Positions 1 through 64,000 of a DNA stretch of 64,000 nt are shown here, piece after piece. The stretch covers positions 372,001 to 436,000 of the forward strand of contig NZ_CP051627.1 in the NCBI RefSeq assembly GCF_023208015.1, read 5' to 3'. This DNA comes from Thermobifida alba (GTDB taxonomy: Bacteria; Actinomycetota; Actinomycetes; Streptosporangiales; Streptosporangiaceae). The position numbers and the translations under genes are program-made. Numbering within the stretch: position 1 is the first letter of the stretch; each line of letters starts with the position of its first letter. A model generated the notes under the pieces. The model was given only the letters and a program-made list of their open reading frames with translations. It made no database searches and was not told where the DNA came from.

Positions 1-76
1 TCAGGAGGGGGACCGTCCGCCGATGCCCCCGGTGGACCGGTGGATCACCTCCTCGGAGGCAGGGCGGGGACGGGGG

Positions 77-1897
77 TCACCGCCAGGAGCCGGTGAAGGT
101 CCGGGCGCAGCCGCCGCCGTCGTCGGCCGTGGCGGACCGGTTGCCCCCGTTCTCCCACTCCACGGTGCCGTCGGGGTCGACCTTGACGTACTTGTACTCG
201 AACCGGGCCCCCTCGGGCAGGGCGGCCTGCCCCGTCCAGACGGGGTAGGCGGCGGCGTCGGTGTGCAGCCGCAGCCCGTCGGCGGGGTTCCAGGACCCCA
301 GTTCGGGGAGGGAGCCCACCACCCGGACCTCCTGGCCGTACCAGGTGGTGACGGTGGCGTCGAACCGGGAGGCGACGGCGGGGCAGTCGCCGTCGCCGGG
401 GGGCGGCCCGGCGCCGCAGCCGGCCGGGTCGGCGCACTCGCCCACCGCCCCGACGTGCAGCGCGACCGCGCCGTCGGCGGCGACGGTGGCGGTGAACGTC
501 CCCCCGGACACCTCGTAGCTGGGCCCGTCGCACACGCCGTCGACGAAGGTGCCGTTGGCCACGTCGCAGTAGGTGCCGTCGGGCAGGCCGGTGGTGAAGG
601 TGCGCGTCCAGGCGCTGTCCGTGGCGTTGAACGCGGCGTACCCGGCGGAGCCGCGCGCGAACGCCAGCCGGCCGGCGCCGTCGGTGACGGCCGAGCCGAT
701 CCCGTGGCCGTCCACCGCGTTGTGGAAGGAGACCATGCCCGCGACCGCGCGGTGCTCGCACACCCAGCGGGCCGCCGAGCAGTCGGTGGGGTCGGTGGTG
801 CCGTCGGCGCTCATGGGCGGCCCGGTCCGGTCGTCCCCGGACCAGGTGTAGCTGGACATCACCTTGGGGGTGCCGTAGGGGTGGGCCAGCATGAACTTCT
901 GCGCCAGGTCGTAGCGGGCCCCGTCGGTGTGGGTGAGGATCGGGTCGTTGCGCTGGGTGTCGTGGTTGGCCACGAACACCACGGCCTCGGCGCCGGGGGT
1001 CAGGCCGCCGCCCAGCCCGGTCAGGTGGGAGATGGCGCCGTCGGCGAAGGCGTGGCTGATGTCGCGGTGGTACTGGAACTCGGTGACGTCCCCGATCGGG
1101 GTGTAGGAGCCGGTGCCGATCGTGCCGTCGGCGATGACCTCCTGGAAGACGTACGGCTTGCCGCCGCCCCAGTCGGGGTGGACGTCGTCCAGGCGGGAGA
1201 CGATCGCCTGCAGGTCGGCCTCGGGGATGTGCTTGGCCGCGTCGATGCGGAAGCCCGCCACACCGATGGCGACCAGGTCGTTGAGGTAGTCCGCGATCCG
1301 GTCGCGGACGTAGGGGGAGGAGGTCCTCAGGTCGGCCAGGCCGACCAGTTCGCAGTACTGCACCTCCCACTTGTCGTTCCAGTCGGAGATGTCGCGGCGG
1401 CAGTCGTTGAAGTCCTGGCTCTGGTAGAGGCCCGGGTACTCGTACTTGCCGTAGGCCGACCCCGCGCTGCCGGGGCCGGAGCCGACGGACCCGGTGCCGC
1501 TCATGTGGTTGATGACCGCGTCGACGTAGATCTTGACCCCGGCCTCGCGGCAGGTGTCGACCATGTCGACGAAGTCGGCCCGGGTGCCGCGGCGGGTCTG
1601 GTCGAGCCGGTAGGACACCGGCTGGTAGTCCTGCCACCAGGGGTATCCCTCACCGGGCAGCACCACGTGCTCCTGGGGCGGGGAGACCTGTACCGCGCCG
1701 AAGCCGTGGGGGCCCAGCGTGGTCTCGCACTCCTCGGCGATCGACTGCCACCGCCACTGGAACAGGTGGACGATGACGTCCCGGTCCCCGGAGGGCGCGG
1801 CATGAGCGGGGGAGGCCGCGACGACCGGGGAGACCAGGGACACCGCGACGCCCAGCACGGCCGCGAGCAGCGCGGCCAGGGGTCTGCGTACTCCCAT
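77..1897 (-). CDS. amyA: Secreted alpha-amylase (GH13) with C-terminal starch-binding domain
   Basis: 606 aa endo-acting alpha-1,4-glucan hydrolase for extracellular starch. The first ~33 residues form a Sec signal peptide with a likely cut after AHA. The GH13 barrel shows GFRIDAAKH (nucleophile Asp ~219), FQEV (acid/base Glu ~253) and FVANHD (Asp ~313). Residues ~505-606 form a CBM20 starch-binding module (GSLPELGSWNP, then FEYKYV). I start at the ATG at 1897 because GGAG sits 6 nt upstream; an in-frame TTG at 1909 lacks this. It is transcribed alone, downstream of glnE on the same strand, with a repeat-rich operator between them. Length and architecture fit actinomycete secreted amylases. 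Family and secretion are very sure. Confidence 0.97.
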   Translation of the reverse strand: MGVRRPLAALLAAVLGVAVSLVSPVVAASPAHAAPSGDRDVIVHLFQWRWQSIAEECETTLGPHGFGAVQVSPPQEHVVLPGEGYPWWQDYQPVSYRLDQTRRGTRADFVDMVDTCREAGVKIYVDAVINHMSGTGSVGSGPGSAGSAYGKYEYPGLYQSQDFNDCRRDISDWNDKWEVQYCELVGLADLRTSSPYVRDRIADYLNDLVAIGVAGFRIDAAKHIPEADLQAIVSRLDDVHPDWGGGKPYVFQEVIADGTIGTGSYTPIGDVTEFQYHRDISHAFADGAISHLTGLGGGLTPGAEAVVFVANHDTQRNDPILTHTDGARYDLAQKFMLAHPYGTPKVMSSYTWSGDDRTGPPMSADGTTDPTDCSAARWVCEHRAVAGMVSFHNAVDGHGIGSAVTDGAGRLAFARGSAGYAAFNATDSAWTRTFTTGLPDGTYCDVANGTFVDGVCDGPSYEVSGGTFTATVAADGAVALHVGAVGECADPAGCGAGPPPGDGDCPAVASRFDATVTTWYGQEVRVVGSLPELGSWNPADGLRLHTDAAAYPVWTGQAALPEGARFEYKYVKVDPDGTVEWENGGNRSATADDGGGCARTFTGSWR

Positions 1898-1931
1898 CGG
1901 GTACTCCAATGCGGATCGGGGGGTTCAGACA

Positions 1932-1979
1932 CCTGAAAGAGGGCTTGCAAGTTGTGCAATCTTTGCAAGAACTTTCAGG
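1932..1979 (-). promoter_or_regulatory. Putative operator of the amylase gene: 9-bp-spaced TTGCAA repeats inside an inverted repeat
   Basis: Three hexamers, TTGCAA, GTGCAA and TTGCAA, start at 1945, 1954 and 1963, an exact 9-bp period. They are enclosed by a perfect 8-bp inverted repeat, CCTGAAAG (1932-1939) and CTTTCAGG (1972-1979). The block lies 35-82 bp upstream of the amylase ATG. Streptomyces amylase and maltose genes carry CTTGCA-type direct repeats bound by the LacI-family regulator MalR/Reg1. Assigning a MalR-like repressor here is inference. I did not find a convincing -35/-10 pair. Confidence 0.6.
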
Positions 1980-2267
1980 GTGAGATGAAGATAACAACCG
2001 GCGGCCGGTTTGTGAACCTTCCCCGATGGAATCGTGCTGATTGTCCGAAAGTGCGGATTCATGGGGGTTGTGCTGGGCTCTGCGGGGTCGAATAGAGGGC
2101 GGGGCGGCGGCAGTCCGCTGCGTCAACCGTGCGAAAGAACCGCAAGAACCGTAATAACTTGCGCAAACATCACCGTCGCCCGAGGGCGGCCGAGAGGGCT
2201 TCCGGGGGCACGGCGGGGCCGGGCACGCCCCGGAGCGGCCCGTACCGCGGGACGGGAAGAGAGGCCG

Positions 2268-2288
2268 CCGGGCCCCGGGCGGGCCCGG
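2268..2288 (-). terminator. Possible glnE terminator hairpin
   Basis: CCGGGCC (2268-2274) pairs with GGCCCGG (2282-2288) over a 7-nt loop, immediately after the glnE stop codon. There is no U tract. Confidence 0.4.
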
Positions 2289-2289
2289 C

Positions 2290-5200
2290 TCAGCTGTCGT
2301 AGAACACGCGCTCCATCACCGCGCGGGCCCGGCGGGTGGCCCTGCGGTACTCCTCCACCATCCGCTCCCCCGGGCTCACCTCGCCGCTGTCGGCACGGTA
2401 GCCCAGCGCGCCCGCGATCGCGGTGCGCTCCCGCAGGTCCGCCGGGATGGAGTCGCCGCCCCTCCCGCGCACCAGGGTGAGCGCGCCGCGGATCCGGGAC
2501 GCCAGCCGCCAGGCCACCTCCAGCGTCGCGCCGTCGTCGGGATCCAGCAGACCGTTGCGCACCGCGGCGTTCAACGCCTGCAGCGTCCCCGTGGTCCGCA
2601 GCTCCGCGACCTCGTGGGCGTGCCGCAGCTGCAGCAGCTGGACCGACCACTCCACGTCCGAGAGCCCGCCCCGGCCCAGCTTGGTGTGCAGCGCGGGGTC
2701 GGCGCCGCGCGGCAGCCGCTCCGCCTCCATGCGCGCCTTGAGCCGCCGGATCTCCCGGACCGCCTGCTCGCCGGGGCCGCCCCGCGGATAGCGGACCGGG
2801 TCGACCACCTCCACGAACCGCTGCCCCAGCTCGGCGTCCCCGGCCACCGGCATCGCGCGCAGCAGCGCCTGGCTCTCCCAGTGCGACGCCCACCGCGAGT
2901 AGTAGGCCGCGTAGGAGTCCAGGGTCCGCACCATCGGGCCGTTCCGGCCCTCCGGCCGCAGCGCCGCGTCCAACCGCACCGGCGGCTCGGCCGCGGGCAG
3001 CTCCAGCAGCCGCGCCAGCTCCCGCACGATCTCCTCCGCGGTGGCCGCGGCCTCCGCCGGATCCGCGCCCGGCAGCGGATCGTGCACGTACACCACGTCG
3101 GCGTCGCTGGTGTAGCTCAGCTCGTTGCCGCCGAACCGCCCCATCGCGACCACGCACATCCGGGTGCACGGCTGCGCGCCGCGCCTGCGGGCCACCCGCT
3201 CGGTCGCCGCGCGCAGCGCGGCGTCGATGGTGACCACCGCGATCGCGGTCAACGCGTCGCCGACCCCGTCGATGTCGGTCACGCCCAGCAGGTCGGCGGC
3301 CGCGGTCCGCAGCAGCTCCCGGCGGCGCAGCGCACGCACCCCCGCCACCTGGTTCTCCGCCGTGTCGTGCCGGCGCAGCGCGGCGTCGGCCTCGGCGGCC
3401 AGCTCGGCGTTGCGGCGCTGCACGAGGAGGGCGTCGTCGGCCAGCAGCGCCACCGCGTCCGGTGCGCGCAGCAGCAGTTCGGTGACGTAGCGGCTGGTCC
3501 CCAGCAGGTGGGCCATGCGCTCGGCGACCCGCACGTCGTCGCGGAGCAGCCGCAGGTACCACGGGGTGGTGCCCAGCGCGTCGCTGACCTGTCGGAACCC
3601 CAGCAGCCCGGCGTCGGGATCGGGGGAGTCGGCGAACCAGCCCAGCATCACCGGCAGCAGGGTGCGCTGGATCGCGGCGCGCCGCGACACCCCCGAGGTG
3701 AGCGCCTCCAGGTGGCGCAGCGCCCCCGTCGGGTCGACGAACCCCAGCGCCTCCAGCCGGAAGCGCGCGTGCTCGGGGGAGAGCCGCACCTCGTCCTCGG
3801 GCAGCCGCGCCACCGCCTTGAGCAGCGGCCGGTAGAACAGCTTCTCGTGCAGGCGGCGCACCTCGCCGGCCCGCCGCCGCCAGGTGGCGGTCAGACCGGC
3901 GACCGGGTCGGCGGTGAACCCCAGCGACCGGCCCAGGCGGCGCAGCTCCCGCTGCCCGCTCTCGGTCCGGGCGTCGGGCAGCAGGTGGGTGCGGCGCAGC
4001 CGGTGCAGTTGCAGCAGGTGCTCCACCCGGCGCAGGAACCGGTAGGAGTCGGCCATGTCCGCGGCGTCCCGGCGGCCCACGTAACCGCCCCGGGACAGCG
4101 CCTCCAACGCCTCCAGGGTGTTGCCGGAGCGCAGCGACTCGTCGCTGCGGCCGTGCACCAGCTGCAGCAGCTGCACCGCGAACTCGATGTCGCGCAGCCC
4201 GCCCCGCCCCAGTTTGAGCTGCCGGTCGGCCTCGGCCCGCGGGATGTGCGCCTCCACCCGGCGGCGCATCGCCTGCACGTCCTCGACGAAGTCCGGCCGC
4301 CCCGCCGCCTGCCACACCAGCGGACCGATCGCCTCGACGTAGGCCGCCCCCAGCTCGGCGTCCCCGGCGATCGGACGGGCCTTCAGCAGGGCCTGGAACT
4401 CCCAGGTCTTGGCCCAGCGCTCGTAGTAGGCGACATGGCCGGCCAGCGGACGCACCAGGGGCCCGTGCCTGCCGTCGGGGCGCAGCGCCGCGTCCACCTC
4501 CCACAGGGTGCCCTCGGCGTCGGTGTCGCTGGGGACCTCCATCATCGCGGCGGCCAGCCGGGTGGCCGCCGCCAGCGCCGCGGCCTCGTCGGGGGCGTCG
4601 GCGGTGGGCTCGGCGACGAACACCACGTCCACGTCGCTGACGTAGTTGAGCTCCCGGCCGCCGCACTTGCCCATGCCGATCACCGCCAGCCGGCAGCGCG
4701 CGGCCTCCTCGGGGAAGCGGGCGCGGGCGATGGCCAGGGACCCCTCCAGCACGGCCGCGGCCAGGTCGGCCAGTTCGGCGGCGACCTCCCTGAGGTCCTG
4801 CACCCCGGTGAGGTCCCGTCCGGCCAGCCGCAGCACCCGCCGCCGGTAGGCCAGCCGCAGCGCGTGCGCCGCCTCGGCCGGGTCGAAGGCGGACAGGTCG
4901 GCCGCCGGCGCCGGGGAGTGCGGGTCGGCGCCGACCACGTGCAGCAGTCCCGCGCGCAGCTCCTCGGCGTCGGGCAGCCGGGCGGCGTCGGCGCCGCGCA
5001 GCTCCCGCCAGTCCCCGGGGTGGCGCACCAGGTGGTCGGCGAGCGCGCTGCTGGCCCCCAGCACCCGCAACAGCCGCTCCCGCAGGTCCGCGTCCTCGTG
5101 CAGGGCGGCGAACAGGTCCTCGGCCTCCGGGGAGCGCTCCACGATCCGGACCAGCCCCAGCAGCGCCAGGTCGGGGTCGGCCGACCGGCTCAGAGCGTCC

Positions 5201-5304
5201 ATGACCGCCTCGTGCCGGACGGGGTCCAGGCCCGCCTCCGCCAACAACCGTGCCGCGCGGGCCGCGTCGCCGAAACCCCGGCGGGCCAGCGCGCCCACGC
5301 TCAT
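2290..5304 (-). CDS. glnE: Bifunctional glutamine synthetase adenylyltransferase/adenylyl-removing enzyme
   Basis: About 1004 aa. It adenylylates and deadenylylates the catalytic tyrosine of GlnA in response to nitrogen status. The two-lobed architecture is plain: each half has a nucleotidyltransferase motif, IGMGKCGGREL followed by SDVD, and VAMGRFGGNEL followed by SDAD. Each is followed by a helical GlnD/GlnE-type regulatory region. The target glnA lies 0.8 kb away on the same strand, beyond a plus-strand transporter gene. Start choice is uncertain: ATG at 5304 or GTG at 5328 (eight residues longer), neither with a strong Shine-Dalgarno. Confidence 0.96.
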   Translation of the reverse strand: MSVGALARRGFGDAARAARLLAEAGLDPVRHEAVMDALSRSADPDLALLGLVRIVERSPEAEDLFAALHEDADLRERLLRVLGASSALADHLVRHPGDWRELRGADAARLPDAEELRAGLLHVVGADPHSPAPAADLSAFDPAEAAHALRLAYRRRVLRLAGRDLTGVQDLREVAAELADLAAAVLEGSLAIARARFPEEAARCRLAVIGMGKCGGRELNYVSDVDVVFVAEPTADAPDEAAALAAATRLAAAMMEVPSDTDAEGTLWEVDAALRPDGRHGPLVRPLAGHVAYYERWAKTWEFQALLKARPIAGDAELGAAYVEAIGPLVWQAAGRPDFVEDVQAMRRRVEAHIPRAEADRQLKLGRGGLRDIEFAVQLLQLVHGRSDESLRSGNTLEALEALSRGGYVGRRDAADMADSYRFLRRVEHLLQLHRLRRTHLLPDARTESGQRELRRLGRSLGFTADPVAGLTATWRRRAGEVRRLHEKLFYRPLLKAVARLPEDEVRLSPEHARFRLEALGFVDPTGALRHLEALTSGVSRRAAIQRTLLPVMLGWFADSPDPDAGLLGFRQVSDALGTTPWYLRLLRDDVRVAERMAHLLGTSRYVTELLLRAPDAVALLADDALLVQRRNAELAAEADAALRRHDTAENQVAGVRALRRRELLRTAAADLLGVTDIDGVGDALTAIAVVTIDAALRAATERVARRRGAQPCTRMCVVAMGRFGGNELSYTSDADVVYVHDPLPGADPAEAAATAEEIVRELARLLELPAAEPPVRLDAALRPEGRNGPMVRTLDSYAAYYSRWASHWESQALLRAMPVAGDAELGQRFVEVVDPVRYPRGGPGEQAVREIRRLKARMEAERLPRGADPALHTKLGRGGLSDVEWSVQLLQLRHAHEVAELRTTGTLQALNAAVRNGLLDPDDGATLEVAWRLASRIRGALTLVRGRGGDSIPADLRERTAIAGALGYRADSGEVSPGERMVEEYRRATRRARAVMERVFYDS

Positions 5305-5466
5305 CCCCGTGCTGTCCCGAGTCGCCACAGAACCACGGTAACGCCGGGGGGAGCGGCGGGGAGCGACCACGGGGGCGCAATGCCGGGACGGCCCCGTGAC
5401 GAAGAGAAGCACCCGAAAGGGGACACTTGGGGTGGGGATGTCGTCAGATACTTCCGTGGGGGGCTC

Positions 5467-5790
5467 ATGCAGTGGCTGCTGCTCATCGGCGCGATCCTCG
5501 CCGAGGTGACCGCGACGGTCTCGCTCCGGCTGTCGGACGGGTTCACCAGGCCGCTGCCCTCGGTGGTCACGCTCGCGGGCTACGGGGTGGCGTTCTACCT
5601 GCTCGCCCAGGTGCTCAAGCTGGGCATGGGGGTGGGCGTCGCCTACGGCATCTGGGCGGCGGTGGGTGTGACCCTGGTCGCCCTCATCGGCGCCCTCTTC
5701 CTGGGCGACACCCTCACCTGGATCCAGGTGGGCGGCATCGTCCTGGTGATCGCGGGCGTGGCCGCCCTGGAACTGGGTGCGGCGCGCTGA
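5467..5790 (+). CDS. Small multidrug resistance (SMR) family transporter, QacE/EmrE-like
   Basis: 107 aa inner-membrane protein with four predicted transmembrane helices, the standard SMR length. The conserved membrane glutamate is in helix 1 (IGAILAE, Glu13). Helix 3 carries GVAYGIWAAVG. Members work as dimers that exchange protons for cationic drugs, or for guanidinium in the SugE/Gdx branch. The helix 3-4 sequence looks more QacE-like than SugE-like, but the substrate cannot be read from sequence. The gene is divergent from glnE with a 162-bp spacer and no partner SMR gene. I looked for a guanidine riboswitch upstream and saw none. Confidence 0.88.
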   Translation: MQWLLLIGAILAEVTATVSLRLSDGFTRPLPSVVTLAGYGVAFYLLAQVLKLGMGVGVAYGIWAAVGVTLVALIGALFLGDTLTWIQVGGIVLVIAGVAALELGAAR

Positions 5791-6104
5791 GGGGCGGCGC
5801 GGGCGCCCCGGACGACCGTGCCCCGGGTGGCGTGCTGTGCAGAGGCGCCCCGGGGCCCACGGGACCGATCGTAGCCCGGGGCGGGCGGTGAGCCGGGAGG
5901 CGCTGCCGCGGCACGGTGCGCTCCGCGGGGCCGTCGGGCGGTGCCGGCGGAACACCGGGAGCCCGGCGGCCTTGCGTGCCCGGCCGGACCCGGTGGAGGT
6001 CTGCGTGCGCAACGCGGTGGGGCCGCCCGTCCGGGCGGCCCCACCGCGGCCGTCAGGTGCGCCGGCCCGGCCGGGAGGACCCGGGTCCGGTCGGCGGCGC
6101 GTGA
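5791..6104. other. Intergenic region between the convergent SMR gene and glnA
   Basis: This 314-bp GC-rich spacer holds the strong hairpin at 6014-6047 and no credible gene. Short open frames in it have no ribosome-binding site or recognisable protein. Confidence 0.6.
6014..6047. terminator. Bidirectional hairpin terminator
   Basis: A perfect 16-bp inverted repeat, GCGGTGGGGCCGCCCG (6014-6029) and its complement (6032-6047), lies between the convergent SMR gene and glnA. There is no U tract on either side. Confidence 0.75.
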
Positions 6105-7529
<1,425 letters not shown>

Positions 7530-7635
7530 GGTTACCTCCGTGCGGGTTCACAAGGTCGTGGGACGGACGTCCGATACGTCGCGAAGATCCGCCTCCGCCA
7601 CCTTCCGGCTCTGTATGCGACGCTAGGAGCAGCCG

Positions 7636-7673
7636 ATTTCCGACCCGTGTCCCGTATGTTTCGTGGCTGTTAC
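7636..7673 (-). promoter_or_regulatory. Putative GlnR-binding box upstream of glnA
   Basis: On the minus strand, in order: GTAAC, 6 nt, GAAAC, 6 nt, GACAC, 6 nt, GAAAT. This is the actinomycete GlnR layout (gTnAC-n6-GaAAC, repeated). The first two elements are perfect and the last two differ at one position each. The box ends 106 nt upstream of the glnA start. A weak -10 (CATACA, 7612-7617) lies downstream. GlnR control of glnA is established in Streptomyces; here it is inferred from sequence. Confidence 0.7.
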
Positions 7674-7764
7674 GGAGGACTCCCCTCCCCGGGCCCCCGC
7701 GGCCGGCGTCCTGGCGGCCCGAAGGGGAGTGAGAGTCGGCGGCGGAGCCCAGTACGGTGAAGGC

Positions 7765-8259
7765 ATGGGCGAATCGAAAGGTCACGACGGTCCGACCGGG
7801 ACCACCGACGGCGGCTCCGAAGGCGGGGAGGAGTTCCGCTACCGGGGCAGCCGACTGGGACTCCCCGAGACGGGATCGGGGTCGGTGCCCGGCTTCGGCC
7901 GCCGTCTGGTCGCCGTGGCCGTCGACTGGTTTCTCGCGAACTGCCTGTCGTCGCTGCTGTTCGGCCTCCCCGCGCTGCCCGGCGCACAGGCCGCCCCGGC
8001 CTCGGGGCCGTCCCTGTGGCTGCCGCTCCTGGTTTTCGGGGTGCTGACGGCCGCACTGCTGACCCTGTTCGGCACCACCGTGGGCAAACGCCTGGTCGGC
8101 ATCCGCATCGCCGCCACGGGCGAGCGGAGGTGGCCGTGGCCCGTCGCGATGCTGGTCCGCACCCTCCTGCTGTGCCTGGCCCTTCCCGCCGTCGTCTACG
8201 ACCGCGACCAGCGCGGCCTGCACGACCGCGCCGCGGGAACGGTCAACCAGCGCTTCTGA
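7765..8259 (+). CDS. RDD family membrane protein
   Basis: 164 aa. A hydrophilic, Gly/Glu-rich N-terminus of about 45 residues precedes an RDD domain with about three transmembrane segments. The arginine of the first helix is in FGRRLVAVAVDW, a later motif is TTVGKRLVGIRI, and the aspartates near the end are in VVYDRDQRGLHDRAAGT. The molecular role of RDD proteins is not settled; some relatives act in ion transport. Start chosen at the ATG at 7765, preceded by GGTGAAGG. It is divergent from glnA, and the GlnR box lies between the two genes. It ends before a perfect 19-bp hairpin. Confidence 0.85.
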   Translation: MGESKGHDGPTGTTDGGSEGGEEFRYRGSRLGLPETGSGSVPGFGRRLVAVAVDWFLANCLSSLLFGLPALPGAQAAPASGPSLWLPLLVFGVLTAALLTLFGTTVGKRLVGIRIAATGERRWPWPVAMLVRTLLLCLALPAVVYDRDQRGLHDRAAGTVNQRF

Positions 8260-8296
8260 GCGGGACCCGTTGTTGGGCCGGACCGGAGAAACACCA

Positions 8297-8340
8297 CCGG
8301 CGCTGCCGGAACCGTGCGGAAACGGTTCCGGCAGCGCCGG
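8297..8340. terminator. Bidirectional hairpin terminator
   Basis: A perfect 19-bp stem, CCGGCGCTGCCGGAACCGT (8297-8315) with its complement at 8322-8340, has a 6-nt loop. It separates the convergent RDD and DUF4191 genes. Confidence 0.8.
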
Positions 8341-8357
8341 AGAAGACCGGATACGCC

Positions 8358-9089
8358 TCAGCGCTGCTTGGGACGGGGCATCTTGGGCATCTTGACGCCC
8401 TTGGGGATCGGGCCGCGCGGGGCCTGCATCGCCGGGGGCAGCGCCTTGAGCCGGTAGCGCAGCTCGGTCAGCTGCGCCTTGTCCAGGTTGCGGGGGAGCT
8501 TGAAGATCCGCTTCTGCAGCTCGGAGACCCTGACCTGGCCCTCGCCGTTGCCGACCTGCACGTCGTAGATGGGGGTGTCGTAGGCCACCCGCATGACCCG
8601 CTTGCGCTCCGCCGCGATCAGGGACTTCAGCCGCTGCGGGTCGCCCTCGCCGACCAGCACCACACCGGGGTGGCCCACCGCCCGGTGCACGACGTCCATG
8701 TTGCGGTTGGCGTTCACCCCGGGGTCGATCGTCCAGTTGCCGCGCATGTTCTGCAGGATCGCCAGCCCCGCGCCCAGTTGGCCGTCCAGCAGCCGGTACT
8801 GCACCTTCTGCGCGCTCTGGGAGAAGGTGATCAGCCCCGCCAGCAGCGCCAGCGGAACCCCCAGTAGCAGCGGGTACAGCCAGGAGTCCGTGAGGACGGC
8901 GACCAGGATCGCCACGACCAGCACCGCCGCCACGACCCCGACCGCGATCGGGATGCTCTTCGGGCTGTGCTGGTGCACGATCTTGACGACCATGCCGAAC
9001 TGCTTGAATCTGCCGGGCTGCTTCGCGGCGGCCGTCCCCTTGGCCGTGTCGGCCGGGGCGGTCCTGGTCTCCTTGGGCTTCTTGGCCAT
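8358..9089 (-). CDS. DUF4191 family membrane protein
   Basis: 243 aa. A basic cytoplasmic N-terminus (~40 residues) is followed by two adjacent transmembrane helices (roughly 48-95), then a soluble domain with the conserved NWTIDPGVNANRN and HPGVVLVGEG stretches, and a Lys/Pro-rich tail. DUF4191 is widespread in actinomycetes next to lipoate genes, which is the case here (lipA lies 83 bp upstream on the same strand). No biochemical function is known to me. The ATG at 9089 has GAGG unusually close, 1 nt away, so a downstream start is not excluded. Confidence 0.85.
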   Translation of the reverse strand: MAKKPKETRTAPADTAKGTAAAKQPGRFKQFGMVVKIVHQHSPKSIPIAVGVVAAVLVVAILVAVLTDSWLYPLLLGVPLALLAGLITFSQSAQKVQYRLLDGQLGAGLAILQNMRGNWTIDPGVNANRNMDVVHRAVGHPGVVLVGEGDPQRLKSLIAAERKRVMRVAYDTPIYDVQVGNGEGQVRVSELQKRIFKLPRNLDKAQLTELRYRLKALPPAMQAPRGPIPKGVKMPKMPRPKQR

Positions 9090-9172
9090 ACCTCAAGGAT
9101 AGGGCGGGAAGTGGACGGGTGGGACGGCGGTGACGTCCGCCGCCGTCCCACGCGGCACCGTCGGCGCGGGGC

Positions 9173-10111
9173 TCAGGAGGCCGCCGCCGCCCCGCGGCGC
9201 TCGACCGCCTGCTGGTACAGCCGTCCCGCCCGGTAGGAGGAGCGCACCAGCGGCCCCGACATCACCCCGGCGAAACCGATCTCCTCGGCCTCGCGGCCCA
9301 GCTCCACGAACTCCTCCGGCTTGACCCAGCGGTCGACCGGGTGGTGCAGCTTGGAGGGGCGCAGGTACTGGGTGATGGTGAGCAGGTCGCAGCCGGCCTC
9401 GTGCAGGTCGCGCATGGCCCCGCTGATCTCCTCGCGGGTCTCGCCCATGCCCAGGATCAGGTTGGACTTGGTGACCAGTCCCGCCTCGCGGGCGCGGGTG
9501 ATGACCTCCAGGGAGCGCTCGTAGCGGAACCCGGGGCGGATGCGCTTGAAGATCCGCGGCACCGTCTCGATGTTGTGCGCCAGCACCTCCGGCCGCGCGC
9601 CGAAGACCTCGGCCAGCAGGTCGGGGTCGGCGTTGAAGTCGGGGATCAGCAGCTCCACCCCGGTGCCGGGGTTCAGTTCGTGGATCTTGCGGACCGTCTC
9701 GGCGTACAGCCACGCGCCGCCGTCGTCCAGGTCGTCGCGGGCCACCCCGGTGACGGTCGCGTACCGCAGCCCCATCGTGCGCACCGACTCGGCGACCCGC
9801 AGCGGCTCGCCCCGGTCCAGCGCGGTCGGCTTGCCCGTGGCGATCTGGCAGAAGTCGCAGCGCCGCGTGCACTGGTCGCCGCCGATGAGGAACGTGGCCT
9901 CCCGGTCCTCCCAGCACTCGTAGATGTTGGGGCACCCGGCCTCCTGGCACACCGTGTGCAGCCCCTCGTTCTTGACCAGCGAGTGCAGTTCGGTGTACTC
10001 CGGCCCCATCTTCGCCCTGATCTTGATCCACGGCGGCTTCTTCTCGATGGGGGTCGTGCTGTTGCGGGCTTCCACCCGCAGCAGCCTGCGGCCCTCGGGA
10101 GCGATGCTCAC
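9173..10111 (-). CDS. lipA: Lipoyl synthase (radical SAM)
   Basis: 312 aa. It inserts two sulfurs into protein-bound octanoyl groups to make lipoyl cofactors. Both iron-sulfur sites are visible: the auxiliary cluster cysteines Cys55, Cys60 and Cys66 in [12 protein letters not shown], and the radical SAM motif CTRRCDFC (Cys81, 85, 88). The C-terminal RSSYRAG supplies the serine ligand of the auxiliary cluster. Start is the GTG at 10111 with GGAAGG upstream. It lies 50 bp downstream of lipB on the same strand, so the two are probably co-transcribed. Its likely client is SucB, encoded next door. Confidence 0.98.
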
Positions 10112-10161
10112 AACCGGCCTTCCTTTCGTTTCGCTTGTGGCGCGGGGCCCGCCGACGTGGC

Positions 10162-10863
10162 TCAGGCGTCGACGAACTCGGGGAGCGCGGGCCGTCCCAC
10201 GGCCCTGCGGTGGCTGGACGCGCCGAGTACCGCGGCCAGGTGGTGCTCGGTGGCCGCCAGGATGTCGCCGACGCGGACGTCGCGGCCCAGTTCGGCGCTC
10301 AGGGAGGTGACCCCGGCGTCGGAGATGCCGCAGGGGACGATCCGGTCGAACCACGACAGGTCGTTGTTGCAGTTCAGCGCGAACCCGTGCATCGTCACGC
10401 CCCGGGCGACCCGGCAGCCGATCGCGGCGACCTTGCGTTCGGGCAGGCCCCGTCCGGGGTCGGCGTCGAGCCACACCCCGGCGCGGCCCTCCACTCGCGT
10501 GCCGGCCAGGCCGAGGTCGCCGATCACCCGGATGACCGCCTCCTCCAGGGCGCGCACGTAGGCGACGACGTCCATCGGGGCGGGCAGTTTGACGATGGGG
10601 TAGGCGGTGAGCTGACCGGGGCCGTGCCAGGTGATCTTGCCGCCGCGGTCGATGTCGACGACCGGGGCGCCCGGATCGGCCAGCGGACGGTCCCAGGGGC
10701 CGGTGCGTTTGCCCGCGGTGTAGACCGGCTCGTGCTCCAGGAGCAGCACGGTGTCCGGCAGTTGATCGGCGACGCGGCGCTTGTGGAGCTGCCGCTGCAG
10801 TTCCCAGCCCTCCTCGTAGGGGACGGGGTCTTCGCCCAACCAGTGGTACAGGAGCTCACTCAC
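10162..10863 (-). CDS. lipB: Lipoyl(octanoyl) transferase
   Basis: 233 aa. It moves octanoate from acyl-carrier protein to lipoyl domains, the step before LipA. Family motifs: [14 protein letters not shown], the catalytic lysine in RKVAAIG, and the acyl-thioester cysteine in IVPCGI. The GTG at 10863 is chosen over an upstream ATG (10947) because GGTGGAGG lies just before it. The upstream extension would be a low-complexity Pro/Ala peptide. First gene of a lipB-lipA unit. Confidence 0.97.
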
Positions 10864-11176
10864 GCCCTCCACCTTATGTGCTGGCTCCGACTCCGGCGCG
10901 GGCGCCGGGGAGCGGCACCCGCGGGGCCCGAAGGCGCGCCGCGGCATCCCGGATGCGGATTTCCAGGAAACAGCCCCATTCGCAACGTTGGGTGATAGTC
11001 TGGTTACATCGCGCTTGTCCGGCGGGGTGCCGTGACGAGCACGCCCCGGCGCCGGGACACGGTGGCCGGGACACGCAGACCTTGGTGGTGGGGATCACCA
11101 GGGGATGATGGTGGGGTATGCGGTGGGGCGGCACCTCCGGGTGCCGCCCCACCGTGCGTTCGCCGCCGGAGCCGGT
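10864..11176. other. Intergenic region between sucB and lipB
   Basis: This 313-bp stretch holds the lipB ribosome-binding site, presumably the lipB promoter (not identified), and the sucB terminator (11122-11153). I see no gene in it. Confidence 0.6.
11122..11153 (-). terminator. sucB terminator hairpin
   Basis: A perfect 14-bp stem, GGTGGGGCGGCACC (11122-11135) and its complement (11140-11153), has a 4-nt loop. It sits 23 bp beyond the sucB stop. Confidence 0.75.
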
Positions 11177-12955
11177 CTAGTCCAGCCCCAGGTCGGCCTC
11201 GAAGACGCCCTCCTCCAGACGCTGCTTGACGTCGGCGAGGAAGCGCGCGGCGTCGGCGCCGTCGATCAGCCGGTGGTCGTAGCTCAGCGACAGGTACACC
11301 ATCGAGCGGACCGTGATGACCTCGCCCAGCTGCGGGTCCTCCACCACCACCGGGCGCTTGACCACGGTGCCGGTGCTCAGGACCGCCACCTGCGGCTGGT
11401 TGATGATCGGGGTCTCCAGCAGCGCGCCGTAGGCCCCGCTGTCCACCAGGGTGAAGGTGCCGCCGCTCAACTCGTCCGGGGCCAGGCGGGCGGTGTGCGC
11501 GCGTTCGCTCAGGTCGGCGATCCTGCGGGCCAGGCCCCCCAGGCCGAGGTCCCCGGCGCCCTTGACCACCGGGGCCAGCACGCCCTGCTCGGTGTCGACC
11601 GCCACCGCGAGGTTCTCGGTGCTGTGGTAGGTGACCTCGGTGCCCTCGACCACCGCGTTGAGCTTCGGGTGCGCCTGCAACGCCTCCACCGTGGCCAGCG
11701 CGAAGAACGGGAAGAAGCCGAGCTCCACCCCCTCCGCGGCGGCGAACCGCTCGCCGGCCTGCTCCCGCAGCCGGGCGACCGCGGTGACGTCGACCTCCAC
11801 CACCTGGGTGAGCTGCGCGGAGGTGCGCAGCGACTCGACCATCTGCTCGGCGATGGTCTGCCGCAGCCGGGACATCGTCTCGGTGCGGCCCCGCAGGGCG
11901 GAGTCGGCGGCGGACCGCGGCGCGGCAGCGGCGGGCGCGGGCCGGGCCGCGGCGGCGCGCTGCAGCTCACGCTTGCGGCGCGCGGCCTCCAGGACGTCCT
12001 GCTTGCGGATACGGCCGCCCACACCGGTGCCCCTGACCTGGGACAGGTCCACACCCTCCTGGGCGGCGAGCTTGCGCACCAGCGGGGTGACGTACCCCTC
12101 GCTGGTCGCGTCGGTCCCCGAGACCTGCCCGGTGCCGCTCAGCGTCCCCAGGTCCACGGTCGGGGTCTCCTCCTCGCGGGTGCGCCGGGGGCGCGGCGCG
12201 GCGGCGGGCTCCGGCTCCGGTGCGGGCTGCGCGGCGGGGGCCGGGGCCTCCTCGGCGGCGGGCTGCGGCGCGGGCTCCGGCTCCGCCTCCGGTGCGGGAG
12301 CGGCGGGTGCGGGCTGCGCCGCGGGCGCCTGCCCGGCGGTGCCGATGATCGCGATCTGGGCGCCCACCTCGACGGTCTCGTCCTCGCCGACCAGGATCTT
12401 GGTCAGCACGCCGGAGACGGGGGAGGGGATCTCGGTGTCGACCTTGTCGGTCGAGACCTCAAGGAGCGGCTCGTCGGCCTCGACGGTGTCGCCCTCCTGC
12501 TTGAGCCACTGGGTGACGGTGCCCTCGGTGACGCTTTCCCCCAACGCGGGCATGGAGACGGCGGTCGACGCGCCGGAAGCGGCCTCCGGAGCCTCCGGCG
12601 CGGCGGGGGCCGGGGCCTCCTCGGCGGCGGGCTGCGGCGCGGGCTCCGGCTCCGGTGCGGGCTCGGCAGCCGCCTGGGCGGCCTCCTCGGGACCGGACTG
12701 CGCCGCGGGCGCCTCGTCGGCGCCGCTGATGATCGCGATCTGGGCGCCCACCTCGACGGTCTCGTCCTCGCCGACCAGGATCTTGGTCAGCACGCCGGAG
12801 ACGGGGGAGGGGATCTCGGTGTCGACCTTGTCGGTCGAGACCTCAAGGAGCGGCTCGTCGGCCTCGACGGTGTCGCCTTCCTGCTTGAGCCATTGGGTGA
12901 CGGTGCCCTCGGTGACGCTTTCGCCCAACGCGGGCATGGAGATGGGAGTCGACAT
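11177..12955 (-). CDS. sucB: Dihydrolipoamide acyltransferase (E2) with two lipoyl domains
   Basis: 592 aa E2 component of a 2-oxo acid dehydrogenase complex. Order: lipoyl domain 1 (lipoyl Lys43 in TDKVD), Ala/Pro/Glu linker, lipoyl domain 2 (Lys171), second linker, E3/E1-binding domain ([10 protein letters not shown], around 300-340), then the catalytic domain ending in YDHRLIDGA (His561, Asp565). Actinomycete proteins of this type are usually called SucB but can serve the pyruvate complex too, so substrate is uncertain. Start is the ATG at 12955 with AGAGGA upstream. lpd (E3) is directly upstream and lipB-lipA downstream. The two lipoyl domains are nearly identical in DNA. Confidence 0.95.
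12344..12558 (-). repeat. Direct repeat copy A: second lipoyl domain of sucB
   Basis: This ~215-bp segment repeats at 12728-12942, offset by exactly 384 bp (128 codons). I count three differences over the aligned span. It encodes lipoyl domain 2, and parts of the flanking Ala/Pro linker repeat too. Confidence 0.9.
12728..12942 (-). repeat. Direct repeat copy B: first lipoyl domain of sucB
   Basis: Partner of 12344-12558; encodes lipoyl domain 1. The near-identity at synonymous sites suggests recent duplication or gene conversion. Confidence 0.9.
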
Positions 12956-12993
12956 GTGTTCCTCTTGAGTGAGCGGTCGCAAGAACGACGAGA

Positions 12994-13030
12994 GCGGGTG
13001 GGCGGACGCCCGCGGGGCCCGCCCACCCGC
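12994..13030 (-). terminator. lpd terminator hairpin
   Basis: GCGGGTGGGC (12994-13003) pairs with GCCCACCCGC (13021-13030) around a GC-rich internal loop, 6 bp beyond the lpd stop. It implies that lpd and sucB are not simply one transcript. Confidence 0.6.
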
Positions 13031-13036
13031 GACGGG

Positions 13037-14416
13037 TCAGTCGTGGACGTGCAGCGGCTTGCCCGCCAGCGCCAGGTGCGCCTCGCCCAGCGCCTCCGAC
13101 TGCGTCGGGTGCGCGTGGATGAGCTGCGCCACCTCGGAGGGCAGCGCCTCCCAGTTGTAGATCAGCTGGCCCTCGGTGACCAGTTCGCCGACCCGGCTGC
13201 CCACCATGTGCACGCCCAGGACCGGGCCGTCCTTGGCCGCGATGACCTTGACCGCGCCCTGCGTCTGCAGGATCTGGCTCTTGCCGTTGCCCGCCAGGTT
13301 GTAGACGAACTCGGTGGTCTCGATCCCGCGCTCGGCCGCGGTCTTGGAGGTGATGCCCACGGACGCCACCTCCGGATCGGAGTAGGTGACCCGGGGGACG
13401 CCGTCGTAGTCGATGTTCACCGGGTTCAGCCCGGCGATGTGCTCGGCCACGAAGATGCCCTCGGCGAAGCCGACGTGCGCCAGCTGCAGGGTGGGGATGA
13501 GGTCGCCCACCGCGTAGATGTTGCCCACGCCGGTGTGCAGGTTCTCGTCGACCTGGACGAAGCCGCGCTCCAGCCGGATGCCGGCCTCCTCGAAGCCCAG
13601 CCCCTGCGAGACCGGGCTGCGGCCCACGGCCACCAGCAGCAGCTCGCCCTCGACGGTCTTGCCGTTGGCCAGCGTCATGCTGACCCCGGTCTCGGTGGTC
13701 TTGACGCTCTCGAACGGGCTGCCCAGCTCGAACTTGATGCCGCGCTTGCGGAAGGCCCGCTCCAGCAGCTTGGAGCTGGACTCCTCCTCCGCGGGGACCA
13801 GGTGCGGCAGGGCCTCGACGATGGTCACCTCGGCGCCGAAGGAACGCCACACGCTGGCGAACTCCACGCCGATGACGCCGCCGCCCAGGATGATCGCGGA
13901 CTTGGGGACGCGGTCCAGCCGGAGGGCCTCGTAGCTGGTGATGATCCGCTCGCCGTCCAGGTCCAGACCGGGCAGGGAGCGTGCCTGGGAGCCGGTGGCC
14001 AGCACGATGTTGGCGCCCTTGTAGACCGCGCCGTTGACGGTGACCTCGTCGACGCCGGTCAGCTTGCCCTCGCCCTCCACGACGGTGATGCCGTGGGACT
14101 TGATCAGGCCGGTCAGGCCGCGGTGCAGGCCGCTGACGACCTTGTCCTTGTACTTGTGCACACCGGCCATGTCGATGGCGCCGAACGAGGACTGGACACC
14201 GAACTTCTCGCTCGCGCGGACGGTGTCGGCGACCTCGCCGGCGTGCAGCAGGGCCTTGGTCGGGATGCAGCCGTAGTGCAGGCAGGTGCCGCCGAGCTTG
14301 TCTTTCTCGATCAGGGCGACACGCATGCCGAGTTCGGAGGCGCGGATGGCGGCCGCGTAGCCACCGCTACCGGCGCCCAGGATGACGAGGTCGAATGTGC
14401 CGCCGCTCTCACTCAC
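13037..14416 (-). CDS. lpd: Dihydrolipoyl dehydrogenase (E3)
   Basis: 459 aa FAD flavoprotein that reoxidises lipoyl groups with NAD+. It shows the FAD-binding GAGSGGYAAA, the redox disulfide in GGTCLHYGC (Cys45/Cys50), the NAD-binding GGGVIGVEFAS, and the C-terminal catalytic HAHPTQSE (His436, Glu441). Start is the GTG at 14416 with AAGGAGTG upstream. It lies between pepA (upstream, 86 bp) and sucB (downstream, 81 bp), all on the minus strand. A hairpin follows its stop. Confidence 0.98.
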   Translation of the reverse strand: MSESGGTFDLVILGAGSGGYAAAIRASELGMRVALIEKDKLGGTCLHYGCIPTKALLHAGEVADTVRASEKFGVQSSFGAIDMAGVHKYKDKVVSGLHRGLTGLIKSHGITVVEGEGKLTGVDEVTVNGAVYKGANIVLATGSQARSLPGLDLDGERIITSYEALRLDRVPKSAIILGGGVIGVEFASVWRSFGAEVTIVEALPHLVPAEEESSSKLLERAFRKRGIKFELGSPFESVKTTETGVSMTLANGKTVEGELLLVAVGRSPVSQGLGFEEAGIRLERGFVQVDENLHTGVGNIYAVGDLIPTLQLAHVGFAEGIFVAEHIAGLNPVNIDYDGVPRVTYSDPEVASVGITSKTAAERGIETTEFVYNLAGNGKSQILQTQGAVKVIAAKDGPVLGVHMVGSRVGELVTEGQLIYNWEALPSEVAQLIHAHPTQSEALGEAHLALAGKPLHVHD

Positions 14417-14502
14417 GGGAAGGACACTCCTTGACTGGTTTCTGCGGTGTGATCGCACACCGTTGGCGAGCCCGGACGCGGCTCAAGACGTCCGGTCTTG
14501 GG

Positions 14503-16002
14503 TTATTCGGCTCTTTCGGCGAGGGACTCGGCGAGGCGAACGAGGGTGCGCGTCGCCGCGCCCGTGCCCCCCTTGGGGGTGTAACCGTGGGGCTGCCCCT
14601 GGTTGAACGCCGGTCCGGCGATGTCCAGGTGCGCCCACTTGACTCCGTCCGCGATGAACTCCTTGAGGAAGACTCCGGCGCTGAGCATGCCGCCCCAGCG
14701 CTCCCCCGCGACGTTGGCGATGTCGGCGACCGAGGAGTCCAGGCCCTTGCGCAGCTCCTCGGGCAGCGGCATGGGCCAGGCCGCCTCGCCGGCGTCCGCG
14801 GCCGCGGCCACCACCTGCTCGCGCACCGCGTCGTCGTTGGCCATCACCGCGAAGACCCGGGTGCCCAGCGCGACCAGTTGCGCACCGGTCAGCGTGGCCA
14901 CGTCCACGATCAGGTCGGGATCGTCCTCGTGCGCGCGCACCAGCGCGTCGGCCATCACCAGGCGGCCCTCCGCGTCGGTGTTGAGCACCTCCACGGTCTT
15001 GCCGCCGTAGACGGTCAGCACGTCGGAGGGGCGCTGCGCGGTGCCGCTGGGCATGTTCTCGGCGATCGCGAGGTAGCCGACGACGTTCACCGCGGGACGG
15101 AGCTCGGCGATGGCGCGCATCGCGGCCAGCACCGCCGCAGCGCCTCCCATGTCGGACTTCATCCAGTCCATCGACGCGGCGGGCTTGAGCGACAGGCCGC
15201 CGGAGTCGAAGGTGATGCCCTTGCCGACGAGCGCGAGCGTCTTGGCCGCCTCCGGGTGGCTGTAGGACAGGCGGACCAGACGCGGCGGGTTGGCCGACCC
15301 CTGACCGACCCCGACGATCCCGCCGTAACCGCCCTCGACCAGCGCTTTCTCGTCGAGGACCGTCACGTCCAGGCCGCTGTCCCGGCCGACCTGCTCGGCG
15401 ATTCCCGCGAGGTCCGCGGGGCACAGGTCGGCGGGCGCGGTGTTGACCAGGTCGCGGGCGAGGCCGACCGAGGCGGCCAGCACCTCGGCGCGCCGCACCG
15501 CCTCGGCCGCGTCGGCGGCCCCGCTGACCACGGTCAGGGCCTCAAGAGGGGCCTGCTCGGAGTCGGTGCGGTAGCGGTCGAAGGAGTAGCCGCCCAGCAG
15601 CGCGCCCAGCGCCGCGGCGGCGGCCAGCTCGCCGGTCTCGGCCGGCAGCGCGAGGACGACCCGGGACTTGCCGCGCAGCGAGCGCAGCGCGGCTCCCGCG
15701 GCGCGCGCCACGGTGTCGGCGGAGACCGACTCCCCCTCGGCGGGGGCCGGACCGAGGCCGACCGCGACCACCACCGGAGCCGCGACGGCCCCCAGGGCCG
15801 GGACGGTGCGCACCTCCTCCACCGCTGTGGTGGCGCCCAGCAGCGTCAGGGCCGCGCCGAGCCCGCCGGAGAAGGCGGAGTCGACGTCGTGAGCGCCCGA
15901 CGCGGGCACGGGGCCGTCGGCCCCGGAGTGGTAGCCGACGACGACCGCGTCAGCGTCGAGCGAACGTGGGGACTCGGATTTGACTTCCAGCGACGTGCTC
16001 AC
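14503..16002 (-). CDS. pepA: Leucyl aminopeptidase (M17 family)
   Basis: 499 aa cytosolic dizinc/dimanganese aminopeptidase. The N-terminal regulatory domain is diverged, as usual. The catalytic domain has VGKGITFDSGG (metal and catalytic Lys), the SDMGGAA stretch, and NTDAEGRL (metal ligands and the arginine). Start is the GTG at 16002; longer in-frame extensions upstream are Arg-rich and unlikely. Downstream, lpd follows after 86 bp. Confidence 0.96.
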   Translation of the reverse strand: MSTSLEVKSESPRSLDADAVVVGYHSGADGPVPASGAHDVDSAFSGGLGAALTLLGATTAVEEVRTVPALGAVAAPVVVAVGLGPAPAEGESVSADTVARAAGAALRSLRGKSRVVLALPAETGELAAAAALGALLGGYSFDRYRTDSEQAPLEALTVVSGAADAAEAVRRAEVLAASVGLARDLVNTAPADLCPADLAGIAEQVGRDSGLDVTVLDEKALVEGGYGGIVGVGQGSANPPRLVRLSYSHPEAAKTLALVGKGITFDSGGLSLKPAASMDWMKSDMGGAAAVLAAMRAIAELRPAVNVVGYLAIAENMPSGTAQRPSDVLTVYGGKTVEVLNTDAEGRLVMADALVRAHEDDPDLIVDVATLTGAQLVALGTRVFAVMANDDAVREQVVAAAADAGEAAWPMPLPEELRKGLDSSVADIANVAGERWGGMLSAGVFLKEFIADGVKWAHLDIAGPAFNQGQPHGYTPKGGTGAATRTLVRLAESLAERAE

Positions 16003-16130
16003 AGTCCTGATGCTAGTCCTTGCACTCTGCGGGCGGCACACGCGTCGCAGGCGCGCCCCGGAATCCGCGCGGGGCGGTCGGGGACGCTCCGTGACCCGTG
16101 TGGGACGCACCGATTCGTTTGGTGTGATCC

Positions 16131-16147
16131 CCGCCGGGAACCGGCGG
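16131..16147 (-). terminator. Possible cobS terminator hairpin
   Basis: CCGCCGG, GAA loop, CCGGCGG, in the 192-bp gap after the cobS stop. A short but perfect 7-bp stem. Confidence 0.35.
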
Positions 16148-16194
16148 AACCGGGAGGACCGTGAGTGATTTTATGTGAACAGATGTGATTCTGC

Positions 16195-16959
16195 TTACAG
16201 GGCCGCGGCGGCCACCAGGGCGGCGGCCGCCGCGGTCTCGGCGAGCGCGCCCAGCACGTCGCCGGTCACCCCGCCCAGCCGGCGGCGCAGCCGCAGCAGC
16301 AGCCCGCCCGCCGCCGCCAGGCCCGCCCCCACCGCGACCGGCCACGTCCCGTCCCCCGCCGCCCCGGCCAGCAGCACGGCGCAGGTGACCGCCGCCGCGG
16401 CCGGAAGGGGCACACTCCGGGCCACGAACGCGCCCAGGCCCTCCGGCCGCGCCGCACCCACCAGGGGCGTGCACGCCCAGGTGATGGCCAGCCGCCCCGA
16501 CAGCAGGGCCGCGCCCAGACCCCACAGGGCCGCCGCCGCCCCCTCCGCGGCCAGCGCCGCCAGGGACGCCACCTGCACCAGCACCACGAGGACCAGGGTG
16601 ACCACCCCGAACGGGCCGATGTCGGAACGCCGCATGATCTCCAGCGCCCGGTCGGCCGCGGCGCCGCTGCCCAACCCGTCGGCGACGTCGGCCAGACCGT
16701 CCAGGTGCAGGCCCCGGGTCAGCAGGGCCAGCGCCCCCACCGCCAGCACCGCGGCCAGCAGCGGGGACAGGCCGAGCAGCAGCGCGCCCGCCAGCACGGC
16801 CCCGGCCAGGGCGGTCAGCAGCACGCCCACCAGCGGGGCCGCGGCCATCGCCCAGGCGGCCACGGTGCGGTCCACCCGCGTCACCCGCACGGGGATCGCC
16901 GTCAGCGTGCCCACCGCCATCCGCAGCCCGGCGGCGCAGTCGCGCACCACCCCCCTCAC
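16195..16959 (-). CDS. cobS: Adenosylcobinamide-GDP ribazoletransferase
   Basis: 254 aa polytopic membrane enzyme that joins adenosylcobinamide-GDP to alpha-ribazole (phosphate) in the last part of cobalamin synthesis. The family signature is clear: RGLHLDGLADVADGLGS, then EIMRRSDIGPFGV. The rest is a run of Ala/Leu/Val-rich transmembrane helices. The GTG start at 16959 overlaps the cobU stop in a GTGA, so the two genes are translationally coupled. No cobT or cobC is in the window. Confidence 0.95.
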   Translation of the reverse strand: MRGVVRDCAAGLRMAVGTLTAIPVRVTRVDRTVAAWAMAAAPLVGVLLTALAGAVLAGALLLGLSPLLAAVLAVGALALLTRGLHLDGLADVADGLGSGAAADRALEIMRRSDIGPFGVVTLVLVVLVQVASLAALAAEGAAAALWGLGAALLSGRLAITWACTPLVGAARPEGLGAFVARSVPLPAAAAVTCAVLLAGAAGDGTWPVAVGAGLAAAGGLLLRLRRRLGGVTGDVLGALAETAAAAALVAAAAL

Positions 16960-18038
16960 GGCAGCGGGACGACCCGTCCGGCCGTGGCCAGCACGACCTC
17001 CTCGGACTCGGCGGCGAGCAGCTGGTTGAGGCGTCCCAGCCAGTCCCGGAACAGGCCGCCGCTCGCGGTCGGCGGCACCACCCCCGAGCCCACCTCGTTG
17101 GTCACCGCCACCACGTAGGCCCCGCTGGCACGCCACGCCGCCACCAGCGCGTCCACCCGTGCGGCCAGCCGCTCCTCGGCGTCGGCGGGTGCCTGCTCCG
17201 CCCACATCCCGCAGTCCTCCATGGCCCGGGCCAGCCACGTGCCCACACAGTCGAACAGCACCGCGCCGTCCGCCTCCGCCAGCACCGACGCGGCGTCCGG
17301 CGTCTCCACCGTGCGCCACCACGACGGGCGTCGCGCCCGGTGCTCGGCCACCCGCCGCGCCCACGACCGGTCCTCCTCCGGGTCGGGGGCGGGGCCGGTG
17401 GCCAGGTAGAGCACCTCGGGCTCGCCCAGCAGCCGCCGCTCGGCCTCCGCCGACTTGCCCGACCGGGCGCCCCCGGTGACCAGCACCCGGTAGGGCCCGT
17501 GCGGCCGGGACGGCGGCCAGGCCGAGGGCGGGCAGCGCAACTCCTGGCCGTCGGAGGGGGCCAGCGCCCCCCACAGCCGCGCCCGGCGGGCGAACTCCGC
17601 GGGGGAGTGCACCCGGTGGTCGCCGCCCACCGCCACCACGGCGGTGGTGAGCCCGACGACCCCCGCCCGCCGCAGCGCGCCGATCGTCTCGGGCGACTCC
17701 ACCACGTCCACCAGCACCAGGTCGGCCCGGTGCGGCGGGCGGGGGTCGCCGGGGTCGACGCCCTCGGGAGGCTCGGCGGGCGCGTCGGGACGCGCGTACA
17801 GCAGGCGGCCGCCGTCCGCGCCGTCGACCCGCAGACCGTACGGCGTCTGCGCCACCGAGTAGCCGTCGGGAACCAGGTTCGGAACGGGCGCGTCGGGGGA
17901 GGACAGGCTCAGGAGGTCGTCGACGGTCACCCTCAGGGGCAGCCGGCGGCGGTTGACGGCGCGGTTGCAGGAGGCGCAACGGCAGTGGGGAGCGGGCCAC
18001 CCCGCGGCCCCGGCCGTTCCGGCGAGACGAATACGCAC
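16956..18038 (-). CDS. cobU: CobU-type adenosylcobinamide kinase/guanylyltransferase fused to an MBL-like N-terminus
   Basis: 360 aa. The C-terminal half (~185-360) is CobU: P-loop TGGARSGKS, VLYLATGPAPDPE, the GTWLAR region and TNEVGSGVVP. This domain phosphorylates and guanylylates adenosylcobinamide. The N-terminal ~170 residues start RIRLAGTAGAAGWPAPHCRCASC, the way cyclic-phosphodiesterase/PqqB-like metallo-beta-lactamase proteins begin. They keep a C-x-C-x2-C but lack the HxHxDH metal motif, so this half is probably not a hydrolase. Start GTG at 18038 has a weak ribosome-binding site. It is coupled to cobS by a 4-bp overlap. Confidence 0.9.
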   Translation of the reverse strand: MRIRLAGTAGAAGWPAPHCRCASCNRAVNRRRLPLRVTVDDLLSLSSPDAPVPNLVPDGYSVAQTPYGLRVDGADGGRLLYARPDAPAEPPEGVDPGDPRPPHRADLVLVDVVESPETIGALRRAGVVGLTTAVVAVGGDHRVHSPAEFARRARLWGALAPSDGQELRCPPSAWPPSRPHGPYRVLVTGGARSGKSAEAERRLLGEPEVLYLATGPAPDPEEDRSWARRVAEHRARRPSWWRTVETPDAASVLAEADGAVLFDCVGTWLARAMEDCGMWAEQAPADAEERLAARVDALVAAWRASGAYVVAVTNEVGSGVVPPTASGGLFRDWLGRLNQLLAAESEEVVLATAGRVVPLP

Positions 18039-18056
18039 GTCCGCTAGTTAACCGCA

Positions 18057-18068
18057 TCGCAGCTGCGA
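18057..18068. promoter_or_regulatory. 12-bp palindrome between divergent genes
   Basis: TCGCAGCTGCGA is a perfect palindrome in the 107-bp gap between cobU (minus) and the small gene at 18146 (plus). It could be an operator. No factor can be named. Confidence 0.3.
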
Positions 18069-18145
18069 GGATGTCCGACACGGGCGGGACCGCGGACCCG
18101 CCGGAGGACGGCAGGCGGCCGACGGACACGGATTGAGGAGCGCAC

Positions 18146-18352
18146 ATGGCGTGGAGCTGGCGGTACGAGACGGCCGACGGGACGGTGCTGGGCGGCGCGG
18201 AGCTGCCCGAGGAGCTGTTCCCCTCGCGCGGTGACGCCGAGAGCTGGCTGGGCGAGACGTGGCGGCGGCTGCGGGACGCCGGAGCCGAGCGCGTCACCCT
18301 CTTCGACGGGGACACCGCCACCTACACGATGAGCCTCAACGACGAGATCTGA
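18146..18352 (+). CDS. Small conserved hypothetical protein
   Basis: 68 aa, soluble and acidic, with three tryptophans (WSWRYE, ESWLGETWRRL) and a C-terminal LFDGDTATYTMSLNDE. I recognise the type as a short protein common in actinomycetes but know no function. The ATG has GAGGAG upstream, so expression is likely. It is divergent from cobU and convergent with the ATPase gene at 18392, with a perfect hairpin between. Confidence 0.75.
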   Translation: MAWSWRYETADGTVLGGAELPEELFPSRGDAESWLGETWRRLRDAGAERVTLFDGDTATYTMSLNDEI

Positions 18353-18356
18353 ATCC

Positions 18357-18391
18357 GGGCGGGCGGCCGGGGCGCGCCCGGCCGCCCGCCC
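18357..18391. terminator. Bidirectional hairpin terminator
   Basis: A perfect 15-bp stem, GGGCGGGCGGCCGGG (18357-18371) with its complement (18377-18391), has a 5-nt loop. It abuts the stop codon of the minus-strand ATPase gene. Confidence 0.75.
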
Positions 18392-21300
18392 TCACCGGCA
18401 CTCCGGGCAGCGGGCGGGGGGACGGCCCCGCCCCCGGTGGGCGAAGGGGGACCCGCAGTCCCGGCAGAGCCGCTCCGAAGACCCCGGGTGCGGCGGGACG
18501 CCGGAGCCCTGCCGCACGCCCGCGGAGGCGGGCCGCTCCGGGGCGAACCGCCGCAGCCGGTGGACGTGGACCCGCCCCTCGGGCAGCGCCTGGAGGGCCA
18601 GGTCGGCCAGGTGCGCGTGGTGGGTGAACACCACCGGCTGGAAGCGGTCCGCCAGGGAGTCGAGCACCCGCAGCCCCGCCACGGTGCGCTCCTCGTCGAA
18701 GGCCATGAACACGTCGTCGAGCACGAACGGCATGGAGCGCCCCTCGGCGGCGTAGCGCTCCAGGGTCGCCAACCGCAGCGCCAGGTAGAGCTGGTCGAGG
18801 GTGCCCTCGCTCAACTGGTGGGTGGCCAGCTGCTCCCCGGTGTCCCGCCGCACCCGCAGCACGGTGGCGCCGCTGTCGTCGAGGTCGCTGTCCAACCCCG
18901 TGAACCGGTGGCCGGTGAGCGCGGCGAACAGCTCCTGCGCCCGGCCCAGGATCGGGTCCTGGTGGGCGCGGCGGTACTCCTCCAGGCACCGCACCAGGAC
19001 GGTGTGGGCCAGCAGCAGGCGGGTGTACCGCTCGGCGTCCTCGGCGAGCCGGGCGAGGACCTCCGCCCTGTGCTGGGCGGCCCGGGCCGCCTCCTCCGAC
19101 CCGTCGACCGCAGCCAGCTCCCCCCGGGCCTTCTCCCAGGCGCCGATGGCCTCGGCGTACTCCGTGTCGAGCCGGCCGATCTCCTCCTGCACCTCGGCGA
19201 TCCGGGCGGCGAGGGTCTCCCGGTCGGCCCCGGCCACGGCGGCCTCCGCCTCGGCCAGCCCGCCGTCCCAGGTGGACACGATGCTGCGCTCCAGCGTCTC
19301 CACCCCGGCGCGCAGCTCCCCCGCCTCGCGGCCGCGCGCGACGGCCGCGTGCAGTTCGGCGGTGGAGGACACCCCGACCTGCCGGCACAGTTCGGCCAGC
19401 GCCGCCTCCGCGGCGGTCCGCCGGGCCTCCTCGGTGCGCGCGCTCTCCCGCAGGGACTCCAGGGTCTCGGCGAGCACCGTGCGCCGCTGCTCCAGGCGCC
19501 GCTGCTCCTCGGCCTCCGCGTGCAGGGCCTCCAGGGCCGGGTGGCGTTCGGCCGCCTCCGCGGGGACCGGGCGGCCGCAGTCGCCGAGCAGGCCGTCCAG
19601 GGCGCCGTGGAAGGCCGCGACGGTCTCCCGCAGCGCCTCCGCCTCCGCGGCGTGCCCCTCCGCCTCCGCGGCGAGTTCGGCGGCCCGGGCGAATCGGGCG
19701 AGGTCGTCCAGCGCCTCCCCGGGACGGCGGTCCCCGGGCAGCGACAGGGAGGCGGCCACCTCGGCCCACTCCTCCTCCCAGGCGGCCAGGGACTCCTGGA
19801 CCGCGCCGTGCCGGGACCGCGCCTCGGCCAGGGCGCGCTCCGCGTCCTGCAGCGCGCGGCTCAGCTCCTCCCGTTCCCGGGCCGCCAGGTCACGGCGGTC
19901 CAGTTCGGCGGCGGCGAGCTCCCGCAGCTCCGCCAGCAGGGTCCGGGCCCGCTCGGGGGAGCCGGCGCCGGGGTCGGGGGCCGCCACGCCCTCCTCGACG
20001 AGGACCTCGTGGAGCCGGGCCGCGTGCGCGGCCGTCCGCTCGCGGACCTCGGCCAGGGCCCGGGACGCCGCCGTGAGCCGTTCGTGGCACCGCTTCAGCT
20101 CGCCGAGGCGGTCCAGGACGGTCTCGGCGGCGTCCACCTCCGGGGCGGGCAGCACCGGGTCGGGCCACCACCCGCGCCACCGCCGGTCCAGGTCGTCGGC
20201 GTCCGCGGCGAGCCGGTCCGCCTCCTCGCGCAGCCGCGCCGACTCGACCCGCGCGGAGTCCAGGGCCGCACGCAGCTCCTGGCGCCTGACCAGCACGCGG
20301 GCGGCCGAGAGCGCCCGGTCGGCCAGGGCGTCGGCGTCGGCCGCCGCCCGCTCGTGGGCCGTCAGCACCGCCTCGTCGCGGTCGCCCTCGCGGACCCGCC
20401 GCCACAGCGCGTCGCGGTCCTCGCGCGCGGCGCGCAGCTCCTCCTCGGAGGGCACGTGCCCGTCGTGGTCCAGCCGCTCCAGCTCCAGCCGTGCGCGCTC
20501 CCGTTCCGCGGCGACCCGGGACAGCTCCTGGTCGGTGCGCCGCCGCTCCCGTTCGGTGTCGCGCCACCGCTCCCGCACCGCGGCGACCTGGTCGCGGCCG
20601 GGGACCCGGGCGGCGGCCAGCGCCTCGGCGTCCTCGCGGGCCCACCCCGCGTCGGCGAGGACCCGGTCGCGCGCGGCCTCGGCCTCGCCGACGGCGTCGG
20701 CCGCCGCGGTCCACGCCTCCGGCAGGTCCTCGGGGACCGCGGACAGGGCCGCCGCGATCCGCTCCCCGGAGCCCGGGGCGGGCCGCTGCGCCAGCTGCCG
20801 GGCGGCGGTGGCGTGGCGGCTCTCCTGGCGTGCGGCCTCCTCCCGGGCCTCGTCGAGGCGGGCGCGCAGCCGCAGGTGCTCCCGGTGGAGCTCGTCGACC
20901 CGGTCGCGCAGCGCCGGGGTGACCGCGGTCCCGGCCAGGTCCGACAGGTCGGCGTCGGGGCGGACCTCGCGCAGCAGGGCGCGGGCCCGGTCGCGGGCCC
21001 GCGCCGCCGCGCGGTCCAACTCGACGACGCGCGCCTCCTCGGCCCGGACGCGCTCCTGGGACCGGGCGAGCCGCTCGACCTGGGGCAGGGCCCGCGCCAG
21101 GCGCGGGTCCATGGTCAGGTCGGCCAGTTCGCGCTCCGCGTCGGCGACGGCCCGCCCGGTCCGCTCCAGGGCCTCCTGCGCGCTGCGGGCCTGCTCCTCG
21201 AACTGGGCGACGCGGTGGGCGAGGTCCGCGGGCGCGAGCGGCCCCTGGGCCGCCAGCTCGTCGATCCGCCGGAGCAGGTGCGCCCGCTCGCGCAGCGCGG

Positions 21301-22021
21301 GCAGCGTCTGGGCGATCCGCTCCAGGCCGGCCAGCTCCCCGCGGAGTTCGCCCAGCCGGCGCTTCAGGTCCTCCGTGCGGGCCCGGGCCTCCTCGACGGC
21401 GGCCTGCCGGCTGCGGTACTCGGTGGGGAGGGTGCGCGCGGCGCGCAGCTGCTCGTCCAGGGCGCGGTACTCCTCCACCCCCCGGGCCACGGCCTGTTTG
21501 CGGCCGTTGCGGAGGAACAGGCTGTCGCGCTCCTCCTCCAGGCGCTGCCGCAGGCGGCGGAGGTCGTGGGCGGAGTGGGCGGCGGCCAGCGCCTCGCCGA
21601 TCTCGCCCCCGCCGCGCGCCAGCTGCTCCCCGCCCTCCCGCAGGGTCTTCAGGTCCAGGGCGAAGGCGGTGGTGAAGACGGTCCGGTCGACGCCGTGCAG
21701 CAGGCGCAGCAGCGCCTCCTCGGGCAGCGGGGTCCCGTCGGGGGCGACGAGGGGGTCCTTGCGCTTCTTGAGCCGGACGAACTCCAGGACCTCGCCGTCC
21801 GCGCCGCGGACCACCGCGCCCAGCCGCAGGTCGTTGCCGTGCACGAAGGTGTGCGGGCTGCGCAGGCCGATGCCGTACAGCAGCTGCTCCAGGGCGTGCA
21901 GCGCGGTGCTCTTGCCCGCCTCGTTGGGGCCGAAGACGATGTGCACGCCGGGGGCGTCCAGCGGCAGCGACAGGTCGGTGAACGGACCGAAGGCGATCAG
22001 GTCCAGCCGGTCGATCCTCAC
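18392..22021 (-). CDS. Rad50/SbcC-like coiled-coil AAA ATPase (YhaN type) with C-terminal zinc ribbon
   Basis: 1209 aa. Walker A is GPNEAGKST (31-39), in the usual place after an IAFGPF strand. Then come ~900 residues of long Arg/Glu/Ala-rich coiled coil, and a C-terminal lobe with the LSEGTLDQLYLALRLA signature and Walker B FVLDDVFMAFDEER, followed by TH. I find no CxxC zinc hook at the coil apex, unlike Rad50 and SbcC, which points to the YhaN branch. The last ~25 residues carry CRDC and CPEC, a probable zinc ribbon. The GTG start overlaps the nuclease gene stop (GTGA), so the pair should be co-translated as a DNA end-processing complex. Exact role is not known. Confidence 0.9.
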   Translation of the reverse strand: MRIDRLDLIAFGPFTDLSLPLDAPGVHIVFGPNEAGKSTALHALEQLLYGIGLRSPHTFVHGNDLRLGAVVRGADGEVLEFVRLKKRKDPLVAPDGTPLPEEALLRLLHGVDRTVFTTAFALDLKTLREGGEQLARGGGEIGEALAAAHSAHDLRRLRQRLEEERDSLFLRNGRKQAVARGVEEYRALDEQLRAARTLPTEYRSRQAAVEEARARTEDLKRRLGELRGELAGLERIAQTLPALRERAHLLRRIDELAAQGPLAPADLAHRVAQFEEQARSAQEALERTGRAVADAERELADLTMDPRLARALPQVERLARSQERVRAEEARVVELDRAAARARDRARALLREVRPDADLSDLAGTAVTPALRDRVDELHREHLRLRARLDEAREEAARQESRHATAARQLAQRPAPGSGERIAAALSAVPEDLPEAWTAAADAVGEAEAARDRVLADAGWAREDAEALAAARVPGRDQVAAVRERWRDTERERRRTDQELSRVAAERERARLELERLDHDGHVPSEEELRAAREDRDALWRRVREGDRDEAVLTAHERAAADADALADRALSAARVLVRRQELRAALDSARVESARLREEADRLAADADDLDRRWRGWWPDPVLPAPEVDAAETVLDRLGELKRCHERLTAASRALAEVRERTAAHAARLHEVLVEEGVAAPDPGAGSPERARTLLAELRELAAAELDRRDLAAREREELSRALQDAERALAEARSRHGAVQESLAAWEEEWAEVAASLSLPGDRRPGEALDDLARFARAAELAAEAEGHAAEAEALRETVAAFHGALDGLLGDCGRPVPAEAAERHPALEALHAEAEEQRRLEQRRTVLAETLESLRESARTEEARRTAAEAALAELCRQVGVSSTAELHAAVARGREAGELRAGVETLERSIVSTWDGGLAEAEAAVAGADRETLAARIAEVQEEIGRLDTEYAEAIGAWEKARGELAAVDGSEEAARAAQHRAEVLARLAEDAERYTRLLLAHTVLVRCLEEYRRAHQDPILGRAQELFAALTGHRFTGLDSDLDDSGATVLRVRRDTGEQLATHQLSEGTLDQLYLALRLATLERYAAEGRSMPFVLDDVFMAFDEERTVAGLRVLDSLADRFQPVVFTHHAHLADLALQALPEGRVHVHRLRRFAPERPASAGVRQGSGVPPHPGSSERLCRDCGSPFAHRGRGRPPARCPECR

Positions 22022-23268
22022 CGGGCGTCCTCCAGCCGGGCGAGCAGCAGCTCGACGGCCTCGGCGGCCAGGGCGCGCTGCCGTTCGGGGTCGCGCAGCT
22101 CCCGGCGCAGCTCGTCCGGCAGCCGGGCCAGGACGCCCGAGCCCTCGACGACCTCGCGCAGCAGCGCGGGGTCGCCGCCGAGCTGCTCACCCACCCTCCG
22201 CAGCGTGCCGCCCAGGTCGTCCAGGTGGTCGGCGGGGGAGCGCTCCTCGGGCGGGGAGGTCTCCAACCGGAGTTTCTCCACCCAGGTGTCGGCGCGCTGG
22301 GCGGCCAGGGACCGCAGCTCGTTGAGGAGGGTCTCGTGGTCGCGGTGCAGCGCCTCGTGCGCGTCGGTGGGCCCCTCGGCCACCACCCGCACGGCGTGCA
22401 CGCGGTCCGGTTCGGTGTCGGAGTCGAGCGTCTTGCCGAGCTGCTCGGCGACGAGCCCGAACACGTCGGTGAGGTCGCGGGCGCCGCGGACGTCCACCCG
22501 CAGTTCGTGCCAGCGGGCGGCGGTGTCGAGGTCGTGGTGGCGCAGTCCGGTGACCCGGTGGCGGTCGTCCACGGTGACGAGGGTGCAGCCCTTGGGGCCG
22601 GCCTCGCGGGCGTGCCGCCCCTGGACGTTGCCGGGGAAGACGACCTTGACGTCGGCGTCGTACTCGACCCTGCGCTGGTGGACGTGGCCCAGCGCCCAGT
22701 ACTCGTAGCCGCGGTCGACCAGGTCGTCGAGGCTGCACGGCGCGTACCGCTCGTGCCCCTCGCGGCCGCCCAGCGCGGTGTGCAGCAGCCCGACGTTGAA
22801 CAGGCCGGACACCGGCGGGGGGTAGTGCACGGCCAGGTTGTCGGTGATGTCGTAGCGGGCGAAGCCCTGGCCGTGGACGGCCAGCCCGCGCTGCTCGTCG
22901 ACCACCGTGTCGGGGCGGTCGGTGGGGAAGTAGTGCACGTTCTCCGGCAGGGAGAGGGTCAGCGTCCGCGTCATCGAGTTCTGCGCGTCGTGGTTGCCCG
23001 CGATCAGGTAGACGGGGATGTCGGCCGCGCGCAGCCGTCCCATCTGCCGGGTGAAGAACAGCCCGGTGTTGTAGTCGGGCCAGTCCCCGTCGTAGACGTC
23101 CCCGGCGAGCAGCACCGCGGTGACCTCCTCGGCCAGCGCGAGGTCCACCAGGTTCTCCAGGGCGCGCCGGGTGGCCCCGCGCAACTGCTCGGCCGGGGCC
23201 CCCTCGTAGCGGGACAGCCCGCGCAGCGGACTGTCGACGTGCAGGTCGGCGGCGTGCAGCAGCTTCAT
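22018..23268 (-). CDS. Mre11/SbcD-like metallophosphoesterase nuclease (YhaO type)
   Basis: 416 aa. All phosphoesterase motifs are present: DLHVDSP (Asp8, His10), GDVYDGDWPD, GNHDA, LLHT and GHVHQ. This is the two-metal site of Mre11-family exo/endonucleases. A C-terminal helical region follows, likely where the ATPase coils dock. The ATG at 23268 has GGAGGAGAT upstream; the in-frame extension beyond it is not protein-like. The gene is followed with a 4-bp overlap by the Rad50-like ATPase. Known relatives act on DNA ends during repair; here that is inference. Confidence 0.93.
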   Translation of the reverse strand: MKLLHAADLHVDSPLRGLSRYEGAPAEQLRGATRRALENLVDLALAEEVTAVLLAGDVYDGDWPDYNTGLFFTRQMGRLRAADIPVYLIAGNHDAQNSMTRTLTLSLPENVHYFPTDRPDTVVDEQRGLAVHGQGFARYDITDNLAVHYPPPVSGLFNVGLLHTALGGREGHERYAPCSLDDLVDRGYEYWALGHVHQRRVEYDADVKVVFPGNVQGRHAREAGPKGCTLVTVDDRHRVTGLRHHDLDTAARWHELRVDVRGARDLTDVFGLVAEQLGKTLDSDTEPDRVHAVRVVAEGPTDAHEALHRDHETLLNELRSLAAQRADTWVEKLRLETSPPEERSPADHLDDLGGTLRRVGEQLGGDPALLREVVEGSGVLARLPDELRRELRDPERQRALAAEAVELLLARLEDAR

Positions 23269-23559
23269 CGATCTCCTCCGGGGGAAGACGGAAGACAGCC
23301 GACCAGGATGCCACGGTCCCGGCGGCCGCGCAGCGGACCGTGGGAAAAACCCGTCGCGCAACGGCCTCCGGAGGGCGCGGGGCGGCAGCGGAGACGACCG
23401 GCCGCCCCGGGCGGGGAGGCGCGGCGCCCCACGGGACCGGCGTCCGTTCCCGTCGGCCGGACCGTCGGGAGGGCGGCGTATCCTGCCGGTGACCGGTCGG
23501 CCACGGCGGGACCGCGGGCAGTCGGTGCGGACACGCAGCCCCCAGAGCGTGGAGTGGAG

Positions 23560-23917
23560 ATGGCCAAGGAACTGCCCCGGTCGGTGGCGTGGATCAGAAT
23601 CCTGCTGTTCGTGGTCGCCGGACTGCCCTTCGTGTTCGCGGCGGCGCTGTTCGTCCTGCTGGGCGGCTCGGCCCGGGACTTCGGCTACGTGCTGGTGGTC
23701 TCCCTGCCGGGGATGCTGCAGGCGCTGCTGGGCCTGTTCGTCCCCCCGGGGAGGGCGGGTGGTCTTCTTCGCCATCCTCGTCACCGAGGTCCTGTTCGTG
23801 CTGTACACGCTGCTGACCCTGGCCGGTGACGGGCGTGTCACCCAGCTCGTCTTCCCGGTGGCGATCCTGGTGCTGCTGAGCCGTCCCTCGGCGCGGGAGT
23901 TCTTCCTGGCTCGCTGA
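23560..23917 (+). pseudogene. Small membrane protein gene with an apparent +1 frameshift
   Basis: The ATG at 23560 (GGAG upstream) opens a frame with two clean hydrophobic segments (RILLFVVAGLPFVFAAALF and YVLVVSLPGMLQALLGLF). At about 23755 that frame becomes Arg/His-rich and stops at 23829. The next frame continues with VVFFAILVTEVLFVLYTLL and LVFPVAILVLLS and ends at 23917. Removing one G from the GGG at 23753-23755 joins them into a plausible 118-residue, four-helix protein (..VPPGRRVVFFAIL..). Either a real frameshift mutation or a base-calling error in a G/C run. Function unknown. Confidence 0.7.
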
Positions 23918-23946
23918 GCCGGTGGCTGTTTCCGGTCAGGTCTGCG

Positions 23947-23971
23947 GGGCCTGCTTTGGGTCTGCAGGCCC
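23947..23971 (+). terminator. Hairpin terminator
   Basis: GGGCCTGC (23947-23954) and GCAGGCCC (23964-23971) around a T-rich 9-nt loop, 30 bp after the frameshifted membrane gene. Confidence 0.45.
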
Positions 23972-24076
23972 TGTCCGGGGGACGGAAAGCCACTAGTTTC
24001 ATTCCGCGTCTGTTGGGGGAAGTGTGCGGCGCGGCGGTCAAACCGGGTGTTTTGTCTGCGGTGGAACGGGTGCGCG

Positions 24077-24817
24077 GTGCTGAGGCGGATTCACGATCCC
24101 GAGCGCGGGGCGTCGTTCGTGGAGTACGCCGGGGTGCTGGTGTTGGCCGCGGCGATCGTGGCCGCCGTGGCGTTCTCCGGGATCGCGGGACAGGTGTCGG
24201 AGGCGGTGGTCTCTGCGGTGGAGGCTGCGCTCGACGGCGACAGGGTCGCGGAGCTGCTGCGCGCCCTGGCGGTCGCCGAGGAGTGGGAGGAGGTCGTCCG
24301 GGCCAGGCTGGAGGAGACGGCGCGGGCGGGGGGCGTGGTGACCCTGGCCCGGGTGGAGGACCCCGGGGACCTGCTCGCCTGCCTGGTCAGCCGTGACCCT
24401 GCGCTGCCCGCCGAGGCACTGCCGTGGTTCGTGGTGGAGCTGCGTGAGGAGGGCCGACCGGTGCGGCTGGAGGGGCGGCTGGACTGGGCGGGGGAGGCGG
24501 TGCCGGACCTGGCGGCGGCGGTGCGCAAGGTGTACCCGACGCCGCAGGAGTGGCGTGCCGCGCGCGCCGCGGGGACGCCGGTCCGGCAGGACCGCAGGCT
24601 GCGGCGGGAGCTGGGCCTGGTCCACAGCGTGCGCGAGTGGTCGCGGCAGGACTGCCGCCTGCTGCGACTGGGAGAGGACGGGAGCCTGCTGCGCGTGGCC
24701 CCCGAGCGGGTGCGCGGCGGGCACCCCGAGTGGGCGGGCCTGCGCCACGTCTCCGCCCTGCTGCGCGCCAACCGCCCCGCCCTGCGCGCACTCGCCGCCG
24801 GGTACCGCCCGCGGTGA
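24077..24817 (+). CDS. Prepilin-like (Flp/VEYA-type) N-terminus fused to an uncharacterised ~190 aa domain
   Basis: 246 aa from the GTG at 24077; 256 aa if the GTG at 24047 is used. A short basic leader ends DPERG, then ASFVEYAG and a hydrophobic stretch (VLVLAAAIVAAVAF). Cleavage after that Gly would leave Glu at mature position 5, the classic class III (type IV/Flp) prepilin rule. The following ~190 residues are charged, soluble and unknown to me, with DLAAAVRKVYPTPQEW and HSVREWSRQDCRLLRLGED. Ordinary Flp pilins end shortly after the hydrophobic helix, so this is a fusion. No tad or pil genes are nearby. Some actinomycete proteins join a VEYA segment to large effector domains; a link is only speculation. 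Confidence 0.6.
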   Translation: MLRRIHDPERGASFVEYAGVLVLAAAIVAAVAFSGIAGQVSEAVVSAVEAALDGDRVAELLRALAVAEEWEEVVRARLEETARAGGVVTLARVEDPGDLLACLVSRDPALPAEALPWFVVELREEGRPVRLEGRLDWAGEAVPDLAAAVRKVYPTPQEWRAARAAGTPVRQDRRLRRELGLVHSVREWSRQDCRLLRLGEDGSLLRVAPERVRGGHPEWAGLRHVSALLRANRPALRALAAGYRPR

Positions 24818-24864
24818 CCCCGGCCGAACCGTCCCGGGCGCGCCCGTCCGCCCCGACACCGGCG

Positions 24865-24909
24865 CCGCCCGTGCCGCCCCGGCTCGAAGAGCCCGGACGG
24901 CACGGGCGG
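24865..24909. terminator. Bidirectional hairpin terminator
   Basis: A 12-bp perfect stem, CCGCCCGTGCCG (24865-24876) with its complement (24898-24909), encloses a second near-perfect stem. It separates the convergent prepilin-like gene and the aldo/keto reductase. Confidence 0.65.
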
Positions 24910-24946
24910 AAGGCCCGGCCCGCTGCGGCCGAGGACCGGCCGTCGG

Positions 24947-25951
24947 CTACGGGCGCTCCTTCGGGCTGGCGGTCAGCGCCGGGTCGCGCTGTACGGAGTC
25001 GCCCAGGATCTCGTCGACGCGGCGCATCAGTTCGGCGTCGAGCCGGACGCCCGCGGCCTTGGCGTTGTCGCGCACCTGCTCGGGGCGGGAGGCGCCGATG
25101 ATCGCCGCGGACACGTTCGGGTTCTGCAGCACCCACGCCACCGCGAGCTGCGCCGGGGTCAGGCCGGCCTCGGCGGCCAGCGGCGGCAGCTGCTGCACCC
25201 GCTCCAGCAGGGTCTGGTCGTCCAGGAGGCGCCGGACGAAGTTCGCCCCGGACTTCTCGTCGGTGGCCCGGGAACCCGCGGGCGGCGGCTGGCCCGGCTT
25301 GTACTTGCCGGTCAGCACGCCCTGGGCGATCGGCGACCACACGATCTGCCCCAGGCCCTCACGCTCGCACAGCGGCACCACCTCGGACTCGATCACCCGC
25401 CACAGCATGTTGTACTGCGGCTGGTTGGAGACGATCCGGTCCAGGCCCATCTCGTCGGCGACCTTCAGCGCCCGTTCGATCTCCTCGGCCCGCCACTCCG
25501 ACACGCCGACGTAGAGGACCTTGCCCTGGCGCACCAGGTCGTCGAAGGCCCGCAGGGTCTCCTCCAGCGGGGTGGCGTAGTCGAACCGGTGCGCCTGGTA
25601 CAGGTCCAGGTAGTCGGTGCCCAGGCGGCGCAGCGACTCCTCCACCCCGCGGACGATGTGCTTGCGTGACAGGCCCCGGTCGTTCTTCCCGGGCCCTACC
25701 GGCCAGTACACCTTGGAGAAGATCTCCACGCCGTCGCGGCGCTGCCCCTTCAGCGCGCGTCCCAGCACCTCCTCGGCGCGGCCCTGGGCGTAGACGTCGG
25801 CGGTGTCGAACGTGGTGATGCCCTCGTCCAGCGCGGCGTGCACGCACGCCACGGCCGCGTCCTCCTCGACCTGGGAGCCGTGGGTGATCCAGTTGCCGTA
25901 GGCGATCTCGCTGACGACGAGTCCGCTGCTGCCAAGATGACGGAATTCCAT
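24947..25951 (-). CDS. Aldo/keto reductase
   Basis: 334 aa NADPH-dependent oxidoreductase of the AKR superfamily, close in layout to voltage-channel beta-subunit/YghZ-like members. The catalytic tetrad is visible: Asp and Tyr in FDTADVYAQG, Lys in IFSKVYWP, His in QAHRFD. The cofactor-binding C-terminal part has AAIIGASRPEQ. Substrate cannot be inferred. Start is the ATG at 25951. It lies downstream of the DUF3043 gene (86 bp) on the same strand. Confidence 0.92.
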   Translation of the reverse strand: MEFRHLGSSGLVVSEIAYGNWITHGSQVEEDAAVACVHAALDEGITTFDTADVYAQGRAEEVLGRALKGQRRDGVEIFSKVYWPVGPGKNDRGLSRKHIVRGVEESLRRLGTDYLDLYQAHRFDYATPLEETLRAFDDLVRQGKVLYVGVSEWRAEEIERALKVADEMGLDRIVSNQPQYNMLWRVIESEVVPLCEREGLGQIVWSPIAQGVLTGKYKPGQPPPAGSRATDEKSGANFVRRLLDDQTLLERVQQLPPLAAEAGLTPAQLAVAWVLQNPNVSAAIIGASRPEQVRDNAKAAGVRLDAELMRRVDEILGDSVQRDPALTASPKERP

Positions 25952-26037
25952 GGGCGCCACCCTAGTGTCCGACCCCCGGAAAGCGCCTCCCCGGATCCGC
26001 GGGCCGCGACCGCGCCGCCGCGGGGGCGGGGCCCGCG

Positions 26038-26682
26038 TCAGCGGCGGTGCTTGGCCAGGAAGTCGTCGCCCACGCCCACCCGCGGCTTGGGCAGCCGCAG
26101 CTTGCGGATCTGCAGCTGGCGCATGACCGCGTACATGCCCGCGCCGCGCACGTTCTCGGTCTCCCGGGGGTAGTGCTCGGCGATCAGCCGCTTGACGCGG
26201 CGCGCGGTGAAGAAGCCTTCGATGATCATTGTCACAATCATCATGGGCCACACGACGTAGGTGACGAACAGCTGGACCTGCACCAGCGGCAGGAACAGCA
26301 GCACGATGATGGCCAGCGAGAAGTACAGGAAGAACTCGCTGACCGTGCGGCGCGAGTCGACGTAGTCGCGGGCCAGGGCGCGTGCCGCACCCAGGTCCTG
26401 GGGGCGGATGTAGCGGTCCTCGGGGTTGACCAGCCCCGCCCGCTCCCGCTGCCGCCTGCGCCGTTCCCGCTCCCGCAGCTGCTTGTAGGCTTCCCGGCGC
26501 GTCTTGGGCGCCGCCAGCGGCCTGCGCAGCTGCTGGGTCGCCTCCCTGCGTTTGGGCGTGGGCACCCCCTTCTTCGGGGAGTACCCCTTGCGGGCGGGCG
26601 CCTGGTCGGTCTCGGACTGGGTGGAGTTGCTCATGACCTGCTCTTGGGGTGCTGAGGCGGAGCGACGACGGAACACACCCAT
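26038..26682 (-). CDS. DUF3043 family membrane protein
   Basis: 214 aa. A very basic N-terminal half (KGYSPKKGVPTPKRREA, then RRREAYKQLRERERRRRQRER) with YIRPQDLG and the conserved ARDYVDSRRTVSEFF, two transmembrane helices (~118-160), and a cytoplasmic C-terminus ending VGDDFLAKHRR. DUF3043 is an actinomycete-wide family of unknown function. It is divergent from pspA, as commonly seen, which hints at envelope-related work; that is inference. Confidence 0.88.
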   Translation of the reverse strand: MGVFRRRSASAPQEQVMSNSTQSETDQAPARKGYSPKKGVPTPKRREATQQLRRPLAAPKTRREAYKQLRERERRRRQRERAGLVNPEDRYIRPQDLGAARALARDYVDSRRTVSEFFLYFSLAIIVLLFLPLVQVQLFVTYVVWPMMIVTMIIEGFFTARRVKRLIAEHYPRETENVRGAGMYAVMRQLQIRKLRLPKPRVGVGDDFLAKHRR

Positions 26683-26793
26683 CAGGGTAGCCGCTCACCA
26701 CCTCATGGCGACCTGCGGTCAGAACGCATAAGGTTGAGAGAAGCGCCCGCTGGGAACAGCCGATACGGACCGAGAAAGAGGACGGCCACGCCG

Positions 26794-27537
26794 ATGAGCG
26801 TGTTTCAGCGACTTTCCATGATCTTCAAGTCCAAGGCGAACAAAGCCCTGGACGCCGCGGAGGACCCGCGCGAGACCCTCGACTACTCGTACCAGAAACA
26901 GCTGGAGCTGCTGCAGAAGGTGCGACGCGGAGTGGCTGACGTCGCCACGTCCCGTAAGCGTATCGAACTGCAGATCCAGCAGTTGGACCAGCAGGCCAAC
27001 AAGCTGACCAACCAGGGCCGGGCCGCGCTGGCGCAGGGGCGCGAGGACCTCGCCCGCGAGGCCCTGCAGCGCAAGTCCGGGCTGCAGAGCCAGATCGACA
27101 GCCTGCGCGAGCAGCACGCCCAGCTGCAGGGCGAGGAGCAGAAGCTCACCCTGGCCGCCCAGCGCCTGCAGGCCAAGGTCGACGCCTTCCGCACCCGCAA
27201 GGAGACCATCAAGGCCACCTACACCGCGGCCCAGGCCCAGACCCAGATCAGCGAGGCGTTCTCCGGCATCTCCGAGGAGATGGGCGACGTCGGCATGGCC
27301 ATCCAGCGCGCCGAGGACAAGACCGCCGAGCTGCAGGCGCGCGCCGGAGCCGTCGACGAGCTGCTCGCCTCGGGCGCCCTCGACGACCTCACCGGCACCA
27401 GCCGCGACGACATCCAGGCCGAGCTGGACCGCATGGCCAGCACCGACGGCGTGGAGCGGGAGCTGGAGGCGATGAAGCGCGAGCTCGGCAGCGGCGGAAG
27501 CACCTCCCCCAAGCAGATCGAGGGAGGTGGCGCGTGA
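26794..27537 (+). CDS. pspA: PspA/IM30 family phage-shock protein
   Basis: 247 aa ESCRT-III-like membrane remodelling protein. It starts with the amphipathic SVFQRLSMIFKSKANKALD, followed by DPRETLDYSYQKQLELL and almost continuous helix/coiled coil to about residue 210, and a flexible Ser/Gly tail. It binds stressed membrane and assembles into scaffolds. It overlaps pspAA by GTGA. No PspF/PspBC system is adjacent; actinomycetes use different partners. Confidence 0.95.
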   Translation: MSVFQRLSMIFKSKANKALDAAEDPRETLDYSYQKQLELLQKVRRGVADVATSRKRIELQIQQLDQQANKLTNQGRAALAQGREDLAREALQRKSGLQSQIDSLREQHAQLQGEEQKLTLAAQRLQAKVDAFRTRKETIKATYTAAQAQTQISEAFSGISEEMGDVGMAIQRAEDKTAELQARAGAVDELLASGALDDLTGTSRDDIQAELDRMASTDGVERELEAMKRELGSGGSTSPKQIEGGGA

Positions 27538-27818
27538 TCGTCCGCATCATGGGCGAGGGGCAGCTCGACCTGTCCGAAGCCGACCTCGACGTGCTCAACG
27601 CGTTCGACCGCAAGCTGGAGGAGGCCATCGAGTCGGGCGACGAGGCGGTCTTCCGCGTCGCGCTGCACGACCTGCTGGCCCGGGTCCGCGCCGACGGCAA
27701 GCCGCTGCCCGACGACTCCCTCCAGCCGTCGCAGTACATCCTCCCTCCGCCCGACGCGAGCATGGAAGAGGTGCGGGCCATGCTCGGCGAGGAGGGCTTG
27801 ATCCCCGAGAGCAACTAG
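27534..27818 (+). CDS. pspAA: PspA-associated protein PspAA
   Basis: 94 aa small soluble protein beginning MIVRIMGEGQLDL and ending with EEVRAMLGEEGLIP, the standard PspAA layout. It is found almost only beside actinomycete pspA and is thought to act in the same stress response. The GTG start sits inside the pspA stop (GTGA), giving translational coupling. A hairpin followed by a T-rich stretch lies 20 bp downstream. Confidence 0.92.
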   Translation: MIVRIMGEGQLDLSEADLDVLNAFDRKLEEAIESGDEAVFRVALHDLLARVRADGKPLPDDSLQPSQYILPPPDASMEEVRAMLGEEGLIPESN

Positions 27819-27838
27819 CCGCTCTCACCGGTCCGGAC

Positions 27839-27862
27839 GGGGTCGCCGACACCGGCGGCCCC
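27839..27862 (+). terminator. Terminator after pspAA
   Basis: GGGGTCGCCG (27839-27848) pairs with CGGCGGCCCC (27853-27862) with one G-U, followed by GTGTTTCGTTCCC. It may separate pspA-pspAA from the protease gene or allow partial read-through. Confidence 0.55.
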
Positions 27863-27960
27863 GTGTTTCGTTCCCGCCGTTCGGGTCAGTGTGCCTCCGC
27901 GGGCCCCGCCGCCCGCACGCGGGCCGGGGCCGTACCGAACCCGGCGGAAGGCGGTGCGAC

Positions 27961-28881
27961 GTGGCAGGCGACAGGTTCATCCCCGACCGGGGGCTGACCG
28001 TCCGGATGGTGGCGACGATGGCCCTGCTGGCCCTCGTCTACGCGGCCTTCGTCGTGGCGCTGCTGTGGGTGGGCATGCCGTGGTGGCTGGTCCTCCTCGT
28101 CGTGGTGGGCGTGGCGCTCGTCCAGTACTTCGGCTCCGACCGGATCGCCATGACCGCGCTGGGCGCCCGCGAGGTCACCGAGCGCCAGGATCCCGAGCTG
28201 CACGCGGTCGTGGACCGGTTGTGCGCCCTGGCGGACATGCCCAAACCGAGGGTGGCGGTGGCGCGCACCGACGTGCCCAACGCCTTCGCCACCGGGCACA
28301 GCGGCAGGAGCACGGTGGTGTGCGTCACCACCGGGCTGCGCCGCCGGCTCGACAACGTCGAGCTGGAGGCGGTCATCGCGCACGAGCTGTCCCACGTGGC
28401 GCACCGCGACGTGGCCGTGATGACCGTCGCCGCCTTCCTCGGCATCGTCGCGGGCTTCCTGGTCCAGGCGGGGATGCGGTTCGCCTTCCTGGCCGGGGGC
28501 GGCCGCAGCCGGGAGGGCGGGCCCGCCCCCGCCGTCGTGGCGCTGCTGGTGGTCGCGGTCAGCGCCGCGGTGTGGGCGCTCAGCTTCCTGCTGACCCGGG
28601 CGCTCTCCCGCTACCGGGAACTGGCCGCCGACCGCGCCGCGGCCCACCTGACCGCCCGCCCCTCGGCGCTGAGCAGCGCGCTGACCAAGATCAGCGGGGA
28701 CATGGCCCGCATCCCCACCCGGGACCTGCGCCAGGTCGAACCGTTCAACGCCTTCTTCTTCGCCCCCGCGCTCGCCCGCGGGGGGTTCAGCCTCGGCTCG
28801 CTGCTGTCCACCCACCCCCCGGTCGAGCGGCGGCTCGCGCAGCTCGCCGAGATCTCCCGCCGGATCGGAAGGGAGGCCTGA
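27961..28881 (+). CDS. HtpX-like M48 membrane metalloprotease
   Basis: 306 aa. Two N-terminal transmembrane helices, then the zinc motif HELSHVAHRD, two further helices, and the third zinc ligand in RELAADRAAA. A late STHPPVERRLAQL is typical of HtpX. It should degrade or clip damaged membrane proteins. Start is the GTG at 27961 with GGAAGG upstream. It sits between pspAA and pspAB, a known actinomycete arrangement. Confidence 0.93.
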   Translation: MAGDRFIPDRGLTVRMVATMALLALVYAAFVVALLWVGMPWWLVLLVVVGVALVQYFGSDRIAMTALGAREVTERQDPELHAVVDRLCALADMPKPRVAVARTDVPNAFATGHSGRSTVVCVTTGLRRRLDNVELEAVIAHELSHVAHRDVAVMTVAAFLGIVAGFLVQAGMRFAFLAGGGRSREGGPAPAVVALLVVAVSAAVWALSFLLTRALSRYRELAADRAAAHLTARPSALSSALTKISGDMARIPTRDLRQVEPFNAFFFAPALARGGFSLGSLLSTHPPVERRLAQLAEISRRIGREA

Positions 28882-28884
28882 GCC

Positions 28885-29496
28885 GTGCCACGGCAGGACC
28901 GCCGGGGCGCGCGGGGGAGGGTCGCCGGCCTCCTCCGCGCCCTGCTGGGCCGCGGCCGGCCCCGCAGAGCCGACCTGGACCGGCTGTTCGCCCTCCCGGC
29001 GGCGGCCGTGACCCTGCAGGCGGCCACGGGGCTCACCCCCACCGGAGCCGCCTCGGTGTCCTTCCGGGCCGCCGAGGGGCAGGCGTTCGCCGCGCTGCAG
29101 CGGGAGATCACCGAACTGCTCGACGCGGACGGGGGGCCCGGGACCGAGGTCAGGCGCGACGAGTACGGCTACACCTGGCTGGTGGTGCGCTCCGGGACGG
29201 CCGACGGGCTCACCGGACTGGTCACCGACCTGCACGCGGTCAACTCCACCCTGGAGAGCGCCGGGTTCGGGCCGCTGCTGCTGTGCTCGCTGGTGGTCTT
29301 CGCCGCCCCCGACGGACGCCGGCTGGCCCTGGTCTACCTGTACCGGCGGGGCACGTTCTACCCCTTCGCCCCCAAGGGGGAGCACAGCCGGGACAACGCC
29401 CTGGAACTCCAGGTCAGCGCCGCGCTGGAGGGGGAGCTGGCGGTGGAGCCGGACAAGAGCCGCTGGTTCCCGGTCTACGGGGCCCCCGGCCTGTGA
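28885..29496 (+). CDS. pspAB: PspA-associated protein PspAB
   Basis: 203 aa soluble protein with the family stretches LQAATGLTPTGAASVSF, DEYGYTWLVV and LYRRGTFYPFAP. Its function is unknown beyond the consistent linkage to pspA and htpX-like genes. The GTG start is 3 nt after the protease stop, with GGGAGG inside the upstream gene, so it is translationally coupled. Confidence 0.9.
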   Translation: MPRQDRRGARGRVAGLLRALLGRGRPRRADLDRLFALPAAAVTLQAATGLTPTGAASVSFRAAEGQAFAALQREITELLDADGGPGTEVRRDEYGYTWLVVRSGTADGLTGLVTDLHAVNSTLESAGFGPLLLCSLVVFAAPDGRRLALVYLYRRGTFYPFAPKGEHSRDNALELQVSAALEGELAVEPDKSRWFPVYGAPGL

Positions 29497-29543
29497 GCGG
29501 CACCGGCCGCCCCTCGGCGAGCGCTTTCCGGCACACTACAGGG

Positions 29544-30644
29544 GTGCGTATCGTTATCGCCCCTGACAAGTTCGCAGGCACCCTGACCGCGGTGGAGGCG
29601 GCCGAGGCCGTCGCCGAGGGCTGGCGCTCCGCCGACCCCGCCGCGGAGTGCACGCTGCTCCCCCTGTCCGACGGCGGCCCCGGTTTCGTCGACGTGCTGC
29701 ACACCGCCCTGGGCGGCACCCTCGTGGACGCCGAGGTCGCCGGACCGCTCGGCGAACCGGTGGCGGCCCGGTTCCTCCTCGTGGAGCGGACCGCCTACGT
29801 GGAGAGCGCCCAGGCGTGCGGCCTCCACCTGCTGCCCCCGCAGCGCCGCGACCCCGGGGCCGCCTCCACCCGCGGGGTCGGCGAGCTGATCTCCCGGGCC
29901 GTCGACAGCGGGGCCGAGACCGTGGTCGTCGGCCTGGGCGGCAGCGCCACCAACGACGGCGGCGCCGGGATGCTCGCCGCCCTGGGCGCCGGCCCCGCCG
30001 AGACGCTGGGCGGCGGCGGTGCGGCCCTGGCCGGCCTGGACGCCGTGGACCTGGCCGCGGCCCGGGCCGGGGTGCGCGGCGTCCGCCTGGTCGCCGCCAC
30101 CGACGTGGACAACCCGCTGCTGGGCGAGCACGGGGCCAGCGCGGTCTTCGGCCCGCAGAAGGGCGCCGACCCCGCGCGGGTGCACGCGCTGGACGCCGCG
30201 CTCACCCGCTTCGCGGAGCTCACCGACCCCGCGGGGACGCTGCGCGACACCCCCGGAGCGGGCGCGGCCGGCGGTCTGGGATACGGCCTGCTGCTGCTCG
30301 GCGGCACGGTCGAGTCCGGCGTCGCCCTGGTGCTGGAGGCGGTCGGCCTCGACGACCTCGTCGCCTCCGCCGACGTCGTCGTCACCGGGGAGGGCTCCTT
30401 CGACTCCCAGTCCCTGCGCGGCAAGCTGCCGCACGGCGTGGCCCGCGCCGCGGCCCGGCACGGCGTCCCCTGCCTGGTGCTGGCCGGACGGGTCGCCGTG
30501 GACGAGGCCGAGGCCGCCGCGGCGGGGGTCACCGCGGCCCACTCCCTGGTGGAGTCGGCCGGATCCGTCCAGGCCGCGCTGGAACGCTCCGGTCCGGAAC
30601 TGCGCGCGCTCTCCGCCCGGGTGGCGAGCGGGTGGAAACGCTGA
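29544..30644 (+). CDS. glxK: Glycerate kinase
   Basis: 366 aa member of the GckA/GlxK family, phosphorylating D-glycerate. Motifs: APDKFAGTLTA at the N-terminus, LPLSDGGPGF, GLGGSATNDGGAG, and VTGEGSFDSQSLRGK near the C-terminus. GTG at 29544 is chosen because homologues begin MRIVIAPDKF; its ribosome-binding site is weak (CAGGG close by). It follows pspAB by 47 bp, possibly unrelated functionally. Confidence 0.93.
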   Translation: MRIVIAPDKFAGTLTAVEAAEAVAEGWRSADPAAECTLLPLSDGGPGFVDVLHTALGGTLVDAEVAGPLGEPVAARFLLVERTAYVESAQACGLHLLPPQRRDPGAASTRGVGELISRAVDSGAETVVVGLGGSATNDGGAGMLAALGAGPAETLGGGGAALAGLDAVDLAAARAGVRGVRLVAATDVDNPLLGEHGASAVFGPQKGADPARVHALDAALTRFAELTDPAGTLRDTPGAGAAGGLGYGLLLLGGTVESGVALVLEAVGLDDLVASADVVVTGEGSFDSQSLRGKLPHGVARAAARHGVPCLVLAGRVAVDEAEAAAAGVTAAHSLVESAGSVQAALERSGPELRALSARVASGWKR

Positions 30645-30773
30645 GGCGCGGCCGTCCGCCCCGCCGCGCGGGGAACGGGGCAAGGGGCACGTCACGGACG
30701 TTCGGCCGATGGCGGTCGACCCCCGGAGGACCTACTCTGAGGGTGAGCATCGGATGGAATGCCGGAACGAACA

Positions 30774-30791
30774 CTGACGTTGACACGTCAG
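30774..30791. promoter_or_regulatory. Inverted repeat upstream of erpA
   Basis: CTGACGT (30774-30780), TGAC spacer, ACGTCAG (30785-30791), 53 bp before the erpA ATG. A candidate operator in the erpA leader. No matching regulator consensus is known to me. Confidence 0.35.
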
Positions 30792-30843
30792 GAACCGATG
30801 GGTCGCCCGACGGCGGCCACCCCGTTTTGGAGGAGTTTCGCAC

Positions 30844-31194
30844 ATGACGGTTCAGACTGACGCCACCACGCAGGGGGTCACCCTGACCGATGCGGCGGTG
30901 GAGAAGGTCAAGTCGCTGCTGGCCCAGGAGGGCCGCGACGACCTGAGGCTGCGCCTGGGCGTGGCGCCCGGCGGCTGCTCGGGGCTGCGCTACCAGCTCT
31001 ACTTCGACGAGCGGCAGCTCGACGGGGACATCGTGACCGACCACAACGGGGTCGAGCTCGTCGTCGACCGCTACAGCATGCCCTACCTCACGGGCGCCAC
31101 CATCGACTTCGTCGACACGATCGAGAAGCAGGGCTTCACGATCGACAACCCCAGCGCGCAGAGCTCCTGCGCCTGCGGCGACTCCTTCCACTAG
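30844..31194 (+). CDS. erpA: Iron-sulfur cluster insertion protein (A-type carrier)
   Basis: 116 aa HesB/IscA-fold protein that carries [4Fe-4S] clusters to apo-enzymes. The three invariant cysteines are in GGCSG and CACG. It begins after a short tail with VTLTDAAVEKVKSLL. GGAGGAG precedes the ATG. LipA, encoded in this window, is the type of client such a carrier serves. Confidence 0.95.
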   Translation: MTVQTDATTQGVTLTDAAVEKVKSLLAQEGRDDLRLRLGVAPGGCSGLRYQLYFDERQLDGDIVTDHNGVELVVDRYSMPYLTGATIDFVDTIEKQGFTIDNPSAQSSCACGDSFH

Positions 31195-31225
31195 TCGGCC
31201 GCGGCCAGTGCCCCGCGCGCCGGTC

Positions 31226-31259
31226 GGGGCCCGCTCGGAGACCTCTCCGGACGGGCCCC
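31226..31259 (+). terminator. erpA terminator
   Basis: GGGGCCCG pairs with CGGGCCCC at the base, and CGGAGA with TCTCCG above a 2-nt internal mismatch. TTCG and a T-containing tail follow. It lies 31 bp after the erpA stop. Confidence 0.65.
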
Positions 31260-31352
31260 TTCGCCGTCTTGGCGACCGCCGCGGCCCCGGGGAGGCGGCG
31301 GCTACAGTTGTGCCGTCCGCAACCCGTCTTCGACCCCGAGGAGCCCGTCGCC

Positions 31353-32330
31353 GTGCGCATCGCGGTTACCGGATCAATCGCCACCGACCACCTGATGACC
31401 TTCGAGGGCCGGTTCGCCGAGCAGCTCATCGCCGACCAGCTGACGCAGGTCTCCCTGTCCTTCCTCGTCGACGAACTGGAGGTGCGCCGGGGAGGGGTCG
31501 CCGCCAACATCAGCTTCGGCCTGGGCTGCCTGGGGCTCAACCCCGTCCTGGTCGGTGCGGTGGGTGCGGACTTCGCCGAGTACGCCGCCTGGCTGGAGCG
31601 GCACGGCGTGGACGTCTCGGGCGTGCACGTCTCCGAGATGCGGCACACCGCGCGGTTCGTGTGCACCACCGACCGCGACCACAACCAGATCGCCTCCTTC
31701 TACGCCGGGGCGATGGCGGAGGCGCGCAACATCGAGCTGTGGCCGCTCGCCCAGCGCCTGGGCGGCCTCGACCTGGTCGTGGTGGGGGCCAACGACCCCG
31801 AGGCGATGGTCCGCCACAGCGAGGAGTGCCGGGTGCGCGGGCTGAGCTTCGCCGCCGACCCCTCCCAGCAGCTCGCCCGCATGGAGGGGCCCCAGGTGCG
31901 CTCCCTCGTCGAGGGCGCCGAGTACCTGTTCGCCAACGAGTACGAGAAGGCGCTGACCGAGCAGAAGACCGGCTGGAGCGACGCGGAGCTGCTCACCCGG
32001 GTGCGGACCCGGGTGACCACCCTGGGCGCCAAGGGGGTGCGCGTCGACCGCGCCGGGGAGCCCAGCCTGCACGTGCCCGCGGCCCACGTCTCCGAGGCGG
32101 TCGACCCCACCGGCGCGGGCGACGCCTTCCGCGCCGGGTTCCTCGCGGCCGTCTCCTGGGGCCTGGACCCGGACCGCTGCGCCCAGGTCGGCAACGCCGC
32201 GGCCGCGCACTGCCTGGAGGTGAGCGGGCCGCAGGAGTACCGCATGACCCCCCAGAGCCTCCTGGACCGGCTGGCCCGCTCCTACGGCGACGACGCGGCC
32301 GCCGAGGTCGCCGACCGCATGCCCGGTTGA
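31353..32330 (+). CDS. PfkB family carbohydrate kinase
   Basis: 325 aa ribokinase-fold kinase. Motif 1 is RRGGVAANISFGLG and motif 2, with the catalytic Asp, is DPTGAGDAFRAGFL. The family resembles actinomycete adenosine/sugar kinases and sits between erpA and the cox genes in many relatives. Substrate unknown. Start is the GTG at 31353 with GAGGAG about 10 nt upstream; the in-frame extension upstream is not protein-like. Confidence 0.9.
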   Translation: MRIAVTGSIATDHLMTFEGRFAEQLIADQLTQVSLSFLVDELEVRRGGVAANISFGLGCLGLNPVLVGAVGADFAEYAAWLERHGVDVSGVHVSEMRHTARFVCTTDRDHNQIASFYAGAMAEARNIELWPLAQRLGGLDLVVVGANDPEAMVRHSEECRVRGLSFAADPSQQLARMEGPQVRSLVEGAEYLFANEYEKALTEQKTGWSDAELLTRVRTRVTTLGAKGVRVDRAGEPSLHVPAAHVSEAVDPTGAGDAFRAGFLAAVSWGLDPDRCAQVGNAAAAHCLEVSGPQEYRMTPQSLLDRLARSYGDDAAAEVADRMPG

Positions 32331-32656
32331 GCCCCGCCGCCCCGCACGGTCGCGGGGACGGGCGGTTCGGTGGTCGGGGCAGTGGCCGGACCCGCGTAGA
32401 GTAGATGACCGACCCTCGTGTCCGGGCATCTCGCCGTCGACCTGTTCTGGTCCGCGCGCTCGGCATGAACCGGCCCGGGCGCTGAGACGCGTGCCGGGAA
32501 CATCGCCAAGGCCGCCGCGTGCGGGGTCACCGCGGCGGTGGGGAACAGACCCGTCCCGTGGCGGACGGGCTGGGCCGTCCCACGACGCCTCCCAGAACCA
32601 GGCGAGCCTTACCTGGGATTCCCGCCTTTTCCGAGAACCGAAAACGGAGGACTCGA
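32331..32656. other. Intergenic region and rpsD leader
   Basis: This 326-bp stretch holds GC-rich inverted repeats (for example CCGCCGCG with CGCGGCGG around 32512-32540) and the rpsD ribosome-binding site. A leader that binds S4 for autoregulation is possible but not shown. I see no gene in it. Confidence 0.4.
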
Positions 32657-33268
32657 ATGCGCTACACCGGACCCAAGGTGCGGTTGTCCCGGCGCGCTGG
32701 CACCCCCCTGACCCGTAAGGCGGTCAGGTACTTCGAGAAGCGCCCCTACCCGCCCGGTGAGCACGGCCGCCGGGTGCGCCGCTCCACCAGCGACTACGCC
32801 GTCCGCCAGGCCGAGAAGCAGAAGCTGCGCTGGTACTACGACCTGTCGGAGAAGCAGCTGGCCCGCGTCTACGAGAACGCCAAGAAGCGTGCGGGCCGTA
32901 CCGGTGAGGAGATGATCGCCGAGCTGGAGCTGCGCCTGGCCACGGTGGTGCTGCGCGCGGGCTTCGCCGCCTCGATCTACGCGGCCCGCCAGTTCATCAC
33001 CCACGGGCACATCACCGTGGACGGCAAGAAGGTGGACATCCCGTCCTACCAGGTCAAGCCGGGCCAGATCATCGGTGTGCGGGAGAAGTCGCGCACCATG
33101 GTCCCGTTTGTGGAGGCCGCCGAGGGCGTGCACGCCGACGAGAAGATCGCCGGCTACCTCGCCGTCAGCCACAAGGACCTGCGGATCGCCGTGGTGGACC
33201 GGCCCAAGCGCGAGCAGGTTCCGGTGCCCTTCGACGAGCAGCTCGTCGTCGAGTACTACGCCCGCTGA
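32657..33268 (+). CDS. rpsD: 30S ribosomal protein S4
   Basis: 203 aa primary 16S rRNA-binding protein. It starts [14 protein letters not shown], has [11 protein letters not shown], and the S4 RNA-binding domain around [18 protein letters not shown]. The N-terminal region lacks the zinc cysteines, so this is the C-minus form. The ATG has CGGAGG upstream. The gene stands alone, away from the alpha operon, which is usual for actinomycetes. A terminator follows. Confidence 0.98.
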
Positions 33269-33283
33269 CCCGCGTCGGCTGCC

Positions 33284-33318
33284 AGGGCCGCACGCCTCCC
33301 CGGGAGGTGTGCGGCCCT
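33284..33318. terminator. Bidirectional terminator between rpsD and tusA
   Basis: A 16-bp stem, AGGGCCGCACGCCTCC (33284-33299) with 33303-33318, has one G-U pair and a 3-nt loop. It serves the convergent rpsD and tusA genes. Confidence 0.75.
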
Positions 33319-33346
33319 CGCCGTCGCGGGGGACCGCGCGTGCCGG

Positions 33347-33583
33347 TCAGTACATGCGCTGCACGTGGAAGGCGCTGCCCCGGCTGAGCGGGACCTCCGC
33401 GACGAAGGTGTGCCGCTTCATCCGGCACCACGCCGGGATGTCGGTGCGCGCCGCCGGATCGTCGGCCGTCACCGCGATCACCGCTCCGATCGGCACCTCC
33501 CGCAGGCGTCCGGCGAGCATGATGATCGGCACGGGGCACTTGCGGCCGATCGCGTCGATGGTCAGCACAGGCTGCTCCAGCAC
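33347..33583 (-). CDS. TusA-family sulfurtransferase
   Basis: 78 aa SirA/TusA fold with the diagnostic RKCPVPIIML (CPxP). Such proteins relay persulfide sulfur for tRNA thiolation or cofactor synthesis. The GTG start has AAGGAGA upstream. It is divergent from ctaC and convergent with rpsD. The partner is unknown. Confidence 0.88.
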   Translation of the reverse strand: MLEQPVLTIDAIGRKCPVPIIMLAGRLREVPIGAVIAVTADDPAARTDIPAWCRMKRHTFVAEVPLSRGSAFHVQRMY

Positions 33584-33889
33584 CGCGAGTCTCCTTGTCC
33601 GAGGGTGGTGTGTCCTAATCTTTACCCCGGCAGGCGGCTAAAAGGCACCCGGTGAGACGGCTCGTGAGCACGGCGATAACCTCGCCTTAGCCAGTCCTGC
33701 GGTTTCAGGGGCTGCCGAGGTTACGGTCAGGGCTGCGCCCTCACAACGGACGTTGTGCAACACGCTGACCAGCGGTCCCCGGAGACGGGCGCTGGGGCGT
33801 TCGCGATAATGTTTCCGCTTGACAGGCTTTTGAGACATAGGACCCGCCCGCACACACACGGTGCGGCATCACCGCTGGGAAGGCAATCC
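33584..33889. other. Divergent control region of tusA and ctaC
   Basis: This 306-bp stretch has an inverted repeat, CACAAC-N4-GTTGTG (33742-33757), and a good -10 like element, GATAAT (33805-33810), upstream of ctaC, without a matching -35. A TTGACA at 33819-33824 has no -10 at normal spacing. I see no gene in it. Confidence 0.45.
33742..33757. promoter_or_regulatory. Inverted repeat upstream of the cox operon
   Basis: CACAAC, GGAC, GTTGTG, about 130 bp before ctaC and 48 bp before a GATAAT -10 candidate. A possible operator. It does not match the Rex or Crp consensus. Confidence 0.3.
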
Positions 33890-34852
33890 GTGAGTCCGAC
33901 CCGCCATAGGAATCGGCGCCACGCGCTGCGCCGATGGGCACCACGCGGCGCCATGCTCGCCGCGCTGGCTGTGGCCGCGACCGGCTGCGCGTCGAACGAG
34001 TTCACTCGTCTGGGGCTGCCGGAGCCGATCACCGAGCAGGCAGAGCGTGTCCTCACGCTCTGGCAGGGCTCGTGGGTGGCGGCGTTCGCGGTCGGCATCC
34101 TCGTCTGGGGGCTGATCATCTGGTCGGTGATCGCCCACCGCAAGCGCTCCGAGCAGCTTCCGCCTCAGGTGCGCTACAACATGCCCATCGAGGCGCTCTA
34201 CACCGTTCTGCCCGTCATTGTCGTCTCGGTGCTGTTCTACTTCACCGCCCGGGACCAGACCTACCTGATGGAGACCGACGAGCCCGCCGACGTCTACGTC
34301 GACGTGAACGCGTTCCAGTGGAGCTGGCAGTTCACGTACGAGGAGGAGCTGGACGTCAACGGCAACCCGGTCTCCGTCGCCGGTGTCCCGTCCACCAGCA
34401 AGGACGAGCTGCCGGTCCTGGTCCTGCCGAGCGACAGCGTCGTGCACTTCGACCTGGACGCCCCGGACGTCATCCACTCGTTCTGGATCCCCGCGTTCGC
34501 GTTCAAGATGGACGCCATCCCGGGCCACCCCAACGAGTTCCAGGTCAAGATCAAGCCCGGCGTCGAGGGCGACTACGAGGGCCGCTGCGCGGAGCTGTGC
34601 GGTTACGACCACTCCCGCATGCTCTTCACCCTCCGGGTGGTCACCCCCGAGGAGTACCAGGCCTGGATCGAGGAGCAGAAGGCCAACCCCCAGGAGCTGC
34701 CCGCGGTCCCCGACGTGCAGGAGGAGGCTCCCGCTCCTGACCCGGGCCTGGACACGGCCACCCAGGAATCCGCAGACCAGGACTCCTCCGACACCGCGGC
34801 CACGGCTGAGGACGACGCCGCGGCCACGGCCGAAGAAGAGGATGATCAGTAG
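33890..34852 (+). CDS. ctaC: Cytochrome c oxidase subunit II (lipoprotein)
   Basis: 320 aa. A lipoprotein signal with lipobox ATGC, two transmembrane helices, then the CuA cupredoxin domain: VIHSFWIPAF, and CAELCGYDHSRM with both CuA cysteines, His and Met. An acidic low-complexity tail (~275-320) follows. It accepts electrons, in actinomycetes directly from the diheme QcrC. GTG at 33890 has GGGAAGG upstream and gives a proper signal peptide. First gene of ctaC-ctaD-ctaF; its stop is directly followed by the ctaD ATG. Confidence 0.97.
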   Translation: MSPTRHRNRRHALRRWAPRGAMLAALAVAATGCASNEFTRLGLPEPITEQAERVLTLWQGSWVAAFAVGILVWGLIIWSVIAHRKRSEQLPPQVRYNMPIEALYTVLPVIVVSVLFYFTARDQTYLMETDEPADVYVDVNAFQWSWQFTYEEELDVNGNPVSVAGVPSTSKDELPVLVLPSDSVVHFDLDAPDVIHSFWIPAFAFKMDAIPGHPNEFQVKIKPGVEGDYEGRCAELCGYDHSRMLFTLRVVTPEEYQAWIEEQKANPQELPAVPDVQEEAPAPDPGLDTATQESADQDSSDTAATAEDDAAATAEEEDDQ

Positions 34853-36535
34853 ATGACGACGACGGCTGATACTCCGACGACGACCGTCCGGGCGTCCGCC
34901 GCAGCGCGGCGGCCCGCTCCGGGCTCGAAGATCGTCAACCTGGTGACGTCGACCGACCACAAGGTCATCGGGTACATGTACCTGATCACCTCGTTCGTGT
35001 TCTTCATCGTCGCCGGCATCATGGCGCTGCTGATCCGGGCCGAGCTGATGTTCCCCGGCATGCAGCTGATGAACAACGAGACCTACAACCAGCTGTTCAC
35101 CATGCACGGCACGGTGATGCTGCTGCTGTTCGCGACGCCGCTGTTCGTCGGGTTCGCGAACGCGCTGGTGCCGCTGCAGATCGGCGCGCCCGACGTGGCC
35201 TTCCCCCGGCTCAACCAGTTCGGGTACTACCTGTTCCTGTTCGGCGGTCTGATCGTGCTGGCCGGGTTCTTCACCCCCGGCGGCGCGGCGAGCTTCGGCT
35301 GGTTCGCCTACGTGCCGCTGTCGGACGCGGTGCGCTCCCCCGGCCTCGGCGGCGACCTGTGGATCATGGGCCTGGCCATCAGCGGCCTGAGCACCATCCT
35401 CGGCGCGGTGAACTTCCTCACCACGATCCTGTGCATGCGCGCGCCCGGCATGACCATGTTCCGCATGCCGATCTTCACCTGGAACGTGGCGCTGACCAGC
35501 GTCCTGGTGCTGATCGCCTTCCCGGTGCTCACCGGCTCCTTCGCCGGCCTGGCCGCCGACCGCATCGTCGGTGCGCAGGTCTTCAACCCCGAGCACGGCG
35601 GCGCGATCCTCTACCAGCACCTGTTCTGGTTCTTCGGCCACCCGGAGGTCTACATCATCGCGCTGCCGTTCTTCGGCATCGCCACCGAGATCCTGCCGGT
35701 GTTCAGCCGCAAGCCGATCTTCGGCTACAAGAGCCTCATCGGCGCCACCGTGGCCATCACGGGGCTGTCGATCACGGTGTGGGCGCACCACATGTTCCCC
35801 ACCGGCGCGGTGCTGCTGCCGTTCTTCTCCTTCATGTCGTTCCTCATCGCGGTGCCCACCGGCGTGAAGTTCTTCAACTGGATCGGCACCATGTGGCGCG
35901 GCCAGCTCACCTTCGAGTCCCCGATGCTGTTCACCATCGGCTTCATGGTGACCTTCCTGTTCGGCGGACTCACCGGAGTGCTCCTGGCCTCCCCGCCGCT
36001 GGACTTCCACGTCACCGACACCTACTTCGTGGTGGCCCACTTCCACTACGTGGTGTTCGGCACCGTGGTGTTCGCGATGTTCGCGGGCTTCTACTTCTGG
36101 TGGCCCAAGTTCACCGGGAAGATGCTCGACGAGACGCTGGCCAAGTGGCACTTCTGGACGCTGTTCTTCGGCTTCCACGGCACCTTCCTGGTGCAGCACT
36201 GGCTGGGCGCGGAGGGCATGCCGCGGCGCTACGCCGACTACCTGCCCAGCGACGGGTTCACGGTGCTCAACCAGATCTCCACGATCGGCTCGTTCGTCCT
36301 GGGCGCCTCCACGCTGTTCTTCCTCTACAACGTCTGGGTGACCCACAAGAAGGCGCCGAAGGTCACCGTGGACGACCCGTGGGGCTACGGCTGCTCCCTG
36401 GAGTGGGCGACCTCGTGTCCGCCGCCGCGGCACAACTTCACCTCGCTGCCGCGCATCCGCAGCGAGCGCCCCGCGTTCGACCTGAACCACCCCTACGCGG
36501 CGGCTCCCGGAGTCGTCCCGGTGGACACGAAGTAG
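34853..36535 (+). CDS. ctaD: Cytochrome c oxidase subunit I
   Basis: 560 aa heme-copper oxidase core with 12 transmembrane helices. Heme a and a3/CuB ligands are in [19 protein letters not shown] (His-Tyr cross-link region), WAHHMFPTG and AHFHYVVFG. The glutamate of the D-channel lies in GHPEVY. It reduces oxygen and pumps protons. The ATG follows the ctaC stop with no gap. Confidence 0.98.
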
Positions 36536-36547
36536 AAGGAGAGCACC

Positions 36548-36973
36548 ATGCGAGTTCAGGCACTCCTGTTCATGGGCGTCTCCAGCTTCTTCGGAGCGAT
36601 CGCGGTCATCTACGCCCTGGCGAGCTGGTACCTCACCGGCCAGGTGGAGTGGACCGGCACGGTCACGCTGCTCATCGCGATCGGCTTCGGCTGGATGGTC
36701 GGCTTCTGGCTGCTCCAGGCCACCCGGCGCAGTGAGCACTACCACGGCCTGCCGCCGGAGGAGCGGATCGACGCCGAGATCGACGAGGGCGCGGGCGAGT
36801 ACGGCTTCTTCAGCCCGCACAGCTGGTGGCCGCTGTTCGTGGCCATGGCGGTCGCCTTCACCGCGGTGGGCATCGCGGTCGGCTGGTGGATGACCGCCAT
36901 CGGGTTCCTCGCGATCATCCTGACCGTCATCGGCTGGGTCTTCGAGTACTACCGGGGCGAGTTCCAGCACTAG
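36548..36973 (+). CDS. ctaF: Actinobacterial cytochrome c oxidase subunit IV
   Basis: 141 aa with four transmembrane helices and the conserved central GLPPEERIDAEIDEGAGEYGFFSPHSWWP. CtaF is a non-catalytic subunit specific to actinomycete aa3 oxidase in the bc1-aa3 supercomplex. GAAGGAG precedes the ATG. It lies 12 bp after ctaD and is the last gene of the unit. Confidence 0.95.
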   Translation: MRVQALLFMGVSSFFGAIAVIYALASWYLTGQVEWTGTVTLLIAIGFGWMVGFWLLQATRRSEHYHGLPPEERIDAEIDEGAGEYGFFSPHSWWPLFVAMAVAFTAVGIAVGWWMTAIGFLAIILTVIGWVFEYYRGEFQH

Positions 36974-36995
36974 GCGGAACTCGGGACGGACCGGA

Positions 36996-37034
36996 GGGCG
37001 GCGCCTGCTTGGCCGGGCGCCGCCCTTTCGGTAT
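36996..37034 (+). terminator. ctaCDF operon terminator
   Basis: GGGCGGCGCC (36996-37005) pairs with GGCGCCGCCC (37016-37025), followed by the T-rich TTTCGGTATCTTTCT. It lies 23 bp beyond ctaF. Confidence 0.75.
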
Positions 37035-37189
37035 CTTTCTGGTTACGGGCCAGGTGCGTGTCGAAAACGTGACACGCGCCTACGGCCCTTTTTGCTTTTT
37101 TCCTTGAACTTTTCGGCCGAGCCGCGCGTCCTATCACGGCGAAACCATGTTTGTCGGACGAGAACAGGCACTGACTGGAGGTCGCACGA

Positions 37190-38539
37190 GTGGAGGGCAG
37201 AGCATTTCCGACGGCTCGCAGTCTCGGGGTCGGATTGGCGGCGGTAAGCCTCCTCTTCACCGTGGCGTGCTCCGGTTCGGGTGGGCAGGAAGCCAGCGGG
37301 GTCAGCAGCGACTCGCCCACGGTGGAACTCACCATCGTTCCTGCCGACGGGGAGTCCGAGGTCAACCCGGACACCCCCATCACGGTGACCGCGGCCAACG
37401 GGACCATCGAGGAGGTCAAGGTCACCCAGAGCCCGGCTCCCGAGGAGGAGGCCGGGGGTGAGGCCGCCGCGGAGACCGCGGAGGCGGAGGAGGGCGGCCC
37501 GGCAGAGGTCGACACCATCACCGGGACGCTGAACGAGGACGGGACCGAGTGGGTCAGCGACTGGACGCTGATCCCCGGCAGCACGGTCACCGTGGTGGCC
37601 ACCGGGAAGAGCCCGGAGGGGGAGACCTCCGAGTTCACCAGCGAGTTCACCACGCTGGCGGCCACCCCCGGACACCGGTTGGAGATCCAGTCGAACTTCC
37701 CGGTCAGCGGTGACGTGGTCGGTGTGGGCATGCCGGTGATCATCAACTTCGACCTGCCGGTGGAGAACAAGGCCGCGGTGGAGGCGGCCCTGGAGGTGGT
37801 CTCGGAGAAGCCCGCCCAGGGCGCGTGGAACTGGTTCGGCGACCAGACGGTGGTGTTCCGCACCGAGGAGTACTGGGAGCCCAACCAGAAGGTGACCGTC
37901 AACATGCACCTGGCGGGCGTGCAGGCCGCCGAGGGCGTCTACGGCATCAAGAACCACCAGCTCAACTTCGAGGTGGGCCGTTCCCAGATCACCGAGATCG
38001 ACAACGACACCCACCGCATGGTCGTCACCCGCGACGGTGAGCAGATCCAGGACTTCCCCATCAGCAACGGCAAGGCCACCACCCGCGCCTACACCACCAC
38101 CTCGGGCATCCACCTGACCATGGAGAAGTACCAGCACCTGGTCATGGACTCGGCCACGGTCGGCATCCCGCCGGGGCACCCCGACTACTACAAGCTGGAC
38201 GTCAACTACGCGGTCCGCTTCTCCAACAGCGGCGAGTTCACGCACGCCGCGCCGTGGAACGGTTCGCTGGGGCAGGCCAACCTCAGCCACGGCTGCGTCA
38301 ACATGAGCACCGAGGACGCCCGGTGGTTCTACGAGAACTCCTACATGGGCGACCCGCTGATCGTCGTCGGCACCGACCGGGAGCTGGAGGTCGACAACGG
38401 CTGGGGCTACTGGCAGCGGTCCTGGGACGAGTGGCTGGCCAACAGCACGCTGGGTGAGGCGGACCGGACCGACGAGCCCGGCTCCCCCGGCTCCCCGCAC
38501 GGCACCGCCGTCGGCGAGCAGGCCGAGGCCGCCGAGTAG
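37190..38539 (+). CDS. L,D-transpeptidase lipoprotein (YkuD) with Ig-like domains
   Basis: 449 aa. A lipoprotein signal peptide ends in FTVACSGS. Ig-like domains follow (to ~residue 250), with an acidic insert EEEAGGEAAAETAEAEEGG in the first. Then comes the YkuD catalytic domain with the nucleophile in SHGCVNM, and a C-terminal WGYWQRSWDEWL segment and low-complexity tail. These enzymes form 3-3 cross-links in peptidoglycan. The GTG start has TGGAGG upstream. It lies between the cox and bc1 genes but has its own upstream region and terminator. Confidence 0.95.
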   Translation: MEGRAFPTARSLGVGLAAVSLLFTVACSGSGGQEASGVSSDSPTVELTIVPADGESEVNPDTPITVTAANGTIEEVKVTQSPAPEEEAGGEAAAETAEAEEGGPAEVDTITGTLNEDGTEWVSDWTLIPGSTVTVVATGKSPEGETSEFTSEFTTLAATPGHRLEIQSNFPVSGDVVGVGMPVIINFDLPVENKAAVEAALEVVSEKPAQGAWNWFGDQTVVFRTEEYWEPNQKVTVNMHLAGVQAAEGVYGIKNHQLNFEVGRSQITEIDNDTHRMVVTRDGEQIQDFPISNGKATTRAYTTTSGIHLTMEKYQHLVMDSATVGIPPGHPDYYKLDVNYAVRFSNSGEFTHAAPWNGSLGQANLSHGCVNMSTEDARWFYENSYMGDPLIVVGTDRELEVDNGWGYWQRSWDEWLANSTLGEADRTDEPGSPGSPHGTAVGEQAEAAE

Positions 38540-38564
38540 CAGCGAAGACCGGTCAGAAGGAGCC

Positions 38565-38599
38565 GAGGAGGCCCCCGCAGCGCCTGCGGGGGCCTCCTC
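38565..38599 (+). terminator. Terminator of the L,D-transpeptidase gene
   Basis: A perfect 16-bp stem, GAGGAGGCCCCCGCAG (38565-38580) with its complement (38584-38599), has a CGC loop. Confidence 0.8.
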
Positions 38600-39001
38600 G
38601 CTGTTCCGGCCAGGGGCGGCCCGCCCCGGGCCGCTGGCCGGGGGCAGGCAGCGGCCCGGCGCCCTCGGGAGGCCGACGGGAGGACCGCCGCCCCGGGTGC
38701 GGCCGCCGCGGCCACGGGCACAGCGGGTCCGGGCGTACTCCCCGTCCCGTGCGCCCCGCCCGGCAGGCGGGCGCGGCACCGCGGCCCGGCCGTCCGGGCG
38801 GGGGAGGGGAAGGTCGGCGGCCCGCGGGCACCGGCCCGGGGCACGGCACGCGCCCGCGGCTCCGCGCCCCGGCCGCGGGGGCACGGGTTCGACGCGGACA
38901 CGCCGGCCGTGGACTGCGGCGCCGGTCTCCCGGCCGCCGGAGGCGCGGGACCCGCGGGCACCCCCCGGAAGGCGTCACAACAGTCCCAGGAGGCACAGAG
39001 A
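38600..39001. other. Gene-free, very GC-rich spacer
   Basis: Between two terminators and two convergent genes. Open frames on both strands are Arg/Pro/Gly-rich, have no ribosome-binding site and resemble no protein I know. I see nothing functional here. Confidence 0.6.
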
Positions 39002-39031
39002 AGGCCCGACGGGTCTTTTCCCGTCGGGCCT
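39002..39031. terminator. Terminator of the qcr operon
   Basis: AGGCCCGACGGG (39002-39013), loop TCTTTT, CCCGTCGGGCCT (39020-39031), 39 bp past the qcrB stop. Confidence 0.75.
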
Positions 39032-39069
39032 GTCACTGTGGCCGCAGCGGCCGTCTCAGCGCCGTGAGG

Positions 39070-40716
39070 TCAGGGCTGGCCGACCTTCTCCTCGGTCTGC
39101 TGCTCGCTCTGCAGGTGCGCGTGCACCTCCACGTCCTCGAAGGACACGTTGTCCCTCGTGTACCAGTGGGCGAGCCGGGTGCGGAGCTTGCCGAAGAGGC
39201 CGCGAGCGGCGGGGGACTCCACGCCGTTGGCGTCCACGGTCGGCGGCACGGACCGGAATCCCTGCTCCTTGGCGCTCTGCAGCACCTCGACGGTCTCCTG
39301 CGAGGACGGCTTGTGGATCTCGACGAACTCACCGCCCGGCAGCTGCGCGATGGTGCCGCTCTCGTACCCGTGCTCCAGGGTCGCGCGGTCCCGGCGCTGC
39401 AGCCCGAGGCAGATCCGCTTGGTGATGATGAACGCCAGCACCGGACCCACGAACAGGGCGATGCGGAAGATCCACGTGGTCGCGAACAGGCTGATCTGGA
39501 ACGTGTGCGACAGGATGTCGTTCGATCCGGCCAGCCAGAGCACACCGTAGAAGGTGATGCCCGCGACGCCCAGACCGGTGCGGACCGGGACGTTGCGCGG
39601 CCGGTCGGCCACGTTGTGCACCCGCTTGTCCCCGGTGATCCAGGCTTCCAGGAACGGGTAGACCGCCAGGCCGCCGAAGAGCAGCCCCATGAAGCCCAGA
39701 CCCGGGATCAGCACGCCGGTCACGACCGCGTAGCCGCCGATGTCGAAGTCGAACCAGTCGGGGAACAGCCGCAGCGAGCCCTCCAGGAAGCCCATGTACC
39801 AGTCGGGCTGCAGACCCGAGGTGATGGACGTCGGGGTGAACGGCCCGAACAGGTGGATCGGGTTGATCTGCACGAACGCGCTCAGGCCGGTGATGGCCGC
39901 GAACGTGAAGAAGAAGAACCCGCCCGCCTTGATCGCGAAGGCAGGGAACATCGGCGTGCCGATGACCTGCTTCTCCGTCCTCTTGGGCCCCGGGTACTGG
40001 GTGTGCTTCTGGTACCACAGGATCATGAAGTGCGCCACGATCAGCGCCAGCAGGATGCCCGGCAGCAGCAGGATGTGCAGCATGTACAGCCGGGGGATGA
40101 TCGCCTCGCCGGGGAACTCGCCGCCGAACATGAAGAACGACAGGTACGTTCCCACGACCGGGATCGCCAGCAGCACACCCTGGAAGATGCGGATACCCAT
40201 GCCGGACGGCAGGTCGTCGGGCAGCGAGTAGCCGAACAGGCCCTCGACGATCGCGAGGCTGAAGATCGCGACGCCGATGAGCCAGTTGATCTCACGCGGC
40301 TTGCGGAACGCGCCGGTGAAGAACACCCGCAGCATGTGGACCACCAGCGACGCCACGAAGATCAGCGCCGCCCAGTGGTGGATCTGCCGGATGAGCAGAC
40401 CGCCGCGCACGTCGAAGGTGATGTGCAGGGTCGAGGCGTAGGCCTCGCTCATCCCCACCCCGCGCAGGCGCTCGTAGGAGCCCTCGTAGGTGGTGTGCGC
40501 CATGCTGGGGTTGAACCACAGCGTGAGGAACACCCCGGTGAGCAGCAGGATGATGAACGAGTACAGCGCGATCTCGCCCAGCATGAACGACCAGTGGTTC
40601 GGGAAGACCTTGCGCAGGTTCTTCTCGCCGGTCTTGGCCAGATGGAACCGGTCGTCGATGTAGTTGCCGATGCTGCGCAGCGCCTTGGGCGCCTGCGGTG
40701 CCTGGTTGTCGCTCAT
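39070..40716 (-). CDS. qcrB: Cytochrome bc1 complex cytochrome b subunit
   Basis: 548 aa menaquinol-oxidising cytochrome b with eight core helices, the heme-ligand regions around HHWAALIFV and VAHFMILWYQKH, and a ~120-residue C-terminal extension typical of actinomycetes. It works with QcrA and QcrC in the bc1-aa3 supercomplex. The ATG overlaps the qcrA stop (ATGA). Last gene of ctaE-qcrC-qcrA-qcrB. Confidence 0.97.
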   Translation of the reverse strand: MSDNQAPQAPKALRSIGNYIDDRFHLAKTGEKNLRKVFPNHWSFMLGEIALYSFIILLLTGVFLTLWFNPSMAHTTYEGSYERLRGVGMSEAYASTLHITFDVRGGLLIRQIHHWAALIFVASLVVHMLRVFFTGAFRKPREINWLIGVAIFSLAIVEGLFGYSLPDDLPSGMGIRIFQGVLLAIPVVGTYLSFFMFGGEFPGEAIIPRLYMLHILLLPGILLALIVAHFMILWYQKHTQYPGPKRTEKQVIGTPMFPAFAIKAGGFFFFTFAAITGLSAFVQINPIHLFGPFTPTSITSGLQPDWYMGFLEGSLRLFPDWFDFDIGGYAVVTGVLIPGLGFMGLLFGGLAVYPFLEAWITGDKRVHNVADRPRNVPVRTGLGVAGITFYGVLWLAGSNDILSHTFQISLFATTWIFRIALFVGPVLAFIITKRICLGLQRRDRATLEHGYESGTIAQLPGGEFVEIHKPSSQETVEVLQSAKEQGFRSVPPTVDANGVESPAARGLFGKLRTRLAHWYTRDNVSFEDVEVHAHLQSEQQTEEKVGQP

Positions 40717-41828
40717 CAGTCCTCAACTCCAGCGTCCCAGAAGGTGGGGCCGACCGGGGCGGAGAAATCTCCGGCCGCGACGAGGTAGCCCTCCTCGTCG
40801 ACCCTGATGGGCAGCTGCGGCAGAGGCCGGTGCGCCGGGCCGAAGACCACCTCGGCGCCGTTGGCGGCGTCGAAGGTGGACTGGTGGCACGGGCACAGGA
40901 TCCTGTGCGTGGTCTGCTCGTACAGAGCCGCCGGGCACCCCACGTGGGTGCAGACCTTGGAGTAGGCGACGATGCCGTCGTGCGTCCACTCAAGCTGCTG
41001 TTCGGACATGCCAGGACCGAAGTCCTTCGGGTCCATCCTAATCAGGATGGTGACCGTCTCGGCCTGGTCGTTCATGCTCAGGCCCTCTTCGGGGTCCTCG
41101 ACCTCGGGAAGCACGGAGATCATGCTGCCCGGGACGAGGTCCTCGGCCCGGATGCGCCGGTTGGTGCCCTCGACGACCAGGTGCAGGCCGTCCCGCCAGA
41201 TCGTGCGCTTGAGCTGGTCGCCGGGCAGCGGGCCCATGTCGCGCAGCAGCACGACCGGGGCCAGGCCCAGCGGGACCATGGCCAGCAGCAGGGTGCGCCG
41301 CATCAGCGGGCGCTTGGTGAAGCCGCTCTCGTCGGCGCCACGCATGAAGAACTCGCTGAAGGAGCTCTTCTCCTCCTCCGACGAGGGCAGCTCGTCGTAG
41401 GGGGAGGAGACCTCGTAGTGCGGCAGGACCCGGCGCGCCCACACGGTCATGCCCGCGCCGATGCCGAACAGCGCCAGCGCGAGCGTGCCGCCGAGCAGCA
41501 TGTTCGCCCACTGGGCGGTGTCCGGGTCGGCGATGGAGGGCGTTCCGTCGTTGTCGACGGGGAACATGAAGTAGCTGACGAAGAAGCCGACGCCCGCCAG
41601 GAACGCGACGAGGAACCACAGCGAGGCCATCCGCTCTCCTCGGCGCTGCACCTCCTCGGGGCGGACGTGGGTCTCCTCAGCCGGGTACGGTCCCTCGTGC
41701 CGGCGGTGCGGGGCGTCCTCGGCAGCGGTCAGCGCGGCCCCGTCGGAGGTCGACGGGGTGCCGATGACCCGGTCCCGGGACTTGTCGGCGCCGGACACGG
41801 CGTCGTTGTGGTTGGTGTTGTCAGTCAT
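40716..41828 (-). CDS. qcrA: Cytochrome bc1 complex Rieske iron-sulfur subunit
   Basis: 370 aa. A long N-terminal region with three transmembrane helices (actinomycete type) precedes the Rieske fold with CTHVGC and CPCHQS, which bind the [2Fe-2S] cluster. It passes electrons from menaquinol to QcrC. The ATG at 41828 lies inside the end of qcrC (8-bp overlap), and its stop overlaps qcrB. Confidence 0.97.
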   Translation of the reverse strand: MTDNTNHNDAVSGADKSRDRVIGTPSTSDGAALTAAEDAPHRRHEGPYPAEETHVRPEEVQRRGERMASLWFLVAFLAGVGFFVSYFMFPVDNDGTPSIADPDTAQWANMLLGGTLALALFGIGAGMTVWARRVLPHYEVSSPYDELPSSEEEKSSFSEFFMRGADESGFTKRPLMRRTLLLAMVPLGLAPVVLLRDMGPLPGDQLKRTIWRDGLHLVVEGTNRRIRAEDLVPGSMISVLPEVEDPEEGLSMNDQAETVTILIRMDPKDFGPGMSEQQLEWTHDGIVAYSKVCTHVGCPAALYEQTTHRILCPCHQSTFDAANGAEVVFGPAHRPLPQLPIRVDEEGYLVAAGDFSAPVGPTFWDAGVED

Positions 41829-42750
41829 GGGCTCGCTGCTTCGCGGTGATCCAGATCGCGCACGCCACGATCAGGCTGAGGCCGATGGTCCAGCCGATGA
41901 ACCCCTCGGCGACCTGGCCGACCCGGTCGAGGGAGAAGGGGCCGCCGGCGTTCGGCTCGGCCTGCAGATTCTTGACGAACGAGATCAGTGCCTGCTTGTC
42001 CTCCGGGCTGACGGTGTCGTCGTTGAACACCGGCATGGCGCCGGGGCCGACGATCATGGCCTCGTAGATGTCCCGCGGAGAGGACTGGGTGAGCTCCGGA
42101 GCCCAGCGTCCGTCGGTGAGGGCACCGCCGGCACCCGACCAGCTGTGGCAGTGCGCGCAGTTGGTCAGGTACAGGTTCATGCCGGCCTCGGTGTCCCCGC
42201 TGCCGACGTAGGCCGCGTAGTCCTTCTCGTACTCGGCCAGCGCCGCCTCGTAGTCGGCCTCGGAGTCGAACTCGTTGCGCTGCGGGGCGTCGGCGGGGAC
42301 GTTGTACGGGATGCCCGGGCCGCCGCCGAACGCGCTCTCCACGTAGGCCGCGAGGTCGGCGATCTCCTGGTCGGAGTAGACCTGCGGCCTGCGGGGCATC
42401 TGCACGTTGGGGTCCATGGACGGCATACGGCCGGTGCTGACGTAGAAGTCCACGGCAGCGGCGCCGACGCCCTCCAGGCTCGGTCCCCAGGCGACGGCGC
42501 TGCCGGTCTCCTCCTGGGTGCGGCCGGTGCCGTCCTCGCCGTGGCAGCTCATGCAGCTCTGCGTGTAGATCTGCTTGCCGTTGGCGATGTCGACCTCGCC
42601 CTGCTCCGGCTCGACACTCACGGTGTCGGCCACTGCTTGGTCAGGGGTGGGAGCGACGAGGGCGTAGCCCACCCCGAGAAAGGCCAGCGCGATGACGACG
42701 ACGACATACCCCGCCAGGGGATGCCGTCGCCGCGCGGTAATCCATTTCAC
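41821..42750 (-). CDS. qcrC: Cytochrome bc1 complex diheme cytochrome c subunit
   Basis: 309 aa. An N-terminal signal anchor, two c-type heme motifs, CMSCHG and CAHCHS, each with a downstream Met ligand region (GRMPSM, PGAMPVF), and a C-terminal transmembrane helix. The diheme form replaces a soluble cytochrome c and hands electrons to CtaC. GTG at 42750 has GGGGAA upstream. It lies 16 bp after ctaE. Confidence 0.96.
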   Translation of the reverse strand: MKWITARRRHPLAGYVVVVIALAFLGVGYALVAPTPDQAVADTVSVEPEQGEVDIANGKQIYTQSCMSCHGEDGTGRTQEETGSAVAWGPSLEGVGAAAVDFYVSTGRMPSMDPNVQMPRRPQVYSDQEIADLAAYVESAFGGGPGIPYNVPADAPQRNEFDSEADYEAALAEYEKDYAAYVGSGDTEAGMNLYLTNCAHCHSWSGAGGALTDGRWAPELTQSSPRDIYEAMIVGPGAMPVFNDDTVSPEDKQALISFVKNLQAEPNAGGPFSLDRVGQVAEGFIGWTIGLSLIVACAIWITAKQRAHD

Positions 42751-42766
42751 GGTTTCCCCGTTCGGG

Positions 42767-43393
42767 TCACTGGAGTAGGTAGATGGATGCGTACAGACCG
42801 ACCCAGACGACGTCGACGAAGTGCCAGTAGTAGGACACGACGATCGCACTGGTCGCCTGCTGGTGGGTGAAGCGCTTCGCGGCGTACGTGCGTCCCAGCA
42901 CGAGCAGGAACGCAATGAGACCACCGATGACGTGGAGACCGTGGAACCCCGTGGTCAGGAAGAACATCGAGCCGTAGCCGCTGGACTGGATCGTCAGCCC
43001 CTCGTGCACGATGAGCTCGTAGTACTCGTAGCTCTGGCCCGCGATGAAGATCGCGCCCAGGACGAACGAGATGATGAACCACTTGCGGAGCTTCTTGACG
43101 TCACCGCGTTCCGCGGCATGGACGCCGATCTGCGAAGTGAAGCTCGAAGCCACCAGGATGACCGTGATGGTTGTGGACAGCGCGACGTTGAGGTGCACGT
43201 CCGGCCACGGTCCCAGGTCGGGGTTGCCCTTGGTCACTGATCGGATGGTGAAGTACATCGCGAACAGCGCCGCAAAGAACATGAGTTCGTTGGCGAGCCA
43301 CACGATGGTGCCAACGCTCACAAGGTCAGGTCGCTTGGCCGCACCATGCACTGGTGTCGGTCCTGTCTCTTGGTTCGCGGTTACTGTCGCCAC
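42767..43393 (-). CDS. ctaE: Cytochrome c oxidase subunit III
   Basis: 208 aa with five transmembrane helices. Typical stretches are [31 protein letters not shown] and [14 protein letters not shown]. It stabilises subunit I. The GTG at 43393 is chosen because the upstream in-frame extension is Arg-rich. It opens the ctaE-qcrCAB operon, apart from ctaCDF, as in other actinomycetes. Confidence 0.96.
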
Positions 43394-43690
43394 GCCAGCA
43401 TTATTACGGCATCTTGCGGAGAGTGCTCTCCGCCCCCCCGTAACGCGACCTGGAAGGGTGTGCTCCCGGTGAGGCGCGCTGAACTCGTCCGACTCGCGGG
43501 AACGCCGCTGCCGCAGCCGGAACGGCGGCGCGTCCCCCGGCTTTCGGGCCGACCTTATCGCCTCGGAGACCGACCCTATCGGTTCGCAGCGGTGTCCGTC
43601 GGGGCGGCAACCGCCGACGCCCTGTCGTCCCCGGCGCCACGAGGCAATAGGCTCGCACAGAGCACCCCGGCCAGTGTAAGGACGGTAATC

Positions 43691-44122
43691 ATGGCGAACA
43701 CCGGAACCGACAAGTCGGCTTTGATGCGCGTCCTCGTCTACAGCGACGACGCTTCCGTCCGCGAGCAGGTACGTCTCGCGATCGGCCGCCGCCCCGCGGC
43801 CGACGTGCCCAGGGTCGAGTTCGTGGAGTGCGCGACCGCCCCCGCGGTCCTCAAGCGCCTCGAAGAAATCGACATCGACGTGGCCATCTTCGACGGCGAG
43901 GCCCAGCCCGCCGGAGGGATGGGCCTGTGCCGGCAGGTCAAGGACGAGATCTTCGAGTGCCCGCCGGTCCTGCTCGTCATCGGCCGCCGCGACGACGGGT
44001 GGCTCGCCGCCTGGTCGCGTGCGGACAAGGTCGTCAGCCACCCTATCGACCCCGTCGCCCTGGCCGAGTCCCTGGCCGAGCTGATGCGCGAACGCGCCCG
44101 TCGGTCGGCCGTCGCCCGGTAG
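43691..44122 (+). CDS. Response-regulator receiver-like protein
   Basis: 143 aa, a single CheY-like fold with no output domain. It begins [21 protein letters not shown] after a short tail and has [19 protein letters not shown], where the phospho-acceptor Asp would lie, and [10 protein letters not shown]. No histidine kinase is nearby. A conserved actinomycete gene next to ctaE and trpD; its role is unknown. AAGGA precedes the ATG; a second in-frame ATG at 43724 is possible. Confidence 0.8.
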
Positions 44123-44327
44123 GCCCGGAAGAAGCGGGTAGCAGCGACCGTGTCACTCGCCTGCGCCGCCGCGGCACCCCGCGGCGGCCGGTTCCTCCGG
44201 CCCTTCGCCGGCGCACTGCGTCACGGGGCGGACACCGCCCGATGGCGTCGGGCGCGACGCCCGGCGCGGCGCGCCTCCGACGTGTCCGCCCTCCTCCCGG
44301 TGAAAGCAAGGAAACAAGGAATCCCCA

Positions 44328-45374
44328 GTGAGTGAACGAACCTGGTCCCACCTGATCGGCACGCTGCTGGACGGCGCCTCCCTCTCGGCCGCCGACACCG
44401 AGTGGGCGATGAACGAGATCATGTCCGGTTCCGCCACCGAGGTCCAGATCGCGGGCTTCGCGGTCGCGCTGCGCGCCAAGGGCGAGAGCGTCGCCGAGGT
44501 GCGCGGCCTGGCGCAGGGCATGCTGGACAACGCGGTGACGATCTCCGTCCCCGGCGACACCCTCGACATCGTGGGCACCGGCGGCGACCGCGCGCACACG
44601 GTCAACGTCTCCACCATGGCCTCGATCGTCGCCTCCGCGGCGGGCGCGCGCGTGGTCAAGCACGGCAACCGGGCCGCCTCCTCCTCGTGCGGCACCGCCG
44701 ACGTGCTGGAGCGGCTGGGCGTGGTCATCGACCTCGACCCCGCCGACACGGTCGCGGTCGCCGAGGAGGTCGACATCACCTTCTGCTTCGCGCCGCTGTA
44801 CCACCCCTCGCTGAAGTACGCCTCCAAGACGCGGCGCGAGCTCGCCGTGCCGACCGTCTTCAACTTCCTGGGGCCGCTCACCAACCCCGCCCGGCCCGCG
44901 GCCTCCGCCATCGGCGTCTTCGACCGGGGCATGTGCGAGGTCATGGCGGGGGTCTTCGCCGACCGCGGCGCCAGCGCCCTGGTGTTCCGCGGCGACGACG
45001 GGCTCGACGAGCTGACGACCACCACCACCTCGTCGGTGTGGGTGGTGGCCGACGGCACCGTCCGCCACGAGCAGCTGGACCCCGCGGACCTGGGCATCGA
45101 GCGTTCGACCCCCGACGCGCTGCGCGGCGGCGACGCGGAGTTCAACGCCCGGGTCGTGCGCGAGTTCCTGGACGGCCGCACCGGGCCGGTGCGCGACGCG
45201 GTCCTGCTCAACGCGGCCGCGGCGCTGGCCGCGGTCGACGGGGTCCCCGGCTCCCTGACGGAGGCGCTGCGCGCCCAGTACCGGCGCGCGGCCGAGGCCG
45301 TGGACAGCGGCGCGGCCAAGGCGAAGCTGGAGTCCTGGATCGAGGCCAGCCAGGCCCGCGCCAAGCGGCTCTGA
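44328..45374 (+). CDS. trpD: Anthranilate phosphoribosyltransferase
   Basis: 348 aa enzyme of tryptophan synthesis, joining anthranilate to PRPP. PRPP and anthranilate motifs: [35 protein letters not shown], and NPARPAA. GTG start with AAGGA upstream. It stands alone without other trp genes; actinomycetes often have such a solitary copy. Confidence 0.97.
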
Positions 45375-45405
45375 GCGCTGAAGCGCCGACCAGCAGGCGC
45401 CAACC

Positions 45406-45436
45406 GCGGCCCGCGTCCCGGCAGGACGCGGGCCGC
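45406..45436. terminator. Bidirectional terminator between trpD and the AsnC-like gene
   Basis: GCGGCCCGCGTCC (45406-45418) pairs perfectly with GGACGCGGGCCGC (45424-45436); 5-nt loop. Confidence 0.75.
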
Positions 45437-45441
45437 CGGTC

Positions 45442-45717
45442 TCACAGGCCCAGCGAGAAGGCCGCCTCCAGGTCGTGCTGCGAGTAGGTGTGGAAGGCGA
45501 TGTGGGTGTCGGAGGACAGCACCCCCGGCACCTTGTTGATCCGGTTGGGGATCACCTCGGCGAGTTCCTGGTGCTCGCGCACGCGCACGATCGCGATCAG
45601 GTCGATCTCTCCGGTGACGGAGTAGACCTCGCTGACCCCCTCCAGGTCGGCGAGCGTCCTGGCGACCTCGGGAATGCGGCCGACGTCGGCTTTGATCATC
45701 ACGATCGCGGTGATCAC
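45442..45717 (-). CDS. Single-domain Lrp/AsnC ligand-binding protein
   Basis: 91 aa. It is only the RAM (effector-binding, oligomerising) domain of Lrp/AsnC regulators: AIVMIKADVGRIPEVARTL, GVSEVYSVTGEIDLIAIVRV. No helix-turn-helix is present, so it cannot bind DNA by itself. Such proteins may sense amino acids and modulate full-length Lrp partners. The GTG start has GAGGAGG upstream. The rhomboid gene lies 37 bp downstream in window order (upstream in transcription). Confidence 0.88.
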   Translation of the reverse strand: MITAIVMIKADVGRIPEVARTLADLEGVSEVYSVTGEIDLIAIVRVREHQELAEVIPNRINKVPGVLSSDTHIAFHTYSQHDLEAAFSLGL

Positions 45718-45754
45718 GTGTGTCCTCCTCAGGGATGAGAGAGCCCGACGGGCC

Positions 45755-46531
45755 CTAGTGCACGTCGGACAGGCGGGCGCCCGCCCCCCAGCGGACGCGG
45801 TAGACGAGCAGTCCCACGACCAGGCCGGTGAGGAAGCCGTAGACGTGCGCGGCGTAGGCCACGCCGGTCTGCTGCCCGTCCGGGTAGAGGCTGCTGCCGA
45901 GGTAGAGAAAGTAGTCCAGCGCGAAGAAGGTGGCCACCAGCATCCAACCGGGCAGCCGCACCGGGAGGATACCCAGCAGCAGTGTGGTCACCCTGCTGCG
46001 GAACTGCACCACGAGGTAGGCGCCCAGCACCCCGGAGATCGCCCCGGAGGCGCCCACCATCGGGACCACGGCCGGCCCCTCGGCGAGCGCGAAGCCGTAG
46101 CAGGCCGCCACCCCGGTGCCCAGGTAGATGAGCGGGTAGCGGACCCGGCCCAGCCGGTCCTCCACGCAGGGGCCGAACACGAACAGGTACACCATGTTGC
46201 CGACTAGGTGCCAGGCGTCGGCGTGCAGGAACATCGAGGTGACCGCGGACAGCCCGGGCCAGGGGGCGGCCGGGGGGACGGGGCAGGCCGAGAAGGCGGC
46301 GGCCTGCTCGGCGGTCAGCCGCGCGCCGGTGAGCAGCTCGGCGGGGAAGGCCGCCCAGCGCAGCAGGTACTCCTCCAGCGCGCACCCCCGGGCGGAGGGG
46401 TCCCCGTACCAGACGGCCAGCATCGACATGGGGGACGACAGGTAGACGATCACGTTCACGGCGATCAGCGCGTAGGTGACCACCGGCGTTCTGCGCACCG
46501 GGTAGTCGTCACTGAGTGGAATGCCTGCCAT
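45755..46531 (-). CDS. Rhomboid family intramembrane serine protease
   Basis: 258 aa with about six to seven transmembrane helices. The catalytic Ser is in VGASGAISG and the His in YAAHVYGF; the oxyanion helix motif HLVGNMVYLFVFG is also present. It cuts transmembrane segments of unknown substrates. A Cys-containing luminal stretch (ARGCALEEYLL to FSACPVPPA) follows the first helix. The ATG at 46531 has a GGGGGC stretch upstream. Confidence 0.93.
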   Translation of the reverse strand: MAGIPLSDDYPVRRTPVVTYALIAVNVIVYLSSPMSMLAVWYGDPSARGCALEEYLLRWAAFPAELLTGARLTAEQAAAFSACPVPPAAPWPGLSAVTSMFLHADAWHLVGNMVYLFVFGPCVEDRLGRVRYPLIYLGTGVAACYGFALAEGPAVVPMVGASGAISGVLGAYLVVQFRSRVTTLLLGILPVRLPGWMLVATFFALDYFLYLGSSLYPDGQQTGVAYAAHVYGFLTGLVVGLLVYRVRWGAGARLSDVH

Positions 46532-46604
46532 CGCCCCCGTGTCCTGTTTTTGAGGGAACTCCTGTCGTGACTCAGTCTGTCAGGATTTCCGGCGGATTCC
46601 GGGA

Positions 46605-48305
46605 CTATGGTGTGGCGTGGCGGTGGATCAGGTGCCGGTGGCGCTCCGCCCCGCCGACCGGGCAGGCCCAGTCGCCCGCCACCTCCAGCAGCCGGGTGCC
46701 CGGCGACTCCAGCCAGCGCAGCAGGCACTCGGTCTCGGCCGCGTCGGCGCCGGGCAGCCCGCCGACGCCCGGGCGGACGGTCTCGGCGGTGGCCACCAGC
46801 GCGCGCAGGAGGGCGTGCGGGTCGTCGCCGGGGCGCAGCCGGGCGCTGCCGGACAGCCGGCCGTACCGCACCACGCACACCTCCCAGTCCGCTCCGACGG
46901 GCCGGGCCGCCGCCAGGTGCGGCACCGCGCCGAGGGAGCGCAGCCGCTGGGTGCGGGCGGCGGCGGCCAGGAACGCCGACAGCCGGTCCCGGTGCACGGC
47001 CGCCTCCTCGTAACGCAGCTGCCGCGCCAGCGTGTCGATGTGGGCGGTGAGGGCCGCCACGACCGCGGAGACGTCGCCGGTCATCGCGTTGCGCGCCGCC
47101 AGCGCGGGCACGGCGTACTCGGCCGCGGACTGCGCCCCCTCGCAGGGGGCGCCGCAGCGGCCCATGCCCGCCAGGGCGCAGGCCGCCCCCCGGCGCGGCG
47201 GGGTGATCCGGTGGGAGCAGCGGCGCAGCGCGAAGGTCTGGTGCAGCGCGTCGCGGGCCAGCTCGGCCGCCCGGGTCCCGGGGAACGGCCCCAGGTAGCA
47301 CGCGCCGTCGTCGCGGAGCCGGCGGACCACCGCCAGCCGGGGGAACTCCTCCGCGGTCAACGCGAGCCAGGGCGCACGCTCGGGGTTGCGGGAGTGCCGG
47401 TTGTAGGGGGGGTTGCGCTCGGCGATCAGCCGGAGTTCGCGGACCTCGGCCTCCACGGCGGTCTCGCACACGATCGGTCTGACCCGCGCGGCGAGGCCCA
47501 CCATCTCCCGGATGCGGGGCCGCCGCTCCGCGGCGGTGAAGTAGGAGCGCACCCGGGCGCGCAGGTTGACGCTCTTGCCGACGTAGAGGGTGGCGCCCGA
47601 GGCGTCCTCGAAGAGGTAGACCCCCGGGGCCTCGGGCAGCCCGTCGGCCAGGTGCCGTCGGCCGCGCTGCTCGGGGGTGGGCGCGCCGCGCAGCGCCCGC
47701 AGCTCCTCCCAGGTGTCCACGCCGCGGGAGCGCAGCCGGGCCAGCAGGCCGCGCAGCACGCCCGCGGCGGCGCGGGCGTCGTCGAGCGCCCGGTGGGTGG
47801 GCGCCTGGGCCCCGAAGACGCGGGCGAGCGTGCCGAGCCGGTGGTTGCCGACCTCGCCGCGCGGCACCAGGCGGCGGGCCAGCCACAGGGTGTCCAGCAC
47901 GGCGGGGGAGGGCCAGCGCATCCCGTGGGAGGCGCACGCGGCCTTCAGGAAGGCCACGTCGAACGGGGCGTTGTGGGCGACCAGGACGGTGTCCGGGCCG
48001 AAGCCGGCGAACTCCAGGAACGCGGGGAGCACCGCCGCCACGGGCGGCGCGGACTCCACCATGGCCGTGGTGATGCCGGTCAGCAGGGTGGCCGACGCCG
48101 GGACGGGGGTCTGCGGGTTCACCAGCGAGCTGAACTCGTCCAGGACACGCCCGTCACGCAGGCGCACGGCCCCGATCTCGGTGATCGCCGCCTCGCCGGG
48201 GCGGGCGCCGGTGGTCTCCAGGTCGACCACCACGAACGTGGTGGCCGCGAGCGGGGTGCCCAGTTCGTCGAGGGAGCCCTGGACCGGATGACTGGGTGCT
48301 GCCAC
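46605..48305 (-). CDS. DEDDh exonuclease fused to a GIY-YIG/UvrC-like nuclease
   Basis: 566 aa. Residues ~25-190 are a DnaQ-type 3'-5' exonuclease (VVDLETTG, HNAPFDVAFL, HRALDDARAA). Residues ~220-310 are a UvrC N-terminal GIY-YIG domain (PGVYLFEDASGATLYVGKS, LRARVRSYF, ERNPPYNRHS). A Cys-rich stretch with UvrC-like GMGRCGAPCEG, a UVR-like LARQLRYEEAAVHRDRL and a C-terminal domain follow. This joins a proofreading-type exonuclease to a Cho/UvrC-type incision domain. It is known in mycobacteria and other actinomycetes, but its repair role is poorly defined. GTG start at 48305, weak ribosome-binding site. Confidence 0.9.
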   Translation of the reverse strand: MAAPSHPVQGSLDELGTPLAATTFVVVDLETTGARPGEAAITEIGAVRLRDGRVLDEFSSLVNPQTPVPASATLLTGITTAMVESAPPVAAVLPAFLEFAGFGPDTVLVAHNAPFDVAFLKAACASHGMRWPSPAVLDTLWLARRLVPRGEVGNHRLGTLARVFGAQAPTHRALDDARAAAGVLRGLLARLRSRGVDTWEELRALRGAPTPEQRGRRHLADGLPEAPGVYLFEDASGATLYVGKSVNLRARVRSYFTAAERRPRIREMVGLAARVRPIVCETAVEAEVRELRLIAERNPPYNRHSRNPERAPWLALTAEEFPRLAVVRRLRDDGACYLGPFPGTRAAELARDALHQTFALRRCSHRITPPRRGAACALAGMGRCGAPCEGAQSAAEYAVPALAARNAMTGDVSAVVAALTAHIDTLARQLRYEEAAVHRDRLSAFLAAAARTQRLRSLGAVPHLAAARPVGADWEVCVVRYGRLSGSARLRPGDDPHALLRALVATAETVRPGVGGLPGADAAETECLLRWLESPGTRLLEVAGDWACPVGGAERHRHLIHRHATP

Positions 48306-48501
48306 CTCGTCAGCGTACGGGGCGGGGGAGGCGGGCGGGCGCGGGGGTTGCGGGTTTGTGACGCACCTCCTGTCCCGGGGCGTCCGTGGAAAGATGGGAA
48401 GGATCGCATGGCGTCCGCCGCGTTCACGTGCCCGGCACCCGGGTGCGTGAGCGCGGCGGGAGCGGGCAGGCGGGTTGTCGACGACGGAGGAGGAACGGAC
48501 C

Positions 48502-48549
48502 GTGAGGGGTGCGACGGCGTCGCCCGGAGACGACGGGACATCGTCATGA
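48502..48549 (+). CDS. Short upstream ORF overlapping the NYN-protein gene
   Basis: GTG at 48502 has a better ribosome-binding site (GGAGGAACGGACC) than the downstream gene. It encodes 15 residues (MRGATASPGDDGTSS) and stops in a TGA that overlaps the downstream ATG (ATGA). It could be a coupling leader peptide, or the true N-terminus of the next gene separated by a frameshift. Sequence support is the ribosome-binding site and the overlap only. Confidence 0.45.
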   Translation: MRGATASPGDDGTSS

Positions 48550-49898
48550 CCGACGACGGTTCCGGGAACGCGGAGGAGCGCGCGGCGGAGCCGGCGCAGG
48601 CCGAGACGCTGGACCGGCCGCTCCCCGAGGCGGTGCGCACCCGGGTCATCGAGTACGGAGCCGAGATCCTCGGCATGATGTCCGCCGCCGAGGTCCCGCC
48701 GAGGCTGCGCAGGATCGCCAAGTTCGAGCCGCGCCGCCGGGTGCGGCTGGCCGGGCCGGACATCGCCGCCCAGCTGGAGACCGACGAGGAGTTCCGCGGC
48801 CGGGTCGCCGAGCGGATGCGGCAGGCGTGGCCGTCCCTGGTCGAGGAGCTCGCCGGAGGGGAGGTGCCCCCGGCCGTCGACCCGGTCATCGCCGGGGCGG
48901 TCGCCTACGTGCTGCGGCCCCCCGGATGGTCGGCCCTCATCCGGGAGATCCACGACGAACTGGAGCGCGAGGCCAGGGCCAGGGCCGCGGACGACACCGC
49001 GGAGACCATCGCCGAACTGCGCGGCAAACTGGACGAGGCCAGGGCCGAGCACCGGCGGGAGACGCTCCGGCTCCGCGCCGAACTGCGCGAGCACAAGGCG
49101 GAGATCTCCGAACTGCGCCACAAGCTGCACCACGAGCGCCAGCGGGCGAGGGAGGCGGTGCGCGCCGCCGAGCGCTCGGTGGCCGAGGCCAAGGAGCGCA
49201 GCGACGGCGCGGCCGCCCGGCTGCACTCCGCCGAGGCCGAGAACCGGCGGTTGCGCAACCGGCTGGCCGCTGTGGAGGCGCAGGTCGAGAACGCCCGGCG
49301 GGCCGCCCGGGCGGCCCGCAGCGCCGAGGAGGTGCGGCTGCGGGTGCTGCTGGACGTGCTCCAGGAGGCCGCGCAGGGGCTGCGCCGGGAGCTGGCGCTG
49401 CCCGCCTCGATCACGCTGCCCGCCGACCTGGTGGCCGAGGAGGTGCGCGCGGGGACCCCGGAGGCGCCGGGGCGGGGCCTGCCCGACGACGACCCCGGGC
49501 TCATCGACCAGCTGCTGTCGATTCCGTACATCCACCTGCTCGTGGACGGCTACAACGTCACCAAGACCGGGTACGGCAACCGCCCGCTGGCCGACCAGCG
49601 GGCCAAGCTGCTGGCCGGACTGGAGGGGCTGGCCTCGCAGACCAAGGCCGAGATCACCTGCGTGTTCGACGGGGCCGAGATCGACGCCCCGGTGGCGCCG
49701 GTCCCCTCCCGCCGGGTGCGGGTGCTCTTCAGCAGCCCGGGGGAGACGGCCGACGAGCTGATCATCCGGCTGGTGCGGGCCGAGCCCGAGGGGCGGCCCC
49801 TGGCCGTGGTCACCTCGGACAAGGAGATCATCGCGGCGGTGCGGCGGGAGAAGGCGCGCACCGTGGCCTCGCCCCTGCTGCTGCGGCGCCTGGACTGA
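48546..49898 (+). CDS. Coiled-coil NYN (YacP-like) domain RNA-binding/nuclease protein
   Basis: 450 aa. The N-terminal helical region (1-140) has EVPPRLRRIAKFEPRRRVRLAG. A long Arg/Glu/Ala coiled coil follows (~140-270). The C-terminal NYN/PIN-like domain starts IHLLVDGYNVTKTGYG and has FDGAEID, SPGETADELIIRLV and VVTSDKEI, with the acidic residues of a metal-dependent RNase. YacP/Rae1 relatives cut mRNA on ribosomes; the actinomycete form with its long coil is less well known. It is translationally coupled to the short upstream ORF and divergent from the fusion nuclease. Confidence 0.85.
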   Translation: MTDDGSGNAEERAAEPAQAETLDRPLPEAVRTRVIEYGAEILGMMSAAEVPPRLRRIAKFEPRRRVRLAGPDIAAQLETDEEFRGRVAERMRQAWPSLVEELAGGEVPPAVDPVIAGAVAYVLRPPGWSALIREIHDELEREARARAADDTAETIAELRGKLDEARAEHRRETLRLRAELREHKAEISELRHKLHHERQRAREAVRAAERSVAEAKERSDGAAARLHSAEAENRRLRNRLAAVEAQVENARRAARAARSAEEVRLRVLLDVLQEAAQGLRRELALPASITLPADLVAEEVRAGTPEAPGRGLPDDDPGLIDQLLSIPYIHLLVDGYNVTKTGYGNRPLADQRAKLLAGLEGLASQTKAEITCVFDGAEIDAPVAPVPSRRVRVLFSSPGETADELIIRLVRAEPEGRPLAVVTSDKEIIAAVRREKARTVASPLLLRRLD

Positions 49899-49954
49899 GC
49901 GCCGCCGTGACGCCAAAGGGCGGCTGTGCCCACCGTTACAATTCCTCATCGCGG

Positions 49955-49984
49955 TTGAGCCCCCGGAAACGGGTCCGCTAAGTT
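49955..49984 (+). promoter_or_regulatory. Predicted promoter of the first NlpC/P60 gene
   Basis: TTGAGC (49955-49960), 18-bp spacer, TAAGTT (49979-49984), followed shortly by GGAGTCGTG. The same layout occurs before the second NlpC/P60 gene. Confidence 0.5.
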
Positions 49985-50108
49985 CTATCCGGAGTCGTGT
50001 CTGCGCGCCCTGTCGGCGCTGTCGGCTCACCGCGTCGCACCCCCAGACGCACCCCCCTTCACCAACCCCTCACGGTGGACTTTGATCTAAAGGAGCGTGT
50101 ACCGCCCC

Positions 50109-51104
50109 ATGACTGACAACGGTGGACGGCGCGCGGCCCGTCGAATCGCGACCGGACTCGGGTTCGTGGCGGCGAGCAGCCTGGTGCTGCCCCAAGGGAT
50201 CGCGCACGCGGAGCCGACCCAGGAAGAGGTCGAGGCCAAGCTCGAAGAGCTCCACGAGGAGGCCAGCGCCCTCGTCGACGAGTACAACGCGGCCGAGGAG
50301 GAGTACGAGGCCGCCAAGGAGAAGGTCGAGGAGCTCGAAAAGCAGCTCGGCGACGAGGAGGAGCGCTACGAGGAGCTGCGGGAGAAGGTCTCCAGCTTCG
50401 CCAGCGCCGCCTACATGTCCCCCGACCTGGAGGCGGTCACGACGATCCTCTCCGTGGACGACCCCGCCGACGTCCTCGAACAGTCCGCGGACCTCAGCTA
50501 CCTCTCCGAGAGCCAGCGGGCCGAGCTGGAGGAGTTCTCCAACTCCTCGGAGCGGCTGATCCAGCTCAAGGAGGAGAACGAGGCGCTCCTGGAGGAGGCG
50601 GAGGAGAAGAAGAGCGAGGTCGAGGAGAAGCAGCAGGAGGTCGAGGAGAAGATCGCGGAGCAGGAGGAGCTGCTCGCGCAGTTCCCCGACGCCGACCCGC
50701 TGACCCAGGCCTCGAACTCCACCGGCGGCACCTACAGCGGCCCCGCCTCGGGCAACGCCCGCACCGCCCTCGACTTCGCCTACGCCCAGCTCGGCAAGCC
50801 CTACGTGTGGGGCGGCACCGGTCCCGACGGCTACGACTGCTCCGGTCTGACGATGCGCGCCTGGGGCGCGGCGGGGGTGAGCCTGCCCCGCACCACCTAC
50901 ACGCAGGCCAACGTCGGCACCCGGGTCAGCTACGACAGCATGCAGCCCGGCGACCTCGTCTTCTTCTACCCCGAACTGGGCCACGTGGGCCTGTACGTGG
51001 GCGGCGGGCAGATGATCCACGCGCCCAGCTCCGGACGGACCATCGAGGTCGTCTCGCTGTCCGGCTACTGGAGCCAGCACTTCCAGTTCGCGGTGCGTCC
51101 GTAG
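50109..51104 (+). CDS. Secreted NlpC/P60 peptidoglycan endopeptidase
   Basis: 331 aa. A signal peptide ends IAHA|EP, then a ~180-residue Glu/Lys-rich coiled coil (EVEAKLEELHEEASALVDEY onward), a short linker, and an NlpC/P60 domain: DGYDCSGLT (catalytic Cys), LGHVGLYVG (His), MIHAPSSG (His). It resembles RipA-type cell-separation hydrolases, whose coils often dock on FtsEX-like partners. The ATG at 50109 is chosen; a GTG at 50097 lies only 1 nt after AAGGAGC. The paralogue at 51621 is the next gene. Confidence 0.94.
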   Translation: MTDNGGRRAARRIATGLGFVAASSLVLPQGIAHAEPTQEEVEAKLEELHEEASALVDEYNAAEEEYEAAKEKVEELEKQLGDEEERYEELREKVSSFASAAYMSPDLEAVTTILSVDDPADVLEQSADLSYLSESQRAELEEFSNSSERLIQLKEENEALLEEAEEKKSEVEEKQQEVEEKIAEQEELLAQFPDADPLTQASNSTGGTYSGPASGNARTALDFAYAQLGKPYVWGGTGPDGYDCSGLTMRAWGAAGVSLPRTTYTQANVGTRVSYDSMQPGDLVFFYPELGHVGLYVGGGQMIHAPSSGRTIEVVSLSGYWSQHFQFAVRP

Positions 51105-51620
51105 CGCCTGAGGGGAGCCGGTCCGGGCGGACGCTCCTCTTGGGAGGGGGTCGGCCGCGGTGCCGCGGAGGGCGTCCGGAGGCGGGCCGCCGTGCGGATC
51201 GTCCACCGGGGGCGGCGTCGAGTGTGCTCCGTCGCCCCCGGCGTGCCTGCCGGGCCCCGGGCCGCCGGAGCGCGATGCGGCCGGGTGATCCGGGCTGGCC
51301 GTAATGTGATTTATGGCTTTTACGGATTTCATACGAAAAATAACGAATTGGTTGAGAGTTCCGGTTCGGATGCACTATGTTCGTCACCGAGCGGAGTCGT
51401 GACTCTCGCCATCACCCGATGGCAGCGACCGCTCCCGCCGCACTCCGCGACGTCCCTCGCACCTTCTGAACGCGGAGGCCGGGAAACCTCCCCCGCCGGC
51501 ACGTGACCCCCAGAACCGAACCGTGCCCGGGGGTGTCCTACGCTGCCGGGGCGCCTCTCCCGTCCCGGCCCGCACGCGTCCCACCGGTAGGCGGAAACGG
51601 GAGAAAGGTGTGCCACAACC
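51105..51620. other. Control region and long leader of the second NlpC/P60 gene
   Basis: This 516-bp stretch holds an AT-rich patch at 51300-51350, unusual for this sequence, directly before the promoter at 51352-51381, then a ~240-nt leader. Riboswitch control (c-di-AMP) is known for some actinomycete cell-wall hydrolases, but I could not match the ydaO consensus here. I see no gene in it. Confidence 0.5.
51352..51381 (+). promoter_or_regulatory. Predicted promoter of the second NlpC/P60 gene
   Basis: TTGAGA (51352-51357), 18-bp spacer, TATGTT (51376-51381), with GGAGTCGTG 11 bp downstream. An AT-rich tract sits directly upstream like an UP element. Matches the promoter at 49955 in layout. 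Confidence 0.55.
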
Positions 51621-52643
51621 GTGGATGACGACCGCCATGACCGCGGCGTCCGGCGCCGCCTGACGGCCGCGGGCGTCATCGCCGCGAGCTTCCTCGCCCT
51701 GACTCCGGGGGTCGCCCACGCCGAGCCGACCGCCGACGAGGTCCGCGAGGAGATCGAACGGCTGGAGCAGGAGTTCTCCGAGCTCAACGAGGCGTACAAC
51801 AAGGCCAAGGAAGAACACGAGGCCGCCCGGGAGAAGCTGGAGGAGATCAACGAGGACCTGGCGGAGACCGAGGAGGAGGTGGAGGGGCTCCAGGAGTCCA
51901 TCCGGCTCCTGGCCGGCACCGCCTACAGCGGGGTCGACTACAACTCGCTGGTCTACCTGATCGGTTCCGACAACCCCGACGACCTGCTGGTCCAGTCGGC
52001 GGACCTGAACTACCTGTCGGCGAGCCAGCAGGGCAGGCTGGACCGCTACACCGAGCAGCAGGAGAAGCTGGAGCAGCTCCGGGAAGAGGCGGAGGAGACC
52101 GAGCAGGAGGCCCAGGCCAAGCTCGACGAGGCCGAGGAGGCCCGCGAGGAGGGCGAGGCGAAGATCGCCGAGCAGGAGGCGCTGCTCGACGACCTGACCG
52201 CCGACGAGCAGGCCGCGGCGACGGCCGGGATCAACACGGTCAGCTCCTCGGCGTCCGGCACGACCTACAACGGTCCGGCCACCGGGGACGCCAGGGTCGC
52301 CCTGGAGTTCGCCTTCAACCAGATCGGCAAGCCCTACATCTGGGGCGGCACCGGACCCAACGGCTACGACTGCTCGGGGCTGACTCAGGCCGCGTGGGCG
52401 GCCGCGGGCGTGAGCCTGCCGCGGGTCTCGCAGGACCAGTTCTACGCCGGACAGCGTGTCTCCTGGGACAACATCCAGGCCGGGGACCTGCTGTTCTTCT
52501 ACAACAGCACCGCGCCCACCCACGTGGGCATGGCCACCGGCGACGGCCGCATGGTGCACGCCTCCACCTCGTCCAAGCCGATCGGCGTGGTGGAGCTGAC
52601 CTCCTACTACCGGCAGAACTTCGTCGGCGCGGTCCGTCCCTGA
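51621..52643 (+). CDS. Secreted NlpC/P60 peptidoglycan endopeptidase (paralogue)
   Basis: 340 aa. Signal peptide ending VAHA|EP, coiled coil (EVREEIERLEQEFSELNEAY onward), linker, and NlpC/P60 domain with NGYDCSGLT, THVGMATGDG and MVHASTSS. Same architecture as the preceding gene, with clearly diverged sequence, so an old tandem duplication. GTG start at 51621 with AAAGG about 13 nt upstream. Confidence 0.94.
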   Translation: MDDDRHDRGVRRRLTAAGVIAASFLALTPGVAHAEPTADEVREEIERLEQEFSELNEAYNKAKEEHEAAREKLEEINEDLAETEEEVEGLQESIRLLAGTAYSGVDYNSLVYLIGSDNPDDLLVQSADLNYLSASQQGRLDRYTEQQEKLEQLREEAEETEQEAQAKLDEAEEAREEGEAKIAEQEALLDDLTADEQAAATAGINTVSSSASGTTYNGPATGDARVALEFAFNQIGKPYIWGGTGPNGYDCSGLTQAAWAAAGVSLPRVSQDQFYAGQRVSWDNIQAGDLLFFYNSTAPTHVGMATGDGRMVHASTSSKPIGVVELTSYYRQNFVGAVRP

Positions 52644-52669
52644 CGGACTCCGGCCGCCCCGGCGCAAGA

Positions 52670-52704
52670 AGAGCGTCCCGCCTCGCGACGAGGCGGGACG
52701 CTCT
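52670..52704. terminator. Bidirectional terminator
   Basis: A perfect 16-bp stem, AGAGCGTCCCGCCTCG (52670-52685) with its complement (52689-52704), has a CGA loop. It separates the convergent NlpC/P60 and acyl-CoA ligase genes. Confidence 0.8.
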
Positions 52705-52725
52705 GTCCGTGGGGCCGCCGGCGGA

Positions 52726-54522
52726 TCAGTCCGCGTAGAGCGCGTCGATCTCGGCGCTGAACTGCTTGGCGATGACGTGCCGCTTGAGCTTCAGCGACGC
52801 GGTCATCTGGCCGCCGGCCTCGGTGAAGTCCACGGGCAGGATGGCGAACTTGCGCACCGACTCGGCCCGCGAGACGGCCCGGTTGCCGTCGTCCACGGCC
52901 TTCTGCACGGTGGCCCGCAGGTCGGGGTCGTCCACCAGCTCGGCGATGGTGCCGGTCTTGTTGTGCTGCTTCTTCCAGAACTCGAACGCCTCGGGGTCGA
53001 TGGTGATGAGCGCCGAGACGAACTTGCGGTTGTCGCCCACGACCATGCACTGGCTGACGATCGCGTGGCCGCGGATGCGGTCCTCGATGACCGCGGGGGC
53101 GACGTTCTTGCCGCCGGCGGTGACGATGATCTCCTTCTTGCGGCCGGTGATGCGCAGGAACCCGTCGTCGTCGAGGGCGCCGAGGTCGCCGGTGCGGTAC
53201 CAGCCGTCCTCGGTGAACGCCTCCTTGGTGGCCTCGGGGTTGTTCCAGTAGCCGCGCATCACGTTGTCGCCCTTGGTGAGCACCTCGCCGTCCTCGGCGA
53301 TGCGGATGGAGGTGCCGGGGATGGGCCGGCCCACCGTGCCGATCCGGTTGGCAGCGGGGGAGTTGGCGGTGGTGGGGGCGGAGGTCTCGGTCAGGCCGTA
53401 GCCCTCCATGATGGTCAGGCCGATGCCGCGGAAGAAGTGGCCCAGCCGCTCGCCCAGGGCGGAGCCGCCCGAGACGGCGTACTTGGCCCTGCCGCCCACC
53501 GCGGCCAGGATCTTGCGGTAGACGAGCTTGGAGAACAGGAAGTGCCTGAGCCGCAGGCCGAAGCCGACCTTCCCGGTGTCCAGCGCCCTGCTGTAGGCGA
53601 TGGCGGTCTCGGCGGCCTTCTGGAAGATCGCGCCCTTGCCCTCGGAGACGGCCTTCTGCTCGGCCTTGTTGTAGACCTTCTCGAAGACCCGGGGCACCGC
53701 GAGCAGGAAGAGGGGCTGGAACGAGGCGAGGGCCTCCAGCAGTTCCGGTCCGGTGGAGGGGAAGTGGCCCATCACGGTCTTCGTCTCCACGCAGCCGATC
53801 TGGATGATCCGGGCCAGGGAGTGCGCCAGCGGCAGGAACAGCAGCGTGGAGCGCCCCTCCAGGGTGAAGACCTCGTGCATGGGGCCGCTGTTGACGCTCA
53901 TGACGTCGAAGGCCAGGTTGCGCTGGGTCAGTTCGCAGCCCTTGGGCATGCCGGTGGTCCCCGAGGTGTAGATCAGGGTGGCCAGGTCGTCCAGGCCGGT
54001 GGCGGCGCGGCGCTCCTCGACCGCCGAGTCGGCGACGTCGGAGCCGGCGGCGGTGAGGGCGGCGAGGTCGTCGCTCTCGATCTGCCAGATCTCGCCGAGG
54101 TCGGGCAGCTGCTCGGAGACGGCCCGGACCCGCGCGGCGTGGTCGGCGGTCTCCACGAAGACGGCCTTGCTGCCGGAGTCGCCGAGGATCCACTGGACCT
54201 GCTCCTCGGAGGAGGAGTCGAAGATGGGGACGCTGACCCCGCCCACCGTCCAGATGGCGTAGTCGATGACGGTCCACTCGTAGCGCGTCCGCGACATCAG
54301 GGCCACCCGGTCGCCGTGTTCGACGCCCTTGGCGATGAGCGCCTTGGCGATGCCCATGACGTCGCGGTGGAACTCGGCACAGGTGACGTCACGCCACTGG
54401 CCGTTCTCCAGCCGCCGGAACATCACGGCGTCGGGTTCCTCGGCGGCGCGGGTGAAGACGGTGTCGGTGAGTCGCGTGTCCGGGGGCAGTTCCGTCACCG
54501 CGGGGGTGGTGTACTCACGCAC
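52726..54522 (-). CDS. Long-chain fatty acid--CoA ligase (AMP-binding)
   Basis: 598 aa ANL-superfamily enzyme close to the FadD15/long-chain type. Motifs: P-loop LIYTSGTTGMPKG, GYGLTETSAP, WYRTGDLG and the hinge/catalytic Lys region GRKKEIIVTAGGKNVAP. It activates fatty acids with ATP and CoA. GTG at 54522 has AGGAGC upstream. It is monocistronic, ending at a bidirectional hairpin. Chain length and pathway (degradation or lipid synthesis) cannot be read from sequence. Confidence 0.94.
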   Translation of the reverse strand: MREYTTPAVTELPPDTRLTDTVFTRAAEEPDAVMFRRLENGQWRDVTCAEFHRDVMGIAKALIAKGVEHGDRVALMSRTRYEWTVIDYAIWTVGGVSVPIFDSSSEEQVQWILGDSGSKAVFVETADHAARVRAVSEQLPDLGEIWQIESDDLAALTAAGSDVADSAVEERRAATGLDDLATLIYTSGTTGMPKGCELTQRNLAFDVMSVNSGPMHEVFTLEGRSTLLFLPLAHSLARIIQIGCVETKTVMGHFPSTGPELLEALASFQPLFLLAVPRVFEKVYNKAEQKAVSEGKGAIFQKAAETAIAYSRALDTGKVGFGLRLRHFLFSKLVYRKILAAVGGRAKYAVSGGSALGERLGHFFRGIGLTIMEGYGLTETSAPTTANSPAANRIGTVGRPIPGTSIRIAEDGEVLTKGDNVMRGYWNNPEATKEAFTEDGWYRTGDLGALDDDGFLRITGRKKEIIVTAGGKNVAPAVIEDRIRGHAIVSQCMVVGDNRKFVSALITIDPEAFEFWKKQHNKTGTIAELVDDPDLRATVQKAVDDGNRAVSRAESVRKFAILPVDFTEAGGQMTASLKLKRHVIAKQFSAEIDALYAD

Positions 54523-54829
54523 TGTTCAGCTCCTGGTGTATGCGGGCGTGACAAAAGAGTGTGACGACGGTAACAATTTGCGCTACTCGCTGGTAGGTTC
54601 TGTTCCCTTTCGGTACCTGATGGTGATCCCTCCTCCACGTTTCGGACCGTCCCGTCGAGCCGCTCCGCTGTGGTGGGGCGAGTGCGTCCCATCGTCTCCG
54701 CAGAGGGAACATACAGGGACATATCGTGAAATTCCTCAGGAGCCACCCAGGTTTCGGGTGATCGGCGCAGACAGCGGAGCGGCGGACGATTACCGTGAGA
54801 GGAGGCAACCGACGAGCAGACGGGTGAGT

Positions 54830-55204
54830 ATGGCCAGTTCCAACCGCGACCAGGGAAGTTCCACCGAGATCATCGACGAGGCGCTGCGCCTGGTGGACAC
54901 GTTGCAGCGCAGGCTGCTCACGGCGGGGGTGCGGCGCCAGGTGAACAACCTCACCTCCCCGCCACCCCGCGCGAACGACGTGTGGGCGGAGGCGATCAGG
55001 CAGGAGACGGAACCGGAGGCCCCCGTGGCCGACCAGCTCCTCGACATCGCCCGGGAGACCCTTCCCCAGGTGGGCCGCCACCTCAGCGCCGCGGGCGCAC
55101 TGGTGTTCGGTGCGATGAGCCGCAGCCTGTCCGCGGTGGAGCGCTCACTGCGGTACCGTCCGGGAGGCGACTCCGCCGAACCCGACCCTGACACGGGACG
55201 ATAG
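54830..55204 (+). CDS. Small conserved hypothetical protein
   Basis: 124 aa, soluble, helical. It contains IIDEALRLVDTLQRRLL, NDVWAEAIRQE and PVADQLLDIARETLPQVGRHLS. I do not recognise a characterised family; it is reminiscent of small proteins found between acyl-CoA ligase and glucokinase genes in streptomycetes. The start could be the ATG at 54830 or the in-frame GTG at 54824. A GGAGG lies 24 nt upstream of the ATG, too far to be decisive. Confidence 0.6.
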   Translation: MASSNRDQGSSTEIIDEALRLVDTLQRRLLTAGVRRQVNNLTSPPPRANDVWAEAIRQETEPEAPVADQLLDIARETLPQVGRHLSAAGALVFGAMSRSLSAVERSLRYRPGGDSAEPDPDTGR

Positions 55205-55241
55205 ACCAGGCGACGGCAGGGCCGAACGACCCCGCCGACCG

Positions 55242-55275
55242 TCGACACTGGTTTAATCCAATGGTTTACTCCAAT
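55242..55275 (+). promoter_or_regulatory. Glucokinase promoter with tandem operator-like repeat
   Basis: TCGACA (55242-55247), 17-bp spacer, TTTACT (55265-55270). A 13-bp direct repeat, GGTTTAATCCAAT (55250-55262) and GGTTTACTCCAAT (55263-55275), fills the spacer and the -10. Each unit contains TGGTTTANTCCA, 9 of 12 matches to the DasR core TGGTCTAGACCA. Repression by a GntR/HutC-type factor is inference. Confidence 0.55.
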
Positions 55276-55332
55276 CGGCGAGGCCCCGGCACTCGGACGT
55301 GAGCTCGGGCATGAGGTGAAAGGGAGCCGACC

Positions 55333-56280
55333 ATGCGGTTGACGATCGGCGTGGACATCGGCGGCACCAAGGTGGCCGCCGGCGTTGTCGATGTTGACGG
55401 CCGGATCCTGGAGAAGGTCAAGCACCCCACCCCCGTCGACGGCGACGCCCTCGCCGACGTGGTCTGCGACACCGTCGAGGAACTCGCGGCGCACCATCCC
55501 AGGGACGTCATCGACGGGGTCGGGGTGGGCATAGCGGGCTTCGTGGACGAGAACCGCTCCACCGTGGTCTTCGCGCCCAACCTGGACCTGCGCGGCGAGC
55601 CGCTGCGCGACCGCATCCGGCGCAGGATCGACCTGCCGGTCGTCGTCGAGAACGACGCCAACGCGGCGGCCTGGGGCGAGGCCCGGTTCGGTGCGGGACG
55701 CGGCGTCGACCACGTGGTCTGCGTGACCCTGGGCACCGGCATCGGCGGCGGCATCATCCTCAACGGGCAGCTGTTCCGGGGCCGCTACGGGGTCGGCGCG
55801 GAGATCGGCCACTACCGCGTCGTCGCCGACGGCCGCCTCTGCGGCTGCGGCAACCGGGGCTGCTGGGAGAAGTACGCCAGCGGGCGCGCCCTGGTGGCCG
55901 AGGCGCGCACCGCGGCCCGCGACGCACCCGAACGCGCCGAGCGCCTCCTCAAACTCGCCGACGGCGACCCCGAGCGCATCGAGGGGCACCACATCACCCA
56001 GGCGGCCCTGGAGGGCGACGCCGCCGCGCTGGAGTGCTTCGCCGTCATCGGCGACTGGGTGGGGCAGGGCCTGGCCGACCTCGCCGCGATCCTCGACCCG
56101 GAGCGGTTCGTCATCGGCGGCGGCGTCTGCGAGGCCGGGGAGATCCTGCTCGGACCGATCCGCGACTCCTTCGCCCGCAACGTCACCGGCGGCGGGGTGC
56201 GGACCCTCGCCGACATCCGCATCGCCGAACTCGGCTCGGCCGCGGGCATCGTCGGGGCGGCGGACCTGGCCCGCCGCTGA
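55333..56280 (+). CDS. glcK: ROK-family glucokinase
   Basis: 315 aa ATP-dependent (possibly also polyphosphate-using) glucose kinase. It has the phosphate loop GVDIGGTKVAAG, ENDANAAAWGE with the catalytic Asp, LGTGIGGG, EIGH and the ROK zinc motif CGCGNRGCWEKYASG. In streptomycetes this enzyme mediates carbon catabolite repression. AAAGGGAG precedes the ATG. It is followed after 44 bp by an endonuclease/phosphatase-like gene. Confidence 0.96.
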   Translation: MRLTIGVDIGGTKVAAGVVDVDGRILEKVKHPTPVDGDALADVVCDTVEELAAHHPRDVIDGVGVGIAGFVDENRSTVVFAPNLDLRGEPLRDRIRRRIDLPVVVENDANAAAWGEARFGAGRGVDHVVCVTLGTGIGGGIILNGQLFRGRYGVGAEIGHYRVVADGRLCGCGNRGCWEKYASGRALVAEARTAARDAPERAERLLKLADGDPERIEGHHITQAALEGDAAALECFAVIGDWVGQGLADLAAILDPERFVIGGGVCEAGEILLGPIRDSFARNVTGGGVRTLADIRIAELGSAAGIVGAADLARR

Positions 56281-56324
56281 GCCGAACGACGGGACAGGCG
56301 GGGCGGACGGGGTAGTCGCCGGGT

Positions 56325-57071
56325 GTGACCACCGTGCTGCGCGTGCTGTCGTACAACGTCCGGTCGCTGCGCGACGACCCCGCGGCCGTCGCGCGGGTCA
56401 TCCGGTCCTGCCGTCCCGACGTGGTCTGCCTCCAGGAAGCCCCGCGGCTGCTGCTGTGGCGGACCGGCCGGCGGCGGCTGGCCCGCCGCTGCGGCCTGCG
56501 GATCGCGGGGGGCCGCCGCCCCGGAGGACTGGAGATCCTCACCGCCCCCGGCGTCGTCGTGGAGCGCCGCAGCCACCGCCTGCTGCGCCGCCATCCCCGA
56601 CTGCACCGGCGCGCGCTGTCGACGGTACTGGTGCGGCTGGGGGAGCGGCGCGTCGCCGTGGCCGTCAGCCACCTGGACCTGTGCGCGCGGGCGCGCCTGG
56701 AGCACGCCGAGCAGATCCTGGCGTTCCTCGGCGCGGAGACCGCGCCGGGGGTACTGGCCGTGGACGTCAACGAGGAGCCCGGCGGCGCCGCCTGGCAGCT
56801 GCTGGCGGAGCACCTGGTGGACGCGGGGGCGCTCGGCCCGGCCGGCGGTGGGCCGACCTTCCCGGCGCGGCGCCCGCGCAGCCGCATCGACACGGTCTTC
56901 GTCGACGGGAGACTGCCCGTCGTGACGGGGGGTGTTCCCGCCCAGCCCTCCCGAGAGGACCTGGCGGCGGCCAGCGACCACCTGCCGGTGCTGGTCGAGA
57001 TCGCCCTGGAGCGGGACGGGGAGCCGCGGACCCCGCCCGTCGAGCGGGCGGTGACGGAGGCCGGCGGCTAG
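56325..57071 (+). CDS. Endonuclease/exonuclease/phosphatase (EEP) family protein
   Basis: 248 aa metal-dependent phosphodiesterase fold. EEP motifs: LSYNVRSLRDD, VCLQEAPR (metal Glu), VAVSHLDL, LAVDVNEEPGG, SRIDTVFVD and ASDHLPV. Substrate could be nucleic acid, phosphoinositide or phospholipid; sequence does not say. No signal peptide, so cytosolic. GTG start at 56325. Its stop codon interlocks with that of the next, convergent gene in a single CTAG. Confidence 0.85.
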   Translation: MTTVLRVLSYNVRSLRDDPAAVARVIRSCRPDVVCLQEAPRLLLWRTGRRRLARRCGLRIAGGRRPGGLEILTAPGVVVERRSHRLLRRHPRLHRRALSTVLVRLGERRVAVAVSHLDLCARARLEHAEQILAFLGAETAPGVLAVDVNEEPGGAAWQLLAEHLVDAGALGPAGGGPTFPARRPRSRIDTVFVDGRLPVVTGGVPAQPSREDLAAASDHLPVLVEIALERDGEPRTPPVERAVTEAGG

Positions 57072-57817
57072 ACGACCGCGCCGTCGTCGGGGCCGGAGGG
57101 GCGGTCGCCCATGCGGATCAGCAGCACCACGAAGCCGGTCACGAAGGCGCACAGGGCCACCAGCACCAGCCAGCCGGGCACGGGCAGCCCCAGCAGGGTG
57201 GTGGCCAGGAGCAGCGCCGGGCCCCCGAGCAGTCCGCCCCAGGCGAGCCTGCCGACCAGGTCGCCGCGCGGCAGCGGCGGCGGGGGAGGGGGAACGTAGC
57301 GCTCGCCGTCCTCCTCGCCGACGTCGTGGGGGTCCTCGGCGGGGGAGCGGACCGGCCGGGAGGTCAGCACCGGTCCGTCGGAGCCGTCCGGCTCGTCCGG
57401 TTCGTCGTCCTCCGGCGCCTCGGAGAGGTTCTCGGCGTCGGGCCAGTCCCGTTCGGGGGTGTCGGAGTCGTAGAACCGCGCCACCAGGTCGGCCCAGACC
57501 TCGTCCGGGTTCTCCGGCTCGGGCCGTGCGGGCGCGGGGTCCGGCGAGACCAGTCGGTCGGCCAGCTCCGGAAGCTCCGCGCGCAGCACCGCCTCGGCGG
57601 CCGCGCGCTCCTTGGCGTCCACGTACAGGTGGTCGGTGGGCGCCTCGTCGTCGGTGTCGTCCCCCGGGGGCGGGGCCGCGGCGCCCACCGTGACCGCGTA
57701 GGCGGCGATGCCCGCCCGCCCCAGCGCCTCCAGCATGGTGTCGGCGAGCACGGGGGGAAGCAGGGCCAGGGGAACGTAGGAGTCGGCGAGCAGACCATTG
57801 CCGCGGCGATCAGTCAT
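57068..57817 (-). CDS. Conserved hypothetical membrane protein with acidic N-terminal domain
   Basis: 249 aa. An N-terminal ~85-residue domain (LADTMLEALGRAGIAAYAV, DHLYVDAKERAAAEAVLRAELPEL) is followed by a strongly acidic stretch, a proline run (YVPPPPPPLPRGD) and two C-terminal transmembrane helices. The tail has RMGDRP and DDGAVV. I know it as a streptomycete-conserved family next to glucokinase, without known function. ATG at 57817 with AAGGGGCAGG upstream. The 3' end overlaps the EEP gene by 4 nt. Confidence 0.78.
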   Translation of the reverse strand: MTDRRGNGLLADSYVPLALLPPVLADTMLEALGRAGIAAYAVTVGAAAPPPGDDTDDEAPTDHLYVDAKERAAAEAVLRAELPELADRLVSPDPAPARPEPENPDEVWADLVARFYDSDTPERDWPDAENLSEAPEDDEPDEPDGSDGPVLTSRPVRSPAEDPHDVGEEDGERYVPPPPPPLPRGDLVGRLAWGGLLGGPALLLATTLLGLPVPGWLVLVALCAFVTGFVVLLIRMGDRPSGPDDGAVV

Positions 57818-58398
57818 GTCCTGCCCCTTCCCCGCTTCTGTCGCGTTCGCGCACGAAGGCGAGACCGCCCTCGGGGACGGCCCGCGCGCCGCCACCGGGG
57901 ACGGCGGCGTGCGGACCGCAGCCGAGCCGGCGGACGGCGACTGTGGCGTGAACCGCTCCTCTTGTGAGGATACGCAGACCCGTCGGGCCGGCGGCACGGT
58001 CCTCGCGGCCGCGGCGGTGGTCGGGGCCCGTGCCGTGCGCCGGAAGCGGGGGGAGGGCGGCCCGTCCGGCGGCGGGCGACCCTGCTCCCGGCCGCGCCGG
58101 CCGCGGACCTGTGGCGGTCCCGTGGCCCGGGACGGCGCCGGCGTACCGGAACGGTTCGGCTTCCGCGAGCAACGGCATTTCGGACCTTTCCAGGCTGTGG
58201 TGTGGCCAGCGGGGAACGCTGGGATTACGAAACTAGCCGAGCGCCGCGGCACCCGGTAGCCCTCCGGCGTCGCGTGGCGCGGCATCGGCTTTGGCGGTGC
58301 CCCGCACGAGATGGGAAGATGACCACGATTGTCAGTGGCAGCGGGAGAACGAACATGGCCGTGCCGGACGGGCACTCCCGCACAGGCAGAGGTGAACC
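57818..58398. other. Gene-free divergent spacer
   Basis: This 581-bp stretch lies between the minus-strand membrane protein gene and the plus-strand acyltransferase gene. It must hold promoters for both. Open frames on both strands lack ribosome-binding sites and look random. I identify no other element. Confidence 0.5.
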
Positions 58399-59235
58399 GT
58401 GTTCTACTGGGTGCTCAAGGCGACTCTCGGACCGGTGCTCGCGGTGCTGTGGCAGCCGCGTGCCTACGGGGTGGAGAACGTCCCCCGCCACGGTCCCGCC
58501 ATCATGGTGGGCAACCACCTGTCCTTCTCGGACCACTTCTTCGGCCCCCTGCCGCTGCCCCGCAAGATCACCTTCCTGGCGAAGGCCGAGTACTTCACCG
58601 GCAAGGGGGTCAAGGGCTTCCTCACCCGGCTCTTCTTCACCGGGGTGGGGCAGATTCCCATCGACCGCTCCGGCGGCAAAGCCAGCGAGGCGGCGCTGCG
58701 CACCGGACTGCGGGTGCTGGAGCAGGGCAAACTGCTAGGCATCTACCCCGAGGGCACCCGCTCCCCCGACGGCAGGCTCTACCGGGGGCGCACCGGCGTG
58801 GCCCGGATGGCCCTGCAGGCCAGGGTCCCGGTGATCCCGATGGCGATGATCAACGCCGACAAGATCATGCCGCCCGGCCAGGTCATCCCCAGGCTCGGCA
58901 TCCGCCCCATCGTGAAGTTCGGCAAGCCCCTGGACTTCTCCCGCTACTACGGCCTGGAGAAGGACCCCCGGGTGCTGCGCGCGGTCACCGACGAGATCAT
59001 GTACGCCCTCATGGAGCTGTCCGGCCAGGAGTACGTGGACCGCTACGCCCAGTCGGTCAAGGCCGAACTGGAGGCCGCGGCCAAGCAGGAGAAGAAGGAG
59101 GAGCAGCAGTCCCGCAGGGAGCGGCGCCGCGCGGAGCGCGAGGCCAGGCGGCTGCGGCGCGCCCGGGAGAAGGCGGAGCGCAGGCGGGCCGGGAAGAAGA
59201 AGGAAAAGGAAGAGGGGAAGCCGGAGCGGCAGTGA
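58399..59235 (+). CDS. PlsC-like 1-acylglycerol-3-phosphate acyltransferase
   Basis: 278 aa. The acyltransferase block H(X)4D is NHLSFSD, with the later motifs FTGVGQIPIDR, YPEGTRSPDG and VPVIPMAM. The last ~50 residues are a highly charged Lys/Arg/Glu helix (from AAAKQEKKEEQQSRRERRR to KKKEKEEGK), likely binding membrane or nucleic acid, an addition to the core enzyme. GTG start with AGAGGTG upstream. It probably transfers acyl groups in phosphatidate synthesis. Confidence 0.92.
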   Translation: MFYWVLKATLGPVLAVLWQPRAYGVENVPRHGPAIMVGNHLSFSDHFFGPLPLPRKITFLAKAEYFTGKGVKGFLTRLFFTGVGQIPIDRSGGKASEAALRTGLRVLEQGKLLGIYPEGTRSPDGRLYRGRTGVARMALQARVPVIPMAMINADKIMPPGQVIPRLGIRPIVKFGKPLDFSRYYGLEKDPRVLRAVTDEIMYALMELSGQEYVDRYAQSVKAELEAAAKQEKKEEQQSRRERRRAEREARRLRRAREKAERRRAGKKKEKEEGKPERQ

Positions 59236-59346
59236 TCCCGCTCACCGTGGCTCGCGGAGACCGCGCTCACCTGGTCGTTTGGGGGCCCTCCTGCGGGTAG
59301 TGGCCCGCGCGGGAGTGAACACGGGGAAAACGGGCCGACGCGCGAG

Positions 59347-59375
59347 TTGGCCTCGACTCGCACGGACGCTATGGT
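59347..59375 (+). promoter_or_regulatory. Predicted pfkA promoter
   Basis: TTGGCC (59347-59352), 17-bp spacer, TATGGT (59370-59375). The -10 forms the left end of the palindrome at 59370-59385. Confidence 0.6.
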
Positions 59376-59385
59376 CTAGACCATA
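59370..59385. promoter_or_regulatory. DasR-like palindromic operator at pfkA
   Basis: TATGGTCTAGACCATA is a perfect 16-bp palindrome. Its core TGGTCTAGACCA matches the DasR responsive element of streptomycetes (GntR/HutC family, responsive to aminosugar phosphates). It covers the predicted -10 and start region 135 bp before pfkA, so binding should repress. The factor itself is not in the window. Confidence 0.7.
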
Positions 59386-59519
59386 CGATGGTTGCTGCGT
59401 GAGAACGCGGTCCTGCCGTGTGCGTTCCGCACCCGCGGGGCGAGGCCCCGGCCGGGAGCGGCCGTTTTCGTGACTCCCGTGGCACACGGGATTCCAGACG
59501 ATCCAAGGAGTACACGCAA

Positions 59520-60545
59520 ATGCGAGTCGGGGTTCTGACCGGGGGCGGCGACTGCCCGGGCCTGAACGCGGTCATCCGTGCGGTGGTCCGTAAGGGCATC
59601 AAGGACTACGGATACGAGTTCGTCGGGTTCCGTGACGGCTGGCGGGGGCCCCTGGAGGGCGACACCATGCCGCTGGACATCGAGGCGGTCCGTGGCATCC
59701 TGCCGCGCGGCGGCACCATCCTGGGCTCCTCGCGCACCAACCTCATGAAGATCGAGGGCGGTGTCGAGCGGGTCAAGGACAACATGGCCGCGCTCGGCGT
59801 CGACGCGCTCATCGCGATCGGCGGGGAGGACACCCTCGGCGTGGCGCGCCAGCTGCACGACCGGGACGTCAACGTCGTGGGCGTGCCCAAGACCATCGAC
59901 AACGACCTGAACGCCACCGACTACACCTTCGGGTTCGACACCGCGGTCAACATCGCCACCGAGGCCATCGACCGGCTGCACACCACCGCAGAGTCGCACC
60001 ACCGCGCCCTGATCGTCGAGGTCATGGGCCGCCACGCGGGCTGGATCGCCCTGCACGCGGGCATGGCCGCGGGCGCCAACGTCATCCTGATCCCCGAGCG
60101 CCCCTTCGACATCGACGAGGTCGTCGCCTACGTCGAGAGCCGCTTCAAGACCAAGTACGCGCCGATCATCGTGGTCGCCGAGGGGGCCCACCCCAAGGAG
60201 GGCCAGATGGAGCTGGCCAGCGGCGAGCGCGACGCCTTCGGCCACGTGCGGCTGGGCGGCATCGGCCAGCGCCTGGCCGACGAGATCGAGGCGCGCACCG
60301 GCAAGGAGGCCCGCTCGGTGGTCCTGGGCCACGTGCAGCGCGGCGGCACCCCGTCGGCCTTCGACCGGGTGCTGGCCACCCGCCTGGGCGTGCAGGCCAT
60401 CACCGCGGTCAACGACAAGGACTTCGGCAAGATGGTCGCCCTGCGCGGCACCGACATCGTCCGCGTCGACCTGGCCGACGCCACCGACGAGCTCAAGACC
60501 GTCCCGATCGAGCGCTACGAGGAGGCCGAGGTCTTCTTCGGCTAG
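59520..60545 (+). CDS. pfkA: 6-phosphofructokinase, PPi-type residues (group III)
   Basis: 341 aa. It has the group III start MRVGVLTGGGDCPGLNAVIR, the donor-site GGEDTLG with Asp104, and PKTIDNDL with Lys124, then EVMGRHAGWIA and the C-terminal QRGGTPSAFDR. Asp104 and Lys124 are the residues that favour pyrophosphate over ATP; ATP enzymes have Gly at both. The enzyme therefore probably uses PPi and runs reversibly. AAGGAG precedes the ATG at 59520. A 284-bp upstream region carries the palindromic operator. Confidence 0.94.
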   Translation: MRVGVLTGGGDCPGLNAVIRAVVRKGIKDYGYEFVGFRDGWRGPLEGDTMPLDIEAVRGILPRGGTILGSSRTNLMKIEGGVERVKDNMAALGVDALIAIGGEDTLGVARQLHDRDVNVVGVPKTIDNDLNATDYTFGFDTAVNIATEAIDRLHTTAESHHRALIVEVMGRHAGWIALHAGMAAGANVILIPERPFDIDEVVAYVESRFKTKYAPIIVVAEGAHPKEGQMELASGERDAFGHVRLGGIGQRLADEIEARTGKEARSVVLGHVQRGGTPSAFDRVLATRLGVQAITAVNDKDFGKMVALRGTDIVRVDLADATDELKTVPIERYEEAEVFFG

Positions 60546-60561
60546 ACCTCGCACGGCCCTC

Positions 60562-60596
60562 CCGCGGCTCCCGGCGCAGCGCGCCGGGAGCCGCGG
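60562..60596 (+). terminator. pfkA terminator
   Basis: A perfect 16-bp stem, CCGCGGCTCCCGGCGC (60562-60577) with its complement (60581-60596), has an AGC loop; 16 bp beyond the stop. Confidence 0.75.
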
Positions 60597-60716
60597 TCGT
60601 GTCCGGGGCCACGACCGCGGCCGGACAAACCGGTGGCGCTGGTGACCGATACTGGTAGTAGCGGTTCCCCTCGTGGACCGCGCCCCTGTCAGGCCCACAC
60701 CATCGGAGGTACCGTC

Positions 60717-61982
60717 ATGTCCGCCCCGCTCGACTCCGTGACCGTCGACGCGCGTGCGGACGGCGCGGCTGCGACCCCCGCGCAGGAGCTGGGCGAGCTG
60801 TGTGTGCTCATGAAGCTCGGCGAGATCGTGCTCAAGGGCAGCAACCGGCACCTGTTCGAGCGCCGTCTGCACAACAACATCCGCGCCGCCGCCAGGGGAC
60901 TGCCCGAGTTCCGGATCTCCCAACGCAAGGGCGTCGTCATGCTGCGCATGCCCGACGCCTCCGACCTCGACGTGGCCCAGCTGGCCGAGCGCATGCGCAA
61001 CGTGATGGGCGTCGTGTGGGTGCACCTGGTGCGCCGGGTGGCCAAGGACCCCGTCGTCGTCACCGGAGTCGCGGTGCAGGCCATGGCCGACCGCTCCGGC
61101 TCCTTCGCGGTGCGGGCCCGCCGCCGCGACAAGCGCTTCCCGATGACCTCCTCCGAACTGGCCGCGCACGTGGGCGGCGCGATCAAGCAGGCCCACCCGC
61201 ACCTGACCGTCAACCTCTCCAAGCCCGACCACACCGTGCAGATCGAGGTCGACAAGGACGAGGTGTTCGTCTTCACCGAGGGGATGCCCGGCCAGGGCGG
61301 CCTGCCGGTGGGGATGAGCGGGCGCGGCCTGGTGCTGATGTCCGGCGGCATCGACTCCCCGGTGGCGGCCTACCGGATGATGCGCCGCGGCCTCAAGGTC
61401 GACTTCCTGCACTTCTCCGGAATGCCGTTCACCGGCCCGGAGTCCATCTACAAGGCCTACAGCCTGGTCCGCCAGCTCGACCGGTTCCAGGGAGGCTCCC
61501 GGCTGTACGTGGTGCCGTTCGGCAAGGCCCAGCAGCAGCTCCGCAACTCCGGGGCGGAGCGGCTGCAGATCGTCGCCCAGCGCCGCCTCATGCTCAAGAC
61601 CGCCGAGGCCCTCGCCGACCGGCTGCACGCCACGGCCCTGGTCACCGGGGACGCGCTCGGTCAGGTCTCCAGCCAGACCCTGGCCAACATCACCGCCCTG
61701 GACGACGCCGTGGACCTGCCGATCCTGCGTCCGCTGATCGGCATGGACAAGACCGAGATCATGGACCAGGCCCGCGCCATCGGCACGCTCGCCATCTCCG
61801 AGCTGCCCGACGAGGACTGCTGCACCATGCTCACCCCGCGCCAGGTGGAGACCGCGGCCAAGATCGCCGACCTCCGCCAGATCGAGAAGCGCCTGGACGT
61901 CGAGGAGATCGCCGAGCACCTGGCGACCAACGTGCAGCTGCACCGCCCGAGCTACTTCAGCGAGGAGGAGACCGCGGCCTGA
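60717..61982 (+). CDS. thiI: tRNA 4-thiouridine synthase ThiI
   Basis: 421 aa. N-terminal ferredoxin-like and THUMP domains (EIVLKGSNRHLFERRL, DRSGSFAVRARRRDKRF), then the adenylating PP-loop domain with MSGGIDSPVAAY and EDCCTM. No C-terminal rhodanese domain, so the sulfur relay differs from E. coli ThiI. It makes s4U8 in tRNA; a role in thiamine synthesis is doubtful without rhodanese. GGAGGT precedes the ATG at 60717. It is convergent with the DAHP synthase gene across a 20-bp inverted repeat. Confidence 0.95.
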   Translation: MSAPLDSVTVDARADGAAATPAQELGELCVLMKLGEIVLKGSNRHLFERRLHNNIRAAARGLPEFRISQRKGVVMLRMPDASDLDVAQLAERMRNVMGVVWVHLVRRVAKDPVVVTGVAVQAMADRSGSFAVRARRRDKRFPMTSSELAAHVGGAIKQAHPHLTVNLSKPDHTVQIEVDKDEVFVFTEGMPGQGGLPVGMSGRGLVLMSGGIDSPVAAYRMMRRGLKVDFLHFSGMPFTGPESIYKAYSLVRQLDRFQGGSRLYVVPFGKAQQQLRNSGAERLQIVAQRRLMLKTAEALADRLHATALVTGDALGQVSSQTLANITALDDAVDLPILRPLIGMDKTEIMDQARAIGTLAISELPDEDCCTMLTPRQVETAAKIADLRQIEKRLDVEEIAEHLATNVQLHRPSYFSEEETAA

Positions 61983-61983
61983 G

Positions 61984-62024
61984 GCCTCCCCGTCGCCCCG
62001 GCCCGGCCGGGGCGACGGGGAGGC
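61984..62024. terminator. Bidirectional terminator
   Basis: A perfect 20-bp inverted repeat (61984-62003 with 62005-62024) separated by one base overlaps the first base pair region after the thiI stop and ends 6 bp before the DAHP synthase stop. Confidence 0.75.
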
Positions 62025-62029
62025 ACCGT

Positions 62030-63076
62030 TCAGACGCCGAGCGCGGCGGTCTGGGGAACAGCGGTGAGCGTGCGGCCCACCAGCGCGGGAAGCGTGTCCA
62101 CCAGGTGCGCCAACGCGTCCAGGTCGGCCTCGGTCAGCGCCTGCGGCCCGTCGCACAGCGCCGTCTCCGGGGCGGGGTGCACGTCGACGATGATGCCGTC
62201 GGCGCCCACCGCGATCGCCGCGCGCGACAGCGGCAGCACCAGGTCCCGCTTGCCGCCCGAATGCGACGGGTCCACGATCACCGGAAGGTGCGACAGGGAC
62301 TGCGCCACCGGGACCGCGCTGATGTCGAGGGTGTTGCGGGTGGCCTTCTCGAAGGTGCGGATACCGCGCTCGCACAGCACGATGTCCAGGTTGCCGCGCT
62401 GGGCGATGTACTCGGCCGCCATCAGCCACTCCTCGATGGTGGCGCTCATCCCGCGCTTGAGCAGCACCGGCTTGCCCGCCTCCCCCGCGGCCTGCAGCAG
62501 CGCGAAGTTCTGCATGTTGCGGGTGCCGATCTGGAGCATGTCCGCGTAGGAGGCGACCAGCTCCACGTCGGAGGCGTCCACCACCTCGGTCACGACGGGC
62601 AGCCCCGTCTCGTCGCGCACGTCCGACAGGATCTTCAGCCCCGCCTCGCCCAGACCCTGGAACGCGTAGGGGGAGGTGCGCGGCTTGTAGGCGCCGCCGC
62701 GCAGCAGCGAGGCGCCCGCGCGCCTGGCCATCAGCGCCGCCTCCAGGGTCTGCTCGGGGGTCTCCACCGCGCACGGTCCGGCGATCACCGTCATGTGGTC
62801 GCCGCCGATCGGCACGCCCGCCACGCGCACCACCGACCGCTCCGCGGTGTTCTCCCGGCTGACCAGTTTGTAGGGGGCGGAGATGTGCAGCACGTCGGCC
62901 ACCCCCGGCAGGGCGCGCAGGTCCAGGGTCGCGAACCGCTGGACATCGCCCACGAGCCCGATGATGGTTCGGCTCACGCCCCGGGTCACGTAGGCCTCGC
63001 CGCCGGCCGAGGCGACGAGGTCCACGATCGAGGCGATGTTGTCGGAAGAGGCGTCGGGCGCCATCACGATGACCAT
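62030..63076 (-). CDS. aroF: 3-deoxy-7-phosphoheptulonate (DAHP) synthase, type I-beta
   Basis: 348 aa first enzyme of the shikimate pathway. An N-terminal ferredoxin-like (ACT-like) regulatory domain (1-~75; VIVMAPDASSDNIASIVDLV) precedes the barrel, with MTVIAGPCAVET (metal Cys), GGAYKPRTSPYAFQGLG, LLKRGMSATIEEW and VDPSHSGGKRD. AAGGA precedes the ATG. Upstream lies a leader peptide and an attenuator that would tie expression to aromatic amino acid supply. Most streptomycetes rely on the type II enzyme, so this may be the regulated isoenzyme. Confidence 0.95.
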   Translation of the reverse strand: MVIVMAPDASSDNIASIVDLVASAGGEAYVTRGVSRTIIGLVGDVQRFATLDLRALPGVADVLHISAPYKLVSRENTAERSVVRVAGVPIGGDHMTVIAGPCAVETPEQTLEAALMARRAGASLLRGGAYKPRTSPYAFQGLGEAGLKILSDVRDETGLPVVTEVVDASDVELVASYADMLQIGTRNMQNFALLQAAGEAGKPVLLKRGMSATIEEWLMAAEYIAQRGNLDIVLCERGIRTFEKATRNTLDISAVPVAQSLSHLPVIVDPSHSGGKRDLVLPLSRAAIAVGADGIIVDVHPAPETALCDGPQALTEADLDALAHLVDTLPALVGRTLTAVPQTAALGV

Positions 63077-63145
63077 TGAACGCTGTCCTTAACGGGTGCT
63101 GTGGAGAGTGGGTGTCGGGGCAGCGGCGGGACGGGAAAGACAAAA

Positions 63146-63173
63146 AAGCCCCGGACCATGCGGCCCGGGGCTT
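63146..63173 (-). terminator. Attenuator terminator in the DAHP synthase leader
   Basis: On the minus strand AAGCCCCGGGCC (63162-63173) pairs with GGTCCGGGGCTT (63146-63157) over a GCAT loop with one G-U, followed by a run of six T (63142-63147 on this strand as A). It is the only hairpin in the window with a full U tract. It lies 66 bp before the aroF ATG and 15 bp after the leader peptide stop. Confidence 0.85.
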
Positions 63174-63187
63174 CGAAGTCGTCCGTG

Positions 63188-63259
63188 TCAGCGCAGCGCT
63201 CGTCGGGCGACCGATCCCGTGGGCCGGTAGCCATAAAAGCGCCAGAAGTTCCGCTGCAT
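63188..63259 (-). CDS. Aromatic-rich leader peptide of the DAHP synthase gene
   Basis: 23 aa: MQRNFWRFYGYRPTGSVARR plus ALR. Five of residues 5-11 are aromatic (Phe, Trp, Phe, Tyr, Tyr), as expected of a peptide that senses charged tRNAs for all three aromatic amino acids. The ATG has no Shine-Dalgarno and lies 8 bp after a TATAGT -10, so the mRNA probably starts at this AUG (leaderless). A GGCCCACGGG segment just after the aromatic codons (63216-63225) can pair with the left arm of the terminator, acting as antiterminator when ribosomes stall. Confidence 0.8.
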   Translation of the reverse strand: MQRNFWRFYGYRPTGSVARRALR

Positions 63260-63266
63260 GGCAGTG

Positions 63267-63298
63267 ACTATAGCGCACGGGGGAGGCGCCGTTGCCAA
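63267..63298 (-). promoter_or_regulatory. Promoter of the DAHP synthase leader transcript
   Basis: -10 TATAGT (63267-63272) is close to consensus. A -35 candidate TTGGCA (63293-63298) lies at a long 20-bp spacing. Transcription would begin at or within a base of the leader peptide ATG (63259). Confidence 0.6.
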
Positions 63299-63370
63299 CG
63301 AGGCGGAGTCGGGGCGTAACCGGGAACCTGGAAAGATGGCCTTGGATCGAGCATCGGGAGAAGAGAACGA

Positions 63371-63973
63371 TTGTCTGAGCGACGGCTGCCACCAGGGCAG
63401 TATGTGCCGAGCGGATGGCCCGCGGTGCACTACGGCCCGGTGCCGCGGTTCCGCCCGCACCGCTGGGACCTGCAGGTCTACGGCGCCACGGCGGACGCGA
63501 AGCGGTACCGGTGGGACTGGGCCGGGTTCCGGGAGCTGCCGTGTGTCGACGTGGTCGCCGACTTCCACTGTGTGACCAGGTTCACGATCACCGACGTCCG
63601 GTGGCGGGGGGTGGCCGCGTCCACCCTGGCGGAGCTCGCCCCGCCGGCTGAGGACGCGACCCACGTCATGGTCTGGGCCGAGTACGGCTACAGCGCCAAT
63701 CTGCGCATGGACGACTTCCTCCGCCCCGACGTACTGCTGGCCACGCACCGTGACGGCGAACCGCTGGCCCCCCAGCACGGCCATCCGGTGCGTCTGGTCG
63801 TGCCGCACCTGTACGGCTGGAAGAGCGTGAAGTGGGTGCGCGCCATCGAGTACATGACCGCCGACCGGCGCGGGTTCTGGGAGGAGCGCGGCTACCACAA
63901 CCGCGCCGACCCGTGGTCCGAGCAGCGCTACTCCTACCAGGAGGATCCCGGGGACGGGCCCCCGCTGGACTGA
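63371..63973 (+). CDS. Molybdopterin-dependent (sulfite oxidase-like) oxidoreductase
   Basis: 200 aa, a single Mo-cofactor domain without dimerisation or heme domains. The Mo-ligand Cys is in DFHCVTRFTITDVRWRGV, with later WAEYGYSANLRMDDF, HGHPVRLVVPHLYGWKSVKWV and FWEERGYHNRADPW, typical of this family. No Tat signal, so cytosolic, unlike MsrP/YedY. Substrate unknown. The start is a TTG with GGGAGAAGAG upstream; homologues begin near here. It is divergent from the DAHP synthase leader. The stop codon lies inside the terminator hairpin. Confidence 0.88.
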   Translation: MSERRLPPGQYVPSGWPAVHYGPVPRFRPHRWDLQVYGATADAKRYRWDWAGFRELPCVDVVADFHCVTRFTITDVRWRGVAASTLAELAPPAEDATHVMVWAEYGYSANLRMDDFLRPDVLLATHRDGEPLAPQHGHPVRLVVPHLYGWKSVKWVRAIEYMTADRRGFWEERGYHNRADPWSEQRYSYQEDPGDGPPLD

Positions 63974-63997
63974 GCGGGAAGCGCTCAGTCCAGCGGG
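63961..63997. terminator. Terminator overlapping the stop codon
   Basis: A perfect 16-bp inverted repeat, CCCGCTGGACTGAGCG (63961-63976) with its complement (63982-63997), has a 5-nt loop. The left arm encodes the last residues and stop (TGA, 63971-63973) of the oxidoreductase gene. Confidence 0.7.
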
Positions 63998-64000
63998 AAC

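Follow-up and report, generated by a model that had tools for sequence, protein, structure and literature searches.

A probable transcription attenuator with aromatic control codons upstream of DAHP synthase in Thermobifida alba and its putative homologue upstream of chorismate mutase

The window, a 64,000-nucleotide stretch of Thermobifida alba DNA, very probably carries a ribosome-mediated transcription attenuator of DAHP synthase, the first enzyme of aromatic amino acid synthesis, which would sense charged tRNA-Phe, tRNA-Trp and, more weakly, tRNA-Tyr. A short open reading frame with clustered codons for the pathway products is followed by an intrinsic terminator ahead of the structural gene, and an antiterminator that excludes the terminator is kept by compensatory changes, with the limits of covariation given below. 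The control codons are placed, as far as a thermodynamic model goes, such that a stalled ribosome would free this antiterminator. The ORF, the terminator, their conservation, the strand-specific and compensatory pairing, the codon bias and the position of the modelled limit were all computed. A preliminary description of this DNA had proposed a DAHP synthase attenuator that carries Phe, Trp and Tyr codons and in which one leader senses all three aromatics; the attenuator is supported here, and equal sensing of the three is not supported by the stall model.

The leader ORF is located on the minus strand and comprises 23 codons and a TGA stop, with the run Phe5-Trp6-Arg7-Phe8-Tyr9-Gly10-Tyr11 at the residues described earlier. 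A terminator scan returned one hairpin with a 13-pair stem (shuffle mean of 0.2), close to the 12 bp first proposed, and the six-U tail of that proposal includes residues counted here in the stem. The fold from the ATG to the U-tail has an energy of −57.9 kcal/mol (z = −3.69), equalled by none of 200 shuffles, and is composed of S1, formed from the first and last codons, a hairpin H and the terminator. The ORF downstream of the leader passes the cut-offs of two DAHP synthase models, in agreement with its earlier assignment. An Rfam scan of positions 62900–63500 of the window gave five matches at E values up to 1, all to sRNA families and below the gathering score, and five relative loci gave none, with T-boxes and riboswitches among the families scanned. 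On the plus strand, a divergent ORF (63371–63973) resembles the MsrP/sulfite dehydrogenase catalytic subunit families, below their cut-offs.

Table 1. Coordinates of the leader, its RNA elements and the following gene (positions in the window)
Feature	Coordinates	Strand	Basis or remark
-10 box TATAGT, 7 nt before start codon	63267–63272	−	sequence; boxes of relatives
Leader peptide ORF, MQRNFWRFYGYRPTGSVARRALR	63188–63259	−	probably translated from mRNA 5′ end
S1 5′ strand, last start-codon base and codon 2 into codon 3	63252–63257	−	fold, permutation test
Control region: Phe5 TTC, Trp6 TGG, Arg7 CGC, Phe8 TTT, Tyr9 TAT	63233–63247	−	stall model, codon bias
H (anti-antiterminator) 5′ arm	63225–63232	−	fold, permutation test, alignment counts
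Tyr11 codon TAC, past modelled antitermination limit	63227–63229	−	model 0.01; TAC in 36/36 Nocardiopsis-type leaders
Antiterminator strand a (CGGCCC)	63221–63226	−	pairs with 63166–63161
H (anti-antiterminator) 3′ arm	63206–63213	−	fold, permutation test, alignment counts
Antiterminator strand b (GTCGCCCG)	63204–63211	−	pairs with 63185–63178, one mismatch
S1 3′ strand, near ORF end	63193–63198	−	fold, permutation test
Antiterminator strand b′ (CGGACGAC), just after leader stop codon	63178–63185	−	pairs with b
Intrinsic terminator hairpin, T-rich tail after	63145–63174	−	terminator scan
Antiterminator strand a′ (GGGCCG), terminator 5′ arm and first loop base	63161–63166	−	pairs with a
AAGGA, Shine-Dalgarno-like site of DAHP synthase	63086–63090	−	sequence
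Type I-beta DAHP synthase, 348 aa, regulated gene	62030–63076	−	TIGR01361 and PRK08673, above cut-off

Upstream regions were taken from 109 DAHP synthase homologues (80 + 31 loci, minus L005, a weak match at E = 6e-4, and L083, whose match starts within the gene) and searched for an ORF that has three or more aromatics within eight residues and is preceded at 5–10 nt by a TANNNT box. Such a leader was found before 72 of the 109, three of these being exact repeats, and was absent by this criterion from the remaining 37, mostly more distant homologues; L073, a plausible leader, was excluded for lack of the box. The peptides differ by group, with motifs FWRFYGYRP in the Nocardiopsis type, YFFWFDQPG in Actinomadura, FWYGDGP in the Streptosporangium type and YFFGHLPG in Nocardioides. 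A model built on 57 of these leaders (R1) matches 189 of 200 genomes of the window's family and 66 of 68 genera (E ≤ 1e-6), a count in which some matched genomes had supplied training sequences. Six of the 11 genomes without a match (G160, G202, G332, G333, G337 and G338) also have no DAHP synthase match at 1e-50, and a DAHP synthase gene without a recognised leader is found in five of the 200 (G031, G062, G331, G334 and G335). In the sole genome that has a leader and lacks a DAHP synthase match (G227), the gene is truncated at a contig end.

The collection analysed below holds 108 distinct leaders, identical ones being counted once, with 68 from a first and 40 from a later set; 72 precede DAHP synthase and 36 chorismate mutase. 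The leader ORF, whose conservation in relatives the preliminary description had named as decisive, recurs across all of these, and terminator hairpins are also present in the relatives' leaders. L192 was dropped for a poor terminator call, L178, L190 and L193–L199 failed the leader filter in the later set, and nine loci taken as other matches (L163, L200 and L202–L208) were skipped there together with L164, which repeats L043. The terminator arms of L036 and L043 were assigned manually, L015, in which the script found no perfect terminator stem, was omitted from the pairing, stall and codon tests, and the doubtful L068 was kept in the 108 and left out of one retest. A class-level tally of R1 matches (191 of 394 genomes) was rejected as a leader count because many of the listed matches cover the terminator part only or are threonine-codon leaders. 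The latter (e.g. MKRAAMTTTPESVPAR), found at L163, L200 and L202–L207, start 6–7 nt after a -10 box, and the genes after them, named by eye, resemble threonyl-tRNA synthetase; the thrL leader of Streptomyces lividans is already known (PMC8079986, accessible part).

The start of the window leader is probably leaderless. As described earlier, the ATG has no Shine-Dalgarno sequence and closely follows TATAGT, with 7 nt between them. A [CT]ANNNT box lies 6 or 7 nt before the start codon in 103 of the 108 leaders (7 nt in 65, 6 nt in 38, 8 nt in four and 10 nt in one) against a background of 1.3% per upstream position, a regularity that is partly by construction, since a box was required when the leaders were chosen. 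The start codon is ATG in 89 and GTG in 19, and an SD-like AGGA or GGAG occurs in only one of the 108, which together with the -10 spacing supports the leaderless start proposed in the preliminary description. Attenuation on a leadered mRNA, with an upstream transcription start and another initiation signal, would accord with the leader frame, which in the window is open far upstream of the ATG; that stretch, however, lies opposite the gene-like divergent ORF on the other strand, and with the single SD-like sequence and the box counts (read with the selection in mind) also against it, we regard this arrangement as unlikely. By eye, many leaders share TGCGCTA immediately 5′ of the -10 box and extending into it (63267–63278 and relatives), and the -35 region appears poorly conserved.

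The preliminary description had paired GGCCCACGGG (63225–63216) with CCCCGGGCC in the terminator (63170–63162). Both lie at these positions on the minus strand, and covariation and a permutation test agree that the region after the aromatic codons pairs with the terminator arm. Only part of the first strand belongs to the antiterminator, whose full extent is helix a:a′ plus a second helix, b:b′ (Table 1). In an alignment of 57 leaders (A1), the 13 pairs of a and b were compared with shuffled and slid versions: 86.3% of cells were paired (shuffle mean of 78.3), 54 cells were altered on both sides (shuffle mean of 18.6), and the covariation score was 0.239 against 0.127 shuffled and at most 0.051 slid, the last comparison favouring the true register because that register was derived from the window's own sequence. 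Pairs with double changes (7 versus 5.7) and further pair types (13 versus 13.7) were not above shuffles, such that covariation, suggested earlier as a check, exceeds shuffles in three of five measures and fails in two. Compensatory examples in a are C-G replaced by G-C and G-C by A-U, and in b C-G by U-A. In H, paired cells amount to 87.0%, compared with at most 50.1% in slid versions; its covariation score (0.119) and 13 doubly changed cells were equalled by slid versions (0.116 and 15), and it fails the same two shuffle measures. S1 is supported by the fold and the permutation test.

The permutation test is free of any alignment and compares the pairing of cognate strands with that of strands swapped between groups (50000 permutations, floor of 2e-5), whereby additive effects of base composition cancel. 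With 25 groups, defined by us without a tree and many holding one leader, p was 0.0018 for a, 2e-5 for b, 4e-5 for H and 2e-5 for S1; the cognates were better in just 16, 19, 15 and 17 of the 25 groups, respectively, so several groups do not fit. Merging the Nocardioides-type groups and removing L068 (21 groups) gave 0.0024, 2e-5, 2e-5 and 6e-5 in the same order. Without the later leaders (19 groups), the test gave 0.003 for a, 5e-5 for b and 0.001 for H, with S1 at 0.018 for the ORF end alone, 0.040 for the stretch after the stop and 0.0006 for both. Six control region pairs gave p values of 0.15–0.82. Collectively, the four RNA helices show strand-specific complementarity across 108 distinct leaders, and the antiterminator covaries as well.

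In the stall model, ribosome coverage ends 12 nt beyond the first nucleotide of the A-site codon, and the RNA is made to 3 nt past the terminator 5′ arm, short of the 3′ arm. In the window leader, modelled pairing of the terminator 5′ arm with the ORF is 0.86 for codons 1–8 (through Phe8), then falls to 0.64 at Tyr9, 0.44 at Gly10 and 0.01 at Tyr11, and climbs again to 0.50 at Pro13 and 0.56 at Gly15. The earlier proposal that stalling at Phe, Trp or Tyr codons frees the antiterminator thus holds in the model at Phe5, Trp6 and Phe8, in part at Tyr9, and fails at Tyr11; this suggests that Phe and Trp would be sensed well and Tyr in part. Across 19 groups (offset 13), aromatic residues make up 56–79% at the five codons that precede the limit, then 27% and 12% at the following two, and none beyond except for 5% at +6; offsets of 11 and 15 give a like picture. 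In single printed leaders, the limit varies in position relative to the cluster end, from three codons ahead of it to seven beyond. Modelled antitermination thus ends near the end of the aromatic cluster. Without a ribosome, pairing is at least 0.2 lower than with a stalled one in 10 of 19 groups (rounded means, one being exactly 0.20). It is hardly lower in the 36 Nocardiopsis-type leaders (0.73 versus 0.78), so kinetic trapping would be required for an OFF state when the RNA is untranslated. Antitermination would moreover depend on timing, since the model ends before the terminator 3′ arm and S1, H and the terminator all form in the fold of the whole leader.

We infer the transcription start, translation, stalling and amino-acid response of the following scheme. 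Transcription would begin at or beside the leader ATG, with a ribosome loading on the mRNA 5′ end while RNA polymerase moves ahead. When aromatics are ample, the ribosome would pass FWRFY and reach the stop codon, where, by footprint arithmetic, it would cover b′ and part of b and the terminator would form. When they are short, it would stall on Phe5, Trp6 or Phe8, and in part on Tyr9, opening S1 and, at Phe8, also the H 5′ arm; a and b would stay free, and a:a′ and b:b′ would capture the terminator 5′ arm, allowing transcription to continue.

Nascent leader peptides can themselves arrest the ribosome, TnaC being an example, and an aromatic-G-x-x-P pattern that recurs in many leaders, together with the modelled value of 0.50 with the ribosome at Pro13 in the window, is what such an arrest might lead one to expect in place of slow decoding of aromatic codons. 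Both the Gly and the Pro codons of this pattern, however, sit within H and a, and 33 of 36 Nocardiopsis-type leaders share the same 24-nt core, synonymous sites included, so RNA pairing can explain the pattern. Furthermore, of the 32 printed leaders with a Pro codon after the cluster, 25 have a modelled value under 0.3 at the first such codon; the remaining seven, the window's included, reach 0.36–0.72. We consider peptide arrest very unlikely and retain slow decoding of the aromatic codons as the preferred signal.

Codon choice in the cluster departs from that of the downstream genes. In 68 DAHP synthase leaders, cluster Phe is TTT in 87 of 131 cases and cluster Tyr is TAT in 65 of 112, compared with 0 of 345 and 9 of 344 in the first 1020 nt of the DAHP synthase genes that follow (Fisher 1.6e-62 and 4.8e-38, values inflated by shared ancestry). 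The TTT bias is uneven, with 4 of 14 in Actinomadura leaders. All 36 Nocardiopsis-type leaders, that of the window among them, have TTT for Phe8; Tyr9 is TAT in 35 and Phe5 is TTT in 26, and Tyr11, past the limit and also inside H, is invariably TAC. In 33 leaders of the family f18 (below), the final Phe codon is always TTT and the Tyr codon always TAT; in three groups, G or C ends 32% of the F/Y codons in the cluster, compared with 80% of the remaining leader codons. The UUU/UAU bias could reflect slow decoding or a constraint on the RNA. To our knowledge, bacteria have a single tRNA isoacceptor each for Phe and Tyr; if this is true, the bias could not stem from selective charging of isoacceptors, and whether decoding speed or an RNA constraint underlies it becomes testable. 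The theory of such selective charging is treated in the accessible part of PMC1183508.

Together with the conserved ORF and its aromatic cluster and the covarying antiterminator, this codon bias also argues against a short transcript ended by a constitutive terminator, in which the ORF would be incidental and DAHP synthase would have its own promoter after the terminator. The Shine-Dalgarno-like site before the gene (63090–63086) would suit such an arrangement, for which a sigma-70 consensus scan, one that also missed the leader promoter, found no second promoter; we judge it highly improbable, and the attenuator remains the reading adopted.

A putatively homologous leader is found before chorismate mutase. 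The best listed R1 matches outside the window's family, although R1 was trained on DAHP synthase leaders only, were full length and lay in f18, with E values to 2.9e-15. A motif check placed chorismate mutase after the leader in 35 of 36 fetched f18 loci, and in the one missed, L149, the enzyme is visible by eye in the translation. All seven proteins tested (four from f18 and three from f37 and f48) are above the cut-off of NF005894. In f28, f8 and L165, DAHP synthase and not chorismate mutase follows the leader. We take f18 as probably Streptomyces, since the only plasmid records similar to one of its genomes are all Streptomyces (4 of 4). A second model (R2), made from 32 chorismate mutase and three DAHP synthase leaders with the window leader left out, retrieves the window leader at E 1.1e-7. 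Across the phylum (396 genomes, E ≤ 1e-4), R2 matched 14 genomes, of which 11 are f18, one f37, one the window's own and one a terminator-only match, and revealed no further downstream gene. Since the GC-rich terminator is common to these leaders and contributes to all scores, the case for homology lies in the margin over terminator-only matches, which score about 30–40 bits among the matches listed compared with 60–68 bits for the best from f18. From these searches, the leader would be homologous in probable Streptomyces and the two further families f37 and f48.

None of 13 tested genomes with the chorismate mutase leader has a type I-beta DAHP synthase, which is found in three of three genomes chosen for the DAHP synthase leader, as is necessarily so. 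All 16 have a class II DAHP synthase match, above the cut-off in 15, the exception being the window genome, where a divergent class II-like gene (G000:C1:3348335-3349462) falls below the TIGR01358 cut-off. NF005894 gave no match in the window genome. Trp is found in 61 of 72 DAHP synthase leaders versus 3 of 36 chorismate mutase leaders, a difference weakened when counted by group (13 of 22 versus 0 of 3), so a tracking of the downstream gene by the Trp codons is only suggestive. Tentatively, and with rather less than even confidence, these leaders may be read jointly as one Actinomycetota attenuator RNA family moved between unrelated genes, standing before type I-beta DAHP synthase where that enzyme exists and before chorismate mutase, with Trp mostly missing, where it is absent. 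In the same joint reading, the leaderless RNA would be a one-shot sensor, its 5′-terminal start region closed by S1 pairing with the segment around its own stop codon and opened only by a ribosome loading during leader transcription.

The attenuation mechanism itself is the classical one. E. coli trpL and pheL respond to one aromatic amino acid each and have a normal ribosome-binding site. In Corynebacterium glutamicum, aroF (cg1129) encodes a type I-alpha enzyme, its aroR leader was reportedly described as leaderless by Neshat in 2014, and the ilvBNC leader, going by the title of a report by Morbach in 2000, is said to have no ribosome-binding site. Like trpL and pheL, the window leader would relieve attenuation by stalling at codons for a pathway product (PMC11802643, in the part accessible). 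With C. glutamicum aroR-aroF it shares a short ORF with aromatic codons before a DAHP synthase, the motif there being Phe-Tyr-Phe without Trp, as compared from published descriptions only (PMC4046766 and PMC11802643, accessible parts); transcription of that aroF rises on Phe limitation and is indifferent to Tyr availability (PMC11802643, same part). The three-hairpin model of C. glutamicum ilvBNC likewise has an anti-antiterminator, an antiterminator with a strand shortly after the control codons, and a terminator, but concerns Leu and Val codons in another operon and has mutational evidence, whereas the window leader is known from sequence (PMC11857589, accessible part). In S. lividans, also a high-GC actinomycete, seven of eight leader peptides before amino acid genes are described as leaderless, and in the accessible part of that source none of the eight is named for Phe or Tyr or placed before chorismate mutase (PMC8079986). 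A leader without a ribosome-binding site, called unusual in the preliminary description, is therefore mostly known ground, since leaderless leaders and the three-hairpin layout (Streptomyces, Corynebacterium) and a Phe-Tyr-Phe leader for aroF have been described; the features proper to the present family are the change of gene, the S1 closure and the codon bias.

In the open literature, a scope outside which most subscription papers fall, no report of this leader family or of a Streptomyces chorismate mutase attenuator was found. A 2005 survey of Actinobacteria that included Thermobifida fusca reports, in its accessible part, that no conserved regulatory RNA structure was observed upstream of operons for Phe and Tyr (PMC1262725). 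The leader is nearly universal in one large family, and its putative homologue stands before chorismate mutase in probable Streptomyces, a genus put to use for products derived from aromatics. The leader would offer a defined target for relieving control of the aromatic pathway. On a Streptomyces lunaelactis plasmid, a chorismate mutase gene (L226, 763–1065) lies beside a non-ribosomal peptide synthetase.
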